A DNA stretch of 60,863 bases from Gemmatimonadota bacterium (GTDB lineage Bacteria > JAAXHH01), in the NCBI GenBank assembly GCA_009838645.1, contig VXRC01000027.1, positions 1 through 60,863 on the forward strand. Reading direction: 5' to 3'. The notes under the pieces are model-generated. The model did no database searches. It saw only the letters and a list, made by a program, of their open reading frames with translations, and was not told the DNA's origin. Each line of letters begins with the position of its first letter. The stretch's first letter is position 1. Both the position numbers and the translations under genes were made by a program. Positions 1-60,863 of this stretch are shown here, one piece after another.

Positions 1-82
1 CCCCCACCTTTTTTTTAATTAAACGGCCCCCCCCGTTTACAACCCCGCTTATTCGGTGCGCCCGGTCCTTTTTTTAATATAG
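1..82. other. Degraded contig end
   Basis: Homopolymer-rich sequence with long runs of C and T that does not resemble the GC-rich coding DNA after it. The PriA reading frame is recognisable from about position 83 onwards and meets an in-frame TAG at 80-82, where the family should continue with its conserved helicase core. I read this as low-quality assembly at a contig tip, not biology. Confidence 0.75.
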
Positions 83-529
83 CCCGGGACGGGGCGGGGA
101 GAGCTGGGCGGGGAGGTGATCGTCCAGACCTATTCGCAGGGCCATCACAGCGTCGCCAGCGCGCAGGCGCACGACTACGCGTCCTTTTACGCCCGGGAAA
201 TCAACGACCGCAAGGAACTGGGTTATCCGCCGTTCGGTCGCATGGTCGGGATCCTGTTCCAGGGGGAACGGGACGAATACGTGATGCGGGAGGCGCGCCG
301 GTTCGCCGAGCTCATGCGGAAACAACCGGGAGGGATCAATATCCTGGGGCCCGCGCCCCCGGTGATTGCCCGGGTGCGCAACCAGTACCGCTGGCAGATC
401 ATCGCGCGGAGCAGCCATTCCGCGCGCCTGCGCGACGCCGTGCGGCAAGCCCGGATGCACTGGGAGCGCGCCGCCGACAGCCGGCGCGTTCATTTGAAAG
501 TCGACGTGGATCCCGTGGGGCTGGTGTGA
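83..529 (+). CDS. priA: Primosomal protein N' (PriA helicase), C-terminal fragment
   Basis: This is the last part of PriA, the superfamily 2 DNA helicase that reloads the replisome at stalled forks. The end of helicase motif VI and the following strand (GRGELGGEVIVQTY) are visible at 92-133, followed by the C-terminal domain with RKELGYPPFGR, a GPAPP turn and the closing VDVDPVGL. A GTG at 116 can be read as a start, but it lies inside the conserved GEVIVQT strand, so it is not the true start. The first 82 bases are unreadable. Full-length PriA is about 700-800 residues, so some four fifths is missing to the left. Identification rests on these C-terminal family motifs. Confidence 0.85.
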   Translation, partial: PGTGRGELGGEVIVQTYSQGHHSVASAQAHDYASFYAREINDRKELGYPPFGRMVGILFQGERDEYVMREARRFAELMRKQPGGINILGPAPPVIARVRNQYRWQIIARSSHSARLRDAVRQARMHWERAADSRRVHLKVDVDPVGLV

Positions 530-545
530 TCGGAACTGGTCCGGC

Positions 546-599
546 GGGAAGCCCCGGCGTAACGGGAAGCTCCGGCATAATGGGAAGCCCCTGCCGGCG
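546..599. repeat. Tandem array, 18 bp x 3
   Basis: Three copies of an 18-bp unit (gggaagccccggcgtaac and variants) start at 546, 564 and 582. They fill nearly the whole gap between priA and the radical SAM gene. This is one of about 23 such arrays in the window. Confidence 0.8.
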
Positions 600-614
600 G
601 AGGGTGAAGGGCAG

Positions 615-1460
615 ATGGCAACCAGTGTACGCGAAATAACCTGCAAGACGATCCTGACCCGAACGGGCGGCTTCCTGGAAGGCTATACCCACACCCTGCA
701 GCCCTACGTCGGCTGCGTGTACCGGTGCCCCTACTGCTACGTGCAGGCCCTGCCCGTCCACCTCTACCACGGAGGGGCCTGGGGCGACTACGTGGACGTC
801 AAGATCAACGCGCCCGAACGGCTCGAGGTCGAAATGGCCCGTCTGAAGAAGCGGGGCAAACCGGTGCGGATCTTCCTGAGTTCCGCCACGGACCCCTACC
901 AGGGCGCCGAGTCCAAATACCGGATCACGCGCCAGTGCCTGGAGGTGTTCGCCGGCCTGCATCCGGACCGGCTCGTCGTGCAGACCCGAAGCCCCATGGT
1001 CCGCCGGGACTTCGACGTGTTGAAGCGTATCGAAGGGGTCGAATTGAACCTGACGCTCGAAACCCACGACGAGACCGTCCGCCGAAACCTCACGCCCCAT
1101 GCCCCCACCGTGGCCTCGCGGCTCAAGACCCTCGACGCCGCCATGGAAACCGGGCTACCGGTCCGGGTCACGATCAGTCCCATGCTGCCCAACGACCCGG
1201 ATACCTTCGTGGAAACGCTCCGGGACCGCTGCCACTCCGTGGTCGTGGATACGTATTTCGACGGGGACGGATCGGGCGGCATGCGGACCGAACGCCTCCA
1301 GGTGCAGGAGATGTACGAGCGGTTCGGTTACGGGGAATGGTACCGCCTCGGCGCCCATCACGCCTTGGTGGACGCGCTGGCGGCTTCCCTCGGCGCCGAA
1401 CGCGTCGTGTACAGCAAGGAAGGGTTCAACCGGGCGGTCCGGGCCGCATCGACGGCCTGA
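615..1460 (+). CDS. SPL-family radical SAM protein
   Basis: A 281-residue radical SAM enzyme of the spore-photoproduct-lyase-like family (COG1533). The cluster-binding motif is CVYRCPYC with Cys34, Cys38 and Cys41, followed by the family's SSATDPYQ segment near residue 95 and a conserved Arg-rich core (VQTRSPMVRRD). Members cleave S-adenosylmethionine with a [4Fe-4S] cluster. True spore photoproduct lyase repairs DNA, but most members of this shorter group have no proven substrate. The ATG at 615 is preceded by a GAAGGG ribosome site. Nothing around it suggests sporulation, so a repair role is only a possibility. Confidence 0.85.
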   Translation: MATSVREITCKTILTRTGGFLEGYTHTLQPYVGCVYRCPYCYVQALPVHLYHGGAWGDYVDVKINAPERLEVEMARLKKRGKPVRIFLSSATDPYQGAESKYRITRQCLEVFAGLHPDRLVVQTRSPMVRRDFDVLKRIEGVELNLTLETHDETVRRNLTPHAPTVASRLKTLDAAMETGLPVRVTISPMLPNDPDTFVETLRDRCHSVVVDTYFDGDGSGGMRTERLQVQEMYERFGYGEWYRLGAHHALVDALAASLGAERVVYSKEGFNRAVRAASTA

Positions 1461-1634
1461 TCCGCATGGACCGCTCGATCCGGCCGGAACGTGACGGCAG
1501 GGTGGTCCGCATCGTCCGGGCCGCCGGCCGATCCACATTGTGATGGACAGACGAGGGTGTTCTGGTTATCATCTAACCTGCGATTTCGACTTCGTCACGT
1601 TCCCGCAGGAAGCTAAAGCAGGCCACCCCGACCC

Positions 1635-2057
1635 ATGCCCAAGGTAACCGTAGCCGAGTTGCAGGACTTCATAGATGGCGTGCCCTACGTCCATGATCTC
1701 GGATTGCGGATCGTCGAGGTGGAGGACGGGATCTGCCGCGGCCGTCTGCCCTACCAACCCAGGTTCGCCCAGTCCTACAACCTCGTGCACGGCGGGGTGA
1801 CGGCCTCCCTGGCCGATACCATGGCGTACATGGCCCACGCCACGCTGAACGGGATCACGCGGGACACGGTGACCACCAACCTGACGGTCACCTACCTCCA
1901 TGCCGCCAGCGAGGAAGCCCTCAACGCCGAGGCCCGCGTCATCAAGAACGGCCGCAAGGTCCTTTACGGCGAAGTGGTGATCACCAACGACGCCGGGACC
2001 CGGGTCGCCCATGCCACGGTCACCTATCTCAGGCTGGATTACGAGCCGCGGAAGTAG
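1635..2057 (+). CDS. PaaI-family hotdog thioesterase
   Basis: A 140-residue single hotdog-fold protein, the usual length for PaaI/YdiI acyl-CoA thioesterases. The family helix signature HGGVTASLADTMA begins at His52, and the C-terminal strands (VTTNLTVTYL, ARVIKNGRKVLYGEV) match the fold. It would hydrolyse an acyl-CoA thioester in the cytoplasm; chain specificity cannot be read. The last codons and the stop form the first unit of a 33-bp tandem array that continues downstream. The 174 bases before it (1461-1634) show no gene. Confidence 0.88.
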   Translation: MPKVTVAELQDFIDGVPYVHDLGLRIVEVEDGICRGRLPYQPRFAQSYNLVHGGVTASLADTMAYMAHATLNGITRDTVTTNLTVTYLHAASEEALNAEARVIKNGRKVLYGEVVITNDAGTRVAHATVTYLRLDYEPRK

Positions 2058-2136
2058 GCGCCGCGACTGCATTACGAGCCGGGCGGACAGGCGCCGTTGC
2101 TACATTACGAACCGGTCGGACAGGCATCAACGCCTT
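2038..2136. repeat. Tandem array, 33 bp x 3, spanning a stop codon
   Basis: Units start at 2038, 2071 and 2104, each opening with attacgagcc or attacgaacc. The first unit is coding: it holds the last six codons and TAG of the thioesterase gene. The third ends at the stop of the convergent oxidase gene (2135). The whole convergent gap is therefore repeat. Confidence 0.9.
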
Positions 2137-3274
2137 ACGCGAACCGGGCCAGTCCGTGCAGGGCGATGTCGTGCGAAGTTTCCCCCGTGGTGGCCAGGTC
2201 GGCCATGATCTCACCGATAACGCTGCAGAACTTGAACCCGTGGCCGGAGCAGGGCGAGGCGACGAATACGTTCTCATACTCCGGATGGGCGTCCAGGATG
2301 AAGTGGCCGTCGGCGGTGTTGGTGAAGGCGCAGACCTGCAGGCTCGTGGTGGGGCCCGACCCGTCGGGGAAGTAGCGTTCGGTGAATGACCGGAGCACGG
2401 CTTCGTCGCGGGGGTGGGTGGACCGGCCGATGCGGTCCATGTCGACATGCTCGTCCAGGTGATGATAGCGGCCGACCTTGAACCCCGGTACCCCGTGTAC
2501 GGGTAGTCCGTAGTACCGGCCCTCGGCAACCTGGAGATTGAACACCGGGAACCGGTCCGGCTGAAAAAGTTCGAGTCGCTTCGGCTGAAACCAGCCCAGG
2601 ACCTGGCGTTCCGGCTGTACCAGCCCATCCAGAGGTTTCACCACCTTGCCGATCCACGCGCCCGCGGTGATCACCAGCCGTTCCGCCGTGTAGGTCGATT
2701 TACCGGTCTTTACCGTGATGCCACGCCCGTCGGACGTCCAGTCCAGCACTGGTTCGCATCCGTGGATCTCGGCGCCCGTTTCCTGGGCCGCTACCACGTG
2801 GGCGACAATGCAGCGCTCGGGAAGGAGATAGCCGCCGTCCGTTTGAAACACGGCCATGATGTCCTCCGGCAACCGGTAGCCCGGAAACCGCCGGTTCACT
2901 TCCGCGCCCGTGAGAATCTCGTGGGGCAGGCCGTGCTCCTCGCAGGACGCCTTCGAGCCCTGGAAGACCCAGTCGTCCGCGGGGCCCGCGTCCAGCGCCC
3001 CCGTGATATGCAGCAGCCGCTCACTCGCCCTGTCCTCGATCTCACGCCACAACGCGTAGGCGCGCCGGAGCAGCGGTACGTAGGAAGGGTGTTCGGAGTA
3101 AGCCAGGCGGATGATGCGCGTCTGACCGTGGGAAGATCCGAGGTCGTGGGGGATGTTGAACTGTTCGAGTCCCAGTACCCGACAACCGCGGCGGGCAAGG
3201 TGCCAGGCCGTGGCGCTGCCCATGCCGCCCACGCCGATCACGATGACGTCGTATGAGGAGGATGGATGGGTCAC
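2135..3274 (-). CDS. Monomeric sarcosine / N-methyltryptophan oxidase
   Basis: A 379-residue FAD amine oxidase of the MSOX/MTOX family, which oxidises secondary amino acids such as sarcosine or N-methyltryptophan to the amine, formaldehyde and H2O2. The N-terminal dinucleotide-binding loop GVGGMG is at 14-19, followed by the family signature SSHGQTRIIRLAY. The covalent flavin cysteine is present as Cys315 in VCAFTNTADGHFILD, and SGHGFK near the C-terminus is also typical. The length equals that of characterised members. The gene is convergent with the thioesterase and divergent from purB. Which N-methyl amine is used cannot be decided from sequence. Confidence 0.9.
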   Translation of the reverse strand: MTHPSSSYDVIVIGVGGMGSATAWHLARRGCRVLGLEQFNIPHDLGSSHGQTRIIRLAYSEHPSYVPLLRRAYALWREIEDRASERLLHITGALDAGPADDWVFQGSKASCEEHGLPHEILTGAEVNRRFPGYRLPEDIMAVFQTDGGYLLPERCIVAHVVAAQETGAEIHGCEPVLDWTSDGRGITVKTGKSTYTAERLVITAGAWIGKVVKPLDGLVQPERQVLGWFQPKRLELFQPDRFPVFNLQVAEGRYYGLPVHGVPGFKVGRYHHLDEHVDMDRIGRSTHPRDEAVLRSFTERYFPDGSGPTTSLQVCAFTNTADGHFILDAHPEYENVFVASPCSGHGFKFCSVIGEIMADLATTGETSHDIALHGLARFA

Positions 3275-3403
3275 GGATCAGACGCTCCAGGGCACACGCG
3301 CGGAGTCACGAAGGTGGGCTGAATATAGAGGCCGGTGCGTACCGAATCAAGTGGATCAAGGTCCACGAAACGACGGTTTCACCTGCCGCCGGGATAAAGA
3401 GCC

Positions 3404-3433
3404 TTGCCGATTCCCGTGGTCGTAAAGTATACT
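3404..3433 (+). promoter_or_regulatory. Candidate purB promoter
   Basis: TTGCCG (3404-3409) and TATACT (3428-3433) are separated by 18 bp. The pair lies in the divergent gap upstream of purB, giving a leader of about 65 bases. Confidence 0.5.
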
Positions 3434-3447
3434 GAAACCGCAGGAAC

Positions 3448-3469
3448 GCGAAGGGAATGCGAAGGGAAT
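3448..3469. repeat. Tandem duplication, 11 bp x 2, purB leader
   Basis: The 11-mer gcgaagggaat occurs twice in direct succession at 3448 and 3459, inside the untranslated leader of purB. The AAGGG within it resembles a ribosome site but lies too far from the ATG at 3505. Confidence 0.7.
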
Positions 3470-3504
3470 GCGAGAACAGGCAGGTTCCGGATTCGGGGCG
3501 ACTT

Positions 3505-4941
3505 ATGTCTCTGCGATCACTATCTCCCCTGGACGGCCGATATGGCGACCGGCTGCAGGGCCTTTCCTCCTACTTCTCCGAATGGGCGCTGATCAAGTAC
3601 CGGCTGCACGTGGAGATCGAATGGCTGATCACCATGGCGGAGCGGCCCGAGATCGGGCACTTGCGCGCCTTTTCCGAAGAAGAGACCGGTTTCCTGCGGT
3701 CGCTGGTCCTGGATTTCACCGACGCGCAGGCCGAGCGGATCAAGGAAATCGAGCAGGAGACCCGCCATGACGTCAAGGCGGTGGAGTACTACGTACGGGA
3801 AGCCATTGCCGGGACCTCCGTGGAGGACGTCACCGAATCGGTCCATTTCTGTTGTACTTCCGAAGACATCAACAACCTCGCCTACGCCCTTATGCTCAGG
3901 GACGGGATCCAGCAGGAGTGGCTGCCCGGGAGCCAGGACCTGATCTCCGTCGCGGCCGCCCTCGTTGGCGAAACGGCGGACATACCGATGCTAAGCCACA
4001 CCCACGGGCAGTCCGCCACGCCCACCACCGTCGGCAAGGAACTCGCCGTGTTCGTCGCCCGCTGGCGGCGCCAGCTCGACCAGGTCGCCCATAGTGAATA
4101 CCTCGGCAAGTTCAACGGGGCGGTGGGAAACTACAACGCCCACCTCGTCGTGTATCCCGATGTGCCGTGGGAGGCCGTCGCGCGGCACTTCGTCGAGGAC
4201 CGCCTCGGACTGACCTTCAATCCGATCACCATACAGATCGAGCCACACGACTACCTGGCGGAGCTTTTTCACCGGCTGATGCGCTTCAATACCGTGTTGC
4301 TCGACTTCGACCGGGACATGTGGTCGTACATTTCCCTGGGCTACTTTCGCCAGAAGGTGGTGGGGACCGAGACGGGTTCCTCGGTCATGCCCCACAAGGT
4401 GAACCCCATCGATTTCGAAAATTCAGAGGCCAACGTGGGCGTCAGCAACGCGCTGCTCGAACACCTGGCCGGGAAGCTGCAGATCTCGCGGCAGCAGCGC
4501 GACCTGAGCGACTCCTCCGCCCTGCGGAACGTCGGCGTGGCCATCGGCCACTCGCTGCTGGCGATCCATTCGGCCATCCAGGGCATGGGCCGCGTGGACG
4601 TGGATCGGGACGTGGTGAGCGCCGACCTCGACGGGGCCTGGGAGGTGCTGGCGGAAGCGGTGCAGATGGTCATGCGCAAGGCCGGCCACGAGAACCCCTA
4701 CGAGCGGATGAAGGCGCTGACCCGGGGACAGGTCATTACGCAGGAGATCATGGAGGACCTGATCCGCGACCTGGACCTGCCGGACGACGACAAGCTTCGC
4801 CTGCTCGCCCTGACGCCCCCGGACTACGTCGGTCTCGCGCCGGTACTGGCCCGGCACATCGCCCGGGAGGGCGAGGACATCGTACCGGAAGGCGCGGCAG
4901 GCAAACAGGATGCTCCGGGCGCCGACGGAGAAGACGCCTGA
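3505..4941 (+). CDS. purB: Adenylosuccinate lyase
   Basis: A 478-residue fumarase/aspartase-superfamily enzyme that acts twice in purine synthesis, releasing fumarate from SAICAR and from adenylosuccinate. The start at 3505 gives MSLRSLSPLDGRYGD, matching the N-terminus of the long PurB type; an upstream ATG in frame at 3457 adds non-conserved residues and is rejected. The catalytic SHTHGQ motif is near residue 164 and the superfamily signature SSVMPHKVNP near 292-301. The last 20 or so residues are acidic and poorly conserved. It has its own likely promoter. A 15-bp tandem array follows it. Confidence 0.95.
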   Translation: MSLRSLSPLDGRYGDRLQGLSSYFSEWALIKYRLHVEIEWLITMAERPEIGHLRAFSEEETGFLRSLVLDFTDAQAERIKEIEQETRHDVKAVEYYVREAIAGTSVEDVTESVHFCCTSEDINNLAYALMLRDGIQQEWLPGSQDLISVAAALVGETADIPMLSHTHGQSATPTTVGKELAVFVARWRRQLDQVAHSEYLGKFNGAVGNYNAHLVVYPDVPWEAVARHFVEDRLGLTFNPITIQIEPHDYLAELFHRLMRFNTVLLDFDRDMWSYISLGYFRQKVVGTETGSSVMPHKVNPIDFENSEANVGVSNALLEHLAGKLQISRQQRDLSDSSALRNVGVAIGHSLLAIHSAIQGMGRVDVDRDVVSADLDGAWEVLAEAVQMVMRKAGHENPYERMKALTRGQVITQEIMEDLIRDLDLPDDDKLRLLALTPPDYVGLAPVLARHIAREGEDIVPEGAAGKQDAPGADGEDA

Positions 4942-4948
4942 TCCCGAT

Positions 4949-5008
4949 GCGCGTCTGTGAAACGTGCGCCCGCGAAATGCGCGTCTTCGAAACGCGCGCC
5001 TGCGAAAG
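4949..5008. repeat. Tandem array, 15 bp x 4
   Basis: Four 15-bp units of the type gcgcgtctgtgaaac start at 4949, 4964, 4979 and 4994, in the gap between purB and the symporter. Because the unit is a multiple of three it leaves an open frame (RNARLRNARLR) that could be mistaken for the start of the symporter. Confidence 0.9.
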
Positions 5009-5053
5009 CGATTCCTCAAGGTAATCCAGAACCCATCTCGGCTCCACCAATCC

Positions 5054-6658
5054 ATGCCGTCTCTCCCCACGAATTTCGGTACCCTGGACTGGCTGATCGT
5101 CGCCGTGTACATGGCGGCCACCGTCGGCGTAGGCCTGTACATGAACCGGTACATCCGGGACATGGGGGACTACATCGTGGCGGGCCGGTCGCTCAAGTCG
5201 CGCCTGGCCGTGGCGACCATGATCGGGAGCGAGCTCGGGCTGGTGACGGTCATGTACTCGGCCCAGAAGGGGTTCACGGGCGGGTTCGCCGCCTTCCACA
5301 TCGCGGTGATCGCCGGCGTCGTGACCTTCATCGTGGGCATGACGGGCTTCATCGTGGTGCCCCTGCGCCGCCTCGGCGTGATGACCATCCCGGAGTTCTA
5401 TGAAAAGCGGTTCAGCCGGGGCGTGCGGGTCTTCGGCGGCCTGCTCCTCGCCTTCGCCGGCATCCTGAACATGGGCCTGTTCCTCAAGGCGGGCGCCCTG
5501 TTCGTGACGGGGCTGACCGGGCTGACCGATCCGGGCTCCGTCGCCGTGGTCATGACCGTCATGCTCGCGCTGGTGATCGCCTACACCATCATGGGCGGCA
5601 TGGTCTCGGTGGTGATCACCGACTACATCCAGTTCGTGGTTCTCTCCTTCGGCATGATCCTCACCTGCGGCATGGCGGTATACGCCCTCGGCTGGCCGAC
5701 CATCGTCGAAACCGTGGCTTCCGTCCACGGCGAGTCCGGCTTCAACCCCCTGCTCGAAGGCAGAGGCTTCGGCCCCTCCTACATCATGTGGATGATCTTC
5801 ACGGCGGGCCTAGTATCCTGCGCCGTGTGGCAGACCTCGGTCATGCGCGCCTGCGCCGCCGAAAGCGTGGAAGTGGTGCGCCGGCTGTACCGGTGGTCTT
5901 CCATCGGCTTTCTCATCCGGTTCATGATCCCCCAGTTCCTCGGCATCTGCGCCCTCACGTTTTTCTTCAACAACCCCGAGTTCCGCGGGTTCTTCTTCGA
6001 TGAAACCGGGTCGCCCACGGCCGACCCCACGATGACGCTGCAGGCCATGCCCCTCTTCCTGTCGCAGATACTGCCCACCGGCATCATCGGCCTCGTCGGC
6101 GCGGGGCTTCTGGCCGCCTTCATGTCGACCCACGACAGCTACCTGCTCTGCTGGGCGTCGGTGCTGACCCACGATGTCGTGGCACCCGCCACGAACGAGC
6201 GCCTGACCACCCGGTGGCGCCTGGCGCTGTCGCGCGTCTTCATCCTGGTGATCGGCTTGTTCCTTCTTGTATGGGGGCTCTGGTACGACCTGGGGCAGGA
6301 CCTGTGGGACTACATGGCCGTGAGCGGCGCCATCTACTTCACCGGCGCCTTCACGCTGTTGCTGGCTGGACTGTACTGGAAACGGGCGAGCACTGTGGGA
6401 GCCTACCTGGCGCTTATCGCGGGCATCGGCGCCGTGGCGGGCCTCGGACCCGTGAACCAGGCGCTGGGGCTGGGCATGTACAAGAGTGACGAGATCGGGC
6501 TGGCCATCACCGCGCTGGCCCTGGTCCTCATGTTCGCCGGGTCGCTGGTGTTTCCGGATCGCCCCGACCGTCCGGACGGCTTGGACCGATTAGCCCGTCT
6601 TGAGCACCCGGCCCGCACGGACAATCCGGCTCGCCCGGCCCGGAAGGAGGAGACGTGA
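5054..6658 (+). CDS. Sodium:solute symporter (SSS family)
   Basis: A 534-residue inner-membrane symporter with about 13 predicted membrane spans, starting with LDWLIVAVYMAAT near residue 10. The conserved core YIVAGRSLKS and the later motif STHDSYLL (near residue 358) place it in the SSS/SLC5 family; substrates in this family are sugars, amino acids, carboxylates or vitamins, and the sequence does not decide. The start at 5054 gives a normal N-terminus; an upstream ATG at 4964 lies in a tandem repeat. The C-terminus after the last span is a run of nine-base repeats. A small membrane protein follows with a 1-base overlap. Confidence 0.88.
   Translation: MPSLPTNFGTLDWLIVAVYMAATVGVGLYMNRYIRDMGDYIVAGRSLKSRLAVATMIGSELGLVTVMYSAQKGFTGGFAAFHIAVIAGVVTFIVGMTGFIVVPLRRLGVMTIPEFYEKRFSRGVRVFGGLLLAFAGILNMGLFLKAGALFVTGLTGLTDPGSVAVVMTVMLALVIAYTIMGGMVSVVITDYIQFVVLSFGMILTCGMAVYALGWPTIVETVASVHGESGFNPLLEGRGFGPSYIMWMIFTAGLVSCAVWQTSVMRACAAESVEVVRRLYRWSSIGFLIRFMIPQFLGICALTFFFNNPEFRGFFFDETGSPTADPTMTLQAMPLFLSQILPTGIIGLVGAGLLAAFMSTHDSYLLCWASVLTHDVVAPATNERLTTRWRLALSRVFILVIGLFLLVWGLWYDLGQDLWDYMAVSGAIYFTGAFTLLLAGLYWKRASTVGAYLALIAGIGAVAGLGPVNQALGLGMYKSDEIGLAITALALVLMFAGSLVFPDRPDRPDGLDRLARLEHPARTDNPARPARKEET
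6557..6646. repeat. In-frame tandem array, 9 bp x 10, symporter C-terminus
   Basis: Ten degenerate nine-base units resembling gatcgcccc / gaccgtccg encode a repeating tripeptide pattern (DRP DRP DGL DRL and so on) after the last membrane span of the symporter. The same nine-base consensus appears inside pyrD at the other end of the window. Confidence 0.8.
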
Positions 6659-6804
6659 TGGAATTCTGGAGCACGCTCTGGGCGGTGGTGTTTGTGCTTT
6701 GCCTACTGCTGTTCGCGGTAGTGGCCGTGTATGTCAGCGTAGGCGCCTTGGGAGATATCAGGGCGCTGTTTCGGAGGATGGGGAGGCGGGATGAAGAGGC
6801 GTAG
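6658..6804 (+). CDS. 48-residue membrane protein, symporter partner
   Basis: A short gene whose ATG overlaps the symporter stop codon (TGATG), with a strong GGAGGAG ribosome site inside the end of the symporter gene. The product is MEFWSTLWAVVFVLCLL followed by more hydrophobic residues, giving one membrane span of about 24 residues, then a basic tail (RALFRRMGRRDEEA). Small one-span subunits are known next to several sodium symporters and are thought to assist assembly or stability. The translational coupling supports such a role here, but it is inference from position and shape. Confidence 0.75.
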   Translation: MEFWSTLWAVVFVLCLLLFAVVAVYVSVGALGDIRALFRRMGRRDEEA

Positions 6805-6844
6805 ACCATCCGGCCAGGCTGAGTGATACCTCAAAGGGGGTGTG

Positions 6845-7240
6845 CTAACCGCAGCCGCAGACCAGCGCCTTGCCCTCGGTGGCCTGCAGGCCTTCGGTTT
6901 CGTAGCCGTCTCTGATCCACCAGTCCAGACCGCCCATGAGTTCCTTCACGTTGAAACCCAGTCGCGCCATGTTGAGCGCGCCCTTGGTCGACGCGTTGCA
7001 CCCGATGCCGTCGCAATAGGTCACGTAAAGGGTGCTTTTGTCCAGGTGGCCCGTGGTCTCCGGATCCATGGTCCGGTGAGGTATATTGACGGCACCGGGG
7101 ATATGGCGTTCCGCATAGGCTTCCTCGGACCGTGCGTCCACTAAGACGACGTCCTTGCCCAGGGTGATGGATTCCCACAGGTCATAGGAATCGGTCTCGT
7201 ATTTCAGCTTGTTCTCATAGTGTGCGATCTGGTCTTTCAT
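6845..7240 (-). CDS. Rhodanese-domain protein
   Basis: A 131-residue single-domain rhodanese. The domain opens with VVLVDARSEEAYAERHIPGA and the active loop is CDGIGC, with the catalytic cysteine at 76 and a second cysteine at 81. A Cys-X4-Cys loop is known in a subgroup of single-domain rhodaneses annotated only as sulfurtransferase. It would transfer sulfane sulfur from a donor such as thiosulfate or a persulfide to an unknown acceptor. The C-terminus CGCG adds two more cysteines. It lies between two transporters on the opposite strand and appears to be a single-gene unit. Confidence 0.88.
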   Translation of the reverse strand: MKDQIAHYENKLKYETDSYDLWESITLGKDVVLVDARSEEAYAERHIPGAVNIPHRTMDPETTGHLDKSTLYVTYCDGIGCNASTKGALNMARLGFNVKELMGGLDWWIRDGYETEGLQATEGKALVCGCG

Positions 7241-7517
7241 GGGTCCTCCAGTAGGCTTGGGCCGTGGGGCCGGTTTTCCGACTTTCCAAAAATAGAAGTA
7301 TCAAAATAGTCCCGGCACTACCAGTCTGCAAGCATTTCCGCCTGCCATCCTGGTCGGGCGGACAGGTCGTTCCAGCATGTCATATTTCTTGACTAATCTT
7401 CGTGATCGTTCCTTTAGTAACCCATGCTTGCCGTGCAGGCATGTCCGTTCCTTCGGTGTGCCCTCACCATCGATTCCTTAGTCGTTCAAGTCCACTTAGA
7501 CATGGAGGCGGTCTAAG

Positions 7518-9023
<1,506 letters not shown>

Positions 9024-9026
9024 CAC

Positions 9027-11450
9027 ATGTTCAACAACATGACCATCGCACTACGGCACTTGAGCCGGCACAGGGGTTATACGACGGTCAACGTCCTGGG
9101 CCTGGCGGTCGGACTGGCCTGCGCCATCCTGATCTTCCTCTATGTCGGCCACGAACTGAGCTACGACCGCTACCACGAGCAGGCCGACCGGATATACCGG
9201 GTCGTGTTTAACGACAGCGCCAAGACGCCCCGCAGCGTGGGACCGGCGTTGCAGGCCGACTTCCCCGAAGTCCAAAGCTTCTTGCGCATGCACCCCACGA
9301 CCGGCACCTGGGTCATGAAGTACGAAGACCGCATCTACTACGAAAGAGGGGTTTACTGGGCGAACAAAACGCTGTTCGACTTCTTCGCGCTGCCCCTGGT
9401 CCAGGGAGATCCGGACCGCGCGCTCGAGGCGCCGTACACCGTGGTCATCAGCGAGGATACGGCCCGCAAGTATTTCGGCGACGAAGATCCGATGGGCAAG
9501 ACGATCGTCGCCGACAACGGTTTCCTGCTGCTGACCGTCACCGGGGTCATGGAGAACATGCCGGCCAACACCCATTTCCAGGCCGATTTCTTCATTTCCC
9601 TGGCGTCGGGGTTCGAGGTGTACAAGGTCCGGTGGTCCCGGGAGAATTGGGACTCGTTTTTCTTCTACACCTACATCATGCTGGGCGACGGGCAGTCTCC
9701 GGCGGCACTGGCGGCGAAGTTCCCCGATTTCGTGGACCGGCACGTCGGGGAGCAGCTCCAGGTGCGCGGCGGCCGGTACGAGTTCTCGCTTCAACCGGTC
9801 ACCGACATTCACCTCTATTCCCACCTTGAGAACGAGCCCGGCGTCAATACCGACGTCAGCTATGTCTATATCCTGTCGGCCATGGGGCTCTTCATCCTGG
9901 TGATCGTCTGCATCAACTACGTGAACCTGTCCACGGCGCAATTCGCCCACCGGGTGCGGGAGATCGGCATGCGAAAGGTCCTCGGCGCGACGCGTCTGCA
10001 CCTGGTCCGCCAGTACCTGGGCGAATCGGTGCTGCTGACCGTCGCGGCCCTGCTGATCGCCCTGCTGGCGGTCTGGCTGGTATCTCCCTGGTTCGATGGG
10101 CTGACGGGCATGCCGGCATCGGCCGGGTTCATGGGTCATTTTTGGTGGTGGATCGCCCTGCCGGCCGTGGCGATCTTCATCGGCCTGCTGGCCGGAGGAT
10201 ATCCGGCCCTCAAGCTCTCGTCTCCCGGGGCGATTCCCGGCCTCAATGAGGGGCAGACCGGTCGGCCAGACCGATCAAGCCGGCCAAGCCGACCGCACGA
10301 AACGGACCGGGCGTATACGAGGAAGCTGCTCGTCGTCGTCCAGTTTGCCATTTCCATTGCGCTGATCATCGGCACGGGCGTCCTGTTCATTCAGATCAGC
10401 TACATCCAGAACAAGCACCTGGGTTTCGACAGGGAGCAGGTAATCGCCATTCCCTCGATCGCCGAGGTGGCCTACCAATACCAACCCTGGAAGGACGAAC
10501 TGCTCAGGCACAGCGGGGTGGTGGACGCGAGCCAGGGCATCTACCTGCCCGGCCTGGCGGGGAATATCGGGAATATCACCACCGAGACGGCCTGGCGGGT
10601 CGATGACCCGGACCAGGTCAAGCACGACTTGCAGGGCATCATCGTTGCAGCGGGTTACGTAGAAACGCTGGGCCTGGAACTATTGGTGGGAAGGTCGTTC
10701 AGCGGTCCGTTGGACAGCCGGGCCGAATCCGATAAGATTCTGATCAACGAGACCAGTATGCGCCTTCTGGGCTGGGATACGCCCGAAGCGGCCCTGGGAG
10801 AACAGGTTGGGTTCGGCATTGGCATGACGCAGACCGTCATCGGGGTGGTTCGGGATTTTCACCTTCGTTCACTGCACCTGCCCATCGAACCCCTCGTGAT
10901 CCTTTACGGCCGTGGACAACTCGTCGCGGTCAGGATCCAACCAGAGGACACAAAAACAACGCTGGCGTTCATTGAGCAGGCATGGACGCGTCATTTTCCC
11001 GATTTTCCCTTCGCCTTCTCTTTTATCGACGAGGATATCGACAGGCTGTACCGGGCGGAACAGCGCATCGGGTACGTCTTCGCGGTTTTCGCGGTGGTAG
11101 GGGTCCTGCTTGCCTGTATGGGCCTCTTCGCGCTGGTCTCCTACACGGTCGAGCGCAGGACGCGGGAGATCGGCATCCGCAAGACTCTGGGCGCTTCCGT
11201 GCGCCGCATGCTTGCCATGCTGGCCGCCGAGTTCGTGGGTCTCGTGCTCCTTGCCAATGCCATTGCCTGGCCGGCCGCGTGGCTGATCATGAGCCGCTGG
11301 CTCGAGTCCTTCGCCTACCGGTTCGAGCTGGGGTGGGGGGTCTTCTTCGCCTCCGGGATCGTGGCCCTGCTGATCACGGTGCTGACCATCGGATACCACG
11401 TGGCCCGGACCGCGCTGGCCAATCCCGCCGAAGTGCTGCGCGGCGAGTGA
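9027..11450 (+). CDS. FtsX-type ABC permease, paralogue 1
   Basis: An 807-residue permease built of two MacB-periplasmic/FtsX units: a first span at about 18-40, a periplasmic domain with VVISEDTARKYFGDEDPMG, three spans between 280 and 392, a fifth at about 432-452, a second periplasmic domain, and three spans from 680 to 795. The conserved cytoplasmic EIGMRKVLGA and EIGIRKTLGA loops, which contact an ATPase in MacB-like systems, occur after spans 2 and 6. No ATPase gene lies in this window. It starts three bases after the DASS gene, so the two are probably co-transcribed. Compared with paralogues 2 and 3 it has a 12-residue repeat-derived insertion before span 5. Substrate unknown. Confidence 0.88.
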   Translation: MFNNMTIALRHLSRHRGYTTVNVLGLAVGLACAILIFLYVGHELSYDRYHEQADRIYRVVFNDSAKTPRSVGPALQADFPEVQSFLRMHPTTGTWVMKYEDRIYYERGVYWANKTLFDFFALPLVQGDPDRALEAPYTVVISEDTARKYFGDEDPMGKTIVADNGFLLLTVTGVMENMPANTHFQADFFISLASGFEVYKVRWSRENWDSFFFYTYIMLGDGQSPAALAAKFPDFVDRHVGEQLQVRGGRYEFSLQPVTDIHLYSHLENEPGVNTDVSYVYILSAMGLFILVIVCINYVNLSTAQFAHRVREIGMRKVLGATRLHLVRQYLGESVLLTVAALLIALLAVWLVSPWFDGLTGMPASAGFMGHFWWWIALPAVAIFIGLLAGGYPALKLSSPGAIPGLNEGQTGRPDRSSRPSRPHETDRAYTRKLLVVVQFAISIALIIGTGVLFIQISYIQNKHLGFDREQVIAIPSIAEVAYQYQPWKDELLRHSGVVDASQGIYLPGLAGNIGNITTETAWRVDDPDQVKHDLQGIIVAAGYVETLGLELLVGRSFSGPLDSRAESDKILINETSMRLLGWDTPEAALGEQVGFGIGMTQTVIGVVRDFHLRSLHLPIEPLVILYGRGQLVAVRIQPEDTKTTLAFIEQAWTRHFPDFPFAFSFIDEDIDRLYRAEQRIGYVFAVFAVVGVLLACMGLFALVSYTVERRTREIGIRKTLGASVRRMLAMLAAEFVGLVLLANAIAWPAAWLIMSRWLESFAYRFELGWGVFFASGIVALLITVLTIGYHVARTALANPAEVLRGE
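10254..10313. repeat. In-frame repeat insertion in FtsX-1
   Basis: A degenerate nine-base array (gaccgatca, agccggcca, agccgaccg) encodes GRPDRSSRPSRPHETD in the cytoplasmic linker before span 5. From the GYPAL motif to the RK before span 5, FtsX-1 has 44 residues while FtsX-2 and FtsX-3 both have 32, a difference of 36 bases or four nine-base units. Confidence 0.8.
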
Positions 11451-11506
11451 GCAAGGGTTAAAGCCTGTGCCGGATCTCGCGTCCCGTGTCCGAGCGCGGG
11501 CAAGAG

Positions 11507-12514
11507 TTACGCCCGGCCCAGCACCAGGTCCCGCCCCGCCACCAGGCTGGCCATCTTGCGGTCCGCCACGCTCCGGGGAAGCATCCAGAAGCCGCAGTCG
11601 GGGTGCACCCAGCGCACGCGCTCCGGTCCGAGAACGTCGACGGCGTGTTCGATGCGGCGGGCGACCTCGTCCGGCGATTCCACGCCGTTGTCCTTGATGT
11701 CGACCACGCCCACGCCCAGCGCGATGTCTTCGCGCAGATCCCTGAACATCGGCAGTTCGTCGTAACCCCTGCGGGCGAACTCAAGGACGAGATGGTCGAC
11801 GTCCAGGTTGTTCAGGAATCCCATCAGGTTGTTCCACAGGCCGGACTGGATGCTCTGCCCGCCGTAGTTGCCGAAGCAGAGGTGCAGCCCCTTCTCGCCC
11901 TGCACGGCGCCGAGAACGTGGTTGACGGGCTCGTGGGCCCAGTCTGCGTCCTCGGGATGGCCGGTCAGGTTGGCCTCGTCCACCTGCAGGATCGGCGCGT
12001 CGATCTCGGCGACCTGCCTGCGCAACACCTCGGCGATGTCCATCGTCATAGCGCGCAGATCGCCGTAGTGCTCGTCCAGGAGCGTCTTGGCCAGCATGTA
12101 AGGCGAGGTGACGGTGAACTTGAGTGGCCGGTCGGTGAGCGTTCGCATGGTCTGCCACGCGGCCGGCAGGTTGAGCGCGCCTTCCCCGATCTTCCCGCGT
12201 ACGATGCCGCCGGGTGTGCTCCGGAAAGCCATGCCCACGCGCTTCCGAAAATCGGCGAGGACCTCTCGGGAGACCTCCGTCGTGATCCCGGACATGGGCC
12301 GTATGAAGTACTCGATCATCCCGTTGGTCTCCGGGTGGCCGACGTCGAAGCGGGAAAGCTCCCCGTCGGTGAGCACGTCGATCCCGGCCAGTTCCTGGGT
12401 CTTCAGGATCACCTTGGCCGCGTCGATCAGGTTGGGCGTGGTGGGATAGGCCGCCAGCCAGTCCGGGATGGGATAGCTGCCGACCACGGTGGTCTTGATA
12501 GAGACTTCTGACAT
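11507..12514 (-). CDS. MetE C-domain-like / UROD-superfamily protein
   Basis: A 335-residue protein resembling the C-terminal catalytic half of cobalamin-independent methionine synthase (TTVVGSYPIPDWL at the start, then DVLTDGEL, LQVDEANLTGHP, and a closing WVHPDCGFWMLPR with the conserved Cys used for zinc binding in MetE). Full MetE is about 750 residues; this stand-alone version lacks the N-terminal half and may be a methyltransferase for another substrate. The ATG at 12514 follows AGGGAG; a further in-frame ATG at 12568 would add an unconserved 18 residues. It sits on the opposite strand between two FtsX paralogues. Confidence 0.8.
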   Translation of the reverse strand: MSEVSIKTTVVGSYPIPDWLAAYPTTPNLIDAAKVILKTQELAGIDVLTDGELSRFDVGHPETNGMIEYFIRPMSGITTEVSREVLADFRKRVGMAFRSTPGGIVRGKIGEGALNLPAAWQTMRTLTDRPLKFTVTSPYMLAKTLLDEHYGDLRAMTMDIAEVLRRQVAEIDAPILQVDEANLTGHPEDADWAHEPVNHVLGAVQGEKGLHLCFGNYGGQSIQSGLWNNLMGFLNNLDVDHLVLEFARRGYDELPMFRDLREDIALGVGVVDIKDNGVESPDEVARRIEHAVDVLGPERVRWVHPDCGFWMLPRSVADRKMASLVAGRDLVLGRA

Positions 12515-12683
12515 TTCTGGTACTCCCTGGTGCGTGGCGACTGTCTGATACACGTTCATTTCGTTCACGAGATTAAATCAAATAGATCAATGGCGAAATG
12601 AAATATACATTGTGCATCTCGAATCCGGTATCATTACCGACTCAAATGACATTCAACCGCTACTCTGTCGGCGGGGCCTTCGA

Positions 12684-15059
12684 ATGCTTAAAAGCTACAT
12701 AACCATAGCGATTCGCCATATGGCCAGGGAGAAGGGCTATACGGCCATAAATGTCCTCGGCCTGGCCGTCGGGTTGGTCTGCGCCATGCTGATCTTCCTC
12801 TATGTCAGCTTCGAACTCAGTTACGACCGCTATCATGAGAAGGCGGACCGCCTGTACAGGGTGGCGGTCAACAACGACGCCCGTACGCCTCCAGCCCTGG
12901 GCCCGGCGCTGCAGGCAGACTTCCCCGAGATCACGGGTTTAGTCCGATTGCTCCCGACGACCGGTACGTGGATCATGAAACACGACGAGAAGATCTACTA
13001 TGAAAACCGGGTCTACTGGGCGGACAACGCCCTGTTCGACATCTTTACCGTTCCGTTGATCCGCGGCGATTCCCGAACGGCCCTGGAGGCGCCCTACTCG
13101 GTCGTAATCAGCGAAGATACGGCCCGGAAATACTTCGGCGAAGAAGATCCGATGGGCAAAACGATTATCGCCGACAACGGCTTCATGATGCTGACCGTTA
13201 CCGGGGTCATGGAAAATACGCCGCAAAATACCCACTTCCAGGCCGACTTCTTCATTTCGCTGACCTCCGCGTCTCAGGAGGATCTCGGATACTGGTCGTG
13301 GATCAATTTCTACACGTACATCGCGCTGTCTGTGGATCATTCCCAGGCCGCGATCGAGGAGAGGCTTCCTGGTTTCGTCAACAGGCACATCGGGGAAGGG
13401 CTCAGGGAACGGGGCGGCAGCTTCGAACTCTTTCTGCAACCGGTGACAGACATCCATCTCCATTCCAATCTCGAACACGAGACCGGCGCCAACAGCGATA
13501 TCACCTATGTCTACATCCTTTCGGCCATAGCGCTTTTCATCCTGTCCGTCGCCTGTATCAATTTCATCAACCTGTCAATCGCCCGGTTTGCCGGCCGGAC
13601 CAGAGAAGTGGGCTTGCGCAAGGTGTTTGGCGCGTATCGTTTCCAGTTGATCCGGCAGTTCCTGGGAGAATCGGTCCTGGTAACCGCCATGGCCCTGGTG
13701 ATCGCACTGGCGGCCATTTTATTGATCTCCCCGTATTTCGACAGCTTTGCGGGGAAACCGGTAACGACGCAATTCGCGGGCTCCGGATTCTGGTGGCTCG
13801 TCCTTCCAGCCGGTGCGCTGTTCGTGGGTTTGTTGTCCGGAAGCTACCCGGCGATGCTGCTTTCCGCCCCGCAGCCGGTTCAGAGCGTGAAGGGAGGGCC
13901 GCAACTCGCTGCGGCCGGAGGACTTTCGCGGAAAATCCTGGTGGTCATCCAGTTTACGATTTCCATCGCGATGATCATCAGCACGGGCATTCTGTTTAAT
14001 CAGATGGCATACCTCCAGAGCAAGCATCCGGGTTTCGATAAAGATCGGGTAATCGTGATACCGACTTTTAATGACGTCTTGGATAACTTCCAGCCCTGGA
14101 AAGAAGCCTTACTGCAACACACCGGCGTGGCCGGGGTGACCCATAGCAATTCCTTGCCGGGGCTGGCCGGCAACATTGGCCAGGTATCGACCGGCACGAT
14201 ACAGCGGGTCGATGATCCAGGCAATGTCCGGCATGACGTGCAAGGCCTGAACGTCGCGCTGGATTTCGTGGAAACCCTGGGCATGGAATTGCTCGCCGGC
14301 CGGTCGCATAGCGGTGCGATGTCCAGGGATTCAGAAGCGCTGAACATCGTAATCAACGAAACCGCGCAGCGGGTGTTGGGTTGGAACACGCCGGAGGAGG
14401 CCATTGGCCAGGAAGTCCTTTTCGGTAGAGGCTGGACCGGAACGGTTATCGGTGTGGTCAGGGATTTTCATTTTCGATCGATGCATCTGAAGATAGAGCC
14501 GCTCGTGCTGTTTCTGGGCGGCGGTCTCCATCTGGCCGTCCGGCTTCACCCCGGTGATCCGGGACGAACGCTGGATTACATAGAAAACCAGTGGTTGCGG
14601 ATGTTCCCGGACTTTCCTTTTGCTTACACGTTTCTCGACGAGAACATCGAACGCCTGTACCGGTCGGAAGTGCGAATCGGTTACGTTTTCGGCGTGTTCG
14701 CTCTGGTGGCTGTTTTCCTTGCCTGCCTGGGCCTGTTCGCGTTGGTTTCCTTCACGATGGAACGAAGAACCAGGGAGATCGGCGTACGCAAAGCGTTGGG
14801 CGCTTCCGTCCAACAGGTGTTGGCGTTGCTGTCCGGTGAATTCGTGGGGCTCGTGCTCATCGCCAATGTCTTGGCCTGGCCGGCGGCCTGGCTGACCATG
14901 CAGCGCTGGCTGGAGTCCTTCGCCTATCGAACGGAGATCGGCTGGGAGATCTTTTTTCTTTCCGGCGTCACCGCCCTGCTGATCACGCTGGTCACCATCG
15001 GCTATCGCGTGGTTCGGACTGCACTCGCCAATCCGGCGGACGTGCTACGGAACGAGTGA
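12684..15059 (+). CDS. FtsX-type ABC permease, paralogue 2
   Basis: A 791-residue permease with the same two-unit FtsX layout as paralogue 1. The N-terminal signature MLKSYITIAIRHMAR is followed by the first span (NVLGLAVGLVCAMLIFLYV) and FELSYDRYHEKADRLYRVA. The loop VVISEDTARKYFGEEDPMG is nearly identical to the other two. The start at 12684 removes 24 unconserved residues offered by an upstream ATG at 12612. The cytoplasmic coupling loops read EVGLRKVFGA and EIGVRKALGA. Its linker before span 5 has the shorter, 32-residue form. NDH-2 follows 69 bases later on the same strand. Confidence 0.88.
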   Translation: MLKSYITIAIRHMAREKGYTAINVLGLAVGLVCAMLIFLYVSFELSYDRYHEKADRLYRVAVNNDARTPPALGPALQADFPEITGLVRLLPTTGTWIMKHDEKIYYENRVYWADNALFDIFTVPLIRGDSRTALEAPYSVVISEDTARKYFGEEDPMGKTIIADNGFMMLTVTGVMENTPQNTHFQADFFISLTSASQEDLGYWSWINFYTYIALSVDHSQAAIEERLPGFVNRHIGEGLRERGGSFELFLQPVTDIHLHSNLEHETGANSDITYVYILSAIALFILSVACINFINLSIARFAGRTREVGLRKVFGAYRFQLIRQFLGESVLVTAMALVIALAAILLISPYFDSFAGKPVTTQFAGSGFWWLVLPAGALFVGLLSGSYPAMLLSAPQPVQSVKGGPQLAAAGGLSRKILVVIQFTISIAMIISTGILFNQMAYLQSKHPGFDKDRVIVIPTFNDVLDNFQPWKEALLQHTGVAGVTHSNSLPGLAGNIGQVSTGTIQRVDDPGNVRHDVQGLNVALDFVETLGMELLAGRSHSGAMSRDSEALNIVINETAQRVLGWNTPEEAIGQEVLFGRGWTGTVIGVVRDFHFRSMHLKIEPLVLFLGGGLHLAVRLHPGDPGRTLDYIENQWLRMFPDFPFAYTFLDENIERLYRSEVRIGYVFGVFALVAVFLACLGLFALVSFTMERRTREIGVRKALGASVQQVLALLSGEFVGLVLIANVLAWPAAWLTMQRWLESFAYRTEIGWEIFFLSGVTALLITLVTIGYRVVRTALANPADVLRNE

Positions 15060-15128
15060 AGCAACGCCCTCCGGCCCAGGATGCAAGTGAGGGTGCCGGA
15101 AGCAATACGTTACAGGATGGTCCACCCC

Positions 15129-16517
15129 ATGAAACACGTCGTCATCGTCGGAGGGGGCTTCGCCGGTCTTAACGCGGCCAAGAAACTTGGCGGCTTGCGC
15201 GACGTCCGCGTTACCCTGGTCGACCGGCAGAACTACCACCTGTTCCAGCCGCTGCTCTACCAGGTGGCCATGGCGGGCCTGTCGCCCGCCGACATTGCCA
15301 CGCCCATACGGAGCGTGCTCGCCCGCTGCCGAAACATCTCGGTGCTTCAGGGATCGGTCGAGGGGGTCGACCTGCAGGCGCGGGCCGTATCGGCGGATTT
15401 CGGCCGGCTGGAGTTCGATTACCTGCTGCTCTGCTGCGGGTCGATGCCGAGTTACTTCGGCCACGGAGACTGGGAGGAAAACGCGCCCAGCCTGAAGACG
15501 ATCCCGCAGGCCACGGAGATTCGCCGGCGCCTGCTAAGTGCTTTCGAAACGGCGGAACGGACCAACGATCCCGAAACTCGCCGTCAACTGCTGACCTTCG
15601 TCGTCATCGGCGGCGGGCCCACCGGCGTCGAGCTTGCGGGCGCCATAGGGGAAATGAGCCGGTTCACGCTCGCTCGGGACTTCCGCAACATCGACACCCG
15701 GCTTACGCGGGTCATCCTGATCGAGTCCGGTCCGCGCATCCTCTCGATGTTCTCCGAGCAGCAGGCGGCCCGGGCGGCCCGGGACCTGGAAAAGCTCGGC
15801 GTGCAGGTCTGGCCGAACACCCTGGCGACGGACATCGACGAACTCGGCGTGCAGGCGGGCCCGGAGCGCATTGCGTCCTCAACGGTGCTCTGGGCGGCGG
15901 GTGTACGGGGCGTTGAAGTCGCGGGCCTGATCGGCCGACCTGGACAACAACCGGAACGCGCTCAAACAAACCGCGGGAGCGGCGTCGAGACGGACCGGAG
16001 TGAAAGCGTGACGTTAGACCGCGGCGGCCGCGTGGTGGTCGATGAAGACTTGAGCATACCCGGCCACCCGAACGTGTTTGTCGCGGGCGATCAGGCCTGT
16101 TTCACCCACCAGACCGGCAATCCCCTTCCCGGCACGGCGCCCGTGGCGATCCAGCAGGGCCGGTTCGTGGCGCAAACGATATGCCGCGACCTCGCGGGCA
16201 AGCCGCGGGAGGCCTTCCTGTTCGTCGACCGGGGCCAGATGGCGACCATCGGACGCAGCCGCGCCGTCGCGGAAATCGGCAGGCTCAGGTTCTCCGGATG
16301 GATTGCGTGGATCACGTGGCTGGTAGTTCACGTCTATTTCCTCGTGGGTTTCAAGAACCGATTGCTCGTCGTGCTGCATTGGGCCTGGTCCTACGTGACG
16401 TTCCGGCGCGGCGCCCGGCTGATCGTCGAGCGCGAGTGGCGTTTCGGCGGGCGCGGTGGGCGCAAGGACAAGACCGTGCCCGCCCGGGACGAAACCAGGA
16501 CGGACGGGGAGGTATGA
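15129..16517 (+). CDS. ndh: Type II NADH:quinone oxidoreductase (NDH-2)
   Basis: A 462-residue single-subunit dehydrogenase that passes electrons from NADH to membrane quinone without pumping protons. The FAD Rossmann loop VVIVGGGFAGLNAAK is at the very start, and the NADH loop VVIGGGPTGVELAGAI lies near residue 158; AGDQACF binds flavin near 320. The C-terminal part (WLVVHVYFLVGFKNRLLVVLH) is the membrane-associated amphipathic region. The start at 15129 sits after AGGATGG; an ATG four codons earlier is possible. An insertion of about 25 polar residues lies at 15936-16010. The stop overlaps the start of FtsX-3. Confidence 0.92.
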   Translation: MKHVVIVGGGFAGLNAAKKLGGLRDVRVTLVDRQNYHLFQPLLYQVAMAGLSPADIATPIRSVLARCRNISVLQGSVEGVDLQARAVSADFGRLEFDYLLLCCGSMPSYFGHGDWEENAPSLKTIPQATEIRRRLLSAFETAERTNDPETRRQLLTFVVIGGGPTGVELAGAIGEMSRFTLARDFRNIDTRLTRVILIESGPRILSMFSEQQAARAARDLEKLGVQVWPNTLATDIDELGVQAGPERIASSTVLWAAGVRGVEVAGLIGRPGQQPERAQTNRGSGVETDRSESVTLDRGGRVVVDEDLSIPGHPNVFVAGDQACFTHQTGNPLPGTAPVAIQQGRFVAQTICRDLAGKPREAFLFVDRGQMATIGRSRAVAEIGRLRFSGWIAWITWLVVHVYFLVGFKNRLLVVLHWAWSYVTFRRGARLIVEREWRFGGRGGRKDKTVPARDETRTDGEV

Positions 16518-18907
16518 TGCCAGGGAACCACATCGCCATAGCCTTGCGGCACATGGTCCGGTACAGGGGTTACACGGCCATCAACGTCCTCGGTCTGGCC
16601 GTCGGGATGATATGCGCCATCCTGATCTTCCTTTACGTGCGCTACGAACTCAGCTACGACCGCTACCACGACAAGGCCGACCGCATCTACCGGATAGCGC
16701 TCAACGACAGTGCCCGGTCGCCCCGTGAACTGGGTCCGATGCTCCAGGCCGACTTCCCCGAAATCCAGCACTTCGCCCGGATGCTTCCCACGATCGGCAC
16801 CTGGATCATGAAGCACGAAGACCGGATCTACTACGAAAAGAGCGTGTACTGGGTAAACAATGAACTGTTCGACGTCTTTACCTTTCCCCTCGTGAGAGGC
16901 GATCCGGATCACGCCCTCGAAGCGCCGTACACGGTGGTCATCAGCGAAGACACCGCCCGAAAATACTTTGGCGATGAAGATCCCATGGGGAAGACCATTA
17001 TTGCCGACAACGGCTACATGCTGCTCACCGTATCCGGCGTCATGGAGAACATCCCGGAAAACGCCCATTTCCACGCCGACTTCCTGATTTCCCTGGCTTC
17101 GGCATACGACAAGTTCGAATGGAACAGGTCTGCGGGGATCTGGTTCTCCACGCTGTTCTACAACTACATCGTCTTGCCGGAAGGCCATCCACCGGAGGAG
17201 ACCCAGCGTAAACTGCCCGGTTTCGTGGAGAGACACGTCGACGCGAGTTACCTGGAAGACCTCGACCGTTACGAATTGACGCTGCAGCCCGTCACCGACA
17301 TCCACCTTTATTCCCATCTCGAGAACGAGCACGGCGCCAACACGGATGTGGCCTACGTGTACATCCTGATCGCCATCGGGCTGTTCATCCTGGTCATCGC
17401 CTCGGTGAATTATGTAAACCTGTCCACCGCACAGTTCGTGCACCGGGCACGCGAGATCGGCATGCGCAAAGTACTCGGCGCGTCCCGGGGACAGTTGATA
17501 CGGCAGTGCCTGGGGGAATCGGTCCTGATGACCGTCATGGCCCTGTTGGTTGCCCTGGCGGCCGTCTATTTCATCGCACCGTATTTCGACGCACTGTTGG
17601 GCCAGCCGATCGCCTCGGCCCATGGGCTGCACCCCCTGTGGTGGCTCGCCCTGCCGATCACCGCGATCCTCATCGGGCTCCTGTCGGGCGCATACCCGGC
17701 CCTCGTGTTTTCCTCCGTGCGGGCCATTCCGGGGCTCAAGGAAGGACGGCCGTATCTGCCCGGCGGAGCGTGGTCCCGAAAGATCCTGGTCGTTTTTCAA
17801 TTTGCCATTTCCACCGCGCTGATCATCGGCACCGGCATCCTGTTCAGCCAGTTGAACTTCATTCAGCACAAGAATCTGGGCTTCGAAAAGGACCAGGTGA
17901 TCGTGATTCCGACGGTCGAACAAGTGGCGACAAACTACCAGCCGTGGAAGGATGCCCTGTTGCAGCACCCCCGTGTGGAGGGTGTGAGCCAGGCCATCAC
18001 CCTGCCCGGCCTTTTCGGCACCGTCGGCCGGCCGTCGACGGGCACGATGCAGCGTGCAGAGGACCCGGACCACGTCAGGCATGCCGTCCATGGTTTCCAG
18101 GCCTCCGTGGACTTCGTGGAGACGATGGGCATGGAACTGCTCGCGGGCCGGTCCCATCGCGGGGCTTTCAGAAACGACACGGAGTGGGAGCACATCGTGA
18201 TCAACGAGGCGGCGCTGCGCGTCCTGGGCTGGGAAAGGCCCGAAGAGGCCGTCGGGCAGCAGATCCGGTTCGCCAGTGGATACACGCACACGGTGGTCGG
18301 CGTGGTCCGGGACTTCCACTTTCGCACCCTGCACCAGGAAATCGAACCGCTGGTGCTCTTTCACGGCACCGGCCTTCACCTGGTGGTCCGGATCCGGCCG
18401 GAGGATATCAGGAGCACCCTGGATAACATAGAAGCGGCATGGTCGGATTTCTTCCCCGATTTCCCCTTTGCCTATACGTTTCTCGACGAAGACATCGACC
18501 AACTTTACAGAAACGAATTGCGTATCGGCTACTTCTTCGGCGTGTTCGCCCTGGTGGCGGTTTTCCTGACCGGCCTGGGTCTGGTCGCCCTGGTCTCGTT
18601 CACGGCCGAGCGGCGCACCCGGGAGGTCGGCATTCGAAAGGCGCTGGGTGCTTCCGCGCGCCGCCTGCTCGCCATGCTGTCCGCCGAATTCGTCGTTCTC
18701 GTGCTCGTGGCCAACATCGTTGCCTGGCCGGCGGCCTGGCTGATCATGGGGCGCTGGCTGGAGAACTTCGCCTATCGAATCGAGATGGGCTGGGGGATTT
18801 TCTTTGCTTCCGCCGGCGCCGCGCTGTTGATTTCGTTGGCCACCATCGGCTATCACGTGACCAGGGCCGTGCTGGCCAATCCCGCGGTAGTGCTGCGCAG
18901 TGAGTGA
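16517..18907 (+). CDS. FtsX-type ABC permease, paralogue 3
   Basis: A 796-residue permease, the third member of the local family. After MPGNHIAIALRHMVRYR comes the first span, then YELSYDRYHDKADRIYRIA. The periplasmic block VVISEDTARKYFGDEDPMG is identical to that of paralogue 1. Coupling loops read EIGMRKVLGA and EVGIRKALGA. The ATG at 16517 overlaps the NDH-2 stop by one base and is four bases behind GGGGAGG; an adjacent ATG at 16514 is also possible. Translational coupling to NDH-2 is likely. There is no ATPase gene nearby. The substrate is unknown, though family members export lipids, peptides or macrolides or act on the cell wall. Confidence 0.88.
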   Translation: MPGNHIAIALRHMVRYRGYTAINVLGLAVGMICAILIFLYVRYELSYDRYHDKADRIYRIALNDSARSPRELGPMLQADFPEIQHFARMLPTIGTWIMKHEDRIYYEKSVYWVNNELFDVFTFPLVRGDPDHALEAPYTVVISEDTARKYFGDEDPMGKTIIADNGYMLLTVSGVMENIPENAHFHADFLISLASAYDKFEWNRSAGIWFSTLFYNYIVLPEGHPPEETQRKLPGFVERHVDASYLEDLDRYELTLQPVTDIHLYSHLENEHGANTDVAYVYILIAIGLFILVIASVNYVNLSTAQFVHRAREIGMRKVLGASRGQLIRQCLGESVLMTVMALLVALAAVYFIAPYFDALLGQPIASAHGLHPLWWLALPITAILIGLLSGAYPALVFSSVRAIPGLKEGRPYLPGGAWSRKILVVFQFAISTALIIGTGILFSQLNFIQHKNLGFEKDQVIVIPTVEQVATNYQPWKDALLQHPRVEGVSQAITLPGLFGTVGRPSTGTMQRAEDPDHVRHAVHGFQASVDFVETMGMELLAGRSHRGAFRNDTEWEHIVINEAALRVLGWERPEEAVGQQIRFASGYTHTVVGVVRDFHFRTLHQEIEPLVLFHGTGLHLVVRIRPEDIRSTLDNIEAAWSDFFPDFPFAYTFLDEDIDQLYRNELRIGYFFGVFALVAVFLTGLGLVALVSFTAERRTREVGIRKALGASARRLLAMLSAEFVVLVLVANIVAWPAAWLIMGRWLENFAYRIEMGWGIFFASAGAALLISLATIGYHVTRAVLANPAVVLRSE

Positions 18908-19001
18908 CGCGAGCCTGTAGACCGCGTCGGCCGTCCCGGGGAACTGAGATTGCCTGCGACATAAGAGAAAAGAATGGTTCGAAGAGATGATGGAGGACAG
19001 G

Positions 19002-19769
19002 ATGGAAGGCCCCATTGAATCTGCGCAGTCTTGGGACCCGGAACGCTACGCCCGCAACGCCCGGTTCGTCGCCGACCTGGGCATGCCGGTGGTCGAGTTG
19101 CTGGATCCGCAACCCGGTGAACGCATCCTGGACCTGGGATGCGGCGACGGCGCGCTGACGGCGAAACTCGTCGATATGGGCTGCAGCGTCGTCGGCGTGG
19201 ACAGCAGTGCGGAGCAGATCGAGGCGGCGCGGAACCTGGGCCTCGAGGCCCACGTCACAGATGGGCATGCGCTGGATTTTGAAGGTGAATTCGACGCGGT
19301 GTTCAGCAACGCCGCCCTGCACTGGATGGGCCATCCCGACGAGGTGATCGCGGGCGTGCGCCGCGCGCTCAAGCCAGGCGGACGTTTCGTGGCCGAATGC
19401 GGCGGCCACGGGTGCGTGGACACCATCGTCAAAGCGCTTACCGGGGCGCTGAAACGTCGCGGCCTGTGGAAGGAGGGCATCAATCCCTGGTATTTCCCCA
19501 CCGACGAAGAGTACCGGCGCCGGCTGGTCCGGAAGGGGTTCGACGTGCAATATATCGCGCTGATTCCCCGGCCCACCCCGCTGCCCGGCGATATCGGCGG
19601 CTGGCTCGAGACCTTCGCCGAAAGCTTCACGTCCCGGGTGCCGGTCGTTGATCGCCCGGAATTCCTCGACGAGGTCCGGGAAGCCATGCGGCCAAACCTG
19701 TGTGATGCGGACGGCGCATGGACGGCAGACTATATACGGTTGCGGTTTTCGGCAATGAAGGAGGGGTGA
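19002..19769 (+). CDS. Class I SAM-dependent methyltransferase
   Basis: A 255-residue Rossmann-fold methyltransferase. Motif I is ILDLGCGDG at 42-50, the acidic end of strand 2 is VVGVDSS, and the motif IV region reads FDAVFSNAALHWM, as in trans-aconitate methyltransferase and related small-molecule enzymes. The start at 19002 follows a GGAGGA at ideal spacing; two ATGs just upstream (18987, 18990) lie in or before that site. The methyl acceptor is not predictable. Its stop codon lies in an 11-bp tandem array. Confidence 0.85.
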   Translation: MEGPIESAQSWDPERYARNARFVADLGMPVVELLDPQPGERILDLGCGDGALTAKLVDMGCSVVGVDSSAEQIEAARNLGLEAHVTDGHALDFEGEFDAVFSNAALHWMGHPDEVIAGVRRALKPGGRFVAECGGHGCVDTIVKALTGALKRRGLWKEGINPWYFPTDEEYRRRLVRKGFDVQYIALIPRPTPLPGDIGGWLETFAESFTSRVPVVDRPEFLDEVREAMRPNLCDADGAWTADYIRLRFSAMKEG

Positions 19770-19795
19770 GGTAGGGGTGAAGTCGGGGTGAAGTG
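19763..19795. repeat. Tandem array, 11 bp x 3, spanning a stop codon
   Basis: Units ggggtgaggta, ggggtgaagtc and ggggtgaagtg start at 19763, 19774 and 19785. The first contains the TGA of the methyltransferase gene, so copies of the stop region follow the real stop. Confidence 0.85.
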
Positions 19796-19871
19796 AAACA
19801 AGGTATGTAGACATTGTGCGGGTGAACGGTCCGTCGTACGATACCAACAACGTGAGAAAGGATGCTAGAAT

Positions 19872-20282
19872 ATGGCTCCCAAGAAGGCAGCATTAGATTC
19901 GGAAACGGTACATCGATTCGTTTACGACGCCCATAGCGATTTCGAGAGCGTCAAGGCATTGCTGGATAACGAGCCTGCGCTGGTCAATGCCTGCTGGGAC
20001 TGGGGCGGCGGCGACTGGGAAACCGGGCTCGGGGCGGCCGCGCATATGGGGCGCAGGGACATCGCGGAATACCTGCTGCAGCATGGGGCGCGCATCGACC
20101 TCTATGCCGCGGCCATGTTGGGGAAGCTGAGCATCGTGCAGGCCGTTCTCGCCGACAATCTATCTGAAAAAGACAAGCCGGGTCCCCACGGGATTTCGCT
20201 TATGGCCCACGCGAGAAAGGGAGGAAAGGAAGCCGCGGAAGTCGTTAAGCTGCTGAGGTCCCTGGACAAGAAGCCGAAGTAA
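19872..20282 (+). CDS. Ankyrin-repeat protein
   Basis: A 136-residue protein with about two to three ankyrin-like units: FESVKALLDNEPALVNA at 24-40, TGLGAAAHMGRRDIAEYLLQHGA at 51-73 and a weaker DLYAAAMLGKLSIVQAVLAD after it. Ankyrin proteins mediate protein contacts. The lysine-rich ends (MAPKKA, LDKKPK) and the lack of a signal peptide suggest a cytoplasmic protein. It is followed after 15 bases by a ParB-like gene in the same direction, so they may share a transcript. No function can be assigned. Confidence 0.75.
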   Translation: MAPKKAALDSETVHRFVYDAHSDFESVKALLDNEPALVNACWDWGGGDWETGLGAAAHMGRRDIAEYLLQHGARIDLYAAAMLGKLSIVQAVLADNLSEKDKPGPHGISLMAHARKGGKEAAEVVKLLRSLDKKPK

Positions 20283-20297
20283 ACGGAGAAATAGCGA

Positions 20298-20660
20298 ATG
20301 CGGAGACCCATCCAAACCCATTCGACAGAGCGCGACGGCAAGCGTTACATCTGGTACACCGAACGGCTGTGGGAGCTGGCGAAGGATCTGCCGGAATACG
20401 ATGCCGACGTCGAACGTTTCGAGGAGCTCGACCGGGACTGCTGGTTCGGCGAGGGCAGGACGCCGAACATACGAGAGGTGGCCGACCACTGCCGGCGAAT
20501 CAACGAGGCCGACCCTCGAATCCCGGTGATCATAAACGACAACGGGCGACTGATGGACGGTGGTCATCGGCTTGCGCGGGCGCTGCTCGAGGGCAGGAAA
20601 ACGGTCAAGGCGGTGCGGTTCGAAGAAATGCCGGAGCCGGATGAGATCGAGGAGTTGTAG
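20298..20660 (+). CDS. ParB/sulfiredoxin-fold-like protein
   Basis: A 120-residue protein whose C-terminal half carries NDNGRLMDGGHRLARALLEG at 80-99. This resembles the DGxHRLxA motif of the ParB/Srx N-terminal fold (ParB CTPase domain and related small proteins). There is no helix-turn-helix or dimer domain, so it is not a partition ParB. The N-terminal half (RYIWYTERLWELAKDL) is not recognised. It ends 24 bases before the convergent fic gene. Confidence 0.6.
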   Translation: MRRPIQTHSTERDGKRYIWYTERLWELAKDLPEYDADVERFEELDRDCWFGEGRTPNIREVADHCRRINEADPRIPVIINDNGRLMDGGHRLARALLEGRKTVKAVRFEEMPEPDEIEEL

Positions 20661-20684
20661 TTTTCGAACCAGTCCTCTGCCAAT

Positions 20685-22223
20685 TCACTCCATCTGCTCC
20701 ATAGCCCGCGTTACCTGCTCCGCCAAAAACCGTGCAAATGGTTCAATGTCTTGATCAATGCTCGCGCTTTCGAGCGCGGCAAGGTAGTCGGTGCGATCCT
20801 GGACGTGAATGACCGTCCACGGGTAGCCGCCCGAGGCCAACATGACATTCATGACAAAACGTGCCATACGCCCGTTGCCGTCGGGATAGGGATGGATGTA
20901 TCCGAACAGCCAGTGTCCCAGCACGACGCGCACTGAAGGCACAGTTTCATTCTCAAGCAAGTCGAACAAGGTTGGCATGGCGTCGCGGACGGCCTCGCTG
21001 CGTGGCGGTACATGACGTGATCCACGGAGAAACACGGCTTCGTTGCGATAACCGGCGAGAACCGAAGCTGTGATCAGTCCAGCGGCAACAGAAGGCTGGA
21101 ACAACTCGCGATACCAGTCCCGATGGCCCTCTCGGACCAAGACACCTGGATTGGCAGCGTCGATCACTTCTCCGACTGCCTCGCGGACCAGCTGAAAGGC
21201 CTGCCAGTAACCACGCGCGGCAAGCGCATCGCGGCTTTGCCGGTCGGCTTCATTTACGTCTGGATCCCAATTTCCCGATCGAACTCTTTCAATCAGTTCC
21301 GGGGTCACAAAATAGCCTTCAATCGACAAAGAGTGATAAGCGTCGTTGTGGTAGATGCCATCGACAAAAGATAGATAAGCGCTCGGACCTTGAGGTAGTG
21401 CAGGAGCCTTCGGAAATGTCGCAATTACCGGCTCCCGAAAAGTCTCCCACAGGGATTGCAGTCGCATGGCAATCGGCTCCTGCGTCCTCTTTAACGCACC
21501 GAAAGCCTGGGCTGGCTCAAACGGGTCGGACTCGCGCACATCGTAACCGGCGATTTTCATGACTTTGAGCATCTCGTCAGCCATTGCTGTCCGTCCGATC
21601 CTGCGGTAGGCACCGGCAAGCCGACCGGCCACTGCTGAATGGCCGCCATCGAGAAGCCGGCCAAGCACGTCGCCCGCATCACGGACACCGGAAAGTACGA
21701 TCTGAGCTTCAACCGGGTTGCGGACAAAGAACGCTTCGGTGACCTTGACAAGCGCGGCTTCGGGTACAAAGAGCTTAAGCCCGTCTCGCGTCGTGACGTC
21801 CTCGTCGGCCGGTTTGTCTTTTTGTTTGAGATCGTATAGCGACGTACCGAATAGCAACTCGACCGAGTTGTTGGTTCCTTTAGGCGTATAGATAATGATC
21901 TGCCGAGGGATGGCGGTACGTTCAGCATGAAGCAACAAGGATTGTTCGGGGGAAAGATTCCAGGCGTCGCCGAATCGTGCTGTGCAGTATGAAACGCAGA
22001 ATTCCCAGAACGAGGCGTACCACGAAGTCGTATCACCCGGAGAAGCATCGGGATTGGACGAGATCAGCCAGTCCTTCATGACCTCCTGAATGTAACCGTT
22101 TTTTAGCAGGCGTTCGCGGTGGACGCGCGTAAGTTCGGTGGATCGGAAAACCCGTCTTCCTCCCTTCTGGAGTTTTTCGAGCTGTGCCAGCGACGTGGCG
22201 AGTTTTTCGTTGGGTTTGGCCAT
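20685..22223 (-). CDS. Fic-domain protein with N-terminal inhibitory motif
   Basis: A 512-residue Fic protein, an enzyme family that attaches AMP or another nucleotide part to target hydroxyls. The active loop HPYPDGNGRMAR is complete at 444-455. An inhibitory helix motif of the (S/T)xxxE(G/N) type is present upstream as SLSIEG at 298-303, so the protein should be autoinhibited (class II). The first 230 residues are a separate region with a KGGRRVFRSTELTRVHRERLLKNG-like start reminiscent of the winged-helix part of AbiEi-type regulators (weak resemblance). Base composition is less GC-rich than its neighbours, consistent with transfer. Three direct repeats cover its promoter. Confidence 0.88.
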   Translation of the reverse strand: MAKPNEKLATSLAQLEKLQKGGRRVFRSTELTRVHRERLLKNGYIQEVMKDWLISSNPDASPGDTTSWYASFWEFCVSYCTARFGDAWNLSPEQSLLLHAERTAIPRQIIIYTPKGTNNSVELLFGTSLYDLKQKDKPADEDVTTRDGLKLFVPEAALVKVTEAFFVRNPVEAQIVLSGVRDAGDVLGRLLDGGHSAVAGRLAGAYRRIGRTAMADEMLKVMKIAGYDVRESDPFEPAQAFGALKRTQEPIAMRLQSLWETFREPVIATFPKAPALPQGPSAYLSFVDGIYHNDAYHSLSIEGYFVTPELIERVRSGNWDPDVNEADRQSRDALAARGYWQAFQLVREAVGEVIDAANPGVLVREGHRDWYRELFQPSVAAGLITASVLAGYRNEAVFLRGSRHVPPRSEAVRDAMPTLFDLLENETVPSVRVVLGHWLFGYIHPYPDGNGRMARFVMNVMLASGGYPWTVIHVQDRTDYLAALESASIDQDIEPFARFLAEQVTRAMEQME

Positions 22224-22260
22224 GCTGGAATACCGCAGACTCTTGCAGGATCAAGTGGCT

Positions 22261-22332
22261 GTGCAATCACAAGTATATAATGACGTGCAATCACAAGTCA
22301 ACAATGTTGTGAGATTACAAGTCTTTAATGCT
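22261..22332. promoter_or_regulatory. fic promoter with three 24-bp direct repeats
   Basis: Read on the minus strand, TTGACT (complement of 22296-22301) and TATACT (complement of 22272-22277) are 18 bp apart and point at fic. Three 24-bp direct repeats start at 22261, 22285 and 22309; the core (plus strand gtgcaatcacaagt, gtgcaatcacaagt, gtgagattacaagt) recurs downstream of, between and upstream of the promoter boxes. This looks like a multi-site operator, perhaps for autoregulation. Confidence 0.6.
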
Positions 22333-22343
22333 TCGCACGGCAC

Positions 22344-23426
22344 CTACCCCATCCGCAGGCCCCGGTCTTCAAGCGGCAAATCGACCCGCACGTTGCCCAG
22401 GCGGTGGGATTCCCTTAAGGCAATGGCGATTTCGAGGGCTTCGCGGCCGAACTCGCCCGGGCAAATTGTCTCCTTTCCCGCTTCAATGGATCGGCAGACA
22501 CCCTCTATCGCATCGACCATGGAACTCCGGGGATGCCAGGGCCCGGGCAGGTGAGTCTGGGCAGGCGCGCCAGTTACTGGATTAGGCGCCCACAACTCGA
22601 ACTGTGCGTGGGAGTTTCGGGAAACGATACGGCCGGTTTCGCCGATGAACTCGAGGGACCAGGAGTAGACATGCGATTCGGACCGGGAATTCAGGATCGT
22701 GCGAATCCCGTTTTCGTACACGACGATCCCCGATCCCGGGATATCGGCATTGGTTCGCGCCTGCTCGTCCGTGTCGATCAGGCCGACGACCCACTGCGCG
22801 GGGGCACCGGCGAAGAGCCGCAGCAGGGCCAGGGTGTGGCTTTGGATGTTGGACAGCGTCGACGGGCTGTGGCAGACCATGGTCTTCAGGGGACCGATGG
22901 CGCCTTCGGCGATGAGCCTGCGTGCCGTCGTATAGTAGCCGTACCAGTTGAGATGGCAGGCCATGGCGAGGATGACGCCGTGCCTCGCGCAGGCTTCGAT
23001 CATGGCATCGGCCTCGGCCAGCGTGCGGCACATGGGCTTCGTGGCGAAGATGGCCTTCACGCCCAGTTCGGCCAGTCCCAACGTGATCTCCGCGCGCGGC
23101 TTGGGCCGGGTGGTCAGGCAGACCACGTCGATCGCTTCCTTCTCAACCATCTCGCGGTAGTCGGTGTACAGGGCCGCACATTCCCAGCGCCGCCTGAAAT
23201 CCGCGAGCTTGGCGGGGTCTTCATCCGCGGCGGCCACGAGATCGATCCCCCGGGCTTCGATCATGGCCGGTGCGTGCGCCCATGGCCACGGGTAGTGGGG
23301 CTGACCGACGTGCTCGTCGTCGATGGTGCTGCCCATCCTCCCGCAACCGACCACGGCGCCGCGATAGGTATGCTCCGGTGCGGTGGCTCGCACGGTTTGA
23401 AAGGCTTCGTCTCCGGAGTCCGTCAA
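22344..23426 (-). CDS. Gfo/Idh/MocA-family oxidoreductase
   Basis: A 360-residue NAD(P)-dependent dehydrogenase of the sugar/inositol type. The cofactor loop is AVVGCGRMGS near residue 24. The usual EKP motif reads TKPM near 130, so the catalytic lysine is kept while the preceding Glu is Thr. A following HLNWYGYY segment and the C-terminal sheet domain are typical. Substrates in the family are sugars, cyclitols and amino-sugar derivatives. It is expressed away from fic, with 120 bases between them. The coiled-coil gene lies downstream of its start in the same orientation but is separated by only 21 bases upstream. Confidence 0.85.
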   Translation of the reverse strand: MTDSGDEAFQTVRATAPEHTYRGAVVGCGRMGSTIDDEHVGQPHYPWPWAHAPAMIEARGIDLVAAADEDPAKLADFRRRWECAALYTDYREMVEKEAIDVVCLTTRPKPRAEITLGLAELGVKAIFATKPMCRTLAEADAMIEACARHGVILAMACHLNWYGYYTTARRLIAEGAIGPLKTMVCHSPSTLSNIQSHTLALLRLFAGAPAQWVVGLIDTDEQARTNADIPGSGIVVYENGIRTILNSRSESHVYSWSLEFIGETGRIVSRNSHAQFELWAPNPVTGAPAQTHLPGPWHPRSSMVDAIEGVCRSIEAGKETICPGEFGREALEIAIALRESHRLGNVRVDLPLEDRGLRMG

Positions 23427-23447
23427 CGGGGTTCTCCCATAACGTAA

Positions 23448-23747
23448 TCAGCGGTCCACCTGATGGTCGTCGGAAATCCGAAGATGACCCTCAACCCGAC
23501 CCAGGCGGGTATTCACCCCATCCATGCGGGTGTTCACCCGATCCAGGCGGGTGTTTATATCGTGTATTTCGGTCCGAACCTCTGAAAACTTGATGTTCAT
23601 TTCGGTCCGTAGTCCTTTGATATCCTCCCGCAAAATCCCGATGTCCTCCCGCAGTACATTCGTCGAACGCCCCAGGAAGGTCAGTATCGCCACGACGAGG
23701 ACGCCGACGGCCGTGGTTCCCTGAATGAATATGCCGATGGTTTCCAT
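23448..23747 (-). CDS. Small membrane-anchored coiled-coil protein
   Basis: A 99-residue protein with one N-terminal span (IGIFIQGTTAVGVLVVAILTFLG, residues 4-26) followed by a continuous heptad region. Its C-terminal part has three near-perfect seven-residue repeats (NTRLDRV, NTRMDGV, NTRLGRV) encoded by 21-bp tandem repeats. Such proteins are widespread and of unknown function. The gene lies just upstream of the Gfo/Idh oxidoreductase on the same strand and may share its transcript. Confidence 0.7.
   Translation of the reverse strand: METIGIFIQGTTAVGVLVVAILTFLGRSTNVLREDIGILREDIKGLRTEMNIKFSEVRTEIHDINTRLDRVNTRMDGVNTRLGRVEGHLRISDDHQVDR
23498..23560. repeat. In-frame tandem array, 21 bp x 3
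   Basis: Units start at 23498, 23519 and 23540, all containing gcgggtgttcaccc or a close variant. They encode three heptads of the coiled-coil protein, so the repeat probably extends the coil by whole turns. Confidence 0.85.
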
Positions 23748-23836
23748 GGTCAGGTCCTTTCATTGAGGTTGAATGAGCACTCCGCTTAATGGATTAGTGT
23801 GCGTCGTCTCACCAAACCTCGTAACTGAACTTCTCC

Positions 23837-23872
23837 TGACCTGGATGGGTTGCGTGACCTGGATGGAACACA
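23837..23872. repeat. Tandem duplication, 18 bp x 2
   Basis: The 12-mer tgacctggatgg is repeated at an 18-bp step (23837 and 23855) in the 174-base gap between the coiled-coil gene and the barrel gene. No gene is visible in this gap. Confidence 0.7.
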
Positions 23873-23921
23873 GGTTCTGGCACGGGCGCGTATAGTGACT
23901 ATTTCGATCCACCGAAGTCCG

Positions 23922-25358
23922 CTACAGGGAAAACGTCATACCTGCGCCAAGCCGAAGCCCGCTTAGTGTGATCGAACGATTCGAATCCTGGTCGTCGCCG
24001 CTCATGCGATGGTACTTCAAATCCAGTCGAACGCCAAGAAGCCCGGTATCGTTGGCGAAAAACCATACGTCGCATCCCCCGCCGACGAACCCTCCGATCG
24101 ACGTGCTCCTGTGGGCCATTAACCTCGGCGGGCGTTCGATGTTTCCCAGGAGGACGCTCGGGAAACTCGCGTTATAGCGACCCGCCCCGGCCTGCAGATA
24201 CATTCGGGTTGTCCGCGAGACCATGGTGGAGGTTTCTGCAAAGAAGGACAGTGCCGAAATGTGCGCACCCGATACCCTGGGGGTGTGGTCCAGGTTGTTC
24301 AACGTGAATTCGGCATGGGGCGTAACCATGAACTGCGACCAACTGGCGCCCACCCAGAGTAAACCCGTTATACGGACCGAAACGCCCAGGTCGCCGCCCA
24401 GATAGGACCTGGCCGCCATCTTGAGATTCGGCAGCGGCACGCGGGCCTGGTTGGCACCGGTTGGCGCCAGTCTCGTGGCCTCCAGGCCCAGTTCGCCGAA
24501 CTGTGCCATCCAGTTTCCGGTATACCACACCGCCAATCGCGCGTCCTTCGAACGGGTAACGAACCGGGCGGACCGTTCTGTTTCGTTCCGGTATATGGCG
24601 TCGGCCAGGTACTGCCGGATGCTGCCGGCGTTCGGACGGTAGAATTCCTCGTAACCGATCTGGTTCGGCCTTATCTCGATCAACATCATGAACAGGTCTG
24701 CTGCTTCACCGTATGTTCCCTGGTTGAAGAGTTCAACCGCACTATCGTAAATCGCCTGCAGCTTTGCGATCTCCGACGCGACGTAGGCCGCTTTTTGGCT
24801 TTGGGCCAGCAGGTAGTTGTTGCGGGCTGCCTGCTCATCACCCCGCTCAAGAAATGCCAGGAACGTAAGGAAGGAGGATTCCCCTGCGGGTCCGGCCTTT
24901 TCCTGCGTGAACTCATCCCGTTTCCGGGCGGCTTCGTCCAGGTCTATGCCGTAGGCCGCGCTCGCCTGTGGGTGGTCCGGATCTATTTCGAGGCATTTCC
25001 GGTAGTATTCTGCGGCGGTCTCCCCATCCTCCCGCAACGCCGCAAACACGGCCTGCTGGTACAGGTATTCCGCCAACGCCAGGCGCACGTTCTCCCAGTT
25101 GTCCCATTCCTCCAGGTATCTGCCGGCGGAATAGGGCGACCGGGCGTCGACTTCTTCGGAGGTCGGCTGACGTTCCAACAGGTGCCAGAGATCATAGTAC
25201 GCGTTGAGCAGCGCTTCCGGCGAGTCCGCCTGGGCCTGCGCGGCCTGGCCCTGTACGGCCCCTGCGGCCTGCGGGACCTGTGTGGTCCGCGGGTCCTGCG
25301 CGGCCTGCGTGTTCCAGCACAGACTGGCCATGCAGCATACCGCTATAACTCGAATCAC
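23922..25358 (-). CDS. Exported TPR protein with C-terminal beta-barrel-like region
   Basis: A 478-residue protein with a signal peptide (MIRVIAVCCMASLCWNTQAA). Residues about 20-45 are a low-complexity Ala/Gln stretch encoded by degenerate repeats (25222-25310). Residues 50-250 are helical with TPR-like pairs (ALAEYLYQQAVFAALREDGETAAEYYRKCLEIDP). The final 200 residues alternate polar and hydrophobic positions and end with LRLGAGMTFSL, as expected for an outer-membrane barrel with a terminal aromatic or hydrophobic residue. A likely location is the outer membrane. Family and substrate are unknown. Confidence 0.65.
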   Translation of the reverse strand: MIRVIAVCCMASLCWNTQAAQDPRTTQVPQAAGAVQGQAAQAQADSPEALLNAYYDLWHLLERQPTSEEVDARSPYSAGRYLEEWDNWENVRLALAEYLYQQAVFAALREDGETAAEYYRKCLEIDPDHPQASAAYGIDLDEAARKRDEFTQEKAGPAGESSFLTFLAFLERGDEQAARNNYLLAQSQKAAYVASEIAKLQAIYDSAVELFNQGTYGEAADLFMMLIEIRPNQIGYEEFYRPNAGSIRQYLADAIYRNETERSARFVTRSKDARLAVWYTGNWMAQFGELGLEATRLAPTGANQARVPLPNLKMAARSYLGGDLGVSVRITGLLWVGASWSQFMVTPHAEFTLNNLDHTPRVSGAHISALSFFAETSTMVSRTTRMYLQAGAGRYNASFPSVLLGNIERPPRLMAHRSTSIGGFVGGGCDVWFFANDTGLLGVRLDLKYHRMSGDDQDSNRSITLSGLRLGAGMTFSL

Positions 25359-25422
25359 AATCCGCTACCTCCCGCATGAGGCGGTGAGGGTTCATTCCGT
25401 GGTCCGGTGCAGCGCAGTACCG

Positions 25423-25803
25423 TCATATCAGTTCGACCGGTTTTCCGTGCGGGGTGTTGAGATACGCCCTTTGCCACGCGTCCTTGCGGTCCGACGCCTC
25501 CTCCTGCGACACGAGCCCGCGCTCTCTGCAGAGGCGCTCAAGGGCCCGGAGCCAGTGCTTGTAATAGGTATCACCCAGGTCGGGATCGCCCTCACGCTGT
25601 GCCGCGCGTATCTCCTCGCTCAGCGTGGCGGTCCACTCGTCCCACGTGAAGAAACCCTGGGCGGAGAGCCGCACCGTGATCGCAAACGCCGATGCCTCCC
25701 ATGGCGCGGCGAACACCGGCGAGCCATCGTCCCCCATCGGGATGTCCCCCATCGGGATGTCCCCCGGCCCATTCGTACCGCCGGACAGTTGCGGGTCGGT
25801 CAT
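25423..25803 (-). CDS. Nitrile hydratase accessory (activator) protein
   Basis: A 126-residue protein matching the small activators encoded after cobalt nitrile hydratases, which resemble the N-terminal part of the beta subunit and help load the metal. The family pattern is clear: VFAAPWEASAFAITVRL, then GFFTWDEWTATLSEEI, YYKHWLRALERL and the closing NTPHGKPVEL. The ATG at 25803 overlaps the beta-subunit stop as ATGA, which indicates coupled translation; an earlier in-frame start at 25875 is rejected. Residues 8-22 contain two copies of a five-residue unit (GDIPM) from an exact 15-bp duplication. Confidence 0.88.
   Translation of the reverse strand: MTDPQLSGGTNGPGDIPMGDIPMGDDGSPVFAAPWEASAFAITVRLSAQGFFTWDEWTATLSEEIRAAQREGDPDLGDTYYKHWLRALERLCRERGLVSQEEASDRKDAWQRAYLNTPHGKPVELI
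25733..25762. repeat. In-frame exact duplication, 15 bp x 2
   Basis: The 15-mer cccatcgggatgtcc occurs twice without mismatch at 25733 and 25748, in the weakly conserved N-terminus of the nitrile hydratase activator. Perfect identity suggests a recent event. Confidence 0.85.
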
Positions 25804-26471
25804 GGTGCAGGCTCCAGGTACGTCTCCCAGAGGTCGACGTATACGGCGCTGTTCGCGTTGGCCGATTCCCCCCACAAATCACGGCTCTCGAAGCGTACGT
25901 TGTAGAGGTGCCTACCCTCTTCCACGCCCTGGGCGCTCAGGTCCGGATACACCTGCGATCCGTAGTGCTCAAGCACGATCCCCGTGTGGCCTCGAACATA
26001 GTCCGGTACCCGGGTGTGCCCGGTTGGATAGCAATTGATCGCGTGCACACGGTCACCCGGAGAGAACCGGGGCGATGAGGACGCAGGCCGGGCGTAGCTC
26101 GTAGTCATGTAAGGGGCCGCACGCACCTGTTCGGCATGCGCAACCTTCTCCATGATGTGCTCCGGTACGGGGGCCGTTGCCCTGCCCGTCCGCAGTTCCT
26201 CCTTCGAAACGAGACCGGACCTGACCAGTTGCTGCCTGATCCCCGCGAACCAATTCTCATAGTAGGAGTTGGCGAGATAGTCGGCGGGAGGCAACTGTTC
26301 CCTGTTGTGGCGTGACATGTCGATGTTCCACAGTCCCAGAAGTCCTATGAGCCGGACGATTCCGTACACCCGGCCCTCCCATTCTTCGTGGAAGACCGGC
26401 TCCTCGGACTCCGGTTCCGGCCGCACCGGCCCGAACCCCCGCATCCCGCCCATATCGTGTACACCGCTCAT
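25800..26471 (-). CDS. nthB: Nitrile hydratase beta subunit
   Basis: A 223-residue beta subunit. The N-terminus carries the family hallmark [12 protein letters not shown], and the C-terminal SH3-like domain has [29 protein letters not shown] followed by [13 protein letters not shown]. With the alpha subunit it hydrates nitriles to amides in the cytoplasm. The ATG overlaps the alpha stop by four bases and the gene's own stop overlaps the activator start, so all three are translationally coupled. Thiocyanate hydrolase is a related alternative, but there beta and alpha are separate short subunits in another arrangement. Confidence 0.92.
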
Positions 26472-27103
26472 GCTTTGCGGACCTCCGATTCCGGACGGCG
26501 CGCCTCTTCGACCCCGATCATGGCGTTGCGGGTTACGAGTTCCATGAGTTCTTCCTCACTCCATCCCTCCGTGCCTTCGGGACGCTGCGGCAGCACGAGG
26601 TAGCGCATTTCGGAAGTGGAATCCCACACGCGCACCTCTTTCCGCTCGGCAACCTCCGTACCGAACTGTGCCATCACGCCGCGCGGATCCACGACGGCCT
26701 TTGCTCTGTAGGGCGCCGACTTGTACCAGACGGGGGGCAGGCCGAGGAGCGGCCACGGGTAGCAGGAGCAGAGCGTACAGACCACGAGGTTTTGCACGTC
26801 GTCCGTGTTCTCCACGACACGCATCTGCTCGCCCTGCGCCCCTACGTAGCCCATCGATGCGATGGCGGCATTCGGATCGTCAAGCAGCCGGCGTTTGAAC
26901 GCTTCATCCGTCCATGCACGCGCCACGACGTGTTTCCCGTTCGCCGGGCCGATCTTGTCCTGGTACAGGTCGATGAGTGCGTCCAGCGCTTCCGGATCGA
27001 CGAGGCCTTTCTCCACAAGCAGCGATTCGAGCGATTTCACGCGCAACTCGATATCCGGGGGCGGGTCCGTGTGGTCTTGATCGTGCCGGTGGTCGTTGGG
27101 CAT
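26468..27103 (-). CDS. nthA: Nitrile hydratase alpha subunit, cobalt type
   Basis: A 211-residue alpha subunit. The metal claw is [10 protein letters not shown] with Cys109, Cys112 and Cys114; Thr at the second position is the mark of the cobalt form, whereas iron enzymes have Ser. Two of the cysteines are normally oxidised to sulfinic and sulfenic acid. Preceding blocks ([31 protein letters not shown]) and the later [21 protein letters not shown] are standard. The order alpha, beta, activator is that of known cobalt operons. The gene starts 49 bases after the stop of an E2 acyltransferase on the same strand. Confidence 0.95.
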
Positions 27104-27152
27104 GCGGTACTTCTTTACTATCGCTTTTACAATCGCTCGCCGCGGAAGTGGC

Positions 27153-28490
27153 TTACGCGCCGTCCTGCCCGATCAGCAGTTCGAGCGGCTGCTCGAGGAT
27201 TTCCCTGAGGTGGGAGAGGAAGCGGCCGGCGACCGCGCCGTCGATGAGCCGGTGGTCGGAGGACAGGGTTATCGACATCATGGCCTTGATTTCGACCTTT
27301 CCGTCCACCACGACCGGGGTGTCCTTGACCCGCCCCACGGCGAGAATGGCCGCTTCCGGCGGGTTGATGATGGCGGTGAACTGGTCCACGCCGTACATGC
27401 CGAGATTGGAGATGGTGAAGGTGCCGTAGCCGTAGTCTTCGGGACCCAGGCCCTTTCCGCGGGCCTTCTCGCCCAGATACCGGGTCGTCGCGGCGATGTC
27501 GAAGACCGATTTCTGATCGGCGGCTGCCACCACGGGCACGACCAGTCCGTCATCGAGGGCGACGGCGAAGCCCACGTTCACGTCGGCGTATTCCACGACC
27601 TCCCCGCCCTCGAGGGAGGCGTTGACGGCCGGAAAGGACCGCAAGGCGATGCCGGCGGCCTTGATGATCAGGTCGTTCACGGAAACCCTGGCCAGGCCGC
27701 GCTTCTCACCATAGGCGATAAGTTGTTCGCGAAGCCCGGTTAGGCGGGACATGTCCACGTCCATGGTGAGGTAGAAGTGGGGAACGGTCGACGCGCTTTC
27801 GGCCAGTCGCGTCGCGGCGACCTTGCGCAGTCCGCTGAGCGGGGCGCGGCGCTGGACGCGTTTCGAACCCGGGCCGGCACCGCGTCCGGGGGCCGGGGCG
27901 GGAGCCGGGGCCGGCGCGGGAGCCGGGGCCGGCGCGGGGGCCGCTGCGGCGGTCCGGGCGGCGAAGGCCTCCACGTCTGAGAATACGATCCGCCCTCCGG
28001 GGCCCGTCCCCGCGATGTGCTCGATGGCGATGCCGAGGTCGCGGGCGTATCGCCGCGCCTTCGGGGAAATCTTCACGCGGCCGGATGGTCCGGGCGTTGC
28101 GGCGCCGGCGGCCGCAGCATCATCCTGGCCACCTGTGGTGCCGTCCGCTGCGCCGTCGGTTGGGGTGGCCGCTGTACCGGCCGTTGTGCCGTTGGTTGCC
28201 GCGTCGCCGTCGCCGGGGGCACTCGTGTCGACCGCTTCAGCAATGGCCTCGCCCGCTTCGCCGATGTAACCGATGACCTGCTGAATGGGCACGTCGTCGC
28301 CCGGGCCGTGCAGAATCTTGAGCAGCGTACCGGAAGCCTTGGCCTCCACCTCCATCACGCTCTTGTCCGTTTCGACGTTGAAGAGCACCTCGCCTTCCGC
28401 GACGGAATCGCCTTCCTCTTTCATCCACTCCACGATGATTCCGGATTCCATGGTCATGCCGAGAACGGGCATGATGATTTCAGTGGCCAT
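27153..28490 (-). CDS. Dihydrolipoamide acyltransferase (E2)
   Basis: A 445-residue E2 component of a 2-oxo acid dehydrogenase complex. It has one lipoyl domain with the modified lysine in [10 protein letters not shown] (Lys43), an E3/E1-binding domain ([13 protein letters not shown], then GTGPGGRI) near 140-175, a long Ala/Pro linker, and a catalytic domain ending in SSDHRLIDG with His413 and Asp417. The linker is the flexible hinge normal for E2. Whether it serves pyruvate, acetoin or branched-chain substrates is not decided; its E1 and E3 genes are outside the window. It is the first gene of a minus-strand run that continues into nitrile hydratase. Confidence 0.9.
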
Positions 28491-28633
28491 TACGGGCTCC
28501 CCGGGGTATTCTGCAACACACGGACCAGTTCGGTTTGCGTCGTGCTAAACCCTATGTATGTAACTGACTTACAACGCGGTCAAAAGTGCGTAGAGCATAC
28601 ACTTCCATGTGGTTGGCGTCAAGCATTTTTTGA

Positions 28634-28663
28634 TTGACTTGGACCGTCGCAAAGGGATAGATT
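28634..28663 (+). promoter_or_regulatory. Candidate promoter in the E2/membrane-protein gap
   Basis: TTGACT (28634-28639) and TAGATT (28658-28663) are 18 bp apart and point at the small membrane protein at 28820. The rest of the 329-base divergent gap (28491-28819) shows no gene; it is less GC-rich near 28560-28640, where the divergent E2 promoter should also lie. Confidence 0.4.
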
Positions 28664-28819
28664 CACCCCGATTCTGCATTCGAAAATCGTGGGAGGAAAA
28701 CCGTCCCGAGGTACGGCATCTTCTCCGCGGAACGAATGTATGAACAGGTGCTCGGAACGCCTTGATCGGAGGCCCTGTTCAGCTGTTGTTCACCTACCTG
28801 CGTGGAGGATCCAAGCCAC

Positions 28820-29110
28820 ATGGAAATCAAAGTCGATCGATACACGAAAGTGGTGTTGACGCTGATCGCCGTCGGCCTGCTGGCAAATGTATTCAAGGAT
28901 GAACTGTCCAGCGTGTCCACGCCGTTGAATCCCCGGCCGGTCATGGCCAAGAACATCGTCATGGGATCCACGATCACGAATATGGGACAGCGTTTCATCA
29001 CGGCCAGCCCCGACGGGAAGACCGTCTACACCTGGTTCCGGGAAGAGGACCAGCAATGGTACGATCGCGACAAGGTGTATTTCATAGACGCCGCACACGC
29101 GGACGATTGA
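28820..29110 (+). CDS. Hypothetical one-span protein
   Basis: A 96-residue protein with an N-terminal hydrophobic segment (VVLTLIAVGLLANVF, residues 10-24) that is either a signal anchor or an uncleaved membrane span, and a polar tail containing FITASPDGKTVYTWFREEDQQWY. The ATG at 28820 follows GGAGGATCC. No family is recognised. It precedes a run of metabolic genes on the same strand, 64 bases before the MocA-like gene. Confidence 0.6.
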   Translation: MEIKVDRYTKVVLTLIAVGLLANVFKDELSSVSTPLNPRPVMAKNIVMGSTITNMGQRFITASPDGKTVYTWFREEDQQWYDRDKVYFIDAAHADD

Positions 29111-29174
29111 TGAACGGGTCGCGGGTCAAGCATTCTCTGAATAGCGGGCCGCGGGCGACGGTCCCGCAGACCCG

Positions 29175-29786
29175 ATGATTACGGGTCTCGTTCTCGCCGC
29201 CGGCCGGTCCGAGCGCATGGGGACGCCGAAACAGCTGCTGCCCTTCGGCGGCGTCACGCTGATCGAACACGTGGTCCGCACGCTGACGCGTTCGCGCCTG
29301 GGAAAGGACGTAGTCGTCGTGCTGGGCGACCGCGCCATGGACATCGTAAAGCGGATCTCGGGGCTGCCGGTCCGCCTCGCGTACAACCCGGACCCGGAAG
29401 GCGACATGGTCTCGTCGATCCGATGCGGCCTGGCGTACATCGAACCCGATCAGGCCATCATGATCGCCCTCGGCGATCAGCCCCTGGTCACGACCGGGAT
29501 CGTGAACCGTTTGTTCGACGAATACGAGGGGCGACCTGAGGGCATGGTACTCCCTGTGCACGACGGGAAGCGGGGACATCCCATGATCCTGTCGCCCGCG
29601 TACCGCGAGGAAATCCTGTTCGAATCCATGCCGGGCGGATTGAAGGCGCTTCGCGACCGGCACTCAGGCAGCGTCCGCACGGTACCGGTGGACACGGATG
29701 CGGTACTCGTCGACCTGGACTACCGAAGCGATTACGAAGAGGCTCTGCGAAGATGGAAAGAGGATTCCGAATCCGGTGAGTGCTAA
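29175..29786 (+). CDS. MobA/MocA-like nucleotidyltransferase
   Basis: A 203-residue NTP transferase. The nucleotide loop LAAGRSERMGTPKQLLPFGG is at 7-26, the metal-binding region reads IALGDQPLV near 97, and KRGHPMIL near 136 is typical of the MocA group that makes molybdopterin cytosine dinucleotide for molybdenum hydroxylases. Members outside molybdenum loci have other roles, and no molybdoenzyme is visible here, so cofactor assignment is tentative. The next gene overlaps it by 11 bases. Confidence 0.82.
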   Translation: MITGLVLAAGRSERMGTPKQLLPFGGVTLIEHVVRTLTRSRLGKDVVVVLGDRAMDIVKRISGLPVRLAYNPDPEGDMVSSIRCGLAYIEPDQAIMIALGDQPLVTTGIVNRLFDEYEGRPEGMVLPVHDGKRGHPMILSPAYREEILFESMPGGLKALRDRHSGSVRTVPVDTDAVLVDLDYRSDYEEALRRWKEDSESGEC

Positions 29787-30771
29787 CGTACTCGTTACCC
29801 GGCGCATTCCCGACGAATCCATCCGGATGCTGGATGCGGCCTGCGGCGTGGTGGACGTCAACCCCCATGACCGGGCGATGACCCGCGGGGAATTCCTCGA
29901 GGCGGTCCGTGGGCGCGATGGGCTGCTCTGCCTGCTGACCGAGGACATTGACGACGAGGTCCTGGACATCGCTCCGGGCCTGAAGGGCATAGCCATGTAC
30001 GCGGTCGGGTACAACAACGTCGACGTGGACGCCTGCACGCGGCGCGGCATTCCGGTGTCCAACACGCCGGGCGTGCTGACCGACACGACCGCCGATGTCG
30101 CCTGGGCCCTGATATTCGCCACGGCCCGCCGGGTCGCGGAAGGCGACCGGTTTGTGCGGGAGGGACGCTTTGTGGGATGGGGTCCCCTGCTGATGCTGGG
30201 CAGCGATGTCACGGGCAAGACGCTGGGCATCATCGGCGGGGGACGCATCGGCACGGCAACGGCCCGGCGAGCGGCCGGTTTTTCCATGCCCGTCGTCTAT
30301 ACGAGCCGCAGGCGCAACGCGACCATCGAATGCACGGGCGCAAGGTATCTCCCGCTGGACGACCTGCTCCGGGAATCGGATTTCGTGTCGCTGCACGTGC
30401 CGCTCACGTCCGAGACTACCCACCTCATCGGCGAACGCGAACTGGACCTGATGAAGCCCACGGCCTACCTCATCAATACGACCCGCGGACCCGTGGTCGA
30501 CGAGAAGGCCCTGGTACGGGCACTGCGCGAAGGCGCTATCGCCGGCGCCGGACTCGACGTCTTCGAGCGGGAGCCGGAACTGGAACCGGGCCTGGCGGAC
30601 CTGGAGAACGCGGTCCTGCTGCCCCACGTCGGCAGCGGGACGGTCGCCACGCGCATCAAGATGGGCAACACGGCCGCGGCCAACCTGATCGCCATGGTCA
30701 GCGGGGAGGACCCGCCGAACTGTGTGAACCCGGAATGGAAGCGATATAAACCCTCAACACCATCTGAATGA
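29776..30771 (+). CDS. D-2-hydroxyacid dehydrogenase (glycerate dehydrogenase type)
   Basis: A 331-residue NAD(P)-dependent dehydrogenase. The cofactor loop is LGIIGGGRIGTATARR near residue 155; the catalytic Arg, Glu and His lie in NTTRGPVVDE, DVFEREPE and LLPHVGSGT. VGYNNVDVDA near 76 is the signature of the glyoxylate/hydroxypyruvate reductase group. The GTG at 29776 overlaps the preceding gene by 11 bases; a longer frame from 29698 would overlap by 89 bases and adds unconserved sequence. With the FAH gene after it, it suggests catabolism of a hydroxy or keto acid. Confidence 0.9.
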   Translation: MSANVLVTRRIPDESIRMLDAACGVVDVNPHDRAMTRGEFLEAVRGRDGLLCLLTEDIDDEVLDIAPGLKGIAMYAVGYNNVDVDACTRRGIPVSNTPGVLTDTTADVAWALIFATARRVAEGDRFVREGRFVGWGPLLMLGSDVTGKTLGIIGGGRIGTATARRAAGFSMPVVYTSRRRNATIECTGARYLPLDDLLRESDFVSLHVPLTSETTHLIGERELDLMKPTAYLINTTRGPVVDEKALVRALREGAIAGAGLDVFEREPELEPGLADLENAVLLPHVGSGTVATRIKMGNTAAANLIAMVSGEDPPNCVNPEWKRYKPSTPSE

Positions 30772-30790
30772 TCTGATACAGGAGCCGGAT

Positions 30791-31636
30791 ATGAAGCTTG
30801 TGACCTTTGGAGAAAGCGGACAGGAACGGATTGGTGCCGTCGTCGGCGACGAGATCGTAGATCTGGGGTCCGCCGACGCATCGCTGCCCGGCACCGTGCT
30901 GGGCGTGCTGGAAGCGGACGCCGTCGGAGCGGTCGCCCGTGCGGTGGAGAGCGGCGCCGGTACGCGGACGCCCCTGGAAGGCGCGCGGCTGGCGTCTCCC
31001 CTACCCCGTCCGCCCAAGATCGTGTGCGTCGGGCTCAACTACCTCGATCACGCGACGGAGCAGAACGTGCCGCTGCCCGAACACCCGCTGCTCTTCTCCA
31101 AGGCCACCTCGTCCGTGGTGGGTCCCTGCGACGACGTGGTGCTGCCGGCGGAAAGCGAGCAGGTGGACTACGAGGTGGAGCTCGCCGTGGTCATCGGCAA
31201 AACCGCCACTGCCGTGTCCGAAGCGGACGCCTACGACTACATCGCCGGGTACACCGTGGCCAACGACGTCAGCGCCCGCGACATCCAGTTCCGGCAGCAG
31301 CAGTGGCACCAGGGCAAAAGCTACGACACGTTCTGTCCCATGGGCCCGTGGCTGGTGACGAAGGACGAGATCCCCGATCCGAACGCGCTCGCCGTGAAAC
31401 TGACGCTGAACGGGACGGTGCTGCAGGACAGCAACACGGACAACCTCATCTTCGACGTGCCCACGCTGGTATCGCGCATATCGAGCGCCATGACCCTGCT
31501 GCCTGGCGACGTGATCTCGACCGGTACGCCCGCGGGCGTGGGCGTGTTCCGCGATCCGAAGATCCTGCTCAAGGACGGCGACTACATGGAAACCTGGGTG
31601 GAAGGCATCGGCACGCTGAAGAACCACGTGCGATAG
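30791..31636 (+). CDS. Fumarylacetoacetate hydrolase family protein
   Basis: A 281-residue FAH-fold enzyme. The domain begins at PPKIVCVGLNYLDHATE, the metal ligands lie in DYEVELAVVIG and the conserved ANDVSARDIQ helix follows; STGTPAGVG near 240 is also standard. Related enzymes hydrolyse C-C bonds of acylpyruvates, decarboxylate oxaloacetate or act on 2-keto-3-deoxy sugar acids. Its position 19 bases after a hydroxyacid dehydrogenase suggests sugar-acid or pyruvate-derivative metabolism. A pentapeptide protein follows nine bases later. Confidence 0.92.
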   Translation: MKLVTFGESGQERIGAVVGDEIVDLGSADASLPGTVLGVLEADAVGAVARAVESGAGTRTPLEGARLASPLPRPPKIVCVGLNYLDHATEQNVPLPEHPLLFSKATSSVVGPCDDVVLPAESEQVDYEVELAVVIGKTATAVSEADAYDYIAGYTVANDVSARDIQFRQQQWHQGKSYDTFCPMGPWLVTKDEIPDPNALAVKLTLNGTVLQDSNTDNLIFDVPTLVSRISSAMTLLPGDVISTGTPAGVGVFRDPKILLKDGDYMETWVEGIGTLKNHVR

Positions 31637-31645
31637 AGGAAAATC

Positions 31646-32230
31646 ATGGAGAAACTGAACAGGGAACAGGCGCTGGCCCGGGCGGCGGACACGGGCGACC
31701 TCACGGGGGTGGACCTGGGCGGCCTGGATCTGTCGGAGGCCATTCTGCCCCGGGTCGATTTCAGGGACGCCAACCTCGAAGGAACGGATTTCACCAACGC
31801 CGATCTGACCGAATCCGAGTTCCGCGACGCGAAGATGAACGGTGCGGATCTTTCGGGCGCGAAGCTCGAGCGGGCGGTGCTGATCGGCGCCCACATCGTG
31901 GGAGCCCGGTTCGACGGCGCCCACATGGTCGGCGCCTTTCTCAACGGCGCGACCGCGTCGGGCGCCAGTTTCAGGAAGGCGGACCTGCGCGCGGCCCGGA
32001 TCGGCGTGCCCAGGTTCCAGTCCGACGATCCCTTCGCCGCGGCCACGTGTTTCGAAGGCGCGGATATGACCTGGTGTCTCTTCGGGGAGGCGGACCTGAC
32101 GGGGGTGGACCTGCGAAACGCCAACTTGTCCCATGCCCACATGTACGAGACGGAGATGCGTAGCGCCCTGCTCGACGGCGCGGTCCTGACCGGCGTCCGG
32201 CTGAAGCGACAGACGGTCCAGGCAGAGTAG
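31646..32230 (+). CDS. Pentapeptide-repeat protein
   Basis: A 194-residue protein with the A(D/N)LxX period: DLGGLDLSEA, DANLEGTDFTNADLTESEF, GADLSGAKLERA and NANLSHAHM, interrupted near 115-140 by a non-repeat stretch. Such proteins form a right-handed four-sided beta helix. Some mimic DNA and protect gyrase, but most have no known role, and nothing here favours a gyrase function. It appears to end the plus-strand run starting at 28820. Confidence 0.88.
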   Translation: MEKLNREQALARAADTGDLTGVDLGGLDLSEAILPRVDFRDANLEGTDFTNADLTESEFRDAKMNGADLSGAKLERAVLIGAHIVGARFDGAHMVGAFLNGATASGASFRKADLRAARIGVPRFQSDDPFAAATCFEGADMTWCLFGEADLTGVDLRNANLSHAHMYETEMRSALLDGAVLTGVRLKRQTVQAE

Positions 32231-32292
32231 CCGGGACTGCTCGGGACGGGCGCGGGTCGCTCGGGACGATCAGGCGCGGGCTGCCCGGCCCC
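32231..32292. repeat. Degenerate tandem array in a convergent gap
   Basis: The gap between the convergent pentapeptide and rmlA genes consists of two to three units of 20-24 bp with cores gctcgggacg (32239 and 32259) and gcgcggg. No terminator hairpin with a T run is visible on either strand. Confidence 0.6.
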
Positions 32293-33183
32293 CTACTCGG
32301 CCGGACCGCCAGGACTGTCCGTACCGCATAACCGCCTCAGGTACTCGCAGTACGGGTTGTCTTCCACCAGGTTGCCGATCCTCAGCACCTGGTCCCGGTC
32401 GATGAAGCCCTTTCGGTAGGCGATCTCCTCCACGCATCCGATCTTCAGCCCCTGCCGGTGCTCGACGGCCTGGACAAAATTGCTCGCCTCCAGCAGGCTT
32501 TCCGGCGTACCGGTATCCATCCAGAAGATCCCTTCGTCGAAGCGTTCCACCTTCAGCATGCCCCTGCGCAGATAGATGTTGTTCACGTCGGTGATCTCGA
32601 GCTCACCGCGTCCCGATGGGCGCAGGGTCTTCGCGATGGACACGACTTCGTTGTCGTAGAAGTACATGCCCGTAACGGCGTAGTTGGACCGGGGATGGCG
32701 GGGCTTCTCCTCGATATTGACGGCCCGTTGACGCTCGTCGAATTCGACCACGCCGTACCGTTCGGGCTCCTTGACGTAGCAGGCGAAGACGAGTCCTCCT
32801 TCCCTGTGCTGCGCGGCGCGCTCGACCAGTTCCGGCAGGCTGCTTCCGTAGAAGAAGTTGTCGCCGAAAATCAGCGCGCAGGGATCATTCCCGATAAACG
32901 ACTCACCGATCAGGAAGGCCTGCGCCACCCCCTCCGGCGCGGGTTGCACGGCATAGTCGAAACGCATGCCAAGTGCGCTCCCGTCACCGAACAGCCGCCG
33001 GTACAGGTCGATGTGTTCGGGGGATGAGATGACCAGGATGTCCCGGATGCCCGCCATCATGAGGACGGACAGCGGGTAATAGATCATCGGCTTGTCGAAG
33101 ATGGGGATGATCTGCTTGGATATGGCCAGGGTCTGCGGGTAGAGCCGCAACCCGTGGCCGCCCGCGAGGATGATGCCCTTCAT
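32293..33183 (-). CDS. rfbA: Glucose-1-phosphate thymidylyltransferase
   Basis: A 296-residue enzyme that makes dTDP-glucose from glucose-1-phosphate and dTTP, the first step to dTDP-rhamnose and related surface sugars. The N-terminal signature GGHGLRLYPQT and KQIIPIFDKPMIYYPLS are present, as are FGDNFFYG and the product-binding VTGMYFYDN. The ATG at 33183 follows GGAG; ten further residues from an upstream ATG are not conserved. Other rml genes are absent. It is the last gene of a minus-strand run behind a sialidase and a DUF6785 protein. Confidence 0.93.
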   Translation of the reverse strand: MKGIILAGGHGLRLYPQTLAISKQIIPIFDKPMIYYPLSVLMMAGIRDILVISSPEHIDLYRRLFGDGSALGMRFDYAVQPAPEGVAQAFLIGESFIGNDPCALIFGDNFFYGSSLPELVERAAQHREGGLVFACYVKEPERYGVVEFDERQRAVNIEEKPRHPRSNYAVTGMYFYDNEVVSIAKTLRPSGRGELEITDVNNIYLRRGMLKVERFDEGIFWMDTGTPESLLEASNFVQAVEHRQGLKIGCVEEIAYRKGFIDRDQVLRIGNLVEDNPYCEYLRRLCGTDSPGGPAE

Positions 33184-33213
33184 GTACGGTCTCCGGTTAT
33201 CGGTTGTGTGCAT

Positions 33214-34263
33214 TCAACCATCCATCATCCACTCCAGGTCGAACCGGGCCAGCGTGATCGTCTCGTAGGGATGGTCTTCCCCGCGCTCGTACAGGCAGGC
33301 GGCGGTCCCGTCCGGAAGCACGGCCAGGGATGAATAGGCGGCCGGTCCCGGATGCAGCACCCGCTCGTGGAGCCAGGATCTGCCGCCGTTGCCGGAGAGA
33401 CGCACGGTCAGGTTGCGCCGCTCCTCCCTGCTGGCCGGGTTCGAGAATAGCAGCCGGTCGCCCTTGTCGGGATACCGGACGAGGGCTGCCTGGCAGATCG
33501 GTTCGATCAGGGTTTCGACGTGGCGCTGGTCCCGCCAGGTCATCCCGCCGTCGCTGCTGACGGTGACCTGCCGGGTGCGCCGGGTCCGGTCGTAATTCCG
33601 TGTGTTGAGCAGCATGTCTCCGTTCTCCAGCTCGACGACGCAGCATTCGTTGACCTGGTCGACCAGAGTGGAACCGCCCAGTGCCCAGGTTTCCCCGTGG
33701 TCGTCGCTGTAGACGACATGGGAGTAGTAGCGCTTCGTGCCGGCCTCGATATGATCGCAGGGAATCAAAAGCCGGCCCGAAGAAAGCTGGATGCCGTTGC
33801 CCGGTCCGGTGGCGTACCAGGTCCAGTCCGGTCGCTTGGCGGTGGCGGTGATGTCCCGCGGCTCGCGCCACGTGCGGCCGTCGTCCTCGCTCGCCGTGAC
33901 CCACACGGTCCGCGTGCCCTCGCTCGTCCCGTCGATGATCCGGGGTTCGTGGTCGATGCCCCGGTTGTGGGTCATCGGCAGCCAGACCGTCCCGGTCTCA
34001 CGGTCGACCAGGGGACAGGGATTGCCGCAGGTGTTCCCCGCGTCCCCCCATACCACCTTCTGGTCCGACCAAGTGCGCCCGCCGTCCGCGCTGCGCTTCA
34101 CCAGCATATCAATGTCGCCCGTATCGCTCCGGCTGTTCCTCCGGCCTTCGCAGAAGGCGAGGACCGTTCCCCGCTTCGTCACGATGATTGCGGGAATGCG
34201 GTAGGTATCGTAACCATCTGTGCCACTGGTCCACAGGACGGACTGTTCACAGGTGCCGATCAT
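33214..34263 (-). CDS. Sialidase (GH33-like)
   Basis: A 349-residue six-bladed propeller enzyme. It has the YRIP arginine motif at 21-24, a CEGR segment followed by DTGDID, and at least four Asp boxes (SADGGRTW, SEDDGRTW, SDDHGETW, SSDGGMTW). The catalytic Glu region reads VNECCVVEL, and AYSSL near residue 313 supplies the nucleophile tyrosine. These together fit a true exo-sialidase and not just a BNR protein. No signal peptide is seen, which is unusual for an enzyme acting on host or environmental glycans. The gene lies between a DUF6785 protein and rmlA. Confidence 0.88.
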   Translation of the reverse strand: MIGTCEQSVLWTSGTDGYDTYRIPAIIVTKRGTVLAFCEGRRNSRSDTGDIDMLVKRSADGGRTWSDQKVVWGDAGNTCGNPCPLVDRETGTVWLPMTHNRGIDHEPRIIDGTSEGTRTVWVTASEDDGRTWREPRDITATAKRPDWTWYATGPGNGIQLSSGRLLIPCDHIEAGTKRYYSHVVYSDDHGETWALGGSTLVDQVNECCVVELENGDMLLNTRNYDRTRRTRQVTVSSDGGMTWRDQRHVETLIEPICQAALVRYPDKGDRLLFSNPASREERRNLTVRLSGNGGRSWLHERVLHPGPAAYSSLAVLPDGTAACLYERGEDHPYETITLARFDLEWMMDG

Positions 34264-34308
34264 GCGATGCTCCCGGTTTGCGTCGATTTGCGTCGATTCA
34301 CCCGGTTC

Positions 34309-36264
34309 TCAGTTGAATATGATGTGCCCCGTTACCCCCGTCAATCCATCTATGATGACCCATAAACCGGCGCTGACGAACTCTCCGAGGATAAGGCCCA
34401 GGAAGAAGGGCAGCATCTTTCGGTAGATGTCGATCCCACCGAACTTGAGGATGAGCCCCTTGACCATCCAGGCCAGGAATATGGAAAACCAGGCGGTGAG
34501 GAGCGGTGCGGAAGCGCCCACGGGAAACCCGATGAAATGCAGGGGCCACCAGATGAACTTCTGCCGCAGGAACATCAGGGCCCACATGATGGCGGCGCCC
34601 AGTCCGAAGAAGAACCACCGGCCGGCGGGTTCGGACGTGGCGGTGATGGTCGTCGCGTAGTAGTTGAACCGGTTTTGCTGGAGCTCCCCGAAGAACTGCC
34701 AGTTGAGATTGATGCCCCCGTATTCGTAGGCCAGGTACATGACCGTGTAGATCGAACTGGCCAGGCTGCAGAGAATGGCCAGGCCGATGGCCGCGGTGAG
34801 CCAGCGCTGGTTCCTGAGCCCCGCGGTATCGGCCAGCTTCAGTCCGTTGGCCATGGAGGGCATGATGAGCGTGCGGGTGTGGGTGAACCAGAACTTGGTC
34901 AGCCCGATGGCGACCAGGTTGCGCGCACCGAGGACGGGTCCTGTGAACCCGTGGATCATGAACTCCTGGGGATTGAAGGTCTCCGCGAAGAGGACGCCTC
35001 CTTCGGCTACGATCCGCGCGAAACCGACGTAGACCGCCAGCACGAGGATCAGCAGAATGATGGCCAGCCAGGCGGATAGGCCGATCATCCACAGCCATCC
35101 GAGCAGGAACAGGACGCCCAGTCCGCCGCCGATCACGGCGAACCGGTAGGAGAGGGGTTCGTTGGCATCGTCCGGGGTGTCTCCGCCGCGAAACGCCTTG
35201 CCCAGGATCTCACGGATATGCGACCGGGCCAGCCAGAGGCTGAAGAGGGCGAGGACCAGCAGGGCGCCGAACATCTGGTACTCGCCGGGCAACGTCGTAC
35301 TGCCCGCCAGGTCGATGCCAAAGCTCGCGTTCGCCAGGTTCTGGAGCCGGCCGATGAGGAAGAAGAGCCAGAGGCTGAAGGAGATCTCGAGACTGAGCAG
35401 ATAGGCGAAACCCACCAGCGGGAAAGACAGGTTTATGGGCAGCACCAACTGGTTGCCGAAGAGACTGATCGTCTCCTGGAAGTAGATAGTGGGGAAAAAG
35501 TAGATGTAGTTGTGTACGGCGTTCCAGGCGTTGATCAGGAAGGGAATGGCGAAACCCGCCCACATCATCCGGTTGCGGAAGAACGGCGCTAGGCGGGACC
35601 GGTCGCCGTCTTCTCCCGGATCGATCATCTCGGCCGGCAGCTTGACCAGGGGAAAGACCAGGCGTTCCCGTTCCACCCACTGCTTGCGCAGGATGACCGT
35701 GATGCAGAACACGACGAAGTACAGCACCAGGACGAAGCCGAGCCAGGCAGCGAGAGGTCCGGCCCACTCGCCCCACGGGATGGCTCCGCCCCGGGGAAGG
35801 CCTTCGAAGAACGATCGTACGGCCTCGGAATCCTGGGGCAGCAGCCAGGGCTCGACGTGGGGGGTGATGGTCTCGACCCAGCGGTTTTCCGGCGTGGCGT
35901 AGTACATGGACGCCATGGCTGGGAGCAGGACCTCGGTCAGTCCGTACGACGGGATGGCCGACGCGATGAGCGACATGATGTAGACGACGGCCAGTTCGCC
36001 CTGCGTGAGGGCGTAGGCCGGCGACCATGTGCGCAGCAGCGTGTTGACGATGCCGACGAGGACGGCGAAGAGGAAGACCACCCCGATGGGCGTGAAGTTG
36101 CTGCCCAGGTACGATCCCTGGATGATCATGTTGGAGTAGGGGTCGGCGATGCCCAGGATCAGCGAGCAGGCCATGCCGACGGCCACGGCGCGGGGCGTGA
36201 CCATCTCCCTTGGCGTAGATACGCGATGTGCTTCCCGGGCCGTTTCCGGCGGGGTGACCGACAT
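34309..36264 (-). CDS. DUF6785/DUF6784-type polytopic membrane protein
   Basis: A 651-residue protein with about 14 hydrophobic spans. The N-terminal motif PRAVAVGMACSL, the segment YYATPENRW near 120, LRKQWVERERLVFPLV near 190 and a later ARIVAEGGVLFAETFNPQEF are shared with the protein at 50761-52716, which has exactly the same length. I recognise this as the family named DUF6785/DUF6784, common in Planctomycetes and related groups; a distant oligopeptide-transporter relation is possible. Function is unproven. The start at 36264 is chosen over one 16 codons earlier because family homology begins shortly after it. Confidence 0.75.
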   Translation of the reverse strand: MSVTPPETAREAHRVSTPREMVTPRAVAVGMACSLILGIADPYSNMIIQGSYLGSNFTPIGVVFLFAVLVGIVNTLLRTWSPAYALTQGELAVVYIMSLIASAIPSYGLTEVLLPAMASMYYATPENRWVETITPHVEPWLLPQDSEAVRSFFEGLPRGGAIPWGEWAGPLAAWLGFVLVLYFVVFCITVILRKQWVERERLVFPLVKLPAEMIDPGEDGDRSRLAPFFRNRMMWAGFAIPFLINAWNAVHNYIYFFPTIYFQETISLFGNQLVLPINLSFPLVGFAYLLSLEISFSLWLFFLIGRLQNLANASFGIDLAGSTTLPGEYQMFGALLVLALFSLWLARSHIREILGKAFRGGDTPDDANEPLSYRFAVIGGGLGVLFLLGWLWMIGLSAWLAIILLILVLAVYVGFARIVAEGGVLFAETFNPQEFMIHGFTGPVLGARNLVAIGLTKFWFTHTRTLIMPSMANGLKLADTAGLRNQRWLTAAIGLAILCSLASSIYTVMYLAYEYGGINLNWQFFGELQQNRFNYYATTITATSEPAGRWFFFGLGAAIMWALMFLRQKFIWWPLHFIGFPVGASAPLLTAWFSIFLAWMVKGLILKFGGIDIYRKMLPFFLGLILGEFVSAGLWVIIDGLTGVTGHIIFN

Positions 36265-36473
36265 GGGGAGCCTTTCGGGCCGGCGCAAAGCGCACGATTT
36301 GCAGTCGGTCATGGGGAACGACCGGTGAAGGGAAAGGGTATAGCCGGTCGAAAGCCTGTGTCAAGGTGATTGTCTGCGGCCCGGGTGCGCGGCGCCGCGA
36401 CGCCGCGTACGGCGCCTGGAGGTCCGGAAGATAGGCTTGACGCTGTTCAAGTCCTCCTGTACGGTTGTCAATC

Positions 36474-37316
36474 ATGACCATTACCAGTCTGCAGAACCCC
36501 CGGATCAAGGCGATCCGCGCGCTCTCACAGCGCAAACGGCGGCAGGAGAACGGATTGTTCTTCGCGGAAGGCATCCGGCTCGTCGACGAGGCGGTGCAGA
36601 CCGGAGCGGACGTCGAAACCCTCGTCGTTGCGCCGGAACTGCTTCGAAGCGATTTCGGTCGGGACACGGTACGCCGGGCGAGGGAAGAAGGCGTCGAAAT
36701 CCTGGAGGTCGGCGCCGACGTCTTTCGATCGTTGTCGGGGAAGGACGGACCGGCGGGCATCGGGGTGGTCGCCAGGCAGCGATGGACCGCCCTGGACGAC
36801 GCGGGTGTGGGGCGGGGAAGCGGCGATGCTGCCGCAGACGATGCCGCCGCAGCCGCCACCCTGGGCTGGGTGGTCCTCGAGGACGTGGGCAACCCGGGCA
36901 ACCTCGGTTCGATCCTTCGGACGAGCGAGGCGGTGGGCGCGTCTGGCATCATCCTGCTGGGGGAGACGGTGGATCCCTACGATCCCGCGTCCGTGCGGGG
37001 CAGCATGGGCGCGATATTCTCGCAGCGGGTCGTCCGTTCGTCGCTCGAAGCGCTGATCCCCTGGAAGCGCCGGACTGGAATCCCGATGGTTGGCACGTCG
37101 GACGCCGCGTCGGCCGACTTCAGGTCCGTGACCTACGACCTACCCCTCCTCCTGTGCCTGGGTGGCGAGCAGCACGGTCTCTCCAGAGCAGTCATGGATG
37201 CCTGCGATACCGTGGTACGCATTCCCATGGCCGGCCGGGCCGATTCCCTGAATCTGGCTGTGGCCGCGGGCGTAATGCTGTACGAGGTGTTGAGCCGGGT
37301 GCGGGGTGAGGTCTGA
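36474..37316 (+). CDS. SpoU/TrmH-family RNA 2'-O-methyltransferase
   Basis: A 280-residue SPOUT enzyme with an N-terminal substrate-binding domain (LQNPRIKAIRALSQRKRRQENGLFFAEG) and the three knot motifs: NPGNLGSILRTSEA, LLLCLGGEQHGLS and IPMAGRADSLNLAVAAGVMLYE. This architecture matches methylases of 23S rRNA such as the RlmB/TsnR type. The linker between domains (near residues 112-130) is Ala/Asp-rich and contains a 15-bp tandem duplication. It is convergent with the FGE-like gene, with only seven bases between stops. Confidence 0.9.
   Translation: MTITSLQNPRIKAIRALSQRKRRQENGLFFAEGIRLVDEAVQTGADVETLVVAPELLRSDFGRDTVRRAREEGVEILEVGADVFRSLSGKDGPAGIGVVARQRWTALDDAGVGRGSGDAAADDAAAAATLGWVVLEDVGNPGNLGSILRTSEAVGASGIILLGETVDPYDPASVRGSMGAIFSQRVVRSSLEALIPWKRRTGIPMVGTSDAASADFRSVTYDLPLLLCLGGEQHGLSRAVMDACDTVVRIPMAGRADSLNLAVAAGVMLYEVLSRVRGEV
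36824..36853. repeat. In-frame duplication, 15 bp x 2, SpoU linker
   Basis: gatgctgccgcagac and gatgccgccgcagcc follow each other in the interdomain linker of the SpoU methylase, lengthening it by five residues. Confidence 0.65.
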
Positions 37317-37323
37317 TCCTTTC

Positions 37324-38271
37324 CTACACATCAATAACACATCGAATACCGTGATCGTTCGTATTTCGTGTATCTGGTGGATAGAATAGACGTTGTGCGC
37401 CTCTGCACTGATACGCGGCACAGAGCCACGCTCCGCCCCGCATGGCGCGACAGGGATGTTTCGGCGGATTCTCCGGTCCTTGTGGATTCTTACTGGGGCT
37501 TTCGGGATAGTAGTCGGGATCGTACCAGTCGCTGCACCACTCACGTACAAGCCCCGCCATGCCTGAAACGCCACACCAACTTCGGTCGCTGGGATAGTCC
37601 CGGGCAGGCCTGGGACCTTCAAGCTGCGCGACGTGATCGGAAAGCCAACAGGGATTGTCATACGAGCCATCCTCGTTACGGGACCCACCGCCGTTTAGCC
37701 ATTCCCTCCATGCATCGAGATCGGTGAAATGACGGCCGGCAATTTCGTTGGCGCAACGACATATATCCTCGATCCACGCGTTTCCCCATGGGAAGACGTA
37801 TCCTTCAGGACCCCGCGCCGCGTATTCCCATTCTGCTTCCGTAGGCAGACGGCCTCTCGCCCAAGCGCAATAGGCGGATGCGTCTTCCCAACTCACCGAA
37901 CTGACCGGAAGAGGTTCACTTCCGGGTATAGGCAACCCTTCAGTCCACGCACTGTTCCATGACCTATGGATATCTTGATCAACCGGAGGCTCTCTTCCCG
38001 AATCTTCAATGAAGGCGTGGTATTGTCCGATCGTGACCGGTTCTTCATACATCCAGCACGCACTGATCTCGACTTCGTGCTCGTGTAATTCGCCAATCCA
38101 GTGCTTCCCGCCAACGGTATGATCCAACCACCTCTGGTCCCATCCCATCTCCTTCCAGAGCGCCAGTACGGCCTTACGGTCAGATCCCATCGTAAATCTA
38201 CCTTCGGGGACTAGTACTAGGGACGCACCGTCTACATCGTTCGTCGCCCTTCCGAGGGAAGCGGCATTCAT
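37324..38271 (-). CDS. Formylglycine-generating enzyme family protein
   Basis: A 315-residue FGE-sulfatase-domain protein. The N-terminal block LVLVPEGRFTMGSD, then RLPTEAEWEYAARG, VREWCSDWYDPDYY and RGGAWLC are all family blocks. The catalytic cysteine pair of genuine FGE (Cys-X4-Cys) is present as Cys284 and Cys289 in WLCAAYQC, so copper-dependent oxidation of a cysteine to formylglycine is possible; most bacterial relatives lack the pair. No sulfatase gene is in the window. Base composition is less GC-rich than the neighbours, which suggests recent acquisition. Confidence 0.85.
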   Translation of the reverse strand: MNAASLGRATNDVDGASLVLVPEGRFTMGSDRKAVLALWKEMGWDQRWLDHTVGGKHWIGELHEHEVEISACWMYEEPVTIGQYHAFIEDSGREPPVDQDIHRSWNSAWTEGLPIPGSEPLPVSSVSWEDASAYCAWARGRLPTEAEWEYAARGPEGYVFPWGNAWIEDICRCANEIAGRHFTDLDAWREWLNGGGSRNEDGSYDNPCWLSDHVAQLEGPRPARDYPSDRSWCGVSGMAGLVREWCSDWYDPDYYPESPSKNPQGPENPPKHPCRAMRGGAWLCAAYQCRGAQRLFYPPDTRNTNDHGIRCVIDV

Positions 38272-38460
38272 TCAATATCCTCCTTCCGCAAAACTTCATT
38301 GGATTCGGCATCGACATGGCTGCACGACCATCGGTATTGCGGCTGGTTGTTTTAGATCGGAAAACTACTTTTCCTTGTCTTGGATGCACCGGTCGGCTTA
38401 TAATACCGGTCTGACTTCGGCAATCCCTGCACCATAAATCTATAACAAAGAGGTACGCCC

Positions 38461-39612
38461 ATGCCAGTTACCCGCCGCGCTTTTCTGGAAACCTCCGCCC
38501 TCGCGCTGACCGGCCTTGCCGCTGGTCACGCGGCGTCCGCGAAGGCCCACGCCGCACCGGTACCCACCAACCACGGCGCCCCCGCGCCGCCGACCATTGT
38601 TTCGTCTCGCAACGGGATCCGCGGTGTCAGGAAGGCCTACGAGATGATGACGAAGGACCAGGCCGACCCGCTCGACGCGGTCATCGCCGGCGTGAACATA
38701 CAGGAGCTGGATCCGAATGACCAATCCGTGGGGTTGGGCGGGCGTCCGAACGCGGACGGCGTCGTCACCCTGGACGCCTCGGTCATGCACGGACCCACCC
38801 GGCGGGCCGGTTCCGTCGCCGCGCTGGAGGATATCGCCTCGGCGTCGCTGGTGGCCAAGGCGATCATGGATTATACCGATCACATCATGCTGGTCGGCAA
38901 GGGCGCGAAGCGCTTCGCCCTGGGCATGGGTTTCAAGGAGCAGAACCTGCTGTCCGAAGAGAGCAGGCAGGACTGGCTGCGCTGGCGGTCCCAGCTCAAC
39001 CCGGACGACGACTGGCTCGACCACGAGGACGACATCGTGATCGACCGTCCGGGCGGCACGATCAACATGTGCGGCGTGGACGCCAACGGAGATATCGGCA
39101 GCGTGACGACCACGAGCGGCCTTTCCTGGAAGATCCCGGGCCGCGTGGGCGACAGCCCCATCATCGGCACGGGGCAGTACTGCGACAACGAAGTGGGCGC
39201 CGCCGGTTCCACGGGCCGTGGAGAAGCGAACATCAAGGTTTGCGGCGCATTTCTCATCGTGGAATTCATGCGGCAGGGCAAATCACCCCAGGAAGCCTGC
39301 CTGGCTACGCTCGAACGGGCCGTGGCCATGACGGAGGACCGCCTGCTGACGGACGACGGCCGGCCCATGTTCAGCCTGAACTTCTACGCCGTGGCCAAGG
39401 ACGGCCGGTTCGGCGGGGCGACCATGTACCAGATGCCGGATGAATACCTGGAGTACTTCCCGGGACGGGACAGCTACGCCGTGGCCAACGCCGACGGCGC
39501 CCGGCTGGTACCCCTGGCCTACGTCTTTGACAAATCGAAGATCCCCGCGCCGACGATGGAACGGTTGATGGAACGGGTGGAAGAAAGGAAGTTGGAGCGG
39601 CAGCAGAGATAA
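38461..39612 (+). CDS. Tat-exported N4-glycosylasparaginase / type III asparaginase
   Basis: A 383-residue Ntn-hydrolase precursor. The N-terminus TRRAFLETSALALTGLAAG is a twin-arginine signal, so it is folded before export. The block IPGRVGDSPIIGTG and AGSTGRGE match glycosylasparaginase, which removes GlcNAc from asparagine. The nucleophile should be Thr200 in PGGTINM, where self-cleavage yields two subunits. The residue before it is Gly, as in isoaspartyl peptidases, not Asp as in glycosylasparaginase. Release of sugars from glycoproteins would fit the nearby sialidases. Confidence 0.85.
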   Translation: MPVTRRAFLETSALALTGLAAGHAASAKAHAAPVPTNHGAPAPPTIVSSRNGIRGVRKAYEMMTKDQADPLDAVIAGVNIQELDPNDQSVGLGGRPNADGVVTLDASVMHGPTRRAGSVAALEDIASASLVAKAIMDYTDHIMLVGKGAKRFALGMGFKEQNLLSEESRQDWLRWRSQLNPDDDWLDHEDDIVIDRPGGTINMCGVDANGDIGSVTTTSGLSWKIPGRVGDSPIIGTGQYCDNEVGAAGSTGRGEANIKVCGAFLIVEFMRQGKSPQEACLATLERAVAMTEDRLLTDDGRPMFSLNFYAVAKDGRFGGATMYQMPDEYLEYFPGRDSYAVANADGARLVPLAYVFDKSKIPAPTMERLMERVEERKLERQQR

Positions 39613-39675
39613 ACCTGTTGGCCCGACCTGGTGTACTGGTAGGAATCCGGTCAACAGGAAACTCCGAGGTAGTGA

Positions 39676-40491
39676 ATGACGCTGAATGAACAGCAGATCG
39701 CCGCGTTCCACGAATCGGGATACCTGTTCTTCGCGGGATTGCTCGACGAAGAGGAAGTGAGGACGCTTAAGAACGCGGTGCCGGACGTGCTCAGCCGGGA
39801 GGGACCGGAGGTAGTGCGGGAGAAGGAAGACCCCACGGCCGCCCGGTTGGCCTTCGGAGCGCATACTTACTCCGAGCCCTTCGAACGGTTGGCGCGGCTT
39901 CCTCGCCTGATGGACCCGGTCCGCCAGTTGCTGGGGGACGAGGTCTACCTGCACCAGACCCGCATGAACCCCAAGCAGGGCTTCGGGAGCGGGGCGTCGT
40001 GGACCTGGCACCAGGATTACCCGTCATGGTACAAGGTCGACGGCATGCCCGAGCCGAATTGCATCATGGCGTCGGTGTTCATCGATGATTGCACGCCGGT
40101 CACCTCGCCGCTCCTGATCATTCCGGGTTCCCACCGGTGGGGCCTGCTGGACTCGGAACTGCACGAGGACGCGAAAGGCCGCGGCTACGATCTTTTCCAC
40201 ATCGACCAGCCGACGCTTCAGCAACTGGCCGACGAGAACGGCATCGAACCGCTGATCGGTCCGGCGGGCTCGGTCGCCCTGATCCACTGCAATATCGTCC
40301 ACGGATCTGCGGACAACGTCTCCCCTTGGCGCCGGGCTATCTTCTACCTGATCTATAACGCTACGAGTAACGGTTGCACGCGCGAGGTCAGGCCCTGGTA
40401 CCAGAACAACCGGGACTTCACGCCCCTGGAACCGATCGGGGATGACGGGCTGCGGGCGTACAATACCGCGCAGGCCCCCCCGGCTCGCTAA
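39676..40491 (+). CDS. Phytanoyl-CoA dioxygenase (PhyH) family protein
   Basis: A 271-residue Fe(II)/2-oxoglutarate dioxygenase. The iron ligands are His112 and Asp114 (WHQDYPSW) and His209 (NIVHGS), with the 2-oxoglutarate arginine in the following RRAIFY segment. TSPLLIIPGSHRWG is characteristic of the ectoine-hydroxylase-like branch. Members hydroxylate many small molecules; the substrate is not predictable, and there are no ectoine genes. It ends in a convergent gap filled by a 20-bp repeat array. Confidence 0.9.
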   Translation: MTLNEQQIAAFHESGYLFFAGLLDEEEVRTLKNAVPDVLSREGPEVVREKEDPTAARLAFGAHTYSEPFERLARLPRLMDPVRQLLGDEVYLHQTRMNPKQGFGSGASWTWHQDYPSWYKVDGMPEPNCIMASVFIDDCTPVTSPLLIIPGSHRWGLLDSELHEDAKGRGYDLFHIDQPTLQQLADENGIEPLIGPAGSVALIHCNIVHGSADNVSPWRRAIFYLIYNATSNGCTREVRPWYQNNRDFTPLEPIGDDGLRAYNTAQAPPAR

Positions 40492-40549
40492 TCCCGCCTG
40501 ATCCAATCTAAACCGGGCCAGTCCAATCTAGTCCACGCCACGCCACCTA
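40488..40549. repeat. Tandem array, about 20 bp x 3-4, spanning two stop codons
   Basis: The triplet cta recurs at 40488, 40508, 40528 and 40547 within related units (atccaatcta, gtccaatcta). The first overlaps the PhyH stop and the last is the stop of the convergent mannonate-dehydratase-like gene, so the gap and both gene ends belong to one periodic structure. Confidence 0.8.
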
Positions 40550-41533
40550 ATCCGCGGCATTCGCCGCCTGGATCGCCGCGTGGATGTACCCGTAGGCGTA
40601 GGCGAATCCCACCTGGCCCGCTTCGGGCCCCGAAATGCCGGGTACGTGGTCCGGCATGATCATGTACTCGTATCCCACTTCCTTGTAGGTGCGCATTGCT
40701 TTCAGCATGTCGACGTCGCCCTCGTCCGGGAAGACCTCCACGAATTTGTTCAGCCGTCCCTTGATGTTCCGGAAGTGGACGTTGAAGATCTTCTTCCGGG
40801 TGCCGAAATAGCGGATCACGTCATAGATCTCTTCCGAGGGGTTCTCCAGGCTTTCCGACATGCAACCCTGGCAGAAGTTCAGCCCGTTGTAGGGACTGTC
40901 GTACAGGTCGATGAGCTTCTTGAAACCGTCCGACATGCCCAGCACCCGGGCAACGCCGCGGTACGTGCGGCCGTGCCCGATGCCCGGGTCCGACGGGTGG
41001 CACGCCATCTGTACCTTGTATTCCTCGGCCACGGGGATGATCGTCTTCAGCCAGTGGTCGATGCGTTCCCACATCTCGTCCTCGTCGGCGGGACCCCCTT
41101 CGAATTCGGGCCGGGACTGGTCCAGCTTGTCGTAGTCGAAGGTCGACAGCTTCGCGCCGCCGCGGCCGTAACTGGGTTCGGTACGCAGGTGGCCCAGCAG
41201 GGTGATGTTGTAGTTCAGTCCCCTTATCCCGGCCTCCGAAGCCATGCGCACGGTCTCGCACATGCGGTCCAGCGCGCGGTCCCGCGCATCGCTCTTGCCC
41301 AGGAATATGGCGCCGGCCTCGTTGTGGAAGGCACTCGTGGAGCCCAGGGGGATATGGATCATCTCGAGGTTGATCCCGTACCGGTCGAACCGCTCGCGCT
41401 GGGCTTTCAGCAGGTCGGTCGTCCACTCGGCCCAGGGCTCCGCCGGCGTCTGGTCCACGTTGAACACGCCGAGTTGGGCCAGGACCTCGATGTCCGTGTC
41501 ATTTCTGCAACGGGTCTGCGTTCCGATGTACAT
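40547..41533 (-). CDS. Mannonate dehydratase-like TIM-barrel enzyme
   Basis: A 328-residue protein of the UxuA/xylose-isomerase-like barrel fold. The blocks MACHPSDP, NFCQGCMSE, VHFRNIKG and FPDEGDVDMLKAMR followed by MPDHVPG match the metal-binding and active-site regions of mannonate dehydratase, which makes 2-keto-3-deoxygluconate from mannonate. UxuA is usually about 350-390 residues, so this one is slightly short. The ATG at 41533 has GGAGG seven bases upstream. It follows an AmpG-like carrier on the same strand, 23 bases away, perhaps forming an uptake and catabolism pair. Confidence 0.85.
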   Translation of the reverse strand: MYIGTQTRCRNDTDIEVLAQLGVFNVDQTPAEPWAEWTTDLLKAQRERFDRYGINLEMIHIPLGSTSAFHNEAGAIFLGKSDARDRALDRMCETVRMASEAGIRGLNYNITLLGHLRTEPSYGRGGAKLSTFDYDKLDQSRPEFEGGPADEDEMWERIDHWLKTIIPVAEEYKVQMACHPSDPGIGHGRTYRGVARVLGMSDGFKKLIDLYDSPYNGLNFCQGCMSESLENPSEEIYDVIRYFGTRKKIFNVHFRNIKGRLNKFVEVFPDEGDVDMLKAMRTYKEVGYEYMIMPDHVPGISGPEAGQVGFAYAYGYIHAAIQAANAAD

Positions 41534-41556
41534 GTATGGCCTCCATGGTTCGGTGA

Positions 41557-42975
41557 TCAGGTCGCTTCTTCGGGTTCTTCTTGCATGGTCTTGCCGAAAA
41601 TCCGCACGCGCTTGCCGGAGAGCAGGTCCCTCAGCTTGCTCCGGATGGCCCAGAGACACGCGAGAGACGGGATCACCATCAGCGCCGTGATAATGAAAAA
41701 GGTCCCCCAGTCGCCATCGAGCCAGTCGACCATCGCGCCCGAGGACGCCGCGAAGAGAGTTCGCCCCGCCGTTCCGATCGAGGCCATCAGCGCGTATTGC
41801 GTGGCCGTATAGGTCCGGTCGACGAGCATCGAGATAAAGGCGACGAATATGACTGTCGCAAAGGCACCCGTAATGTCGTCCGCCACGACCGCCGTCGCGA
41901 ACATCAACTCGGACTTGCCCGTCCAGGCCAGGGTGGCGAACAGCAGATTGGTGGCCGCCATGGCGATCCCCGCCGCGAACATGGCCGGTATCAGTCCGAC
42001 CCGAATGGCGAAGAAACCGCCCAGCACGGTGAAGGCCACGGTGACGACCCATCCCAGCCCCTTTGAATAGAGGGCGATGTCCGACAGGGTGAATCCGATC
42101 TCCCGGTAGAAGATGAGGGACATGCGGCCCAGGAACGCTTCGCCGATCTTGAACAGGAAGACGAATCCGAGCACGGCGGCGGCGATGGCGATTCCGTTGC
42201 GCCGGAAGAAGCTCGTCAACGGATTGGCCACGGTACCCGCGAACCAGGCGACGACGCGGCCGAATCCACTCGGCAGCGCCAGGCCGGAGGCGATTCGTTC
42301 GTCGTCCTCGGCCTGTGCCGCGATGCGATCGGCGGCGGTGGGCTCGCGAACGAAGGCGAGCCCGATGTTACAGAGAATAACCACCGTCCCGAGACAGAGG
42401 AAGGTGGTCTGCCAGTAGTCTTCGACGCCGGCGTTCTGCAGGGCCTGCGCGGTCTCCAGGGCGATCACGCCGCCGAGTTTGAACCCCGTCCACCACCCGA
42501 CGACGGCCGTGGCCGCGCCGGCGGCCATGGATTCGGATTCCGAGGTGCCAATCTGCTCGATGCGCAGCGCGTCGATCGCGATGTCCTGGGAGGCGGACGC
42601 GATGGCGATGACGAGTCCGATCGCTACGACAACGCTGAGGTCCGCTGTAGGTTGGGCGAGACTCCAGAGCACCAGGCAGGCCAGGATGACGGCCTGAAGT
42701 GTAACGATCCAGGCCCGCCGGTGACCGAGCCATCCGGTCAACAGCGGCAACCGTATGCGGTCGATCAGCGGCGCCCAGAGGAAGTTGAAGGCGTACACGC
42801 CGAAGATCAGGCTGGCCCAGCCAATGGCCGTGCGGGAAAGCCCGTCTTCTTTCAACCAGAGATTGAGGCAGCTGCCGATGAGCACCCAGGGGAATCCGCT
42901 GATGATCCCGAGCAGCAGAATGCGGGCCATGCGGCGCTCGAAGTAGATCGATAGCGATTCCCTGAAGCTACGCAA
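41557..42975 (-). CDS. AmpG-like MFS transporter
   Basis: A 472-residue 12-14 span major-facilitator protein. Early blocks GIISGFPWVLIGSCLNLWLKE, FNFLWAPLIDR and GHRRAWIV resemble AmpG muropeptide permease and its relatives, and ASASQDIAIDALRIE is the AmpG-type motif of the fourth to fifth span. In enterobacteria AmpG imports cell-wall fragments; in other phyla related carriers import other sugars. It is next to a mannonate-dehydratase-like enzyme, so a sugar-acid substrate is also plausible. Confidence 0.8.
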   Translation of the reverse strand: MRSFRESLSIYFERRMARILLLGIISGFPWVLIGSCLNLWLKEDGLSRTAIGWASLIFGVYAFNFLWAPLIDRIRLPLLTGWLGHRRAWIVTLQAVILACLVLWSLAQPTADLSVVVAIGLVIAIASASQDIAIDALRIEQIGTSESESMAAGAATAVVGWWTGFKLGGVIALETAQALQNAGVEDYWQTTFLCLGTVVILCNIGLAFVREPTAADRIAAQAEDDERIASGLALPSGFGRVVAWFAGTVANPLTSFFRRNGIAIAAAVLGFVFLFKIGEAFLGRMSLIFYREIGFTLSDIALYSKGLGWVVTVAFTVLGGFFAIRVGLIPAMFAAGIAMAATNLLFATLAWTGKSELMFATAVVADDITGAFATVIFVAFISMLVDRTYTATQYALMASIGTAGRTLFAASSGAMVDWLDGDWGTFFIITALMVIPSLACLWAIRSKLRDLLSGKRVRIFGKTMQEEPEEAT

Positions 42976-43087
42976 GGTCTCTCCCCGGTTGCGGTTCGTT
43001 CCCGAGCCGGCCGTGGTTGGGATGGGGTGTAGAAGACGACGGGAATGTATGCACCCCCACAGGCATCGTCAATTGAATTGCAGGTGT

Positions 43088-43151
43088 CCGGACCATCGCC
43101 TGACGGCGCCCCGGACCGTCGCCTGCCAGCGCCCCGGATCGCCCGATCCGG
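43088..43151. repeat. Tandem array, 23 bp x 2.8
   Basis: Units start at 43088, 43111 and 43134 (ccggaccatcgcctgacg and variants) in the divergent 235-base gap between the AmpG-like and cytochrome genes. The period is not a multiple of three. No promoter boxes are obvious within it. Confidence 0.85.
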
Positions 43152-43210
43152 TGGTGAATGCGAAGGCGGTAGTCGTTGACAGGAAGGCGGGATTCCCATA
43201 GGATAGAACC

Positions 43211-43765
43211 ATGTTTTCGGCTGGGACAACGTGGTTGAAGCCGGCCCGGGCGCATCGACGATCGGACGGCCTGTGGTTCGTCTGCGTCATAGGGTTCGTC
43301 GGCGTGCTGGTGCTTATTCTCACCGGTTGCGGCTCGTCCGGTTCGGACGCGGAGTCAACGGACCCAGACAACAAGGAGGCCGTTGCCCGGGCGTTCATGG
43401 TCCAGTTGGTCGAAGGCACGATTACGCCGGGGACGATCGGCTTCCACGAGATCCCCGAGGAGTTCGTGCAGGATGGAAAGGCGTTGTATGCCCGGTACGG
43501 CTGTACCGTGTGCCACGGTCTGGACGGTCATGGCGACGGACCGATTTCCTACACGCTGAAACCCCCTCCCCGCGATTTCCGGGACCCGGGGGCTTACCGC
43601 ATCGGCCGTGACGTGGTCACGATCGCCGGCATGCTGAAAGACGGCATCCCCGACAGCCCGTCCATGGTGCCCTTTCCCCATATCAAGGACGAAGAGCGCT
43701 TCAAGATCGCCATGTACGTGGCTTCGCTTCAGCCGTCTGCGGACGCGCCTTCATCCGAACCATAG
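43211..43765 (+). CDS. Lipoprotein c-type cytochrome
   Basis: A 184-residue protein with an N-terminal span ending in a lipobox (LTGC, Cys40) and one haem c site CTVCH at 98-102. The axial Met is likely in SPSMVPFPH near residue 157. Domain size fits a class I monohaem cytochrome anchored by lipid on the periplasmic side. It opens a three-gene run with a PCu(A)C protein and an SCO protein, both of which serve the copper centre of cytochrome oxidase, so it may deliver electrons to or assist that enzyme. Confidence 0.88.
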   Translation: MFSAGTTWLKPARAHRRSDGLWFVCVIGFVGVLVLILTGCGSSGSDAESTDPDNKEAVARAFMVQLVEGTITPGTIGFHEIPEEFVQDGKALYARYGCTVCHGLDGHGDGPISYTLKPPPRDFRDPGAYRIGRDVVTIAGMLKDGIPDSPSMVPFPHIKDEERFKIAMYVASLQPSADAPSSEP

Positions 43766-43773
43766 TACTCAAC

Positions 43774-44223
43774 ATGACGAACAAGAATCTTCAAGGGTAT
43801 GTTTTCTGTATCTGGACTTTGATGGTGCTCGTCACGGCCGCCTGCCAGCCGGCGGACGACCTGGAAATCGACGGGGCCTGGATTCGGGCTACACCGCCGA
43901 ACAGGGACGTCACCGCCGCCTACCTGGTGATCACGAACCGGTCGGACCAGCCCAGGGAACTGCGGTCCGTGGAGACGCCGGCCGCGGCGTACACGGAACT
44001 ACATGCCATGCGCCAAGTTGACGATATGATGGAGATGGAGAAGATCGAAGGCGTGGTGGTTCCGGCGCAAGGCGAGGCCGTACTGGAACCCGGCGGCAAC
44101 CACATCATGTTGTTCGGTGTAAGCAATCCGCTGGCGGAAGGGGAAGTGGTTGCTCTTACGCTGCGCTTCGACGATCAATCGGCACGGACCGTCACGGCCG
44201 AGGTGCTGAAGAGCCGTCCGTAG
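43774..44223 (+). CDS. PCu(A)C-type periplasmic copper chaperone
   Basis: A 149-residue protein with a signal peptide and a lipobox-like TAAC (Cys24). The copper motif H-x-M...M...H-x-M is present: ELHAMRQVDDMMEM and later NHIMLFG. PCu(A)C carries Cu(I) to the CuA site of cytochrome c oxidase, often with SCO. It starts eight bases after the cytochrome gene and is followed by SCO, so the genes are probably one operon. Confidence 0.9.
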   Translation: MTNKNLQGYVFCIWTLMVLVTAACQPADDLEIDGAWIRATPPNRDVTAAYLVITNRSDQPRELRSVETPAAAYTELHAMRQVDDMMEMEKIEGVVVPAQGEAVLEPGGNHIMLFGVSNPLAEGEVVALTLRFDDQSARTVTAEVLKSRP

Positions 44224-44261
44224 GCGCGTTCATTTTGCGCAGTTGATCTAAAGGTATTCCA

Positions 44262-44903
44262 TTGGGTTCAAAGACGCCTGGTTATCATTCGACGATTACG
44301 ATCCTCAGCGGTCTGGCCACCCTGGTCGCCGCGGGCCTGCTGCTCTTCCCCGGATGCCGCGCCGAACCGCCGCCACCGCCGCAGATCGACATCCCCGAAC
44401 TGCTGGACTACGGCGAACGGTTTGGCGGTGATTTCATGCTGACCGACCAGGACGGGGAGCGGTTCGACCTGTCCGAGCACCGCGGCGACGCCTTCCTGAT
44501 CTTCTTCGGCTATACCTACTGCCCCGACGCCTGTCCGCTCATGCTCTCCAAGCTGGCGGCCGTCTACGACGTGCTGGATCTCGAACCTGGACAGCGCGTG
44601 CGTACGATATACGTCACGGTCGATCCCAGGCGCGACACGCCGAAGCAGCTCGGGGATTACCTGGCCTACTTTTCCACGGTGGACGTCCGCGGCCTCACGG
44701 GATCGCGGGAGGAGATCGACGCGGTCGCCGAACGGTACGGCGTGCTGTACAAGTTGCAGCAGCCGAACGAGGCGGGGCATTACCTGGTAGCCCATACGAC
44801 CACCCTGTTCCTCGTGGACCGGGAGGGCCGGCTGCGCTACCGGTTCCATCCGAGCGACACCCCGGAATACATCGCGGCAGGTATCAAACTGCTCTTCGAA
44901 TAG
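44262..44903 (+). CDS. SCO1/SenC-family copper protein
   Basis: A 213-residue thioredoxin-fold protein with an N-terminal span and a possible lipobox (LFPGC, Cys32). The copper-binding cysteines are Cys87 and Cys91 in YTYCPDACP, and the third ligand is the conserved His in LVAHTTTLF near 178. It acts in assembly of the CuA centre of cytochrome oxidase as thiol reductase or copper donor. Translation appears to start at TTG 44262 behind AAGG. The gene is convergent with FtsX-4. Oxidase subunit genes are not in this window. Confidence 0.93.
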   Translation: MGSKTPGYHSTITILSGLATLVAAGLLLFPGCRAEPPPPPQIDIPELLDYGERFGGDFMLTDQDGERFDLSEHRGDAFLIFFGYTYCPDACPLMLSKLAAVYDVLDLEPGQRVRTIYVTVDPRRDTPKQLGDYLAYFSTVDVRGLTGSREEIDAVAERYGVLYKLQQPNEAGHYLVAHTTTLFLVDREGRLRYRFHPSDTPEYIAAGIKLLFE

Positions 44904-44961
44904 ACTGTAGAACATGCCTCGCGAGATCGATCGTGGATTGCGGAACCGGCGTGCTGGCGGC

Positions 44962-47364
44962 TTAGAGTTCTCGGCGCAGGGCGTCGACCGGGTTCATGGC
45001 GGCGGTCCGCAGCGTCTGCGTACTGACCGTCAGCCACGCGATCAACAGCCCGAGCAGACCGGCCGCGGGGAACAACAGCAGCGAGACATCGGAATGATAG
45101 GCGTACTGCCGCAGCCACTGCTGCATGACGAAGTAGGCCACCGGCCAGGCGATGACGTTCGCGATGACCACGAGGACGGTGTACTCCCTGGACAGCAGCA
45201 GGACGAGTTGACGTGCCGATGCGCCCAGGGCCTTTCGAATGCCCACCTCCCGCGTACGCTGTTTCGCCGTGAATACCGCCAGTCCGAACAGGCCGAGGCA
45301 CGCGGTGAATACCGCCAGTCCGGCGAACATGGTGACGAGCCGGCCCAGCAGGTTATCCGACCGGTAGGACCGCTCAACGTCCTGGTCGAGGAACGAATAA
45401 ACGAAGGGGATCTCCGGAGTGGAGGCCTTCCACATGGCTTCCAGGTCCCGCAGGGTTTCTCCCGGGTCGCCGGGAACGAACCGAACGGCATAGTATCCGG
45501 AGCCACCGATCGTGATGAATACCGGTTCGATTCTTTCGTGGAGGGACCTCAGGTGAAAGTCCCGCACGACCCCGACCACCTGCATTTCGTCGTCCACGAG
45601 CTTCACGTATCGGTCCATGGCTTCATCCGGTGAAGTCCAGCCCAGGCGCCGGACCGCCTCCTCGTTGAGTATGCATCCGGTCGAATAGCCCCTCCCGCCA
45701 CCATCCGGGGTCTCTACCCATTTGAAGTCTCTTTCAAAGGATACGTCGCGTCCACGAAGCAACTCAAACCCGAAGGTTTCGACGAAACCGCCTTCGGTGT
45801 GTATGTACTGCATATCGACGACGGGCGATGCCGGATCATCGACACGTTCCACCGGAAAGATCGGCAGTCTTCCCCTACCCGCAGCCCGGCCGGGAATGTA
45901 ACTTGCCCCGGTGACGCTGACCACCCCGGCGTGGCGGGGATATTCCTCCCGGATCATTCGGAAATCCATGCCCTGTATATCGGGCAGGATTACGACGTTT
46001 TCCTGGTCGAATCCCAGGTGCTTGTTTCTCATGAAGTCCAGTTGCTGGAACACGGTGCCCGTTCCGATAAGCAACAGTATGGCCATGGCGAACTGAATGA
46101 CAACGAGCGCCTTGCGCAGCGTCACCGCGCCCGTATCCGAGGCTCCCCTGAAAATCACGGCGGGATTGATCCGAGACAGCAGTAGGGCGGGATAGGCCCC
46201 GGCGAGAAGACCGGCCCCTGCGATGATGCACGCGCCGCCCAGGAGGGTCCACGGTTCCAGTGAAGGCATTGAAAGCGCGTGGCCCGTCATGGACCTGAAT
46301 ACGGGCAGGACCACCCAGACCGCGGAGAGGGCGATGAGAAACGCCACGGCGCTCAACAGGATCGTTTCTCCCAGGAACTGGCGGACGATCTGACCTCTGG
46401 CGGCACCGGCGACCTTGCGCATGCCGATTTCACGGGCCCTTGTTATGGATCGTACGACGGCCAGGTTCGTGAAATTTATGCAGGCGATCAGCAGAATCAA
46501 TACGCCGATGGCGGTCATCATCCAGATGAAAGACACGTCGCCGTTGGTTTCCATCTCGAGTTCGAGCCTGGAATGAAGATGTATGTCGAACAGTGGCTGC
46601 AGGTCGTAGATGTCGGTAAAGGCCGTCGCACGGAGCTGCGCGTCGAGATGATCTCCGATGCGAGTTCGCAGCACGGATCCAATCTCTTCAGGCGTCGCGC
46701 CTTCCGGCAGTAGCAGGTACGTGTAATACTGGCTGTTGGCCCAGTTCTGCAGCAACCTGTGCGGATCGCCCCTCCCCGACGTGGTGGCGATCGAAACGTA
46801 GAAATCCGGATGGTAATGGGCGTAGTCCGGCGGATCTTCCATGACGGCGGTTATCGTAAAGGTGAACTGGTGGTCTCCGGTGATGGTTTTTCCGGTAGGG
46901 TCGGCATCCCCGAAGTACTTCCTCGCCATCGTGGAACTGATCACCATGGTGTTCGGGGCCGTGAGCGCATTGGCGGGACTGCCCTGTACGAGCGGGACGT
47001 CGAACACGTCGAAGAGGTTGCCGTCGGCCCAGTAGACACGCTGTTCATAGAATTGCCTGTCCTCGGTGGTAAAAAGCCAGGTACCTATCGTTCCCCTGAG
47101 TCGGAGTACTTCCTCCACCTCCGGCACCTGGGCCTTGATGAATTCACCCAGCACGCCCGGCGTCCGCGCCGTGCGGTCCGTCACCACCCGGTAGATGCGG
47201 TCTCCCCGCGTGTTGTGGCGGTCGTAGCTCAACTCGTCGCGGATGTACAGGAGGATTACCAGGCAGCAGGCCATGCCGATGGCGAACCCAATGACGTTGA
47301 TCGCGGCGTGGGACCTGGACGCCAGGATGTTCCGCCAGGCGGTGAGGAGGTAGTGTCCGATCAT
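44962..47364 (-). CDS. FtsX-type ABC permease, paralogue 4
   Basis: An 800-residue permease with the same double FtsX layout as the cluster at 9027-18907 but more divergent (first span NVIGFAIGMACCLVILLYI, then DELSYDRHNTRGDRIYRVV). Coupling loops read EIGMRKVAGA and EVGIRKALGA. The repeat-rich linker of paralogue 1 is absent. It starts seven bases after the BNR protein's stop, so the two are probably co-translated. No ATPase gene is adjacent. Confidence 0.87.
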   Translation of the reverse strand: MIGHYLLTAWRNILASRSHAAINVIGFAIGMACCLVILLYIRDELSYDRHNTRGDRIYRVVTDRTARTPGVLGEFIKAQVPEVEEVLRLRGTIGTWLFTTEDRQFYEQRVYWADGNLFDVFDVPLVQGSPANALTAPNTMVISSTMARKYFGDADPTGKTITGDHQFTFTITAVMEDPPDYAHYHPDFYVSIATTSGRGDPHRLLQNWANSQYYTYLLLPEGATPEEIGSVLRTRIGDHLDAQLRATAFTDIYDLQPLFDIHLHSRLELEMETNGDVSFIWMMTAIGVLILLIACINFTNLAVVRSITRAREIGMRKVAGAARGQIVRQFLGETILLSAVAFLIALSAVWVVLPVFRSMTGHALSMPSLEPWTLLGGACIIAGAGLLAGAYPALLLSRINPAVIFRGASDTGAVTLRKALVVIQFAMAILLLIGTGTVFQQLDFMRNKHLGFDQENVVILPDIQGMDFRMIREEYPRHAGVVSVTGASYIPGRAAGRGRLPIFPVERVDDPASPVVDMQYIHTEGGFVETFGFELLRGRDVSFERDFKWVETPDGGGRGYSTGCILNEEAVRRLGWTSPDEAMDRYVKLVDDEMQVVGVVRDFHLRSLHERIEPVFITIGGSGYYAVRFVPGDPGETLRDLEAMWKASTPEIPFVYSFLDQDVERSYRSDNLLGRLVTMFAGLAVFTACLGLFGLAVFTAKQRTREVGIRKALGASARQLVLLLSREYTVLVVIANVIAWPVAYFVMQQWLRQYAYHSDVSLLLFPAAGLLGLLIAWLTVSTQTLRTAAMNPVDALRREL

Positions 47365-47371
47365 GGTCGCC

Positions 47372-48478
47372 TCAGGGGGCCAGTCGGGCCCAGTGGATGT
47401 CCATGGCGTCCTCGGTGCCCGCGTAATATACCACCAGGGCCGTGCTGTCGGACAGGGCTTCCGCGTAGGGCAGGCCGAAGGACCAAACCGAGAAGCCCAG
47501 GGCGCCCTTGGGATCGTCTGCCGGCGCTTCGTGGGTGTACAGGGTCACCTCGGATTCCGGATCGAACGGCCCGTCGATGGACGGCGCGACGCGGGCCTTG
47601 ATGGACTGGTCTCTGAAGCGGTCCACCCAGGGAAGGACGACGCGCCCGTCCGGCAGCACCGCGGGATGAGCCGCCTGGTCGGTGACGCCGATATCCTCCG
47701 GGTCCGACCAGGTCCGGCCGCCGTCGGAACTGATGCGGCGGTGGATGTTCAGGTAGGATTCCGTTTCGGTGTTGTAGGTCCACGCGAAAGCGCCGATGCG
47801 TCCGTCCGGCGCCACGGCCGACCGCAGGTCCCAGTTGAAGATCAGGCCGGTCGGATCGTACCCGATGTTTATCGGTTCGCTCCAAGTCCTTCCCTCGTCC
47901 GTGGAGTGAAAGGCCACAACCCGCTGGTACCACTTCGACGCGTCGAGGTAGTGCTTGTTGGTTTCGATGGTCATGACCAGGGTGCCGTCCGGAAGCTGCA
48001 TGACCGGGTTGGTCAGGCTCGCGGGCCCGATTTCCTCCGGCATGGGCACCTCTCGCCAGGCCGTCCAGGTGTTTCCGCCGTCCACAGAGTTCGCCAGGAG
48101 GATCGACATGGGCACGCATCCCTCGGTCTCCGGGTTGAAGAGTCCCGGGGCGTCGGGATAGGTCTCGCGGTCGATCCACATGGACGCGGCGATGATCCGG
48201 CCGGGCGCCAGTTCCGTCAGGTAGACGATCTTGACCGATCCGCGCACGCCACGGAGGACCGGGGACTTGAAGGGTCTTTCCGGTGCGCTCCAGGTCTTCC
48301 CCAGATCGGAGGACCGGCTGACTTCAATCACTTCGTCCGCGCAGTCCTTGGTCGTGCCGCTGTGCCAGGTGGCGATCAACGTACCGTCGGACTTGCATAG
48401 GACGGCTGGAAATGTAAGGTTTGCGCAGTCGGTGCCGGATACGCTACGGCTGAGTACGCCAGAGTCGATGATGCGCAT
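47372..48478 (-). CDS. BNR/Asp-box sialidase-like protein
   Basis: A 368-residue propeller with several Asp boxes (SSDLGKTW, SVDGGNTW, STDEGRTW, SSDGGRTW). The YRIP motif of true sialidases is missing; the corresponding N-terminal region reads ANLTFPAVL. No signal peptide is visible. It may be a glycosidase of another family, a lyase or a glycan-binding protein. It sits between a phosphohexomutase and FtsX-4 on the minus strand. Confidence 0.8.
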   Translation of the reverse strand: MRIIDSGVLSRSVSGTDCANLTFPAVLCKSDGTLIATWHSGTTKDCADEVIEVSRSSDLGKTWSAPERPFKSPVLRGVRGSVKIVYLTELAPGRIIAASMWIDRETYPDAPGLFNPETEGCVPMSILLANSVDGGNTWTAWREVPMPEEIGPASLTNPVMQLPDGTLVMTIETNKHYLDASKWYQRVVAFHSTDEGRTWSEPINIGYDPTGLIFNWDLRSAVAPDGRIGAFAWTYNTETESYLNIHRRISSDGGRTWSDPEDIGVTDQAAHPAVLPDGRVVLPWVDRFRDQSIKARVAPSIDGPFDPESEVTLYTHEAPADDPKGALGFSVWSFGLPYAEALSDSTALVVYYAGTEDAMDIHWARLAP

Positions 48479-48569
48479 GGATCGATGCCTTTCGAGATGG
48501 GTTGTTTATCCTGTTCGGGGCCGGGTGCTGCCCCGGGAGGTAACAGGTTTCGGCCGGGTCCGTGCGCGG

Positions 48570-48620
48570 CTAAGCGCGGCCAAGCGTGACCAAGCGGGAC
48601 CAAGCGGGACCAAGCGGGAC
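48570..48620. repeat. Tandem array, 10 bp x 5
   Basis: Five units of the type ccaagcggga, the last three identical, lie just beyond the stop of the phosphohexomutase gene in the gap before the BNR gene. A 10-bp period is one helical turn. Confidence 0.9.
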
Positions 48621-48622
48621 CG

Positions 48623-50608
48623 TTACATTCCTTCGCACCATTCGATCATTGTGTCGAGCACGGATTCCGCCAGGCTGTCGATCGATCCCCGGGTACAGTC
48701 CATGTCGCGCGTCGAGATATCGGTACCGTCCATGTCGCGCGATGACGCCGAAACATAATACTTGATCGTGGGTTCCGTGCCCGATGGGCGCACGATCACC
48801 CGGGTGTGGCCGGCTTCCGAGAAGGTGAAGATCAGGATATTCACCCGTTCGCCTGCGACGGGGCCGGCCGTACCCGTCCGCAAGTCACGCGCCTGGCCGT
48901 TCTGTCGGTCGATCACGCGGCATACGGCCCATTCGCCTATGTGCTCCGGCGGTGCTTCACGCAGTGCGGCCATGATGCCTTTGATCCTGCCGGCACCCTC
49001 CGCGCCGGGCAAGGCGACTGACCGCTGGACTTCCCTGAAATAACCGTACTTTCGGTAGATGTCATCCAGTTCGTCGCGCAGGGTACGGGTTTCTCGCTTC
49101 ACCAGGGCGGCGTACTCGGCAAGAAGGATGCCGGTGGCAGCCTCTTTGTCCCGGATCCGCGCGTCCGCCAGGTAACCGTGGCTTTCCTCCGTGCCGAACA
49201 CGAAAGTCATGTCCGCCGGCATTCGATCGATTGCCGCGCCGACGTGCTTGAAACCGACAGGTAGGTCGTCCACGACTTCCAGGCCGTAGGACCGGGCGAT
49301 GATCGCGGCCAGGTCCGATGTGACCACGGTCTTGCAGAACAGCCCCCGCTCGGGCAGCGTGCCGGCCGCCTGTTTACGGTGGAGTATGTAGTGGCAGAGG
49401 AGCACGCCGATCTGGTGCCCATTCAGCACCAGTTCTTCCGACGGGGCCTTCCAGCTCCGGTCCGGCAAAGGAAGTGCGCATCCGATCCGGTCGGCGTCGG
49501 GGTCGCTGGCCAGCACGAGGTCGGCCCCGGTTTCCGAGGCTTTTTTAATGCCCAGCCGAAACGACGAGGGTTTTTCAGGGTTGGCGATGCCTTCTTCCAG
49601 GGTGGAGAACGCGTGGTCGGGCACGACCTGTTTTTCCACGTAGTGTACGTTCCCGTATCCCATTCTGTCCAGTGCCTCGGCCACGGAAGTCATGCCCACG
49701 CCGTGCAGCGGCGTATACACCAGGCGGATATCTCGTGCGCCGGCCAGTGTCATTTCGGTGAGGACGTCGATGTACTTCTCGTCCTGGTCCTTCGCGATTG
49801 TCCGGATCAGGCCGCGCCTGACGCCGTCCTCATAGGCGATTCGCCTGATTTCGGCTACACGGCGCATTTCCTCCGTGATGCCGGCGTCAAGGGGCGCGAC
49901 GACCTGTCCGCCGTCGGGTCCGTATACCTTGAATCCGTTGTCGCCGGGCGGGTTGTGACTGGCACTGATCATCACGCCGGCCGCGGCCTCGAGTTCCCGT
50001 ACGGCGAATGACAGGGCGGGGGTGGACCGGCAGCCGTCGAAGATACGCACCGGGACACCGTTGGCGGCGAGCACCCTGGCCGTCTCTTTCGCGAACTCCT
50101 CCGAGTTGCGCCGGGTGTCCCACGCCACGACGACGCCCGCGCCGGCCCGGTCGCCGAACCTCGGGTTGAGCTTGCCGGCCCGGTCGCCGAGCCTCGGGTT
50201 GAGCTTGCCCGCCCGGTCGCCGAGACTCGTGTTGTGCCAGCCTTCCGGACCGCTGCCGAAGTCCCGACGGTGCCTGCCGTCTGGTCCATTGCCGTCCGGC
50301 TCGTCCCCGGCGCCGGCTATAAACTGCGCCAGGCCCTGGGCGGCCACGCCCACGGTGCGGGTGTTGAACCGGTTCGGACCCGGACCCATCCTGCCGCGGA
50401 TACCGCCCGTTCCGAAGGCCATATCGGAACCGAACGCGTCTTCAAGTTCACCGGTGTTCCCGCCTTCGACCCGTGCCCGGATCTCTCCATGGAACGCCGC
50501 GAACTCCGCGTCCGTCAGCCATCGTACCAGGGCGTCGCCCGCGTGGCGCGACAGGACGCCTTCGTCGATCCAGTCTTTAATCCGTTGGATGCAGCAGGGA
50601 TCGCTCAT
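48623..50608 (-). CDS. Phosphohexomutase (PGM/PMM, PGM2-like)
   Basis: A 661-residue alpha-D-phosphohexomutase that interconverts 1- and 6-phosphates of hexoses or pentoses. The phosphoserine loop ISASHNPPGDNG (Ser about 217), the metal loop ASDPDADRIG and the sugar-binding GTEESHGYL are present. Two features are unusual. About 57 residues are inserted before the first conserved strand VVVAWDTR, including three 11-residue repeats (GDRAGKLNPRL). Near the C-terminus a 10-residue unit (SRDMDGTDIS) is duplicated. The family is normally about 550-600 residues, which the insertions explain. The start at 50608 removes 28 unconserved residues. Confidence 0.9.
   Translation of the reverse strand: MSDPCCIQRIKDWIDEGVLSRHAGDALVRWLTDAEFAAFHGEIRARVEGGNTGELEDAFGSDMAFGTGGIRGRMGPGPNRFNTRTVGVAAQGLAQFIAGAGDEPDGNGPDGRHRRDFGSGPEGWHNTSLGDRAGKLNPRLGDRAGKLNPRFGDRAGAGVVVAWDTRRNSEEFAKETARVLAANGVPVRIFDGCRSTPALSFAVRELEAAAGVMISASHNPPGDNGFKVYGPDGGQVVAPLDAGITEEMRRVAEIRRIAYEDGVRRGLIRTIAKDQDEKYIDVLTEMTLAGARDIRLVYTPLHGVGMTSVAEALDRMGYGNVHYVEKQVVPDHAFSTLEEGIANPEKPSSFRLGIKKASETGADLVLASDPDADRIGCALPLPDRSWKAPSEELVLNGHQIGVLLCHYILHRKQAAGTLPERGLFCKTVVTSDLAAIIARSYGLEVVDDLPVGFKHVGAAIDRMPADMTFVFGTEESHGYLADARIRDKEAATGILLAEYAALVKRETRTLRDELDDIYRKYGYFREVQRSVALPGAEGAGRIKGIMAALREAPPEHIGEWAVCRVIDRQNGQARDLRTGTAGPVAGERVNILIFTFSEAGHTRVIVRPSGTEPTIKYYVSASSRDMDGTDISTRDMDCTRGSIDSLAESVLDTMIEWCEGM
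48692..48751. repeat. In-frame duplication, 30 bp x 2, phosphohexomutase C-terminus
   Basis: Two 30-bp units start at 48692 and 48722; both contain gtccatgtcgcgcg. They encode two copies of a 10-residue unit in a loop of the last domain. Confidence 0.85.
50144..50238. repeat. In-frame tandem array, 33 bp x 3, phosphohexomutase loop
   Basis: Units start at 50144, 50177 and 50210; the first two differ at a single position in 33. On the minus strand they encode GDRAGKLNPRL or a close variant three times. The array lies inside the extra loop before the first conserved strand of the enzyme. Confidence 0.92.
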
Positions 50609-50760
50609 GCCTGGTCCGTTTGGGTGAAAGACCGAAGTGACCGCACGTCGATCGATGTGCGTAGACGGCCGCCGTGGCCGCGTGCAGGTCAACGGGCGTC
50701 AACGGCCATTAGTGACCTCACGCCGGATCATGGGGAAACGCGGCAGTTCGCGCATTCACG

Positions 50761-52716
50761 CTAGAAGAACTGCAGTTCGTGTATGGTCCCACGAAAATAC
50801 CAATAATCCACCAGGACCGCAATGGCGGCGCCGAGGACGTATCCGACGATGATGCCGATCATCAGGGGCTGAACGGAGAGGTAAAGACGCACGCCGCCGA
50901 TCCGGATCAGGATCGTCTTCAACAGCCAGGCGAGAAAGACGGGGAAGAAAGCGTGGCGGGCGGGCCCTCCGGCGGCCACCACGAATCCAATGGGCGATAT
51001 GGGCCACCAGCTGAAGTAGTACCGGGCCAGGGTCATCCCCGTGACCATCAGCATGCCGGCGACCAGGAAGAAGACTTCCGAGCCCGAGATCGTGGTGCTG
51101 TTCTTCATCCAGGTGACGATCAGGCCGTAGAAACCGGGGTCGCCGGCGACATTGGCGTAGTAGTTTGCCGCGCCGCCCATCCTGTAACCGGTGTAGGCAG
51201 AGTAGCCGATGGCCGTGACCGCACTGACGGCGAAGGTGACGGCGGACCAGAAGAAGAGCACGCGTCCCGACATGCCCAGGATGGACTGCAGCCGCGCGAC
51301 ATGCGAGGGCGTGATCATCGTGAACGTCTTCCAGTTTCGGGCGAAGGCACTTCCCAGGCCGAGACCCGTAAGGTTCTGGGGAGACAGCGAGGCGGAACCC
51401 AGCATGGCGACGGTGAATTGGTGGGCATTGATGGGCAGGTCCAGGAAGACCAGGCCTGATTCCGCCATGACCCGGCACAACGCGAAGTAGAAGAGGAACA
51501 GCAGCGTGAGGAAAACGGCGATCACGGGGAAGGACATACCCGCCGTGTGCAGCCACCAGACGATGTAGGCCATGCCGCAGGCGCCCGAAACCAGGGCGGC
51601 CCGGTAGGAGAAGAACTCGTCGTCGTCCCGCAGGTTCGTTTCCTTCCCCATAACGTGCCGCCAGACCATGGCCAGGTGCCGGCGAGCGATCCAGAATCCC
51701 CATAACGCGAAGGCGATCATGCCGCCGATGAACTGGACCGCGACCAGGCCGCCGGGGACGGCGGTACCCGAGTCCGCGGTAATCCCGACACGAGCCAGGA
51801 TGCCCTGTTCCAGCGTATTGATAATCTGAAAGAACCAGACGCTGAACAGGATGTCCAAGTTGATGAAATAGGAGAAGGCAAAGGTGATGACGTTCATCCT
51901 GATCGCGTGTGCCGGAAAGGCGCGGCCGAGTTCGACGTTAAGCAGGGCATTGGCATCGATCGGAAAGGAAAACCACTGGGTCCAGTACGCCGTGGTGTTC
52001 CAGAGCATGATGGAAAAGGTGGCCAAGGCGCCGATGAGGAACAGGCGGTGCCGCATGATCGTAGGCACGACGAAGTGTTCTTCGTCGGTGGTCTCCGTCA
52101 TCACGACCGCCGTCTGCACGAGGGGATAGGATAGACGCTCGTGCTCCACCCACTGCCTGCGCATCAGGATAACGAAGCAGACCCCGACGGCCAGGAGTCC
52201 GCCGAAAAAAGACAGCCACCAGAAGCTCGGGATGATCCAGGCCGCCCAGGGTATCGGGTAGTTTTCGGACAGTCCCCAGTAGTAGTCCCTGTTTGCGTTC
52301 AGTTCGTTGGTGACGACCAACCAGTCCGGGAGATAGGGAAAGAACAGCTCGCGCCATTGGTTCTCGGGGGAGGCGTAGTATTCGGCCGACGCCATGATGC
52401 CGACTACGTAGTTGGACATCCCCCAGGTCGGTACCATGAAGCCGACCCAGCCCAGGATGAAGACGAAAAGCAGTTCCCGCGACCGCAGGCCCCAGGCGGG
52501 ACGGTATGCCTTCAGCAGTATATTGGGTCCCATAACGCCCAGGAGAAACGGGATCAGCAGGGCGAGATCGATATGGGCGAAGGTGAGGTGGGTGTATCCA
52601 AGGAGGTAGTGGCTCGTCAGCGAAAAGATATTGACGACCACGGCCAGCGCCAGGCCCAGGGCCACGGCCCGCGGTGTCGCTACTTGCTGAATGGATGGGG
52701 CACCCGTGACGTTCAT
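50761..52716 (-). CDS. DUF6785/DUF6784-type polytopic membrane protein, second copy
   Basis: A 651-residue, about 14-span protein homologous to the one at 34309-36264: both have PRAVA near residue 15, YYASPENQW near 115, RQWVEHERLSYPLV near 190 and a CRVMAESGLVFLDLPIN segment. It is translationally coupled to the carboxypeptidase upstream (four-base overlap, ATGA). Function is unproven; a transporter role is the simplest reading of its shape. It is followed by the phosphohexomutase and a BNR protein. Confidence 0.75.
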   Translation of the reverse strand: MNVTGAPSIQQVATPRAVALGLALAVVVNIFSLTSHYLLGYTHLTFAHIDLALLIPFLLGVMGPNILLKAYRPAWGLRSRELLFVFILGWVGFMVPTWGMSNYVVGIMASAEYYASPENQWRELFFPYLPDWLVVTNELNANRDYYWGLSENYPIPWAAWIIPSFWWLSFFGGLLAVGVCFVILMRRQWVEHERLSYPLVQTAVVMTETTDEEHFVVPTIMRHRLFLIGALATFSIMLWNTTAYWTQWFSFPIDANALLNVELGRAFPAHAIRMNVITFAFSYFINLDILFSVWFFQIINTLEQGILARVGITADSGTAVPGGLVAVQFIGGMIAFALWGFWIARRHLAMVWRHVMGKETNLRDDDEFFSYRAALVSGACGMAYIVWWLHTAGMSFPVIAVFLTLLFLFYFALCRVMAESGLVFLDLPINAHQFTVAMLGSASLSPQNLTGLGLGSAFARNWKTFTMITPSHVARLQSILGMSGRVLFFWSAVTFAVSAVTAIGYSAYTGYRMGGAANYYANVAGDPGFYGLIVTWMKNSTTISGSEVFFLVAGMLMVTGMTLARYYFSWWPISPIGFVVAAGGPARHAFFPVFLAWLLKTILIRIGGVRLYLSVQPLMIGIIVGYVLGAAIAVLVDYWYFRGTIHELQFF

Positions 52717-54206
52717 AGGCGGTACAGGGACCGGTATTTCTCATCAACGTAGGCCAGGAAGCAGTCCGCGGTGAGCGGCTCGCCGGTGACGTGCCGCACA
52801 AGGTCACCCGCGCGATAGGTCATGCCGGGCCGATGGATGTGTTCCCTGAGCCAGTCCCGCAGCGGCAGCAGTTCCCCGCGGGCGATTTGGTCCGACAGGC
52901 CGGGCAGGTCGCGCTCGGCGGCGCGGTAGAACTGGGCGGCGTACAGATTGCCGAGGGTGTAGGTGGGGAAATAGCCGAAACTCCCGTGCGACCAGTGGAT
53001 GTCCTGCAGCACGCCGTCCCGGTCGTCCGGCGGTTCGATACCGAGAAAGGCCTTCATCTTTTCGTTCCAGACCGCGGAGAGGTCGCCTGCCGTGAATTCG
53101 TCCGTGAACAGGCCGCGCTCTATTTCGAACCGGAGCAGGATGTGCAGGTTGTAGGTGATCTCATCCGCTTCGACCCGGATGAGCGAGGGCTTTACCTCGT
53201 TGACCGCGGCGTAGACCTCCTCTTCGGTCACGTCCGCGGCCTGGTCCGGGAACACGGCGGAGAATTCGGGGAAGAAGTAACGCCAGAAGGCCCTGCTCCG
53301 GCCGACCATGTTCTCCCACAGGCGGGACTGGGATTCATGGATGCCGAGGGAGACCGACGCGCCGCGGGGTGTGCCTTCGTGTTCCGGGTCATGGCCCTGC
53401 TCGTAGAGGCCGTGTCCCGCCTCGTGGATGACACCGTAGAAGGACTGCATGGGCAGGGTCTCGGAATACCGGGTCGTCAGGCGGACGTCCTGCACGCCCA
53501 TGTGCGTACAGAAGGGATGGGGGGAGATATCCAGGCGGCCGGCCTCGAAGTCGAAGCCCATGCGCTCGGCGGCCGTGACGCCCAGGCGCCGCTGGTCGTC
53601 GATGGGGTAGTTCCGCTCCAGGAAGTCGGTGCGGGGCCTGACCCCGGTGGACGCGATGCGCTGCACCAGGTCCACGAGGGGGCCGCGAATCGAATCGAAG
53701 ACCGCCGCCGTAACTTTCGTGGTGGCATAGGGTTCGTATTCGTCGAGCAGCGCGTCGTAGGGTTCGTCTTCGTACCCGACCGCTTCGGCGACCTCGCGCT
53801 GGAGGGCGACCAGCTTGTCGATCCACGGCGCGAAAGCCTTAAAATCATCTTCCTTCCGGGCCTTGATCCACACCCCGATGGCCGCCGAACTCGTTTCAGC
53901 GATGGATTTGACCAGGTCGACGGGAACCTTGACCGCCCGGTCGCTGGAACGGGCGATCTCGCGGATGTTGACCTCCTCGTCGGCCGTCAGCGATTCCGAC
54001 CGGGCGGCGTCCAGTGCCGCCCGCATTTCATCGGAGGTGATCCGCTCGTGGGCCATCCCGGAGAGGGTGGCGAGTTGCCGCCCCCGGCCGGCCGCGCCCT
54101 TGGGGGGCATGTAGGTTTCCTGGTCCCATCCCATCAGGGCCAGGGCGCCGTACAGGTCGCTCACCTCGCGGTACATCTCCATTACCCGTTCGTAGTGCGT
54201 TGGCAC
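52713..54206 (-). CDS. M32-family metallocarboxypeptidase (Taq type)
   Basis: A 497-residue zinc carboxypeptidase, the family's usual length. The zinc motif HEAGH is at 261-265 in VIHEAGHGLYEQG, the third ligand region is IHESQSRLWEN, and IRVEADEITYNLHI is a further signature. It removes C-terminal residues from peptides in the cytoplasm. The start is GTG at 54206 with GGGAG upstream. Its stop overlaps the start of the DUF6785 protein, which suggests the membrane protein might import peptides, though this is inference. Confidence 0.93.
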   Translation of the reverse strand: MPTHYERVMEMYREVSDLYGALALMGWDQETYMPPKGAAGRGRQLATLSGMAHERITSDEMRAALDAARSESLTADEEVNIREIARSSDRAVKVPVDLVKSIAETSSAAIGVWIKARKEDDFKAFAPWIDKLVALQREVAEAVGYEDEPYDALLDEYEPYATTKVTAAVFDSIRGPLVDLVQRIASTGVRPRTDFLERNYPIDDQRRLGVTAAERMGFDFEAGRLDISPHPFCTHMGVQDVRLTTRYSETLPMQSFYGVIHEAGHGLYEQGHDPEHEGTPRGASVSLGIHESQSRLWENMVGRSRAFWRYFFPEFSAVFPDQAADVTEEEVYAAVNEVKPSLIRVEADEITYNLHILLRFEIERGLFTDEFTAGDLSAVWNEKMKAFLGIEPPDDRDGVLQDIHWSHGSFGYFPTYTLGNLYAAQFYRAAERDLPGLSDQIARGELLPLRDWLREHIHRPGMTYRAGDLVRHVTGEPLTADCFLAYVDEKYRSLYRL

Positions 54207-54233
54207 GGTTGCATCTCCCTTTTTTAATTCTCG

Positions 54234-54278
54234 CTACGTGGCCAGGACCTACGTGGCCGGGACCTACGTGGCCAGGAC
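54234..54278. repeat. Tandem array, 15 bp x 3, spanning a stop codon
   Basis: Units ctacgtggccaggac, ctacgtggccgggac and ctacgtggccaggac start at 54234, 54249 and 54264. The third holds the last four codons and the stop of the ATP-grasp gene (minus strand VLAT-stop), so two further copies of the gene end follow it. Confidence 0.9.
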
Positions 54279-55628
54279 CGTCTTGACGCGCATCCGAAGC
54301 CTGCCATGAGCCTTTCGAAGGACCTGCTCGACCTGGCACGGTTCATCCCCTTTGGCGAATATGAAACCGGGGTAGCCGGCCCCTTCCGGCAACGGGGTCA
54401 GCATGTCGCCTTCCTTCGCGGTGACGACCACGTCCTCCACGCCCGGGGTCTTCTTCGCCTCCTCGACGCCGTCGAATCCCTGGAACAATCCGCCTTCCGG
54501 CACCGGCAGCATCATCACGCCCGCGGCCCCCGGTTTGTTCCCAGAGTCGTCCATTCCCTTCGGCTCGCTATCCGTCCCGCGATCTGTGCCGCCGCGGCCC
54601 TGCGCCTTGCGGCCGACGCCGTCCACGTGTTGCCCCAGGGCGTGGCGCAGTATAAGTTCCTCCAGGGACACCCCCAGTCCGTATTCCAAAACGCGGGAGC
54701 AGAGGCCGCCGATGGACCGGCCCGCGATCTCGATGATCCGGGCCTCGCCGTGGTGGACCCGCAATTCGGCATGGACCGGTCCCTCCGTGAGTCCCACGGC
54801 CGTGGAAGCCCGCTGGACGGCATCGAAAGCGACTTGTTGCGTCTCTTCGGGCAAGCGCGAAGGCGTAACATAGATCGTCTCTTCGAAAAAGGGTCCCTCC
54901 AGGAGATCGGGCTTGTCGAACAGGGAGAGCACACGCAGGCGGCCGCCGTTCAACAGGCCCTCCAGGGCTACCTCCTGCCCGGGTATATAGGACTCCACCA
55001 TGATGCGGTGGGCATCGGGATCAAGACTCGGCGGCCGGTCCGACATGCCTTCGAGTATGCGGCCTATCCTGCGGAACGCTTCGATGAAGCCGTCTGGCGA
55101 GTCGGCCCGGATTACGCCCCGGCTGCCCGATAGCAGGATGGGCTTGAGTACACATGGATAACGCTGTTCGAGTGCGATTTCCTCGACGGGGACCGAAAGG
55201 TCGAACCGGGCGAAAGGGGGGCACCATACCCCCGCGGCCGAGAGCATTTCACGCATGCGGAACTTGTTGCGCGCGGCGATGGCTGCTTCGGGCGTGTTGT
55301 GCGGAAGGCCGAGGACCTTACACGCCCGGGCGGCGATTTCGGTGGTATAGTCGTCTACGGGCACGATGGCATCGAGGGGATGTTCACCGGCGTAGTCCAC
55401 AATTTCATCCACGGCCTGCGACACGTACCGGAGCCTGAGCGAAAGCGGGATGTCCCACTCCGCAGCCAGCACCTGGCAGAAGTCCGATCCCACGACGACC
55501 TCAAGGTTCAGGCGGCGCGCCGCTTCCAGAAACGGATCCGCGCGATAGGTCGTCGTCGGCATCAGGAGAAGCAGTCTTTTGGACGGGTTTTCTGCTGGCA
55601 TGATAAGATTGAAAAATAGAAATTCCAT
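54264..55628 (-). CDS. ATP-grasp ligase
   Basis: A 454-residue ATP-grasp enzyme of the carboxylate-amine ligase type. After an N-terminal Rossmann-like region (RLLLLMPTTTYRAD) come IVPVDDYTTEIAARACKVLGLP and NKFRMREML, the ATP-binding strand YPCVLKPILLSGSRGV and the metal region ARIIEIAGRSIGG. Some relatives join two amino acids; the substrate here is unknown. A polar insertion of about 30 residues (near 345-380) lies before the last domain. No convincing ribosome site is seen at 55628, and an internal ATG at 55601 is an alternative start. Confidence 0.82.
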   Translation of the reverse strand: MEFLFFNLIMPAENPSKRLLLLMPTTTYRADPFLEAARRLNLEVVVGSDFCQVLAAEWDIPLSLRLRYVSQAVDEIVDYAGEHPLDAIVPVDDYTTEIAARACKVLGLPHNTPEAAIAARNKFRMREMLSAAGVWCPPFARFDLSVPVEEIALEQRYPCVLKPILLSGSRGVIRADSPDGFIEAFRRIGRILEGMSDRPPSLDPDAHRIMVESYIPGQEVALEGLLNGGRLRVLSLFDKPDLLEGPFFEETIYVTPSRLPEETQQVAFDAVQRASTAVGLTEGPVHAELRVHHGEARIIEIAGRSIGGLCSRVLEYGLGVSLEELILRHALGQHVDGVGRKAQGRGGTDRGTDSEPKGMDDSGNKPGAAGVMMLPVPEGGLFQGFDGVEEAKKTPGVEDVVVTAKEGDMLTPLPEGAGYPGFIFAKGDEPCQVEQVLRKAHGRLRMRVKTVLAT

Positions 55629-55840
55629 GGACCGAAATCAATGAAATCGCCCGTCCTGTCGCACTACCATACACAGGTATAGCGAAAAAAAACTTGCTTA
55701 CGAAACTGCGCACGAAATATATTGCACGTACATTTCGCGTAATTCACCCGCAAAGTACAGGACCTTAAAACGTTCTGTCGCGGGTATTCTCGCACTCTAT
55801 CGGGTGCATTACTCCCATTATTTTATCTGGAGGGTAATCA

Positions 55841-56113
55841 ATGAATCGCACAGAATTGGCCGGTAAGGTTGCGGATGCTACTGGGTTGTCCAAAGCGCAA
55901 GCCGACGCCGCAGTCGCCGCAGCACTCGACGCCATAAAGAGCAGTCTGAGCGACGGCGATTCCGTCACGCTGATCGGTTTCGGCACGTTCAGCGTATCGA
56001 ACCGCGCTGCTCGCCAGGGGCGAAATCCCGGTACGGGCGAGTCCATTACGATCGCGGCGAGAAACGTGGCCAAGTTTACGGCAGGCAAGGCTCTAAAGGA
56101 CGCCATAGGCTAA
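55841..56113 (+). CDS. HU-family nucleoid protein
   Basis: A 90-residue histone-like protein of standard length. MNRTELAGKVADATGLSKAQADAAV begins the helical part, LIGFGTFSV is the central strand and the DNA-clasping arm reads RAARQGRNPGTGE. It bends and compacts DNA as a dimer. The ATG follows GGAGGG. The upstream region (55629-55840) is AT-rich, as expected for strong promoters, and is shared divergently with the ATP-grasp gene. A hairpin follows the stop. Confidence 0.96.
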   Translation: MNRTELAGKVADATGLSKAQADAAVAAALDAIKSSLSDGDSVTLIGFGTFSVSNRAARQGRNPGTGESITIAARNVAKFTAGKALKDAIG

Positions 56114-56125
56114 ATCCGAATCACA

Positions 56126-56160
56126 GGAGCCGGTCCGGTCGTATCGTACGGTCCGGCTCC
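56126..56160 (+). terminator. Hairpin after the HU gene
   Basis: GGAGCCGG (56126-56133) pairs with CCGGCTCC (56153-56160), and a further CCG/CGG pair lies inside after one mismatch. The T run is poor (TTCCG), so termination may be inefficient or factor-dependent. Confidence 0.55.
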
Positions 56161-56317
56161 TTCCGAAACATCGACTCACGGATGGATCCGAATTACGAGA
56201 CGTCGAATGTACGTGCGCCTCGAGGTTTTTCCATCCGTCTTCCTGATTGAACCGGGAAGGCCGAGTCGTACTTTTTTTAACCGGTAAAGCACACGTGTGC
56301 ATATGCGGAGGATCGCC

Positions 56318-56977
56318 TTGCCGCTCTATGAATTCACACTCACGGATTTCCTGTTTCCCGCGGATCTTCCGAACAACAAGGCCAATTTCCGCTTCGTCGT
56401 CGATCTGCGCTTTATCAACCACCGAAGCCAGTTTGCCACCGAACATGCCGTGATGCCCAGTCTCGACACCTTCTGGGAATGTGATACCGGGAGGTCGGGC
56501 AAGCCGAATTACGTTCGAAACGCCGGGGAGGAGAGCCTCAGGATCGGCGAAGGCCCGCCCGACCGGTGCGGCCGGTTCGAAATGGAGGCGATAGACGATT
56601 GGGACAAGCTGATCCTGTTGGTGCGGGGGAAGCGAATCCATTCCATACAGTTCAAGGTGTTCGACGTAGACCGCAAAGACGCCTGGGACAAGATCAAGGA
56701 TTTCCTGGGCGGGATCGTCGAAGCCGTCATCGGCAGAATCAAGGGAACGATCCCGGAAAACCTGCCCCTGCACCTGCCCGAATCCCTGGGAGGCGCCGCG
56801 GACGACCTGCAGTCCTTTCTCCTGAAGAAAATCGCGGGTGGCGACGCGATCCTCTTCAGGGGATCAACCACGCTCGGGGAATTGACCGATGGTGAAAAGG
56901 CCCGCATGACGGTCCACGGCCGGGGCACCGGTGGAACCTACATGATCGGTTTCGACCTCACCCAGCGGGATGGATGA
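56318..56977 (+). CDS. Unknown protein coupled to a metallophosphoesterase
   Basis: A 219-residue protein without a recognised family. No signal peptide or membrane span is visible. The first two thirds look like a beta-rich domain (LYEFTLTDFLFPADLP, RFVVDLRFIN, SIQFKVFDVDRKD), loosely reminiscent of C2-like sandwiches, followed by a helical pair (IKDFLGGIVEAVIGRIKG) and a closing beta region (ARMTVHGRGTGG). The start is probably TTG at 56318, five bases behind GGAGGA. Its stop overlaps the next gene's start, so the pair should be made together. Confidence 0.65.
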   Translation: MPLYEFTLTDFLFPADLPNNKANFRFVVDLRFINHRSQFATEHAVMPSLDTFWECDTGRSGKPNYVRNAGEESLRIGEGPPDRCGRFEMEAIDDWDKLILLVRGKRIHSIQFKVFDVDRKDAWDKIKDFLGGIVEAVIGRIKGTIPENLPLHLPESLGGAADDLQSFLLKKIAGGDAILFRGSTTLGELTDGEKARMTVHGRGTGGTYMIGFDLTQRDG

Positions 56978-58356
56978 CCAGATCCGTCATGATAGTAATC
57001 ATCAGTGATCTTCACCTTACCGACGGCACGACCGGGCAGACAATCAAGGAAAACGCCTTTCGGATCTTTGCAAGGCGGGTCCGGGACATGGCCTTCGCGG
57101 CCTCATGGCGCAAGGGAGGCCGATACCAGCCCATCGAACGTATCGACATCCTCCTTCTCGGAGATATCCTGGACGTCCTAAGGTCCACAGCGTGGCTGGA
57201 GCAAGAGTATGGGCCGCGCCCCTGGAGCGATCCCGACGATCTGGCATACATCGGGAAACTGAACGACATAACCACCGCTATCCTGGCGCATAACGAACCG
57301 TCGCTGGCATGCCTCAGGAACCTGGCCGAACCCGGTGGTCTCCTGCTGCCACCGCCCGGCGGCGCCAATGGGGATCCACAGCCATCCGAACCCGGCCTGC
57401 CGGTCGAGGTCGGCATCCACTACATGGTGGGGAACCACGATTGGTTCTATTGCCTCCCCGGTAGAGCCTTTCAGCTTCTCCGCAGAAAGGTCGCCGCCGC
57501 CCTGGGACTGAAAAACGACCCTGAACAGCCCTTCCCCCACGGGCCCGAGGAGTCTACCCGCATTGCCGGGATACTGCATGCGCACGGAGTCCGGGCGTGC
57601 CATGGCGATATCTACGATCCGTTCAACTTCTCCGGTTCGCGGGACCAGGCCTCCCTCGGAGACGCGATCGTGATCGAGCTGTTGAATCGTTTCCCCTTCG
57701 AAGTCCGCAACCGCATGGGCTCGCTGCTTCCCCGGACCTTCATCGAAGGACTGCGCGAACTGGACAACGTCCGTCCGCTGGCCGCCGCCTCCGTCTGGGT
57801 CGACGCGCTGCTGCACGAACACGGCGTATCCCCGATGCAGGCCGGGAAAGTCAAGGACACGTGGAACAGCCTGGTGGACGACTTCCTGGGCCTGGATTTC
57901 ATACGGGACCGGGGTTCGGTGTACAACCCCTTCGAGCGCGTGGACAAGCTTGAGTACGCGCTCCGGTTCACGCGGGACGTTCCGTTGGGCCTGTCCGGTG
58001 CGCTGGGTGCGTGGTGGAATCGTGTGGCGGGCGATTCAGCGGATTCCTACTTTGCCCACGCGGCCAGGGAGAAAGCGGTTGTAGACCAGGAAGCCCGCTT
58101 CGCGGTGTACGGACACACCCATCATCACGAAATCGTGCCGCTCGACGTCGCGCCGGAGAACGGGCGCCGGGGAGCGCAGGTCTACTTCAACGCGGGCACC
58201 TGGCGCTGTGTGCACCGTCTCGCCCGATCCTCCCGTTCAGGCCGGGCCTTCATCTCCTGGGACGTCATGACCTACCTGGCCTTTTTCCAGGACGACGAAC
58301 GAAAGGGACGGCCCTACGCGTGCTGGTCCGGGGCACTGGGGAAAGGCTTCGATTAA
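56974..58356 (+). CDS. Calcineurin-like metallophosphoesterase
   Basis: A 460-residue phosphoesterase with the full set of metal motifs: ISDLHLTDG near 10, LLLGDILD near 63, MVGNHDWF near 150, CHGDIYD near 210 and VYGHTHHHE near 380. It should hydrolyse phosphomonoesters or phosphodiesters with two metals. It is longer than typical (250-350), with a helical insertion between GNHD and the final GHxH. The ATG overlaps the previous gene by four bases. Substrate unknown. Confidence 0.85.
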   Translation: MTRSVMIVIISDLHLTDGTTGQTIKENAFRIFARRVRDMAFAASWRKGGRYQPIERIDILLLGDILDVLRSTAWLEQEYGPRPWSDPDDLAYIGKLNDITTAILAHNEPSLACLRNLAEPGGLLLPPPGGANGDPQPSEPGLPVEVGIHYMVGNHDWFYCLPGRAFQLLRRKVAAALGLKNDPEQPFPHGPEESTRIAGILHAHGVRACHGDIYDPFNFSGSRDQASLGDAIVIELLNRFPFEVRNRMGSLLPRTFIEGLRELDNVRPLAAASVWVDALLHEHGVSPMQAGKVKDTWNSLVDDFLGLDFIRDRGSVYNPFERVDKLEYALRFTRDVPLGLSGALGAWWNRVAGDSADSYFAHAAREKAVVDQEARFAVYGHTHHHEIVPLDVAPENGRRGAQVYFNAGTWRCVHRLARSSRSGRAFISWDVMTYLAFFQDDERKGRPYACWSGALGKGFD

Positions 58357-58382
58357 CGCCTTTTGATCCGTGGCGGGCAGCC

Positions 58383-58428
58383 GCCTGTGCACGGACGTTT
58401 CCGACGCCTGTGCACGGTCGTTTCCAGC
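58383..58428. repeat. Tandem duplication, 23 bp x 2
   Basis: gcctgtgcacgg begins both 23-bp units at 58383 and 58406, between the metallophosphoesterase gene and the tRNA promoter. Confidence 0.85.
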
Positions 58429-58461
58429 GTCTCTCCCTCGGCGCGCGGCGGTTCTTTTCCC

Positions 58462-58490
58462 TTGACTTGCAGGGGCTCGCGCCCTACCAT
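58462..58490 (+). promoter_or_regulatory. Candidate tRNA operon promoter
   Basis: TTGACT (58462-58467) and TACCAT (58485-58490) are 17 bp apart and lie 35 bases before tRNA-Leu. A GC-rich stretch follows the second box, as in growth-rate-controlled stable RNA promoters. Confidence 0.55.
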
Positions 58491-58524
58491 GGTGCTGTTG
58501 TCTTGGGAGATCCGGGGACGGTTT

Positions 58525-58611
58525 GCCGGGGTGGTGGAATTGGTAGACACAGGAGACTTAAAATCTCCCGGACCTCAATAGTCCGTGCCGGTTCGAGTCC
58601 GGCCCTCGGCA
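58525..58611 (+). tRNA. tRNA-Leu (anticodon UAA)
   Basis: A complete class II tRNA. The acceptor GCCGGGG (58525-58531) pairs with CCTCGGC (58604-58610), and the discriminator is A. The anticodon stem GGAGA/TCTCC frames the loop CTTAAAA, giving anticodon TAA. The long variable arm (CGGAC...GTCCG) and GGTTCGAGTCC of the T arm are clear. CCA is not encoded. Confidence 0.95.
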
Positions 58612-58649
58612 TTCGGGGTCATGAACACACTGGTGAATGCTGATTTGCA

Positions 58650-58723
58650 GGGCGCTTAGCTCAGATGGTTAGAGTGCCACGTTGACATCGTGGAGGTCAG
58701 TGGTTCGATCCCACTAGCGCCCA
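58650..58723 (+). tRNA. tRNA-Val (anticodon GAC)
   Basis: Acceptor GGGCGCT (58650-58656) pairs with AGCGCCC (58716-58722), and the discriminator is A. The anticodon stem CCACG/CGTGG encloses TTGACAT, so the anticodon is GAC. The T arm GTGGTTCGATCCCAC is standard. It lies 38 bases after tRNA-Leu and probably shares its transcript. CCA is not encoded. Confidence 0.96.
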
Positions 58724-58746
58724 TTCGATTCCGAACCGTATAGCTG

Positions 58747-58775
58747 CCCGGCACGGGTCTCCCCGGCCGGGTTTC
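58747..58775 (+). terminator. Weak hairpin after the tRNA pair
   Basis: CCCGGC (58747-58752) pairs with GCCGGG (58766-58771), followed by TTTCT. It is the likely end of the tRNA transcript. Confidence 0.5.
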
Positions 58776-58788
58776 TCATGCCTACTCG

Positions 58789-58848
58789 ATCCCCAACCTG
58801 ATGTTGTTATCCGCAACCTGTTGCTGTTATCCGCAACCTGTTGCTATT
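58789..58848. repeat. Tandem array, 20 bp x 3, before the dehydratase start
   Basis: Units atccccaacctgatgttgtt, atccgcaacctgttgctgtt and one more start at 58789, 58809 and 58829. The array ends four bases before the ATG at 58853, so it occupies the place where a ribosome-binding site is expected; none is visible. Confidence 0.9.
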
Positions 58849-58852
58849 CCGC

Positions 58853-59902
58853 ATGAAGATCACGGACGTCAAAGCCGTCTACCCGTCACGGAACAAGAAA
58901 GGGACGGGCGCCTGGCAGGAATACTACTGGCAGATCGTGGTCCGGGTGGATACGGACGCGGGTGTGAACGGGTACGGTTATGGCGGGGGCGGCGAGCCCG
59001 GCAAACTGATCGTCAACGGCCACCTGCGCGATGCGCTGGTCGGCAGGTCCATCGGGAGCGTGGACGATATCCGCCGGGTCTGGGACAACCTTTACTTCAA
59101 ATCCCTGCCGTACGGCCGCGGCGGCGTCACCATCATGGCCCTGAGCGGGATCGACCTGGCCCTGTGGGACCTGCTCGGAAAGGCCGAGGGCAGGCCCGTG
59201 TACGACCTGATCGGAGGATTGAAGAAGGACAGGATCCGCGCCTACGCGACCGGGGGCGATTTGTCACAGGTCCGCGACCAGGGCTATACCGCGGTGAAGC
59301 GATCGCACCAGTGGCGTTCAGAGGCCGACTACGATTCGGCCGTGGTCCAGGCGGCCCGATGCAGGGAGATGTTCGGCCGGGACGCGCTGCTCATGTTCGA
59401 TTGCTACATGTCCTGGGATAACGTAATTGCATTGCGGATGCGCGAAATCCTGGACGATTATGCGCCTTACTGGTTCGAGGATCTTGTCACACCGGACCAT
59501 CTGACCGAGCTGGCGGAACTCCGGCCCCGGCTGGCCCCGGTGCTGCTGGCCGGCGGTGAGCATGACTTCTCCCACCACGCCTTCGCCGCCATCGCCCGAG
59601 CCGGCGCCCTGGACCTGTGGCAGCCGGATATCACGTGGTGCGGCGGCATTACGGCCGGACTTCGAATCGTCGATATGGCGAGGTCACACGGCGTGCCCGT
59701 ATGCCCCCATCGCGGCGGTGAGATCTGGGGGCTGCACCTGATCGCGGCCACGGAGTGCATGGACCTGGCGGAGACCCACCCGGACCGGTGGAGCGGCGGG
59801 GAGGACGCGGTCCTGATCGACGAGCCCGTGGTGTCGGAAGGCAGCATCGCACCGTCCGGCCGTCCGGGATTCGGCGTCACGCCGAGACCGGAATTTGCCT
59901 GA
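58853..59902 (+). CDS. Enolase-superfamily sugar-acid dehydratase
   Basis: A 349-residue mandelate-racemase-like enzyme. The capping domain opens MKITDVKAVYPSR, and the barrel has three metal ligands: Asp183 in MFDCYMSWD, Glu209 in YWFEDLV and Glu236 in AGGEHDFSHH. A later VCPHRGGEIWGLH supplies the catalytic His. This arrangement resembles L-rhamnonate and related sugar-acid dehydratases, which yield 2-keto-3-deoxy acids. The substrate is unproven. The start is ATG 58853; a TTG at 58841 lies inside the repeat array. Confidence 0.87.
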   Translation: MKITDVKAVYPSRNKKGTGAWQEYYWQIVVRVDTDAGVNGYGYGGGGEPGKLIVNGHLRDALVGRSIGSVDDIRRVWDNLYFKSLPYGRGGVTIMALSGIDLALWDLLGKAEGRPVYDLIGGLKKDRIRAYATGGDLSQVRDQGYTAVKRSHQWRSEADYDSAVVQAARCREMFGRDALLMFDCYMSWDNVIALRMREILDDYAPYWFEDLVTPDHLTELAELRPRLAPVLLAGGEHDFSHHAFAAIARAGALDLWQPDITWCGGITAGLRIVDMARSHGVPVCPHRGGEIWGLHLIAATECMDLAETHPDRWSGGEDAVLIDEPVVSEGSIAPSGRPGFGVTPRPEFA

Positions 59903-59991
59903 ACTTCGGTGTAACCTGCATCCGCTCCCGTGGAATCTCAGGAGGCGTTTCGGATTCCCCTATCTCGATGAAACTGTGTGATTTGTGGTTT

Positions 59992-60035
59992 ATTCCCCGG
60001 CTCGATCGGGGAATTGACGCCGGATCATATCCGGC
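59992..60035. promoter_or_regulatory. Two consecutive hairpins after the dehydratase
   Basis: attccccg/cggggaat (59992-59999 and 60007-60014) and gccggat/atccggc (60019-60025 and 60029-60035) form two perfect stems without a following T run. They may protect or end the upstream transcript. Apart from these, the leader peptide and the attenuator, I see nothing in the 404-base gap 59903-60306. Confidence 0.5.
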
Positions 60036-60104
60036 ATGTTGATGCATCGGCATGAACCGCGCCTCGTACTGCAGCACGGCGGCGCAAAAAGGAAAGGAGG
60101 AGTT

Positions 60105-60137
60105 ATGATATCTGAACAACGGAGGTGTGACGACTGA
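60105..60137 (+). CDS. Candidate 10-residue leader peptide
   Basis: ATG at 60105 with a perfect AGGAGG (60095-60100) four bases upstream starts a ten-codon frame, MISEQRRCDD, ending in TGA. The gene is too short to be an enzyme. Its Arg-Arg codons (CGG AGG, rare types) form one arm of a long hairpin, and an intrinsic terminator follows. This is the arrangement of ribosome-controlled attenuators. Confidence 0.5.
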   Translation: MISEQRRCDD

Positions 60138-60206
60138 TCTGATCAGTTGACATTCCTCCAGACGCAAGCCGGGCGTCTCGTATTTCCAGGGGCGCCCGGT
60201 TTTTTT
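60121..60206 (+). promoter_or_regulatory. Attenuator-like hairpin, anti-terminator and terminator
   Basis: A first hairpin runs 60121-60159: GGAGG pairs with CCTCC (60155-60159), and further in CGACTGA pairs with TCAGTTG, with two mismatches and a five-base loop. AGACGC (60160-60165) can then pair with GCGTCT (60173-60178). That pairing excludes the terminator stem CCGGGCG/CGCCCGG (60169-60175 and 60193-60199), which is followed by seven T. The leader peptide overlaps the first hairpin. Confidence 0.6.
60169..60206 (+). terminator. Rho-independent terminator upstream of pyrD
   Basis: A seven-pair all-GC stem, CCGGGCG with CGCCCGG, is followed by TTTTTTT (60200-60206). It lies 100 bases before pyrD and 267 bases after the dehydratase stop. 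It is the strongest intrinsic terminator in the window. Confidence 0.8.
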
Positions 60207-60306
60207 AGTGCTTGCGCCGCTTACAGGCCGCGTATATTCGTGCACAGACACATCGTAACCCGCAGGCCGACAGGTCTCGCCGGCACAACGCCGGACCACG
60301 CCGCCC

Positions 60307-60863
60307 ATGTCCCTCTACCCTTTCATTCGCCCCCTGCTATTCCGCCTGGACCCGGAGTGGATACATCGCGCAACGCTCACCGCGGTCGGCACGGCGGGGC
60401 GCATTCCTCCCGTGCGCGGACTGCTCCGAGGTCTCCTTGCCGTGGACGATCCGCGGCTCAGGGTGGAAGCCGGCGGGCTCGCCTTCCCCAATCCCGTCGG
60501 TCTGGCCGCCGGGTTCGACAAGAATGGCGTCGCCATGGCAGGACTCGCTTCGGCGGGATTCGGATTCGTGGAGGTGGGTTCGGTCTCGGCCCATCCATCG
60601 GAAGGCAATCCCGGGCGCCCACGGCTGTTCCGTGTCCCGGAAGATGATGCGATCGTGGTCCATTACGGGGTGCCCAACGACGGTGCCGAAGCGGTGGCGC
60701 GGCGGTTCGCTTCCGCCCGGCCGTGGCGGTCGCCCGGATCGCCCGGACCGCCTGGATCGCTCGGATCGCCCGGACCGCCGGGATCGCCTGGATCGCCGTG
60801 CTCGCTCGGCCCGCCCCGCCCGCCCCCCCCGCCCCCCCCCGCCCCGCCGCCCCCGCCCCCTGG
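60307..60863 (+). CDS. pyrD: Dihydroorotate dehydrogenase, class 2 (5' part)
   Basis: The N-terminal 185 or so residues of the membrane-associated, quinone-dependent enzyme of pyrimidine synthesis. MSLYPFIRPLLFRLDPEW is the amphipathic helix region, then AGGLAFPNPVGLAAGFDKNG binds flavin, and GFVEVGSVSAHPSEGNP and GRPRLFRVPEDDA follow. The usual NRxGFNN is replaced by VHYGVPNDG. From about 60735 the frame runs into a nine-base repeat (PGS, PGP units) at the place where class 2 enzymes have a short loop, then into C-rich contig-end sequence. The gene is cut off by the window edge. Confidence 0.9.
   Translation, partial: MSLYPFIRPLLFRLDPEWIHRATLTAVGTAGRIPPVRGLLRGLLAVDDPRLRVEAGGLAFPNPVGLAAGFDKNGVAMAGLASAGFGFVEVGSVSAHPSEGNPGRPRLFRVPEDDAIVVHYGVPNDGAEAVARRFASARPWRSPGSPGPPGSLGSPGPPGSPGSPCSLGPPRPPPPPPPAPPPPPP
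60735..60815. repeat. In-frame tandem array, 9 bp x 9, pyrD
   Basis: Nine or so units of cggatcgcc / cggaccgcc encode PGS/PGP tripeptides inside pyrD. The consensus is the same as at the symporter C-terminus (6557-6646). Beyond 60807 the sequence degrades to C runs. Confidence 0.8.
60816..60863. other. Degraded contig end
   Basis: Almost pure C with occasional G and A, a likely assembly artefact continuing from the repeat array in pyrD. It should not be translated. Confidence 0.75.

Follow-up and report, generated by a model that had tools for sequence, protein, structure and literature searches.

A chimeric tandem repeat between convergent thioesterase and oxidase genes of a Gemmatimonadota bacterium, probably a neutral slippage tract

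Introduction

Repeated sequence beside a bacterial gene end may belong to one of several described classes. Tandem repeats of the minisatellite type are made of neighbouring copies of a unit some 10–100 nt long, beyond what chance would produce, and differ in length between related genomes. Dispersed repeats have copies at several unrelated loci, an intrinsic terminator consists of a G+C-rich hairpin followed by a run of T, and fail-safe stops would be in-frame stop codons within the copies that are conserved among relatives. As regards additional in-frame stops downstream of genes (tandem stops), Ho and Hurst (2019; PMC6764699) report that compelling evidence for their selection in eubacteria is lacking.

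Here we describe a repeat located between two convergent genes, for a thioesterase and an amino-acid oxidase, in a stretch of 60,863 nt (hereafter, the window) from a Gemmatimonadota bacterium with a genome of 3.81 Mb. A first-pass annotation of the window had reported a 33-bp array copying the end of the thioesterase gene, stop codon included, and had offered three explanations, i.e. a back-up terminus, a transcription-end signal or tolerance to slippage just past a stop. The array is like tandem stops in that each of its units has a TAA in the oxidase frame, but differs from them in that these TAA positions are not conserved in congeners and in that the thioesterase frame has no stops in the array's copies.

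Results

The thioesterase gene (hotdog-fold, 140 amino acids; ORF at 1635–2057 on the forward strand, stop TAG at 2055–2057) was recognized by Pfam 4HBT (E 7.9e-13) and TIGR00369 (E 1.8e-24), and the facing gene, encoding a FAD-dependent amino-acid oxidase of the N-methyl-L-tryptophan oxidase type (379 amino acids; ORF at 2135–3274 on the reverse strand, stop TAA at 2137–2135), by Pfam DAO (E 1.1e-49) and NF008425 (506.9 bits versus a cut-off of 257). The two genes converge with 77 nt between them. This arrangement is kept in all 11 congeners examined, while three family or order relatives (G012, G013 and G015) have the thioesterase with no oxidase beside it in the flanks fetched. Across the 12 genomes the gap measures 77, 118, 81, 65, 101, 31, 11, 79, 135, 163, 118 and 170 nt, a length variation that is a comparison between species only, and despite this range of 11–170 nt the thioesterase is 140 amino acids long in every one of them.

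Tandem Repeats Finder reported an array at 2034–2125 (period 33, 2.8 copies, 80% matches, score 98), and three 33-nt units read on the forward strand span 2034–2132, with units 2 and 3 occupying the 77-nt gap. Unit 1 (2034–2066) comprises the codons LDYEPRK, the TAG and 9 nt of spacer, and is indeed the gene's own terminus (DYEPRK-stop) as first annotated. Unit 2 (2067–2099) shares 23 of 33 positions with unit 1, and unit 3 (2100–2132) shares 25/33 with unit 2 and 17/33 with unit 1 (all ungapped). Unit 3 ends 2 nt before the oxidase stop at 2135–2137; the coordinates first given for the array, 2038–2136, are shifted by 4 nt from our register and run into the oxidase stop. The array exceeds chance: the unit pattern with up to three mismatches was matched twice in the window, by the two spacer units, and never in 100 shuffles, and 20 arrays scoring at least 98 were found in 461 kb (460,863 bases) of the same genome with none in shuffled sequence. 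The oxidase end was considered as a fourth unit and rejected: its ungapped identity to units 1–3 is 8–12 of 33, and a comparison of the thioesterase end with the oxidase end gave p = 0.417 for our genome, p < 0.05 being reached in 2 of the 12 genomes.

Three 33-nt units beginning with the gene end are thus real, but units 2 and 3 resemble that end mostly in their first 15 nt, with 14/15 and 12/15 matches, the last 18 nt matching at only 9/18 and 5/18 positions. The stop codon is not among what was copied, since the stop position reads TAG in unit 1 and CAG in both units 2 and 3; a gene-end copy that does include the stop occurs in the congener G009. Unit 3 closes with 18 nt (2115–2132, forward strand) that represent an old piece of spacer next to the oxidase stop, found with 17/18 identity in G007, also 2 nt from the oxidase stop, and at the same place in G009 (15/18), G003 and G008 (14/18 each), G001 (13/18) and G002 (10/18); no match was seen there in the other five congeners. 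Because these nucleotides match congener spacers at the same place, the CAG within them is most likely older spacer sequence and not a decayed stop. Unit 2, to judge from its likeness to unit 3, looks like a duplicate of the chimeric unit.

Past its TAG the thioesterase frame meets no stop for 105 codons, so that, with CAG in the copies, the suggested back-up terminus fails for this gene. The oxidase frame is different in that every unit has a TAA (reverse strand; 2107–2105, 2074–2072 and 2041–2039), a by-product of the ATTACG motif, the first of them 9 codons past the oxidase stop, and it is here that an array supplying extra stops against read-through, for either gene, would find its support. 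Across the 12 genomes, however, the next oxidase-frame stop lies 9–47 codons on with no common position, and 25% of 375 sampled genes have their next in-frame stop within 9 codons. Together with the view of eubacteria taken by Ho and Hurst (2019), this leaves fail-safe stops a highly unlikely explanation. The open frame of 105 codons, the 33-nt unit and the CAG of units 2 and 3 would also suit the remnant of a longer thioesterase, whose C-terminal tail, built of 11-residue repeats in the ancestor, was lost when a C-to-T change created the TAG of unit 1. The relatives already contradict this: the protein stops at 140 amino acids in 12/12 genomes, with TAG, TAA or TGA, the proteins of G012, G013 and G015 have their C terminus no more than a few residues from that point, and another in-frame stop lies inside the gap in 8/12 genomes. 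We consider such a remnant exceedingly unlikely, and a thioesterase coding extension or stop read-through was likewise rejected in view of the congeners.

By its position between two convergent stops, the array lies where we would expect a bidirectional terminator common to both genes to sit. Its repeats are, however, direct and not inverted. On the forward strand the predicted fold is weaker than that of shuffled sequence (z +1.69), and on the reverse strand it does not stand out (z −0.36). No terminator-like site, with a T run behind a G+C-rich hairpin, was found in the gap (2034–2140 examined), Rfam returned no match for the array, and the gap of G006 is only 11 nt long, with lengths elsewhere differing widely. 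The transcription-end signal of the first-pass annotation is on these grounds very unlikely. A short repeat located in a spacer might instead be a dispersed element (REP-, MITE- or CRISPR-like) inserted there, but this genome holds no second full copy (best other place, E 0.047), let alone copies at several unrelated loci, and no plasmid match was obtained. A 91-nt spacer stretch of G003, searched in the 12 genomes as a candidate mobile insert and rejected, was confined to this locus in two of them (G003 and G002). An inserted element, already contradicted in the genome of the window, has practically no chance of being the explanation.

A tree built from the coding parts divides the genomes into clades of five and seven, the latter containing our genome and being unresolved except for the pair G003–G009 (100/100 support). 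G003 and G002 have a long spacer stretch in common (BLAST 86%) and G008, of the other clade, has a stretch that we judged by eye to be related, so that a long spacer is probably ancestral. The alignment of orthologous loci proposed with the first-pass annotation did turn up a homologue that lacks both later copies, namely G006, in which the 11 nt between the stops leave no room for them. Given a probably ancestral long spacer, this gap looks like a derived deletion and not the ancestral state, with the deletion, as judged by eye, apparently running from one AGGC motif to another, the first in the thioesterase stop region and the second in the old spacer segment.

The spacer of G009 (locus L011) holds a duplicate of the thioesterase end, identical over 29 nt and with its TAG, and next to it a copy of the oxidase end (p = 0.002). 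Both copies are absent from its nearest relative, G003, which has a different 118-nt spacer; the thioesterase-end duplication is therefore a fresh one, present in G009 but not in its sister. A piece resembling the thioesterase end was detected in the gap of 8 of the 11 genomes that could be tested, the gap of G006 being too short (p < 0.05, with p ≤ 0.008 in four of the eight), and was not detectable in G002, G004 and G010; as the 12 genomes are related, these counts do not represent independent events.

Short tandem arrays occur at about 25 per 100 kb in the sampled stretches of our genome and G006, and at 7.5 and 13.5 per 100 kb in two genomes of lower G+C from outside the genus. At a score of at least 50 the array is far from alone: we counted 116 arrays in 461 kb of our genome (2 in shuffled sequence) and 101 in 400 kb of G006 (1 in shuffled sequence). 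Copies of a gene end in its downstream gap, scoring at least 30, followed 7/251 gene ends in our genome and 7/199 in G006 (null expectations 0.00 and 0.10), so a strong downstream copy is present at about 3% of the sampled gene ends in the genus, with genes called by a simple script and not a trained gene finder. Two genomes related only at the domain level gave 0/114 (G067) and 1/96 (G062), a rough contrast in view of their G+C (0.46 and 0.52 versus 0.62–0.63) and of a different gene-calling rule.

A preference of arrays for stop codons was tried and not upheld: arrays crossing a called stop numbered 17 in our genome against 9.4 or 9.9 expected from relocation (17 being reached in 0 and in 3 of 200 relocations), but in G006 only 9 against 7.0 expected (reached in 46/200). 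As this enrichment did not replicate in G006, we do not claim that arrays are specially tolerated at stops. Among the gene-end copies that cover the stop, 8/11 keep one there, four of these eight in frame, a count from which 5 of the 16 gene ends scoring at least 24 were dropped since their stop lay outside the aligned part. The copies match at 29/33 positions within the stop, compared with 184/201 over the rest, and therefore show no sign of extra conservation of the stop.

Other repeats were noted in our genome. About five copies of an 18-nt unit (L095:28756–28851; C42) span both stops of another convergent pair, and the (C/T)TAG present in most units gives an in-frame stop on both strands; this is a neater 'stop array' than the one between thioesterase and oxidase, and probably a product of the same slippage process. 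The window itself contains another 33-nt tandem repeat, within coding sequence (50141–50234; 2.8 copies, 93%), and, at its right end, a very C-rich repeat tract with units of 9 to 24 nt (60730–60860) that could be the point where the assembly broke off.

Discussion

We regard the array, with a probability of roughly 0.85, as a short, decaying and non-functional tandem duplication in a convergent-gene spacer, generated by repeated slippage or short-homology recombination. Such events would repeatedly add and remove pieces of 20–40 nt drawn from the ends of the two genes and from their common spacer. In the genome of the window, a unit may have arisen with its first half resembling the thioesterase end and its second half taken from the old spacer piece next to the oxidase stop, and this chimeric unit would then have doubled. 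A duplication running from inside the gene to past its stop would leave the first copy, and so the protein, unaltered, which is why such duplications would be tolerated. We infer the lack of function, the mechanism and the order of events, the last two from general knowledge of direct repeats, and the order depends on a tree that is partly unresolved. Among the three explanations first offered, tolerance to slippage just past the stop fits best, with a gap of 11–170 nt beside a constant protein of 140 amino acids in 12 genomes and with similar gene-end copies elsewhere in the genus.

More tentatively, and somewhat against the odds, spacers downstream of genes in this genus may consist in part of recycled gene ends, the stop shielding the protein while the gene end serves as a template for spacer growth; in some convergent pairs, such as that of G009, both genes would contribute to this growth, and chimeric arrays of the present kind would be left behind. 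The best reading of the array is an ordinary one, a neutral chimeric slippage tract in a repeat-rich genus. On its own it has little significance, but it is a clean example of an apparent gene-end duplication which 11 relatives, once compared, revealed as a drifting slippage tract from which the eye-catching feature, the copied stop, is missing. Function should not be read into repeated gene ends in repeat-rich genomes before orthologues have been compared.

The closest known counterparts are the intergenic minisatellite or VNTR repeats of bacteria, which the array resembles in its head-to-tail units of tens of bases, diverged from one another and located in a spacer, and in a length that differs between related genomes. 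It differs from them in that its copies are chimeric and few, and in that the comparison of its copy number is one between species.
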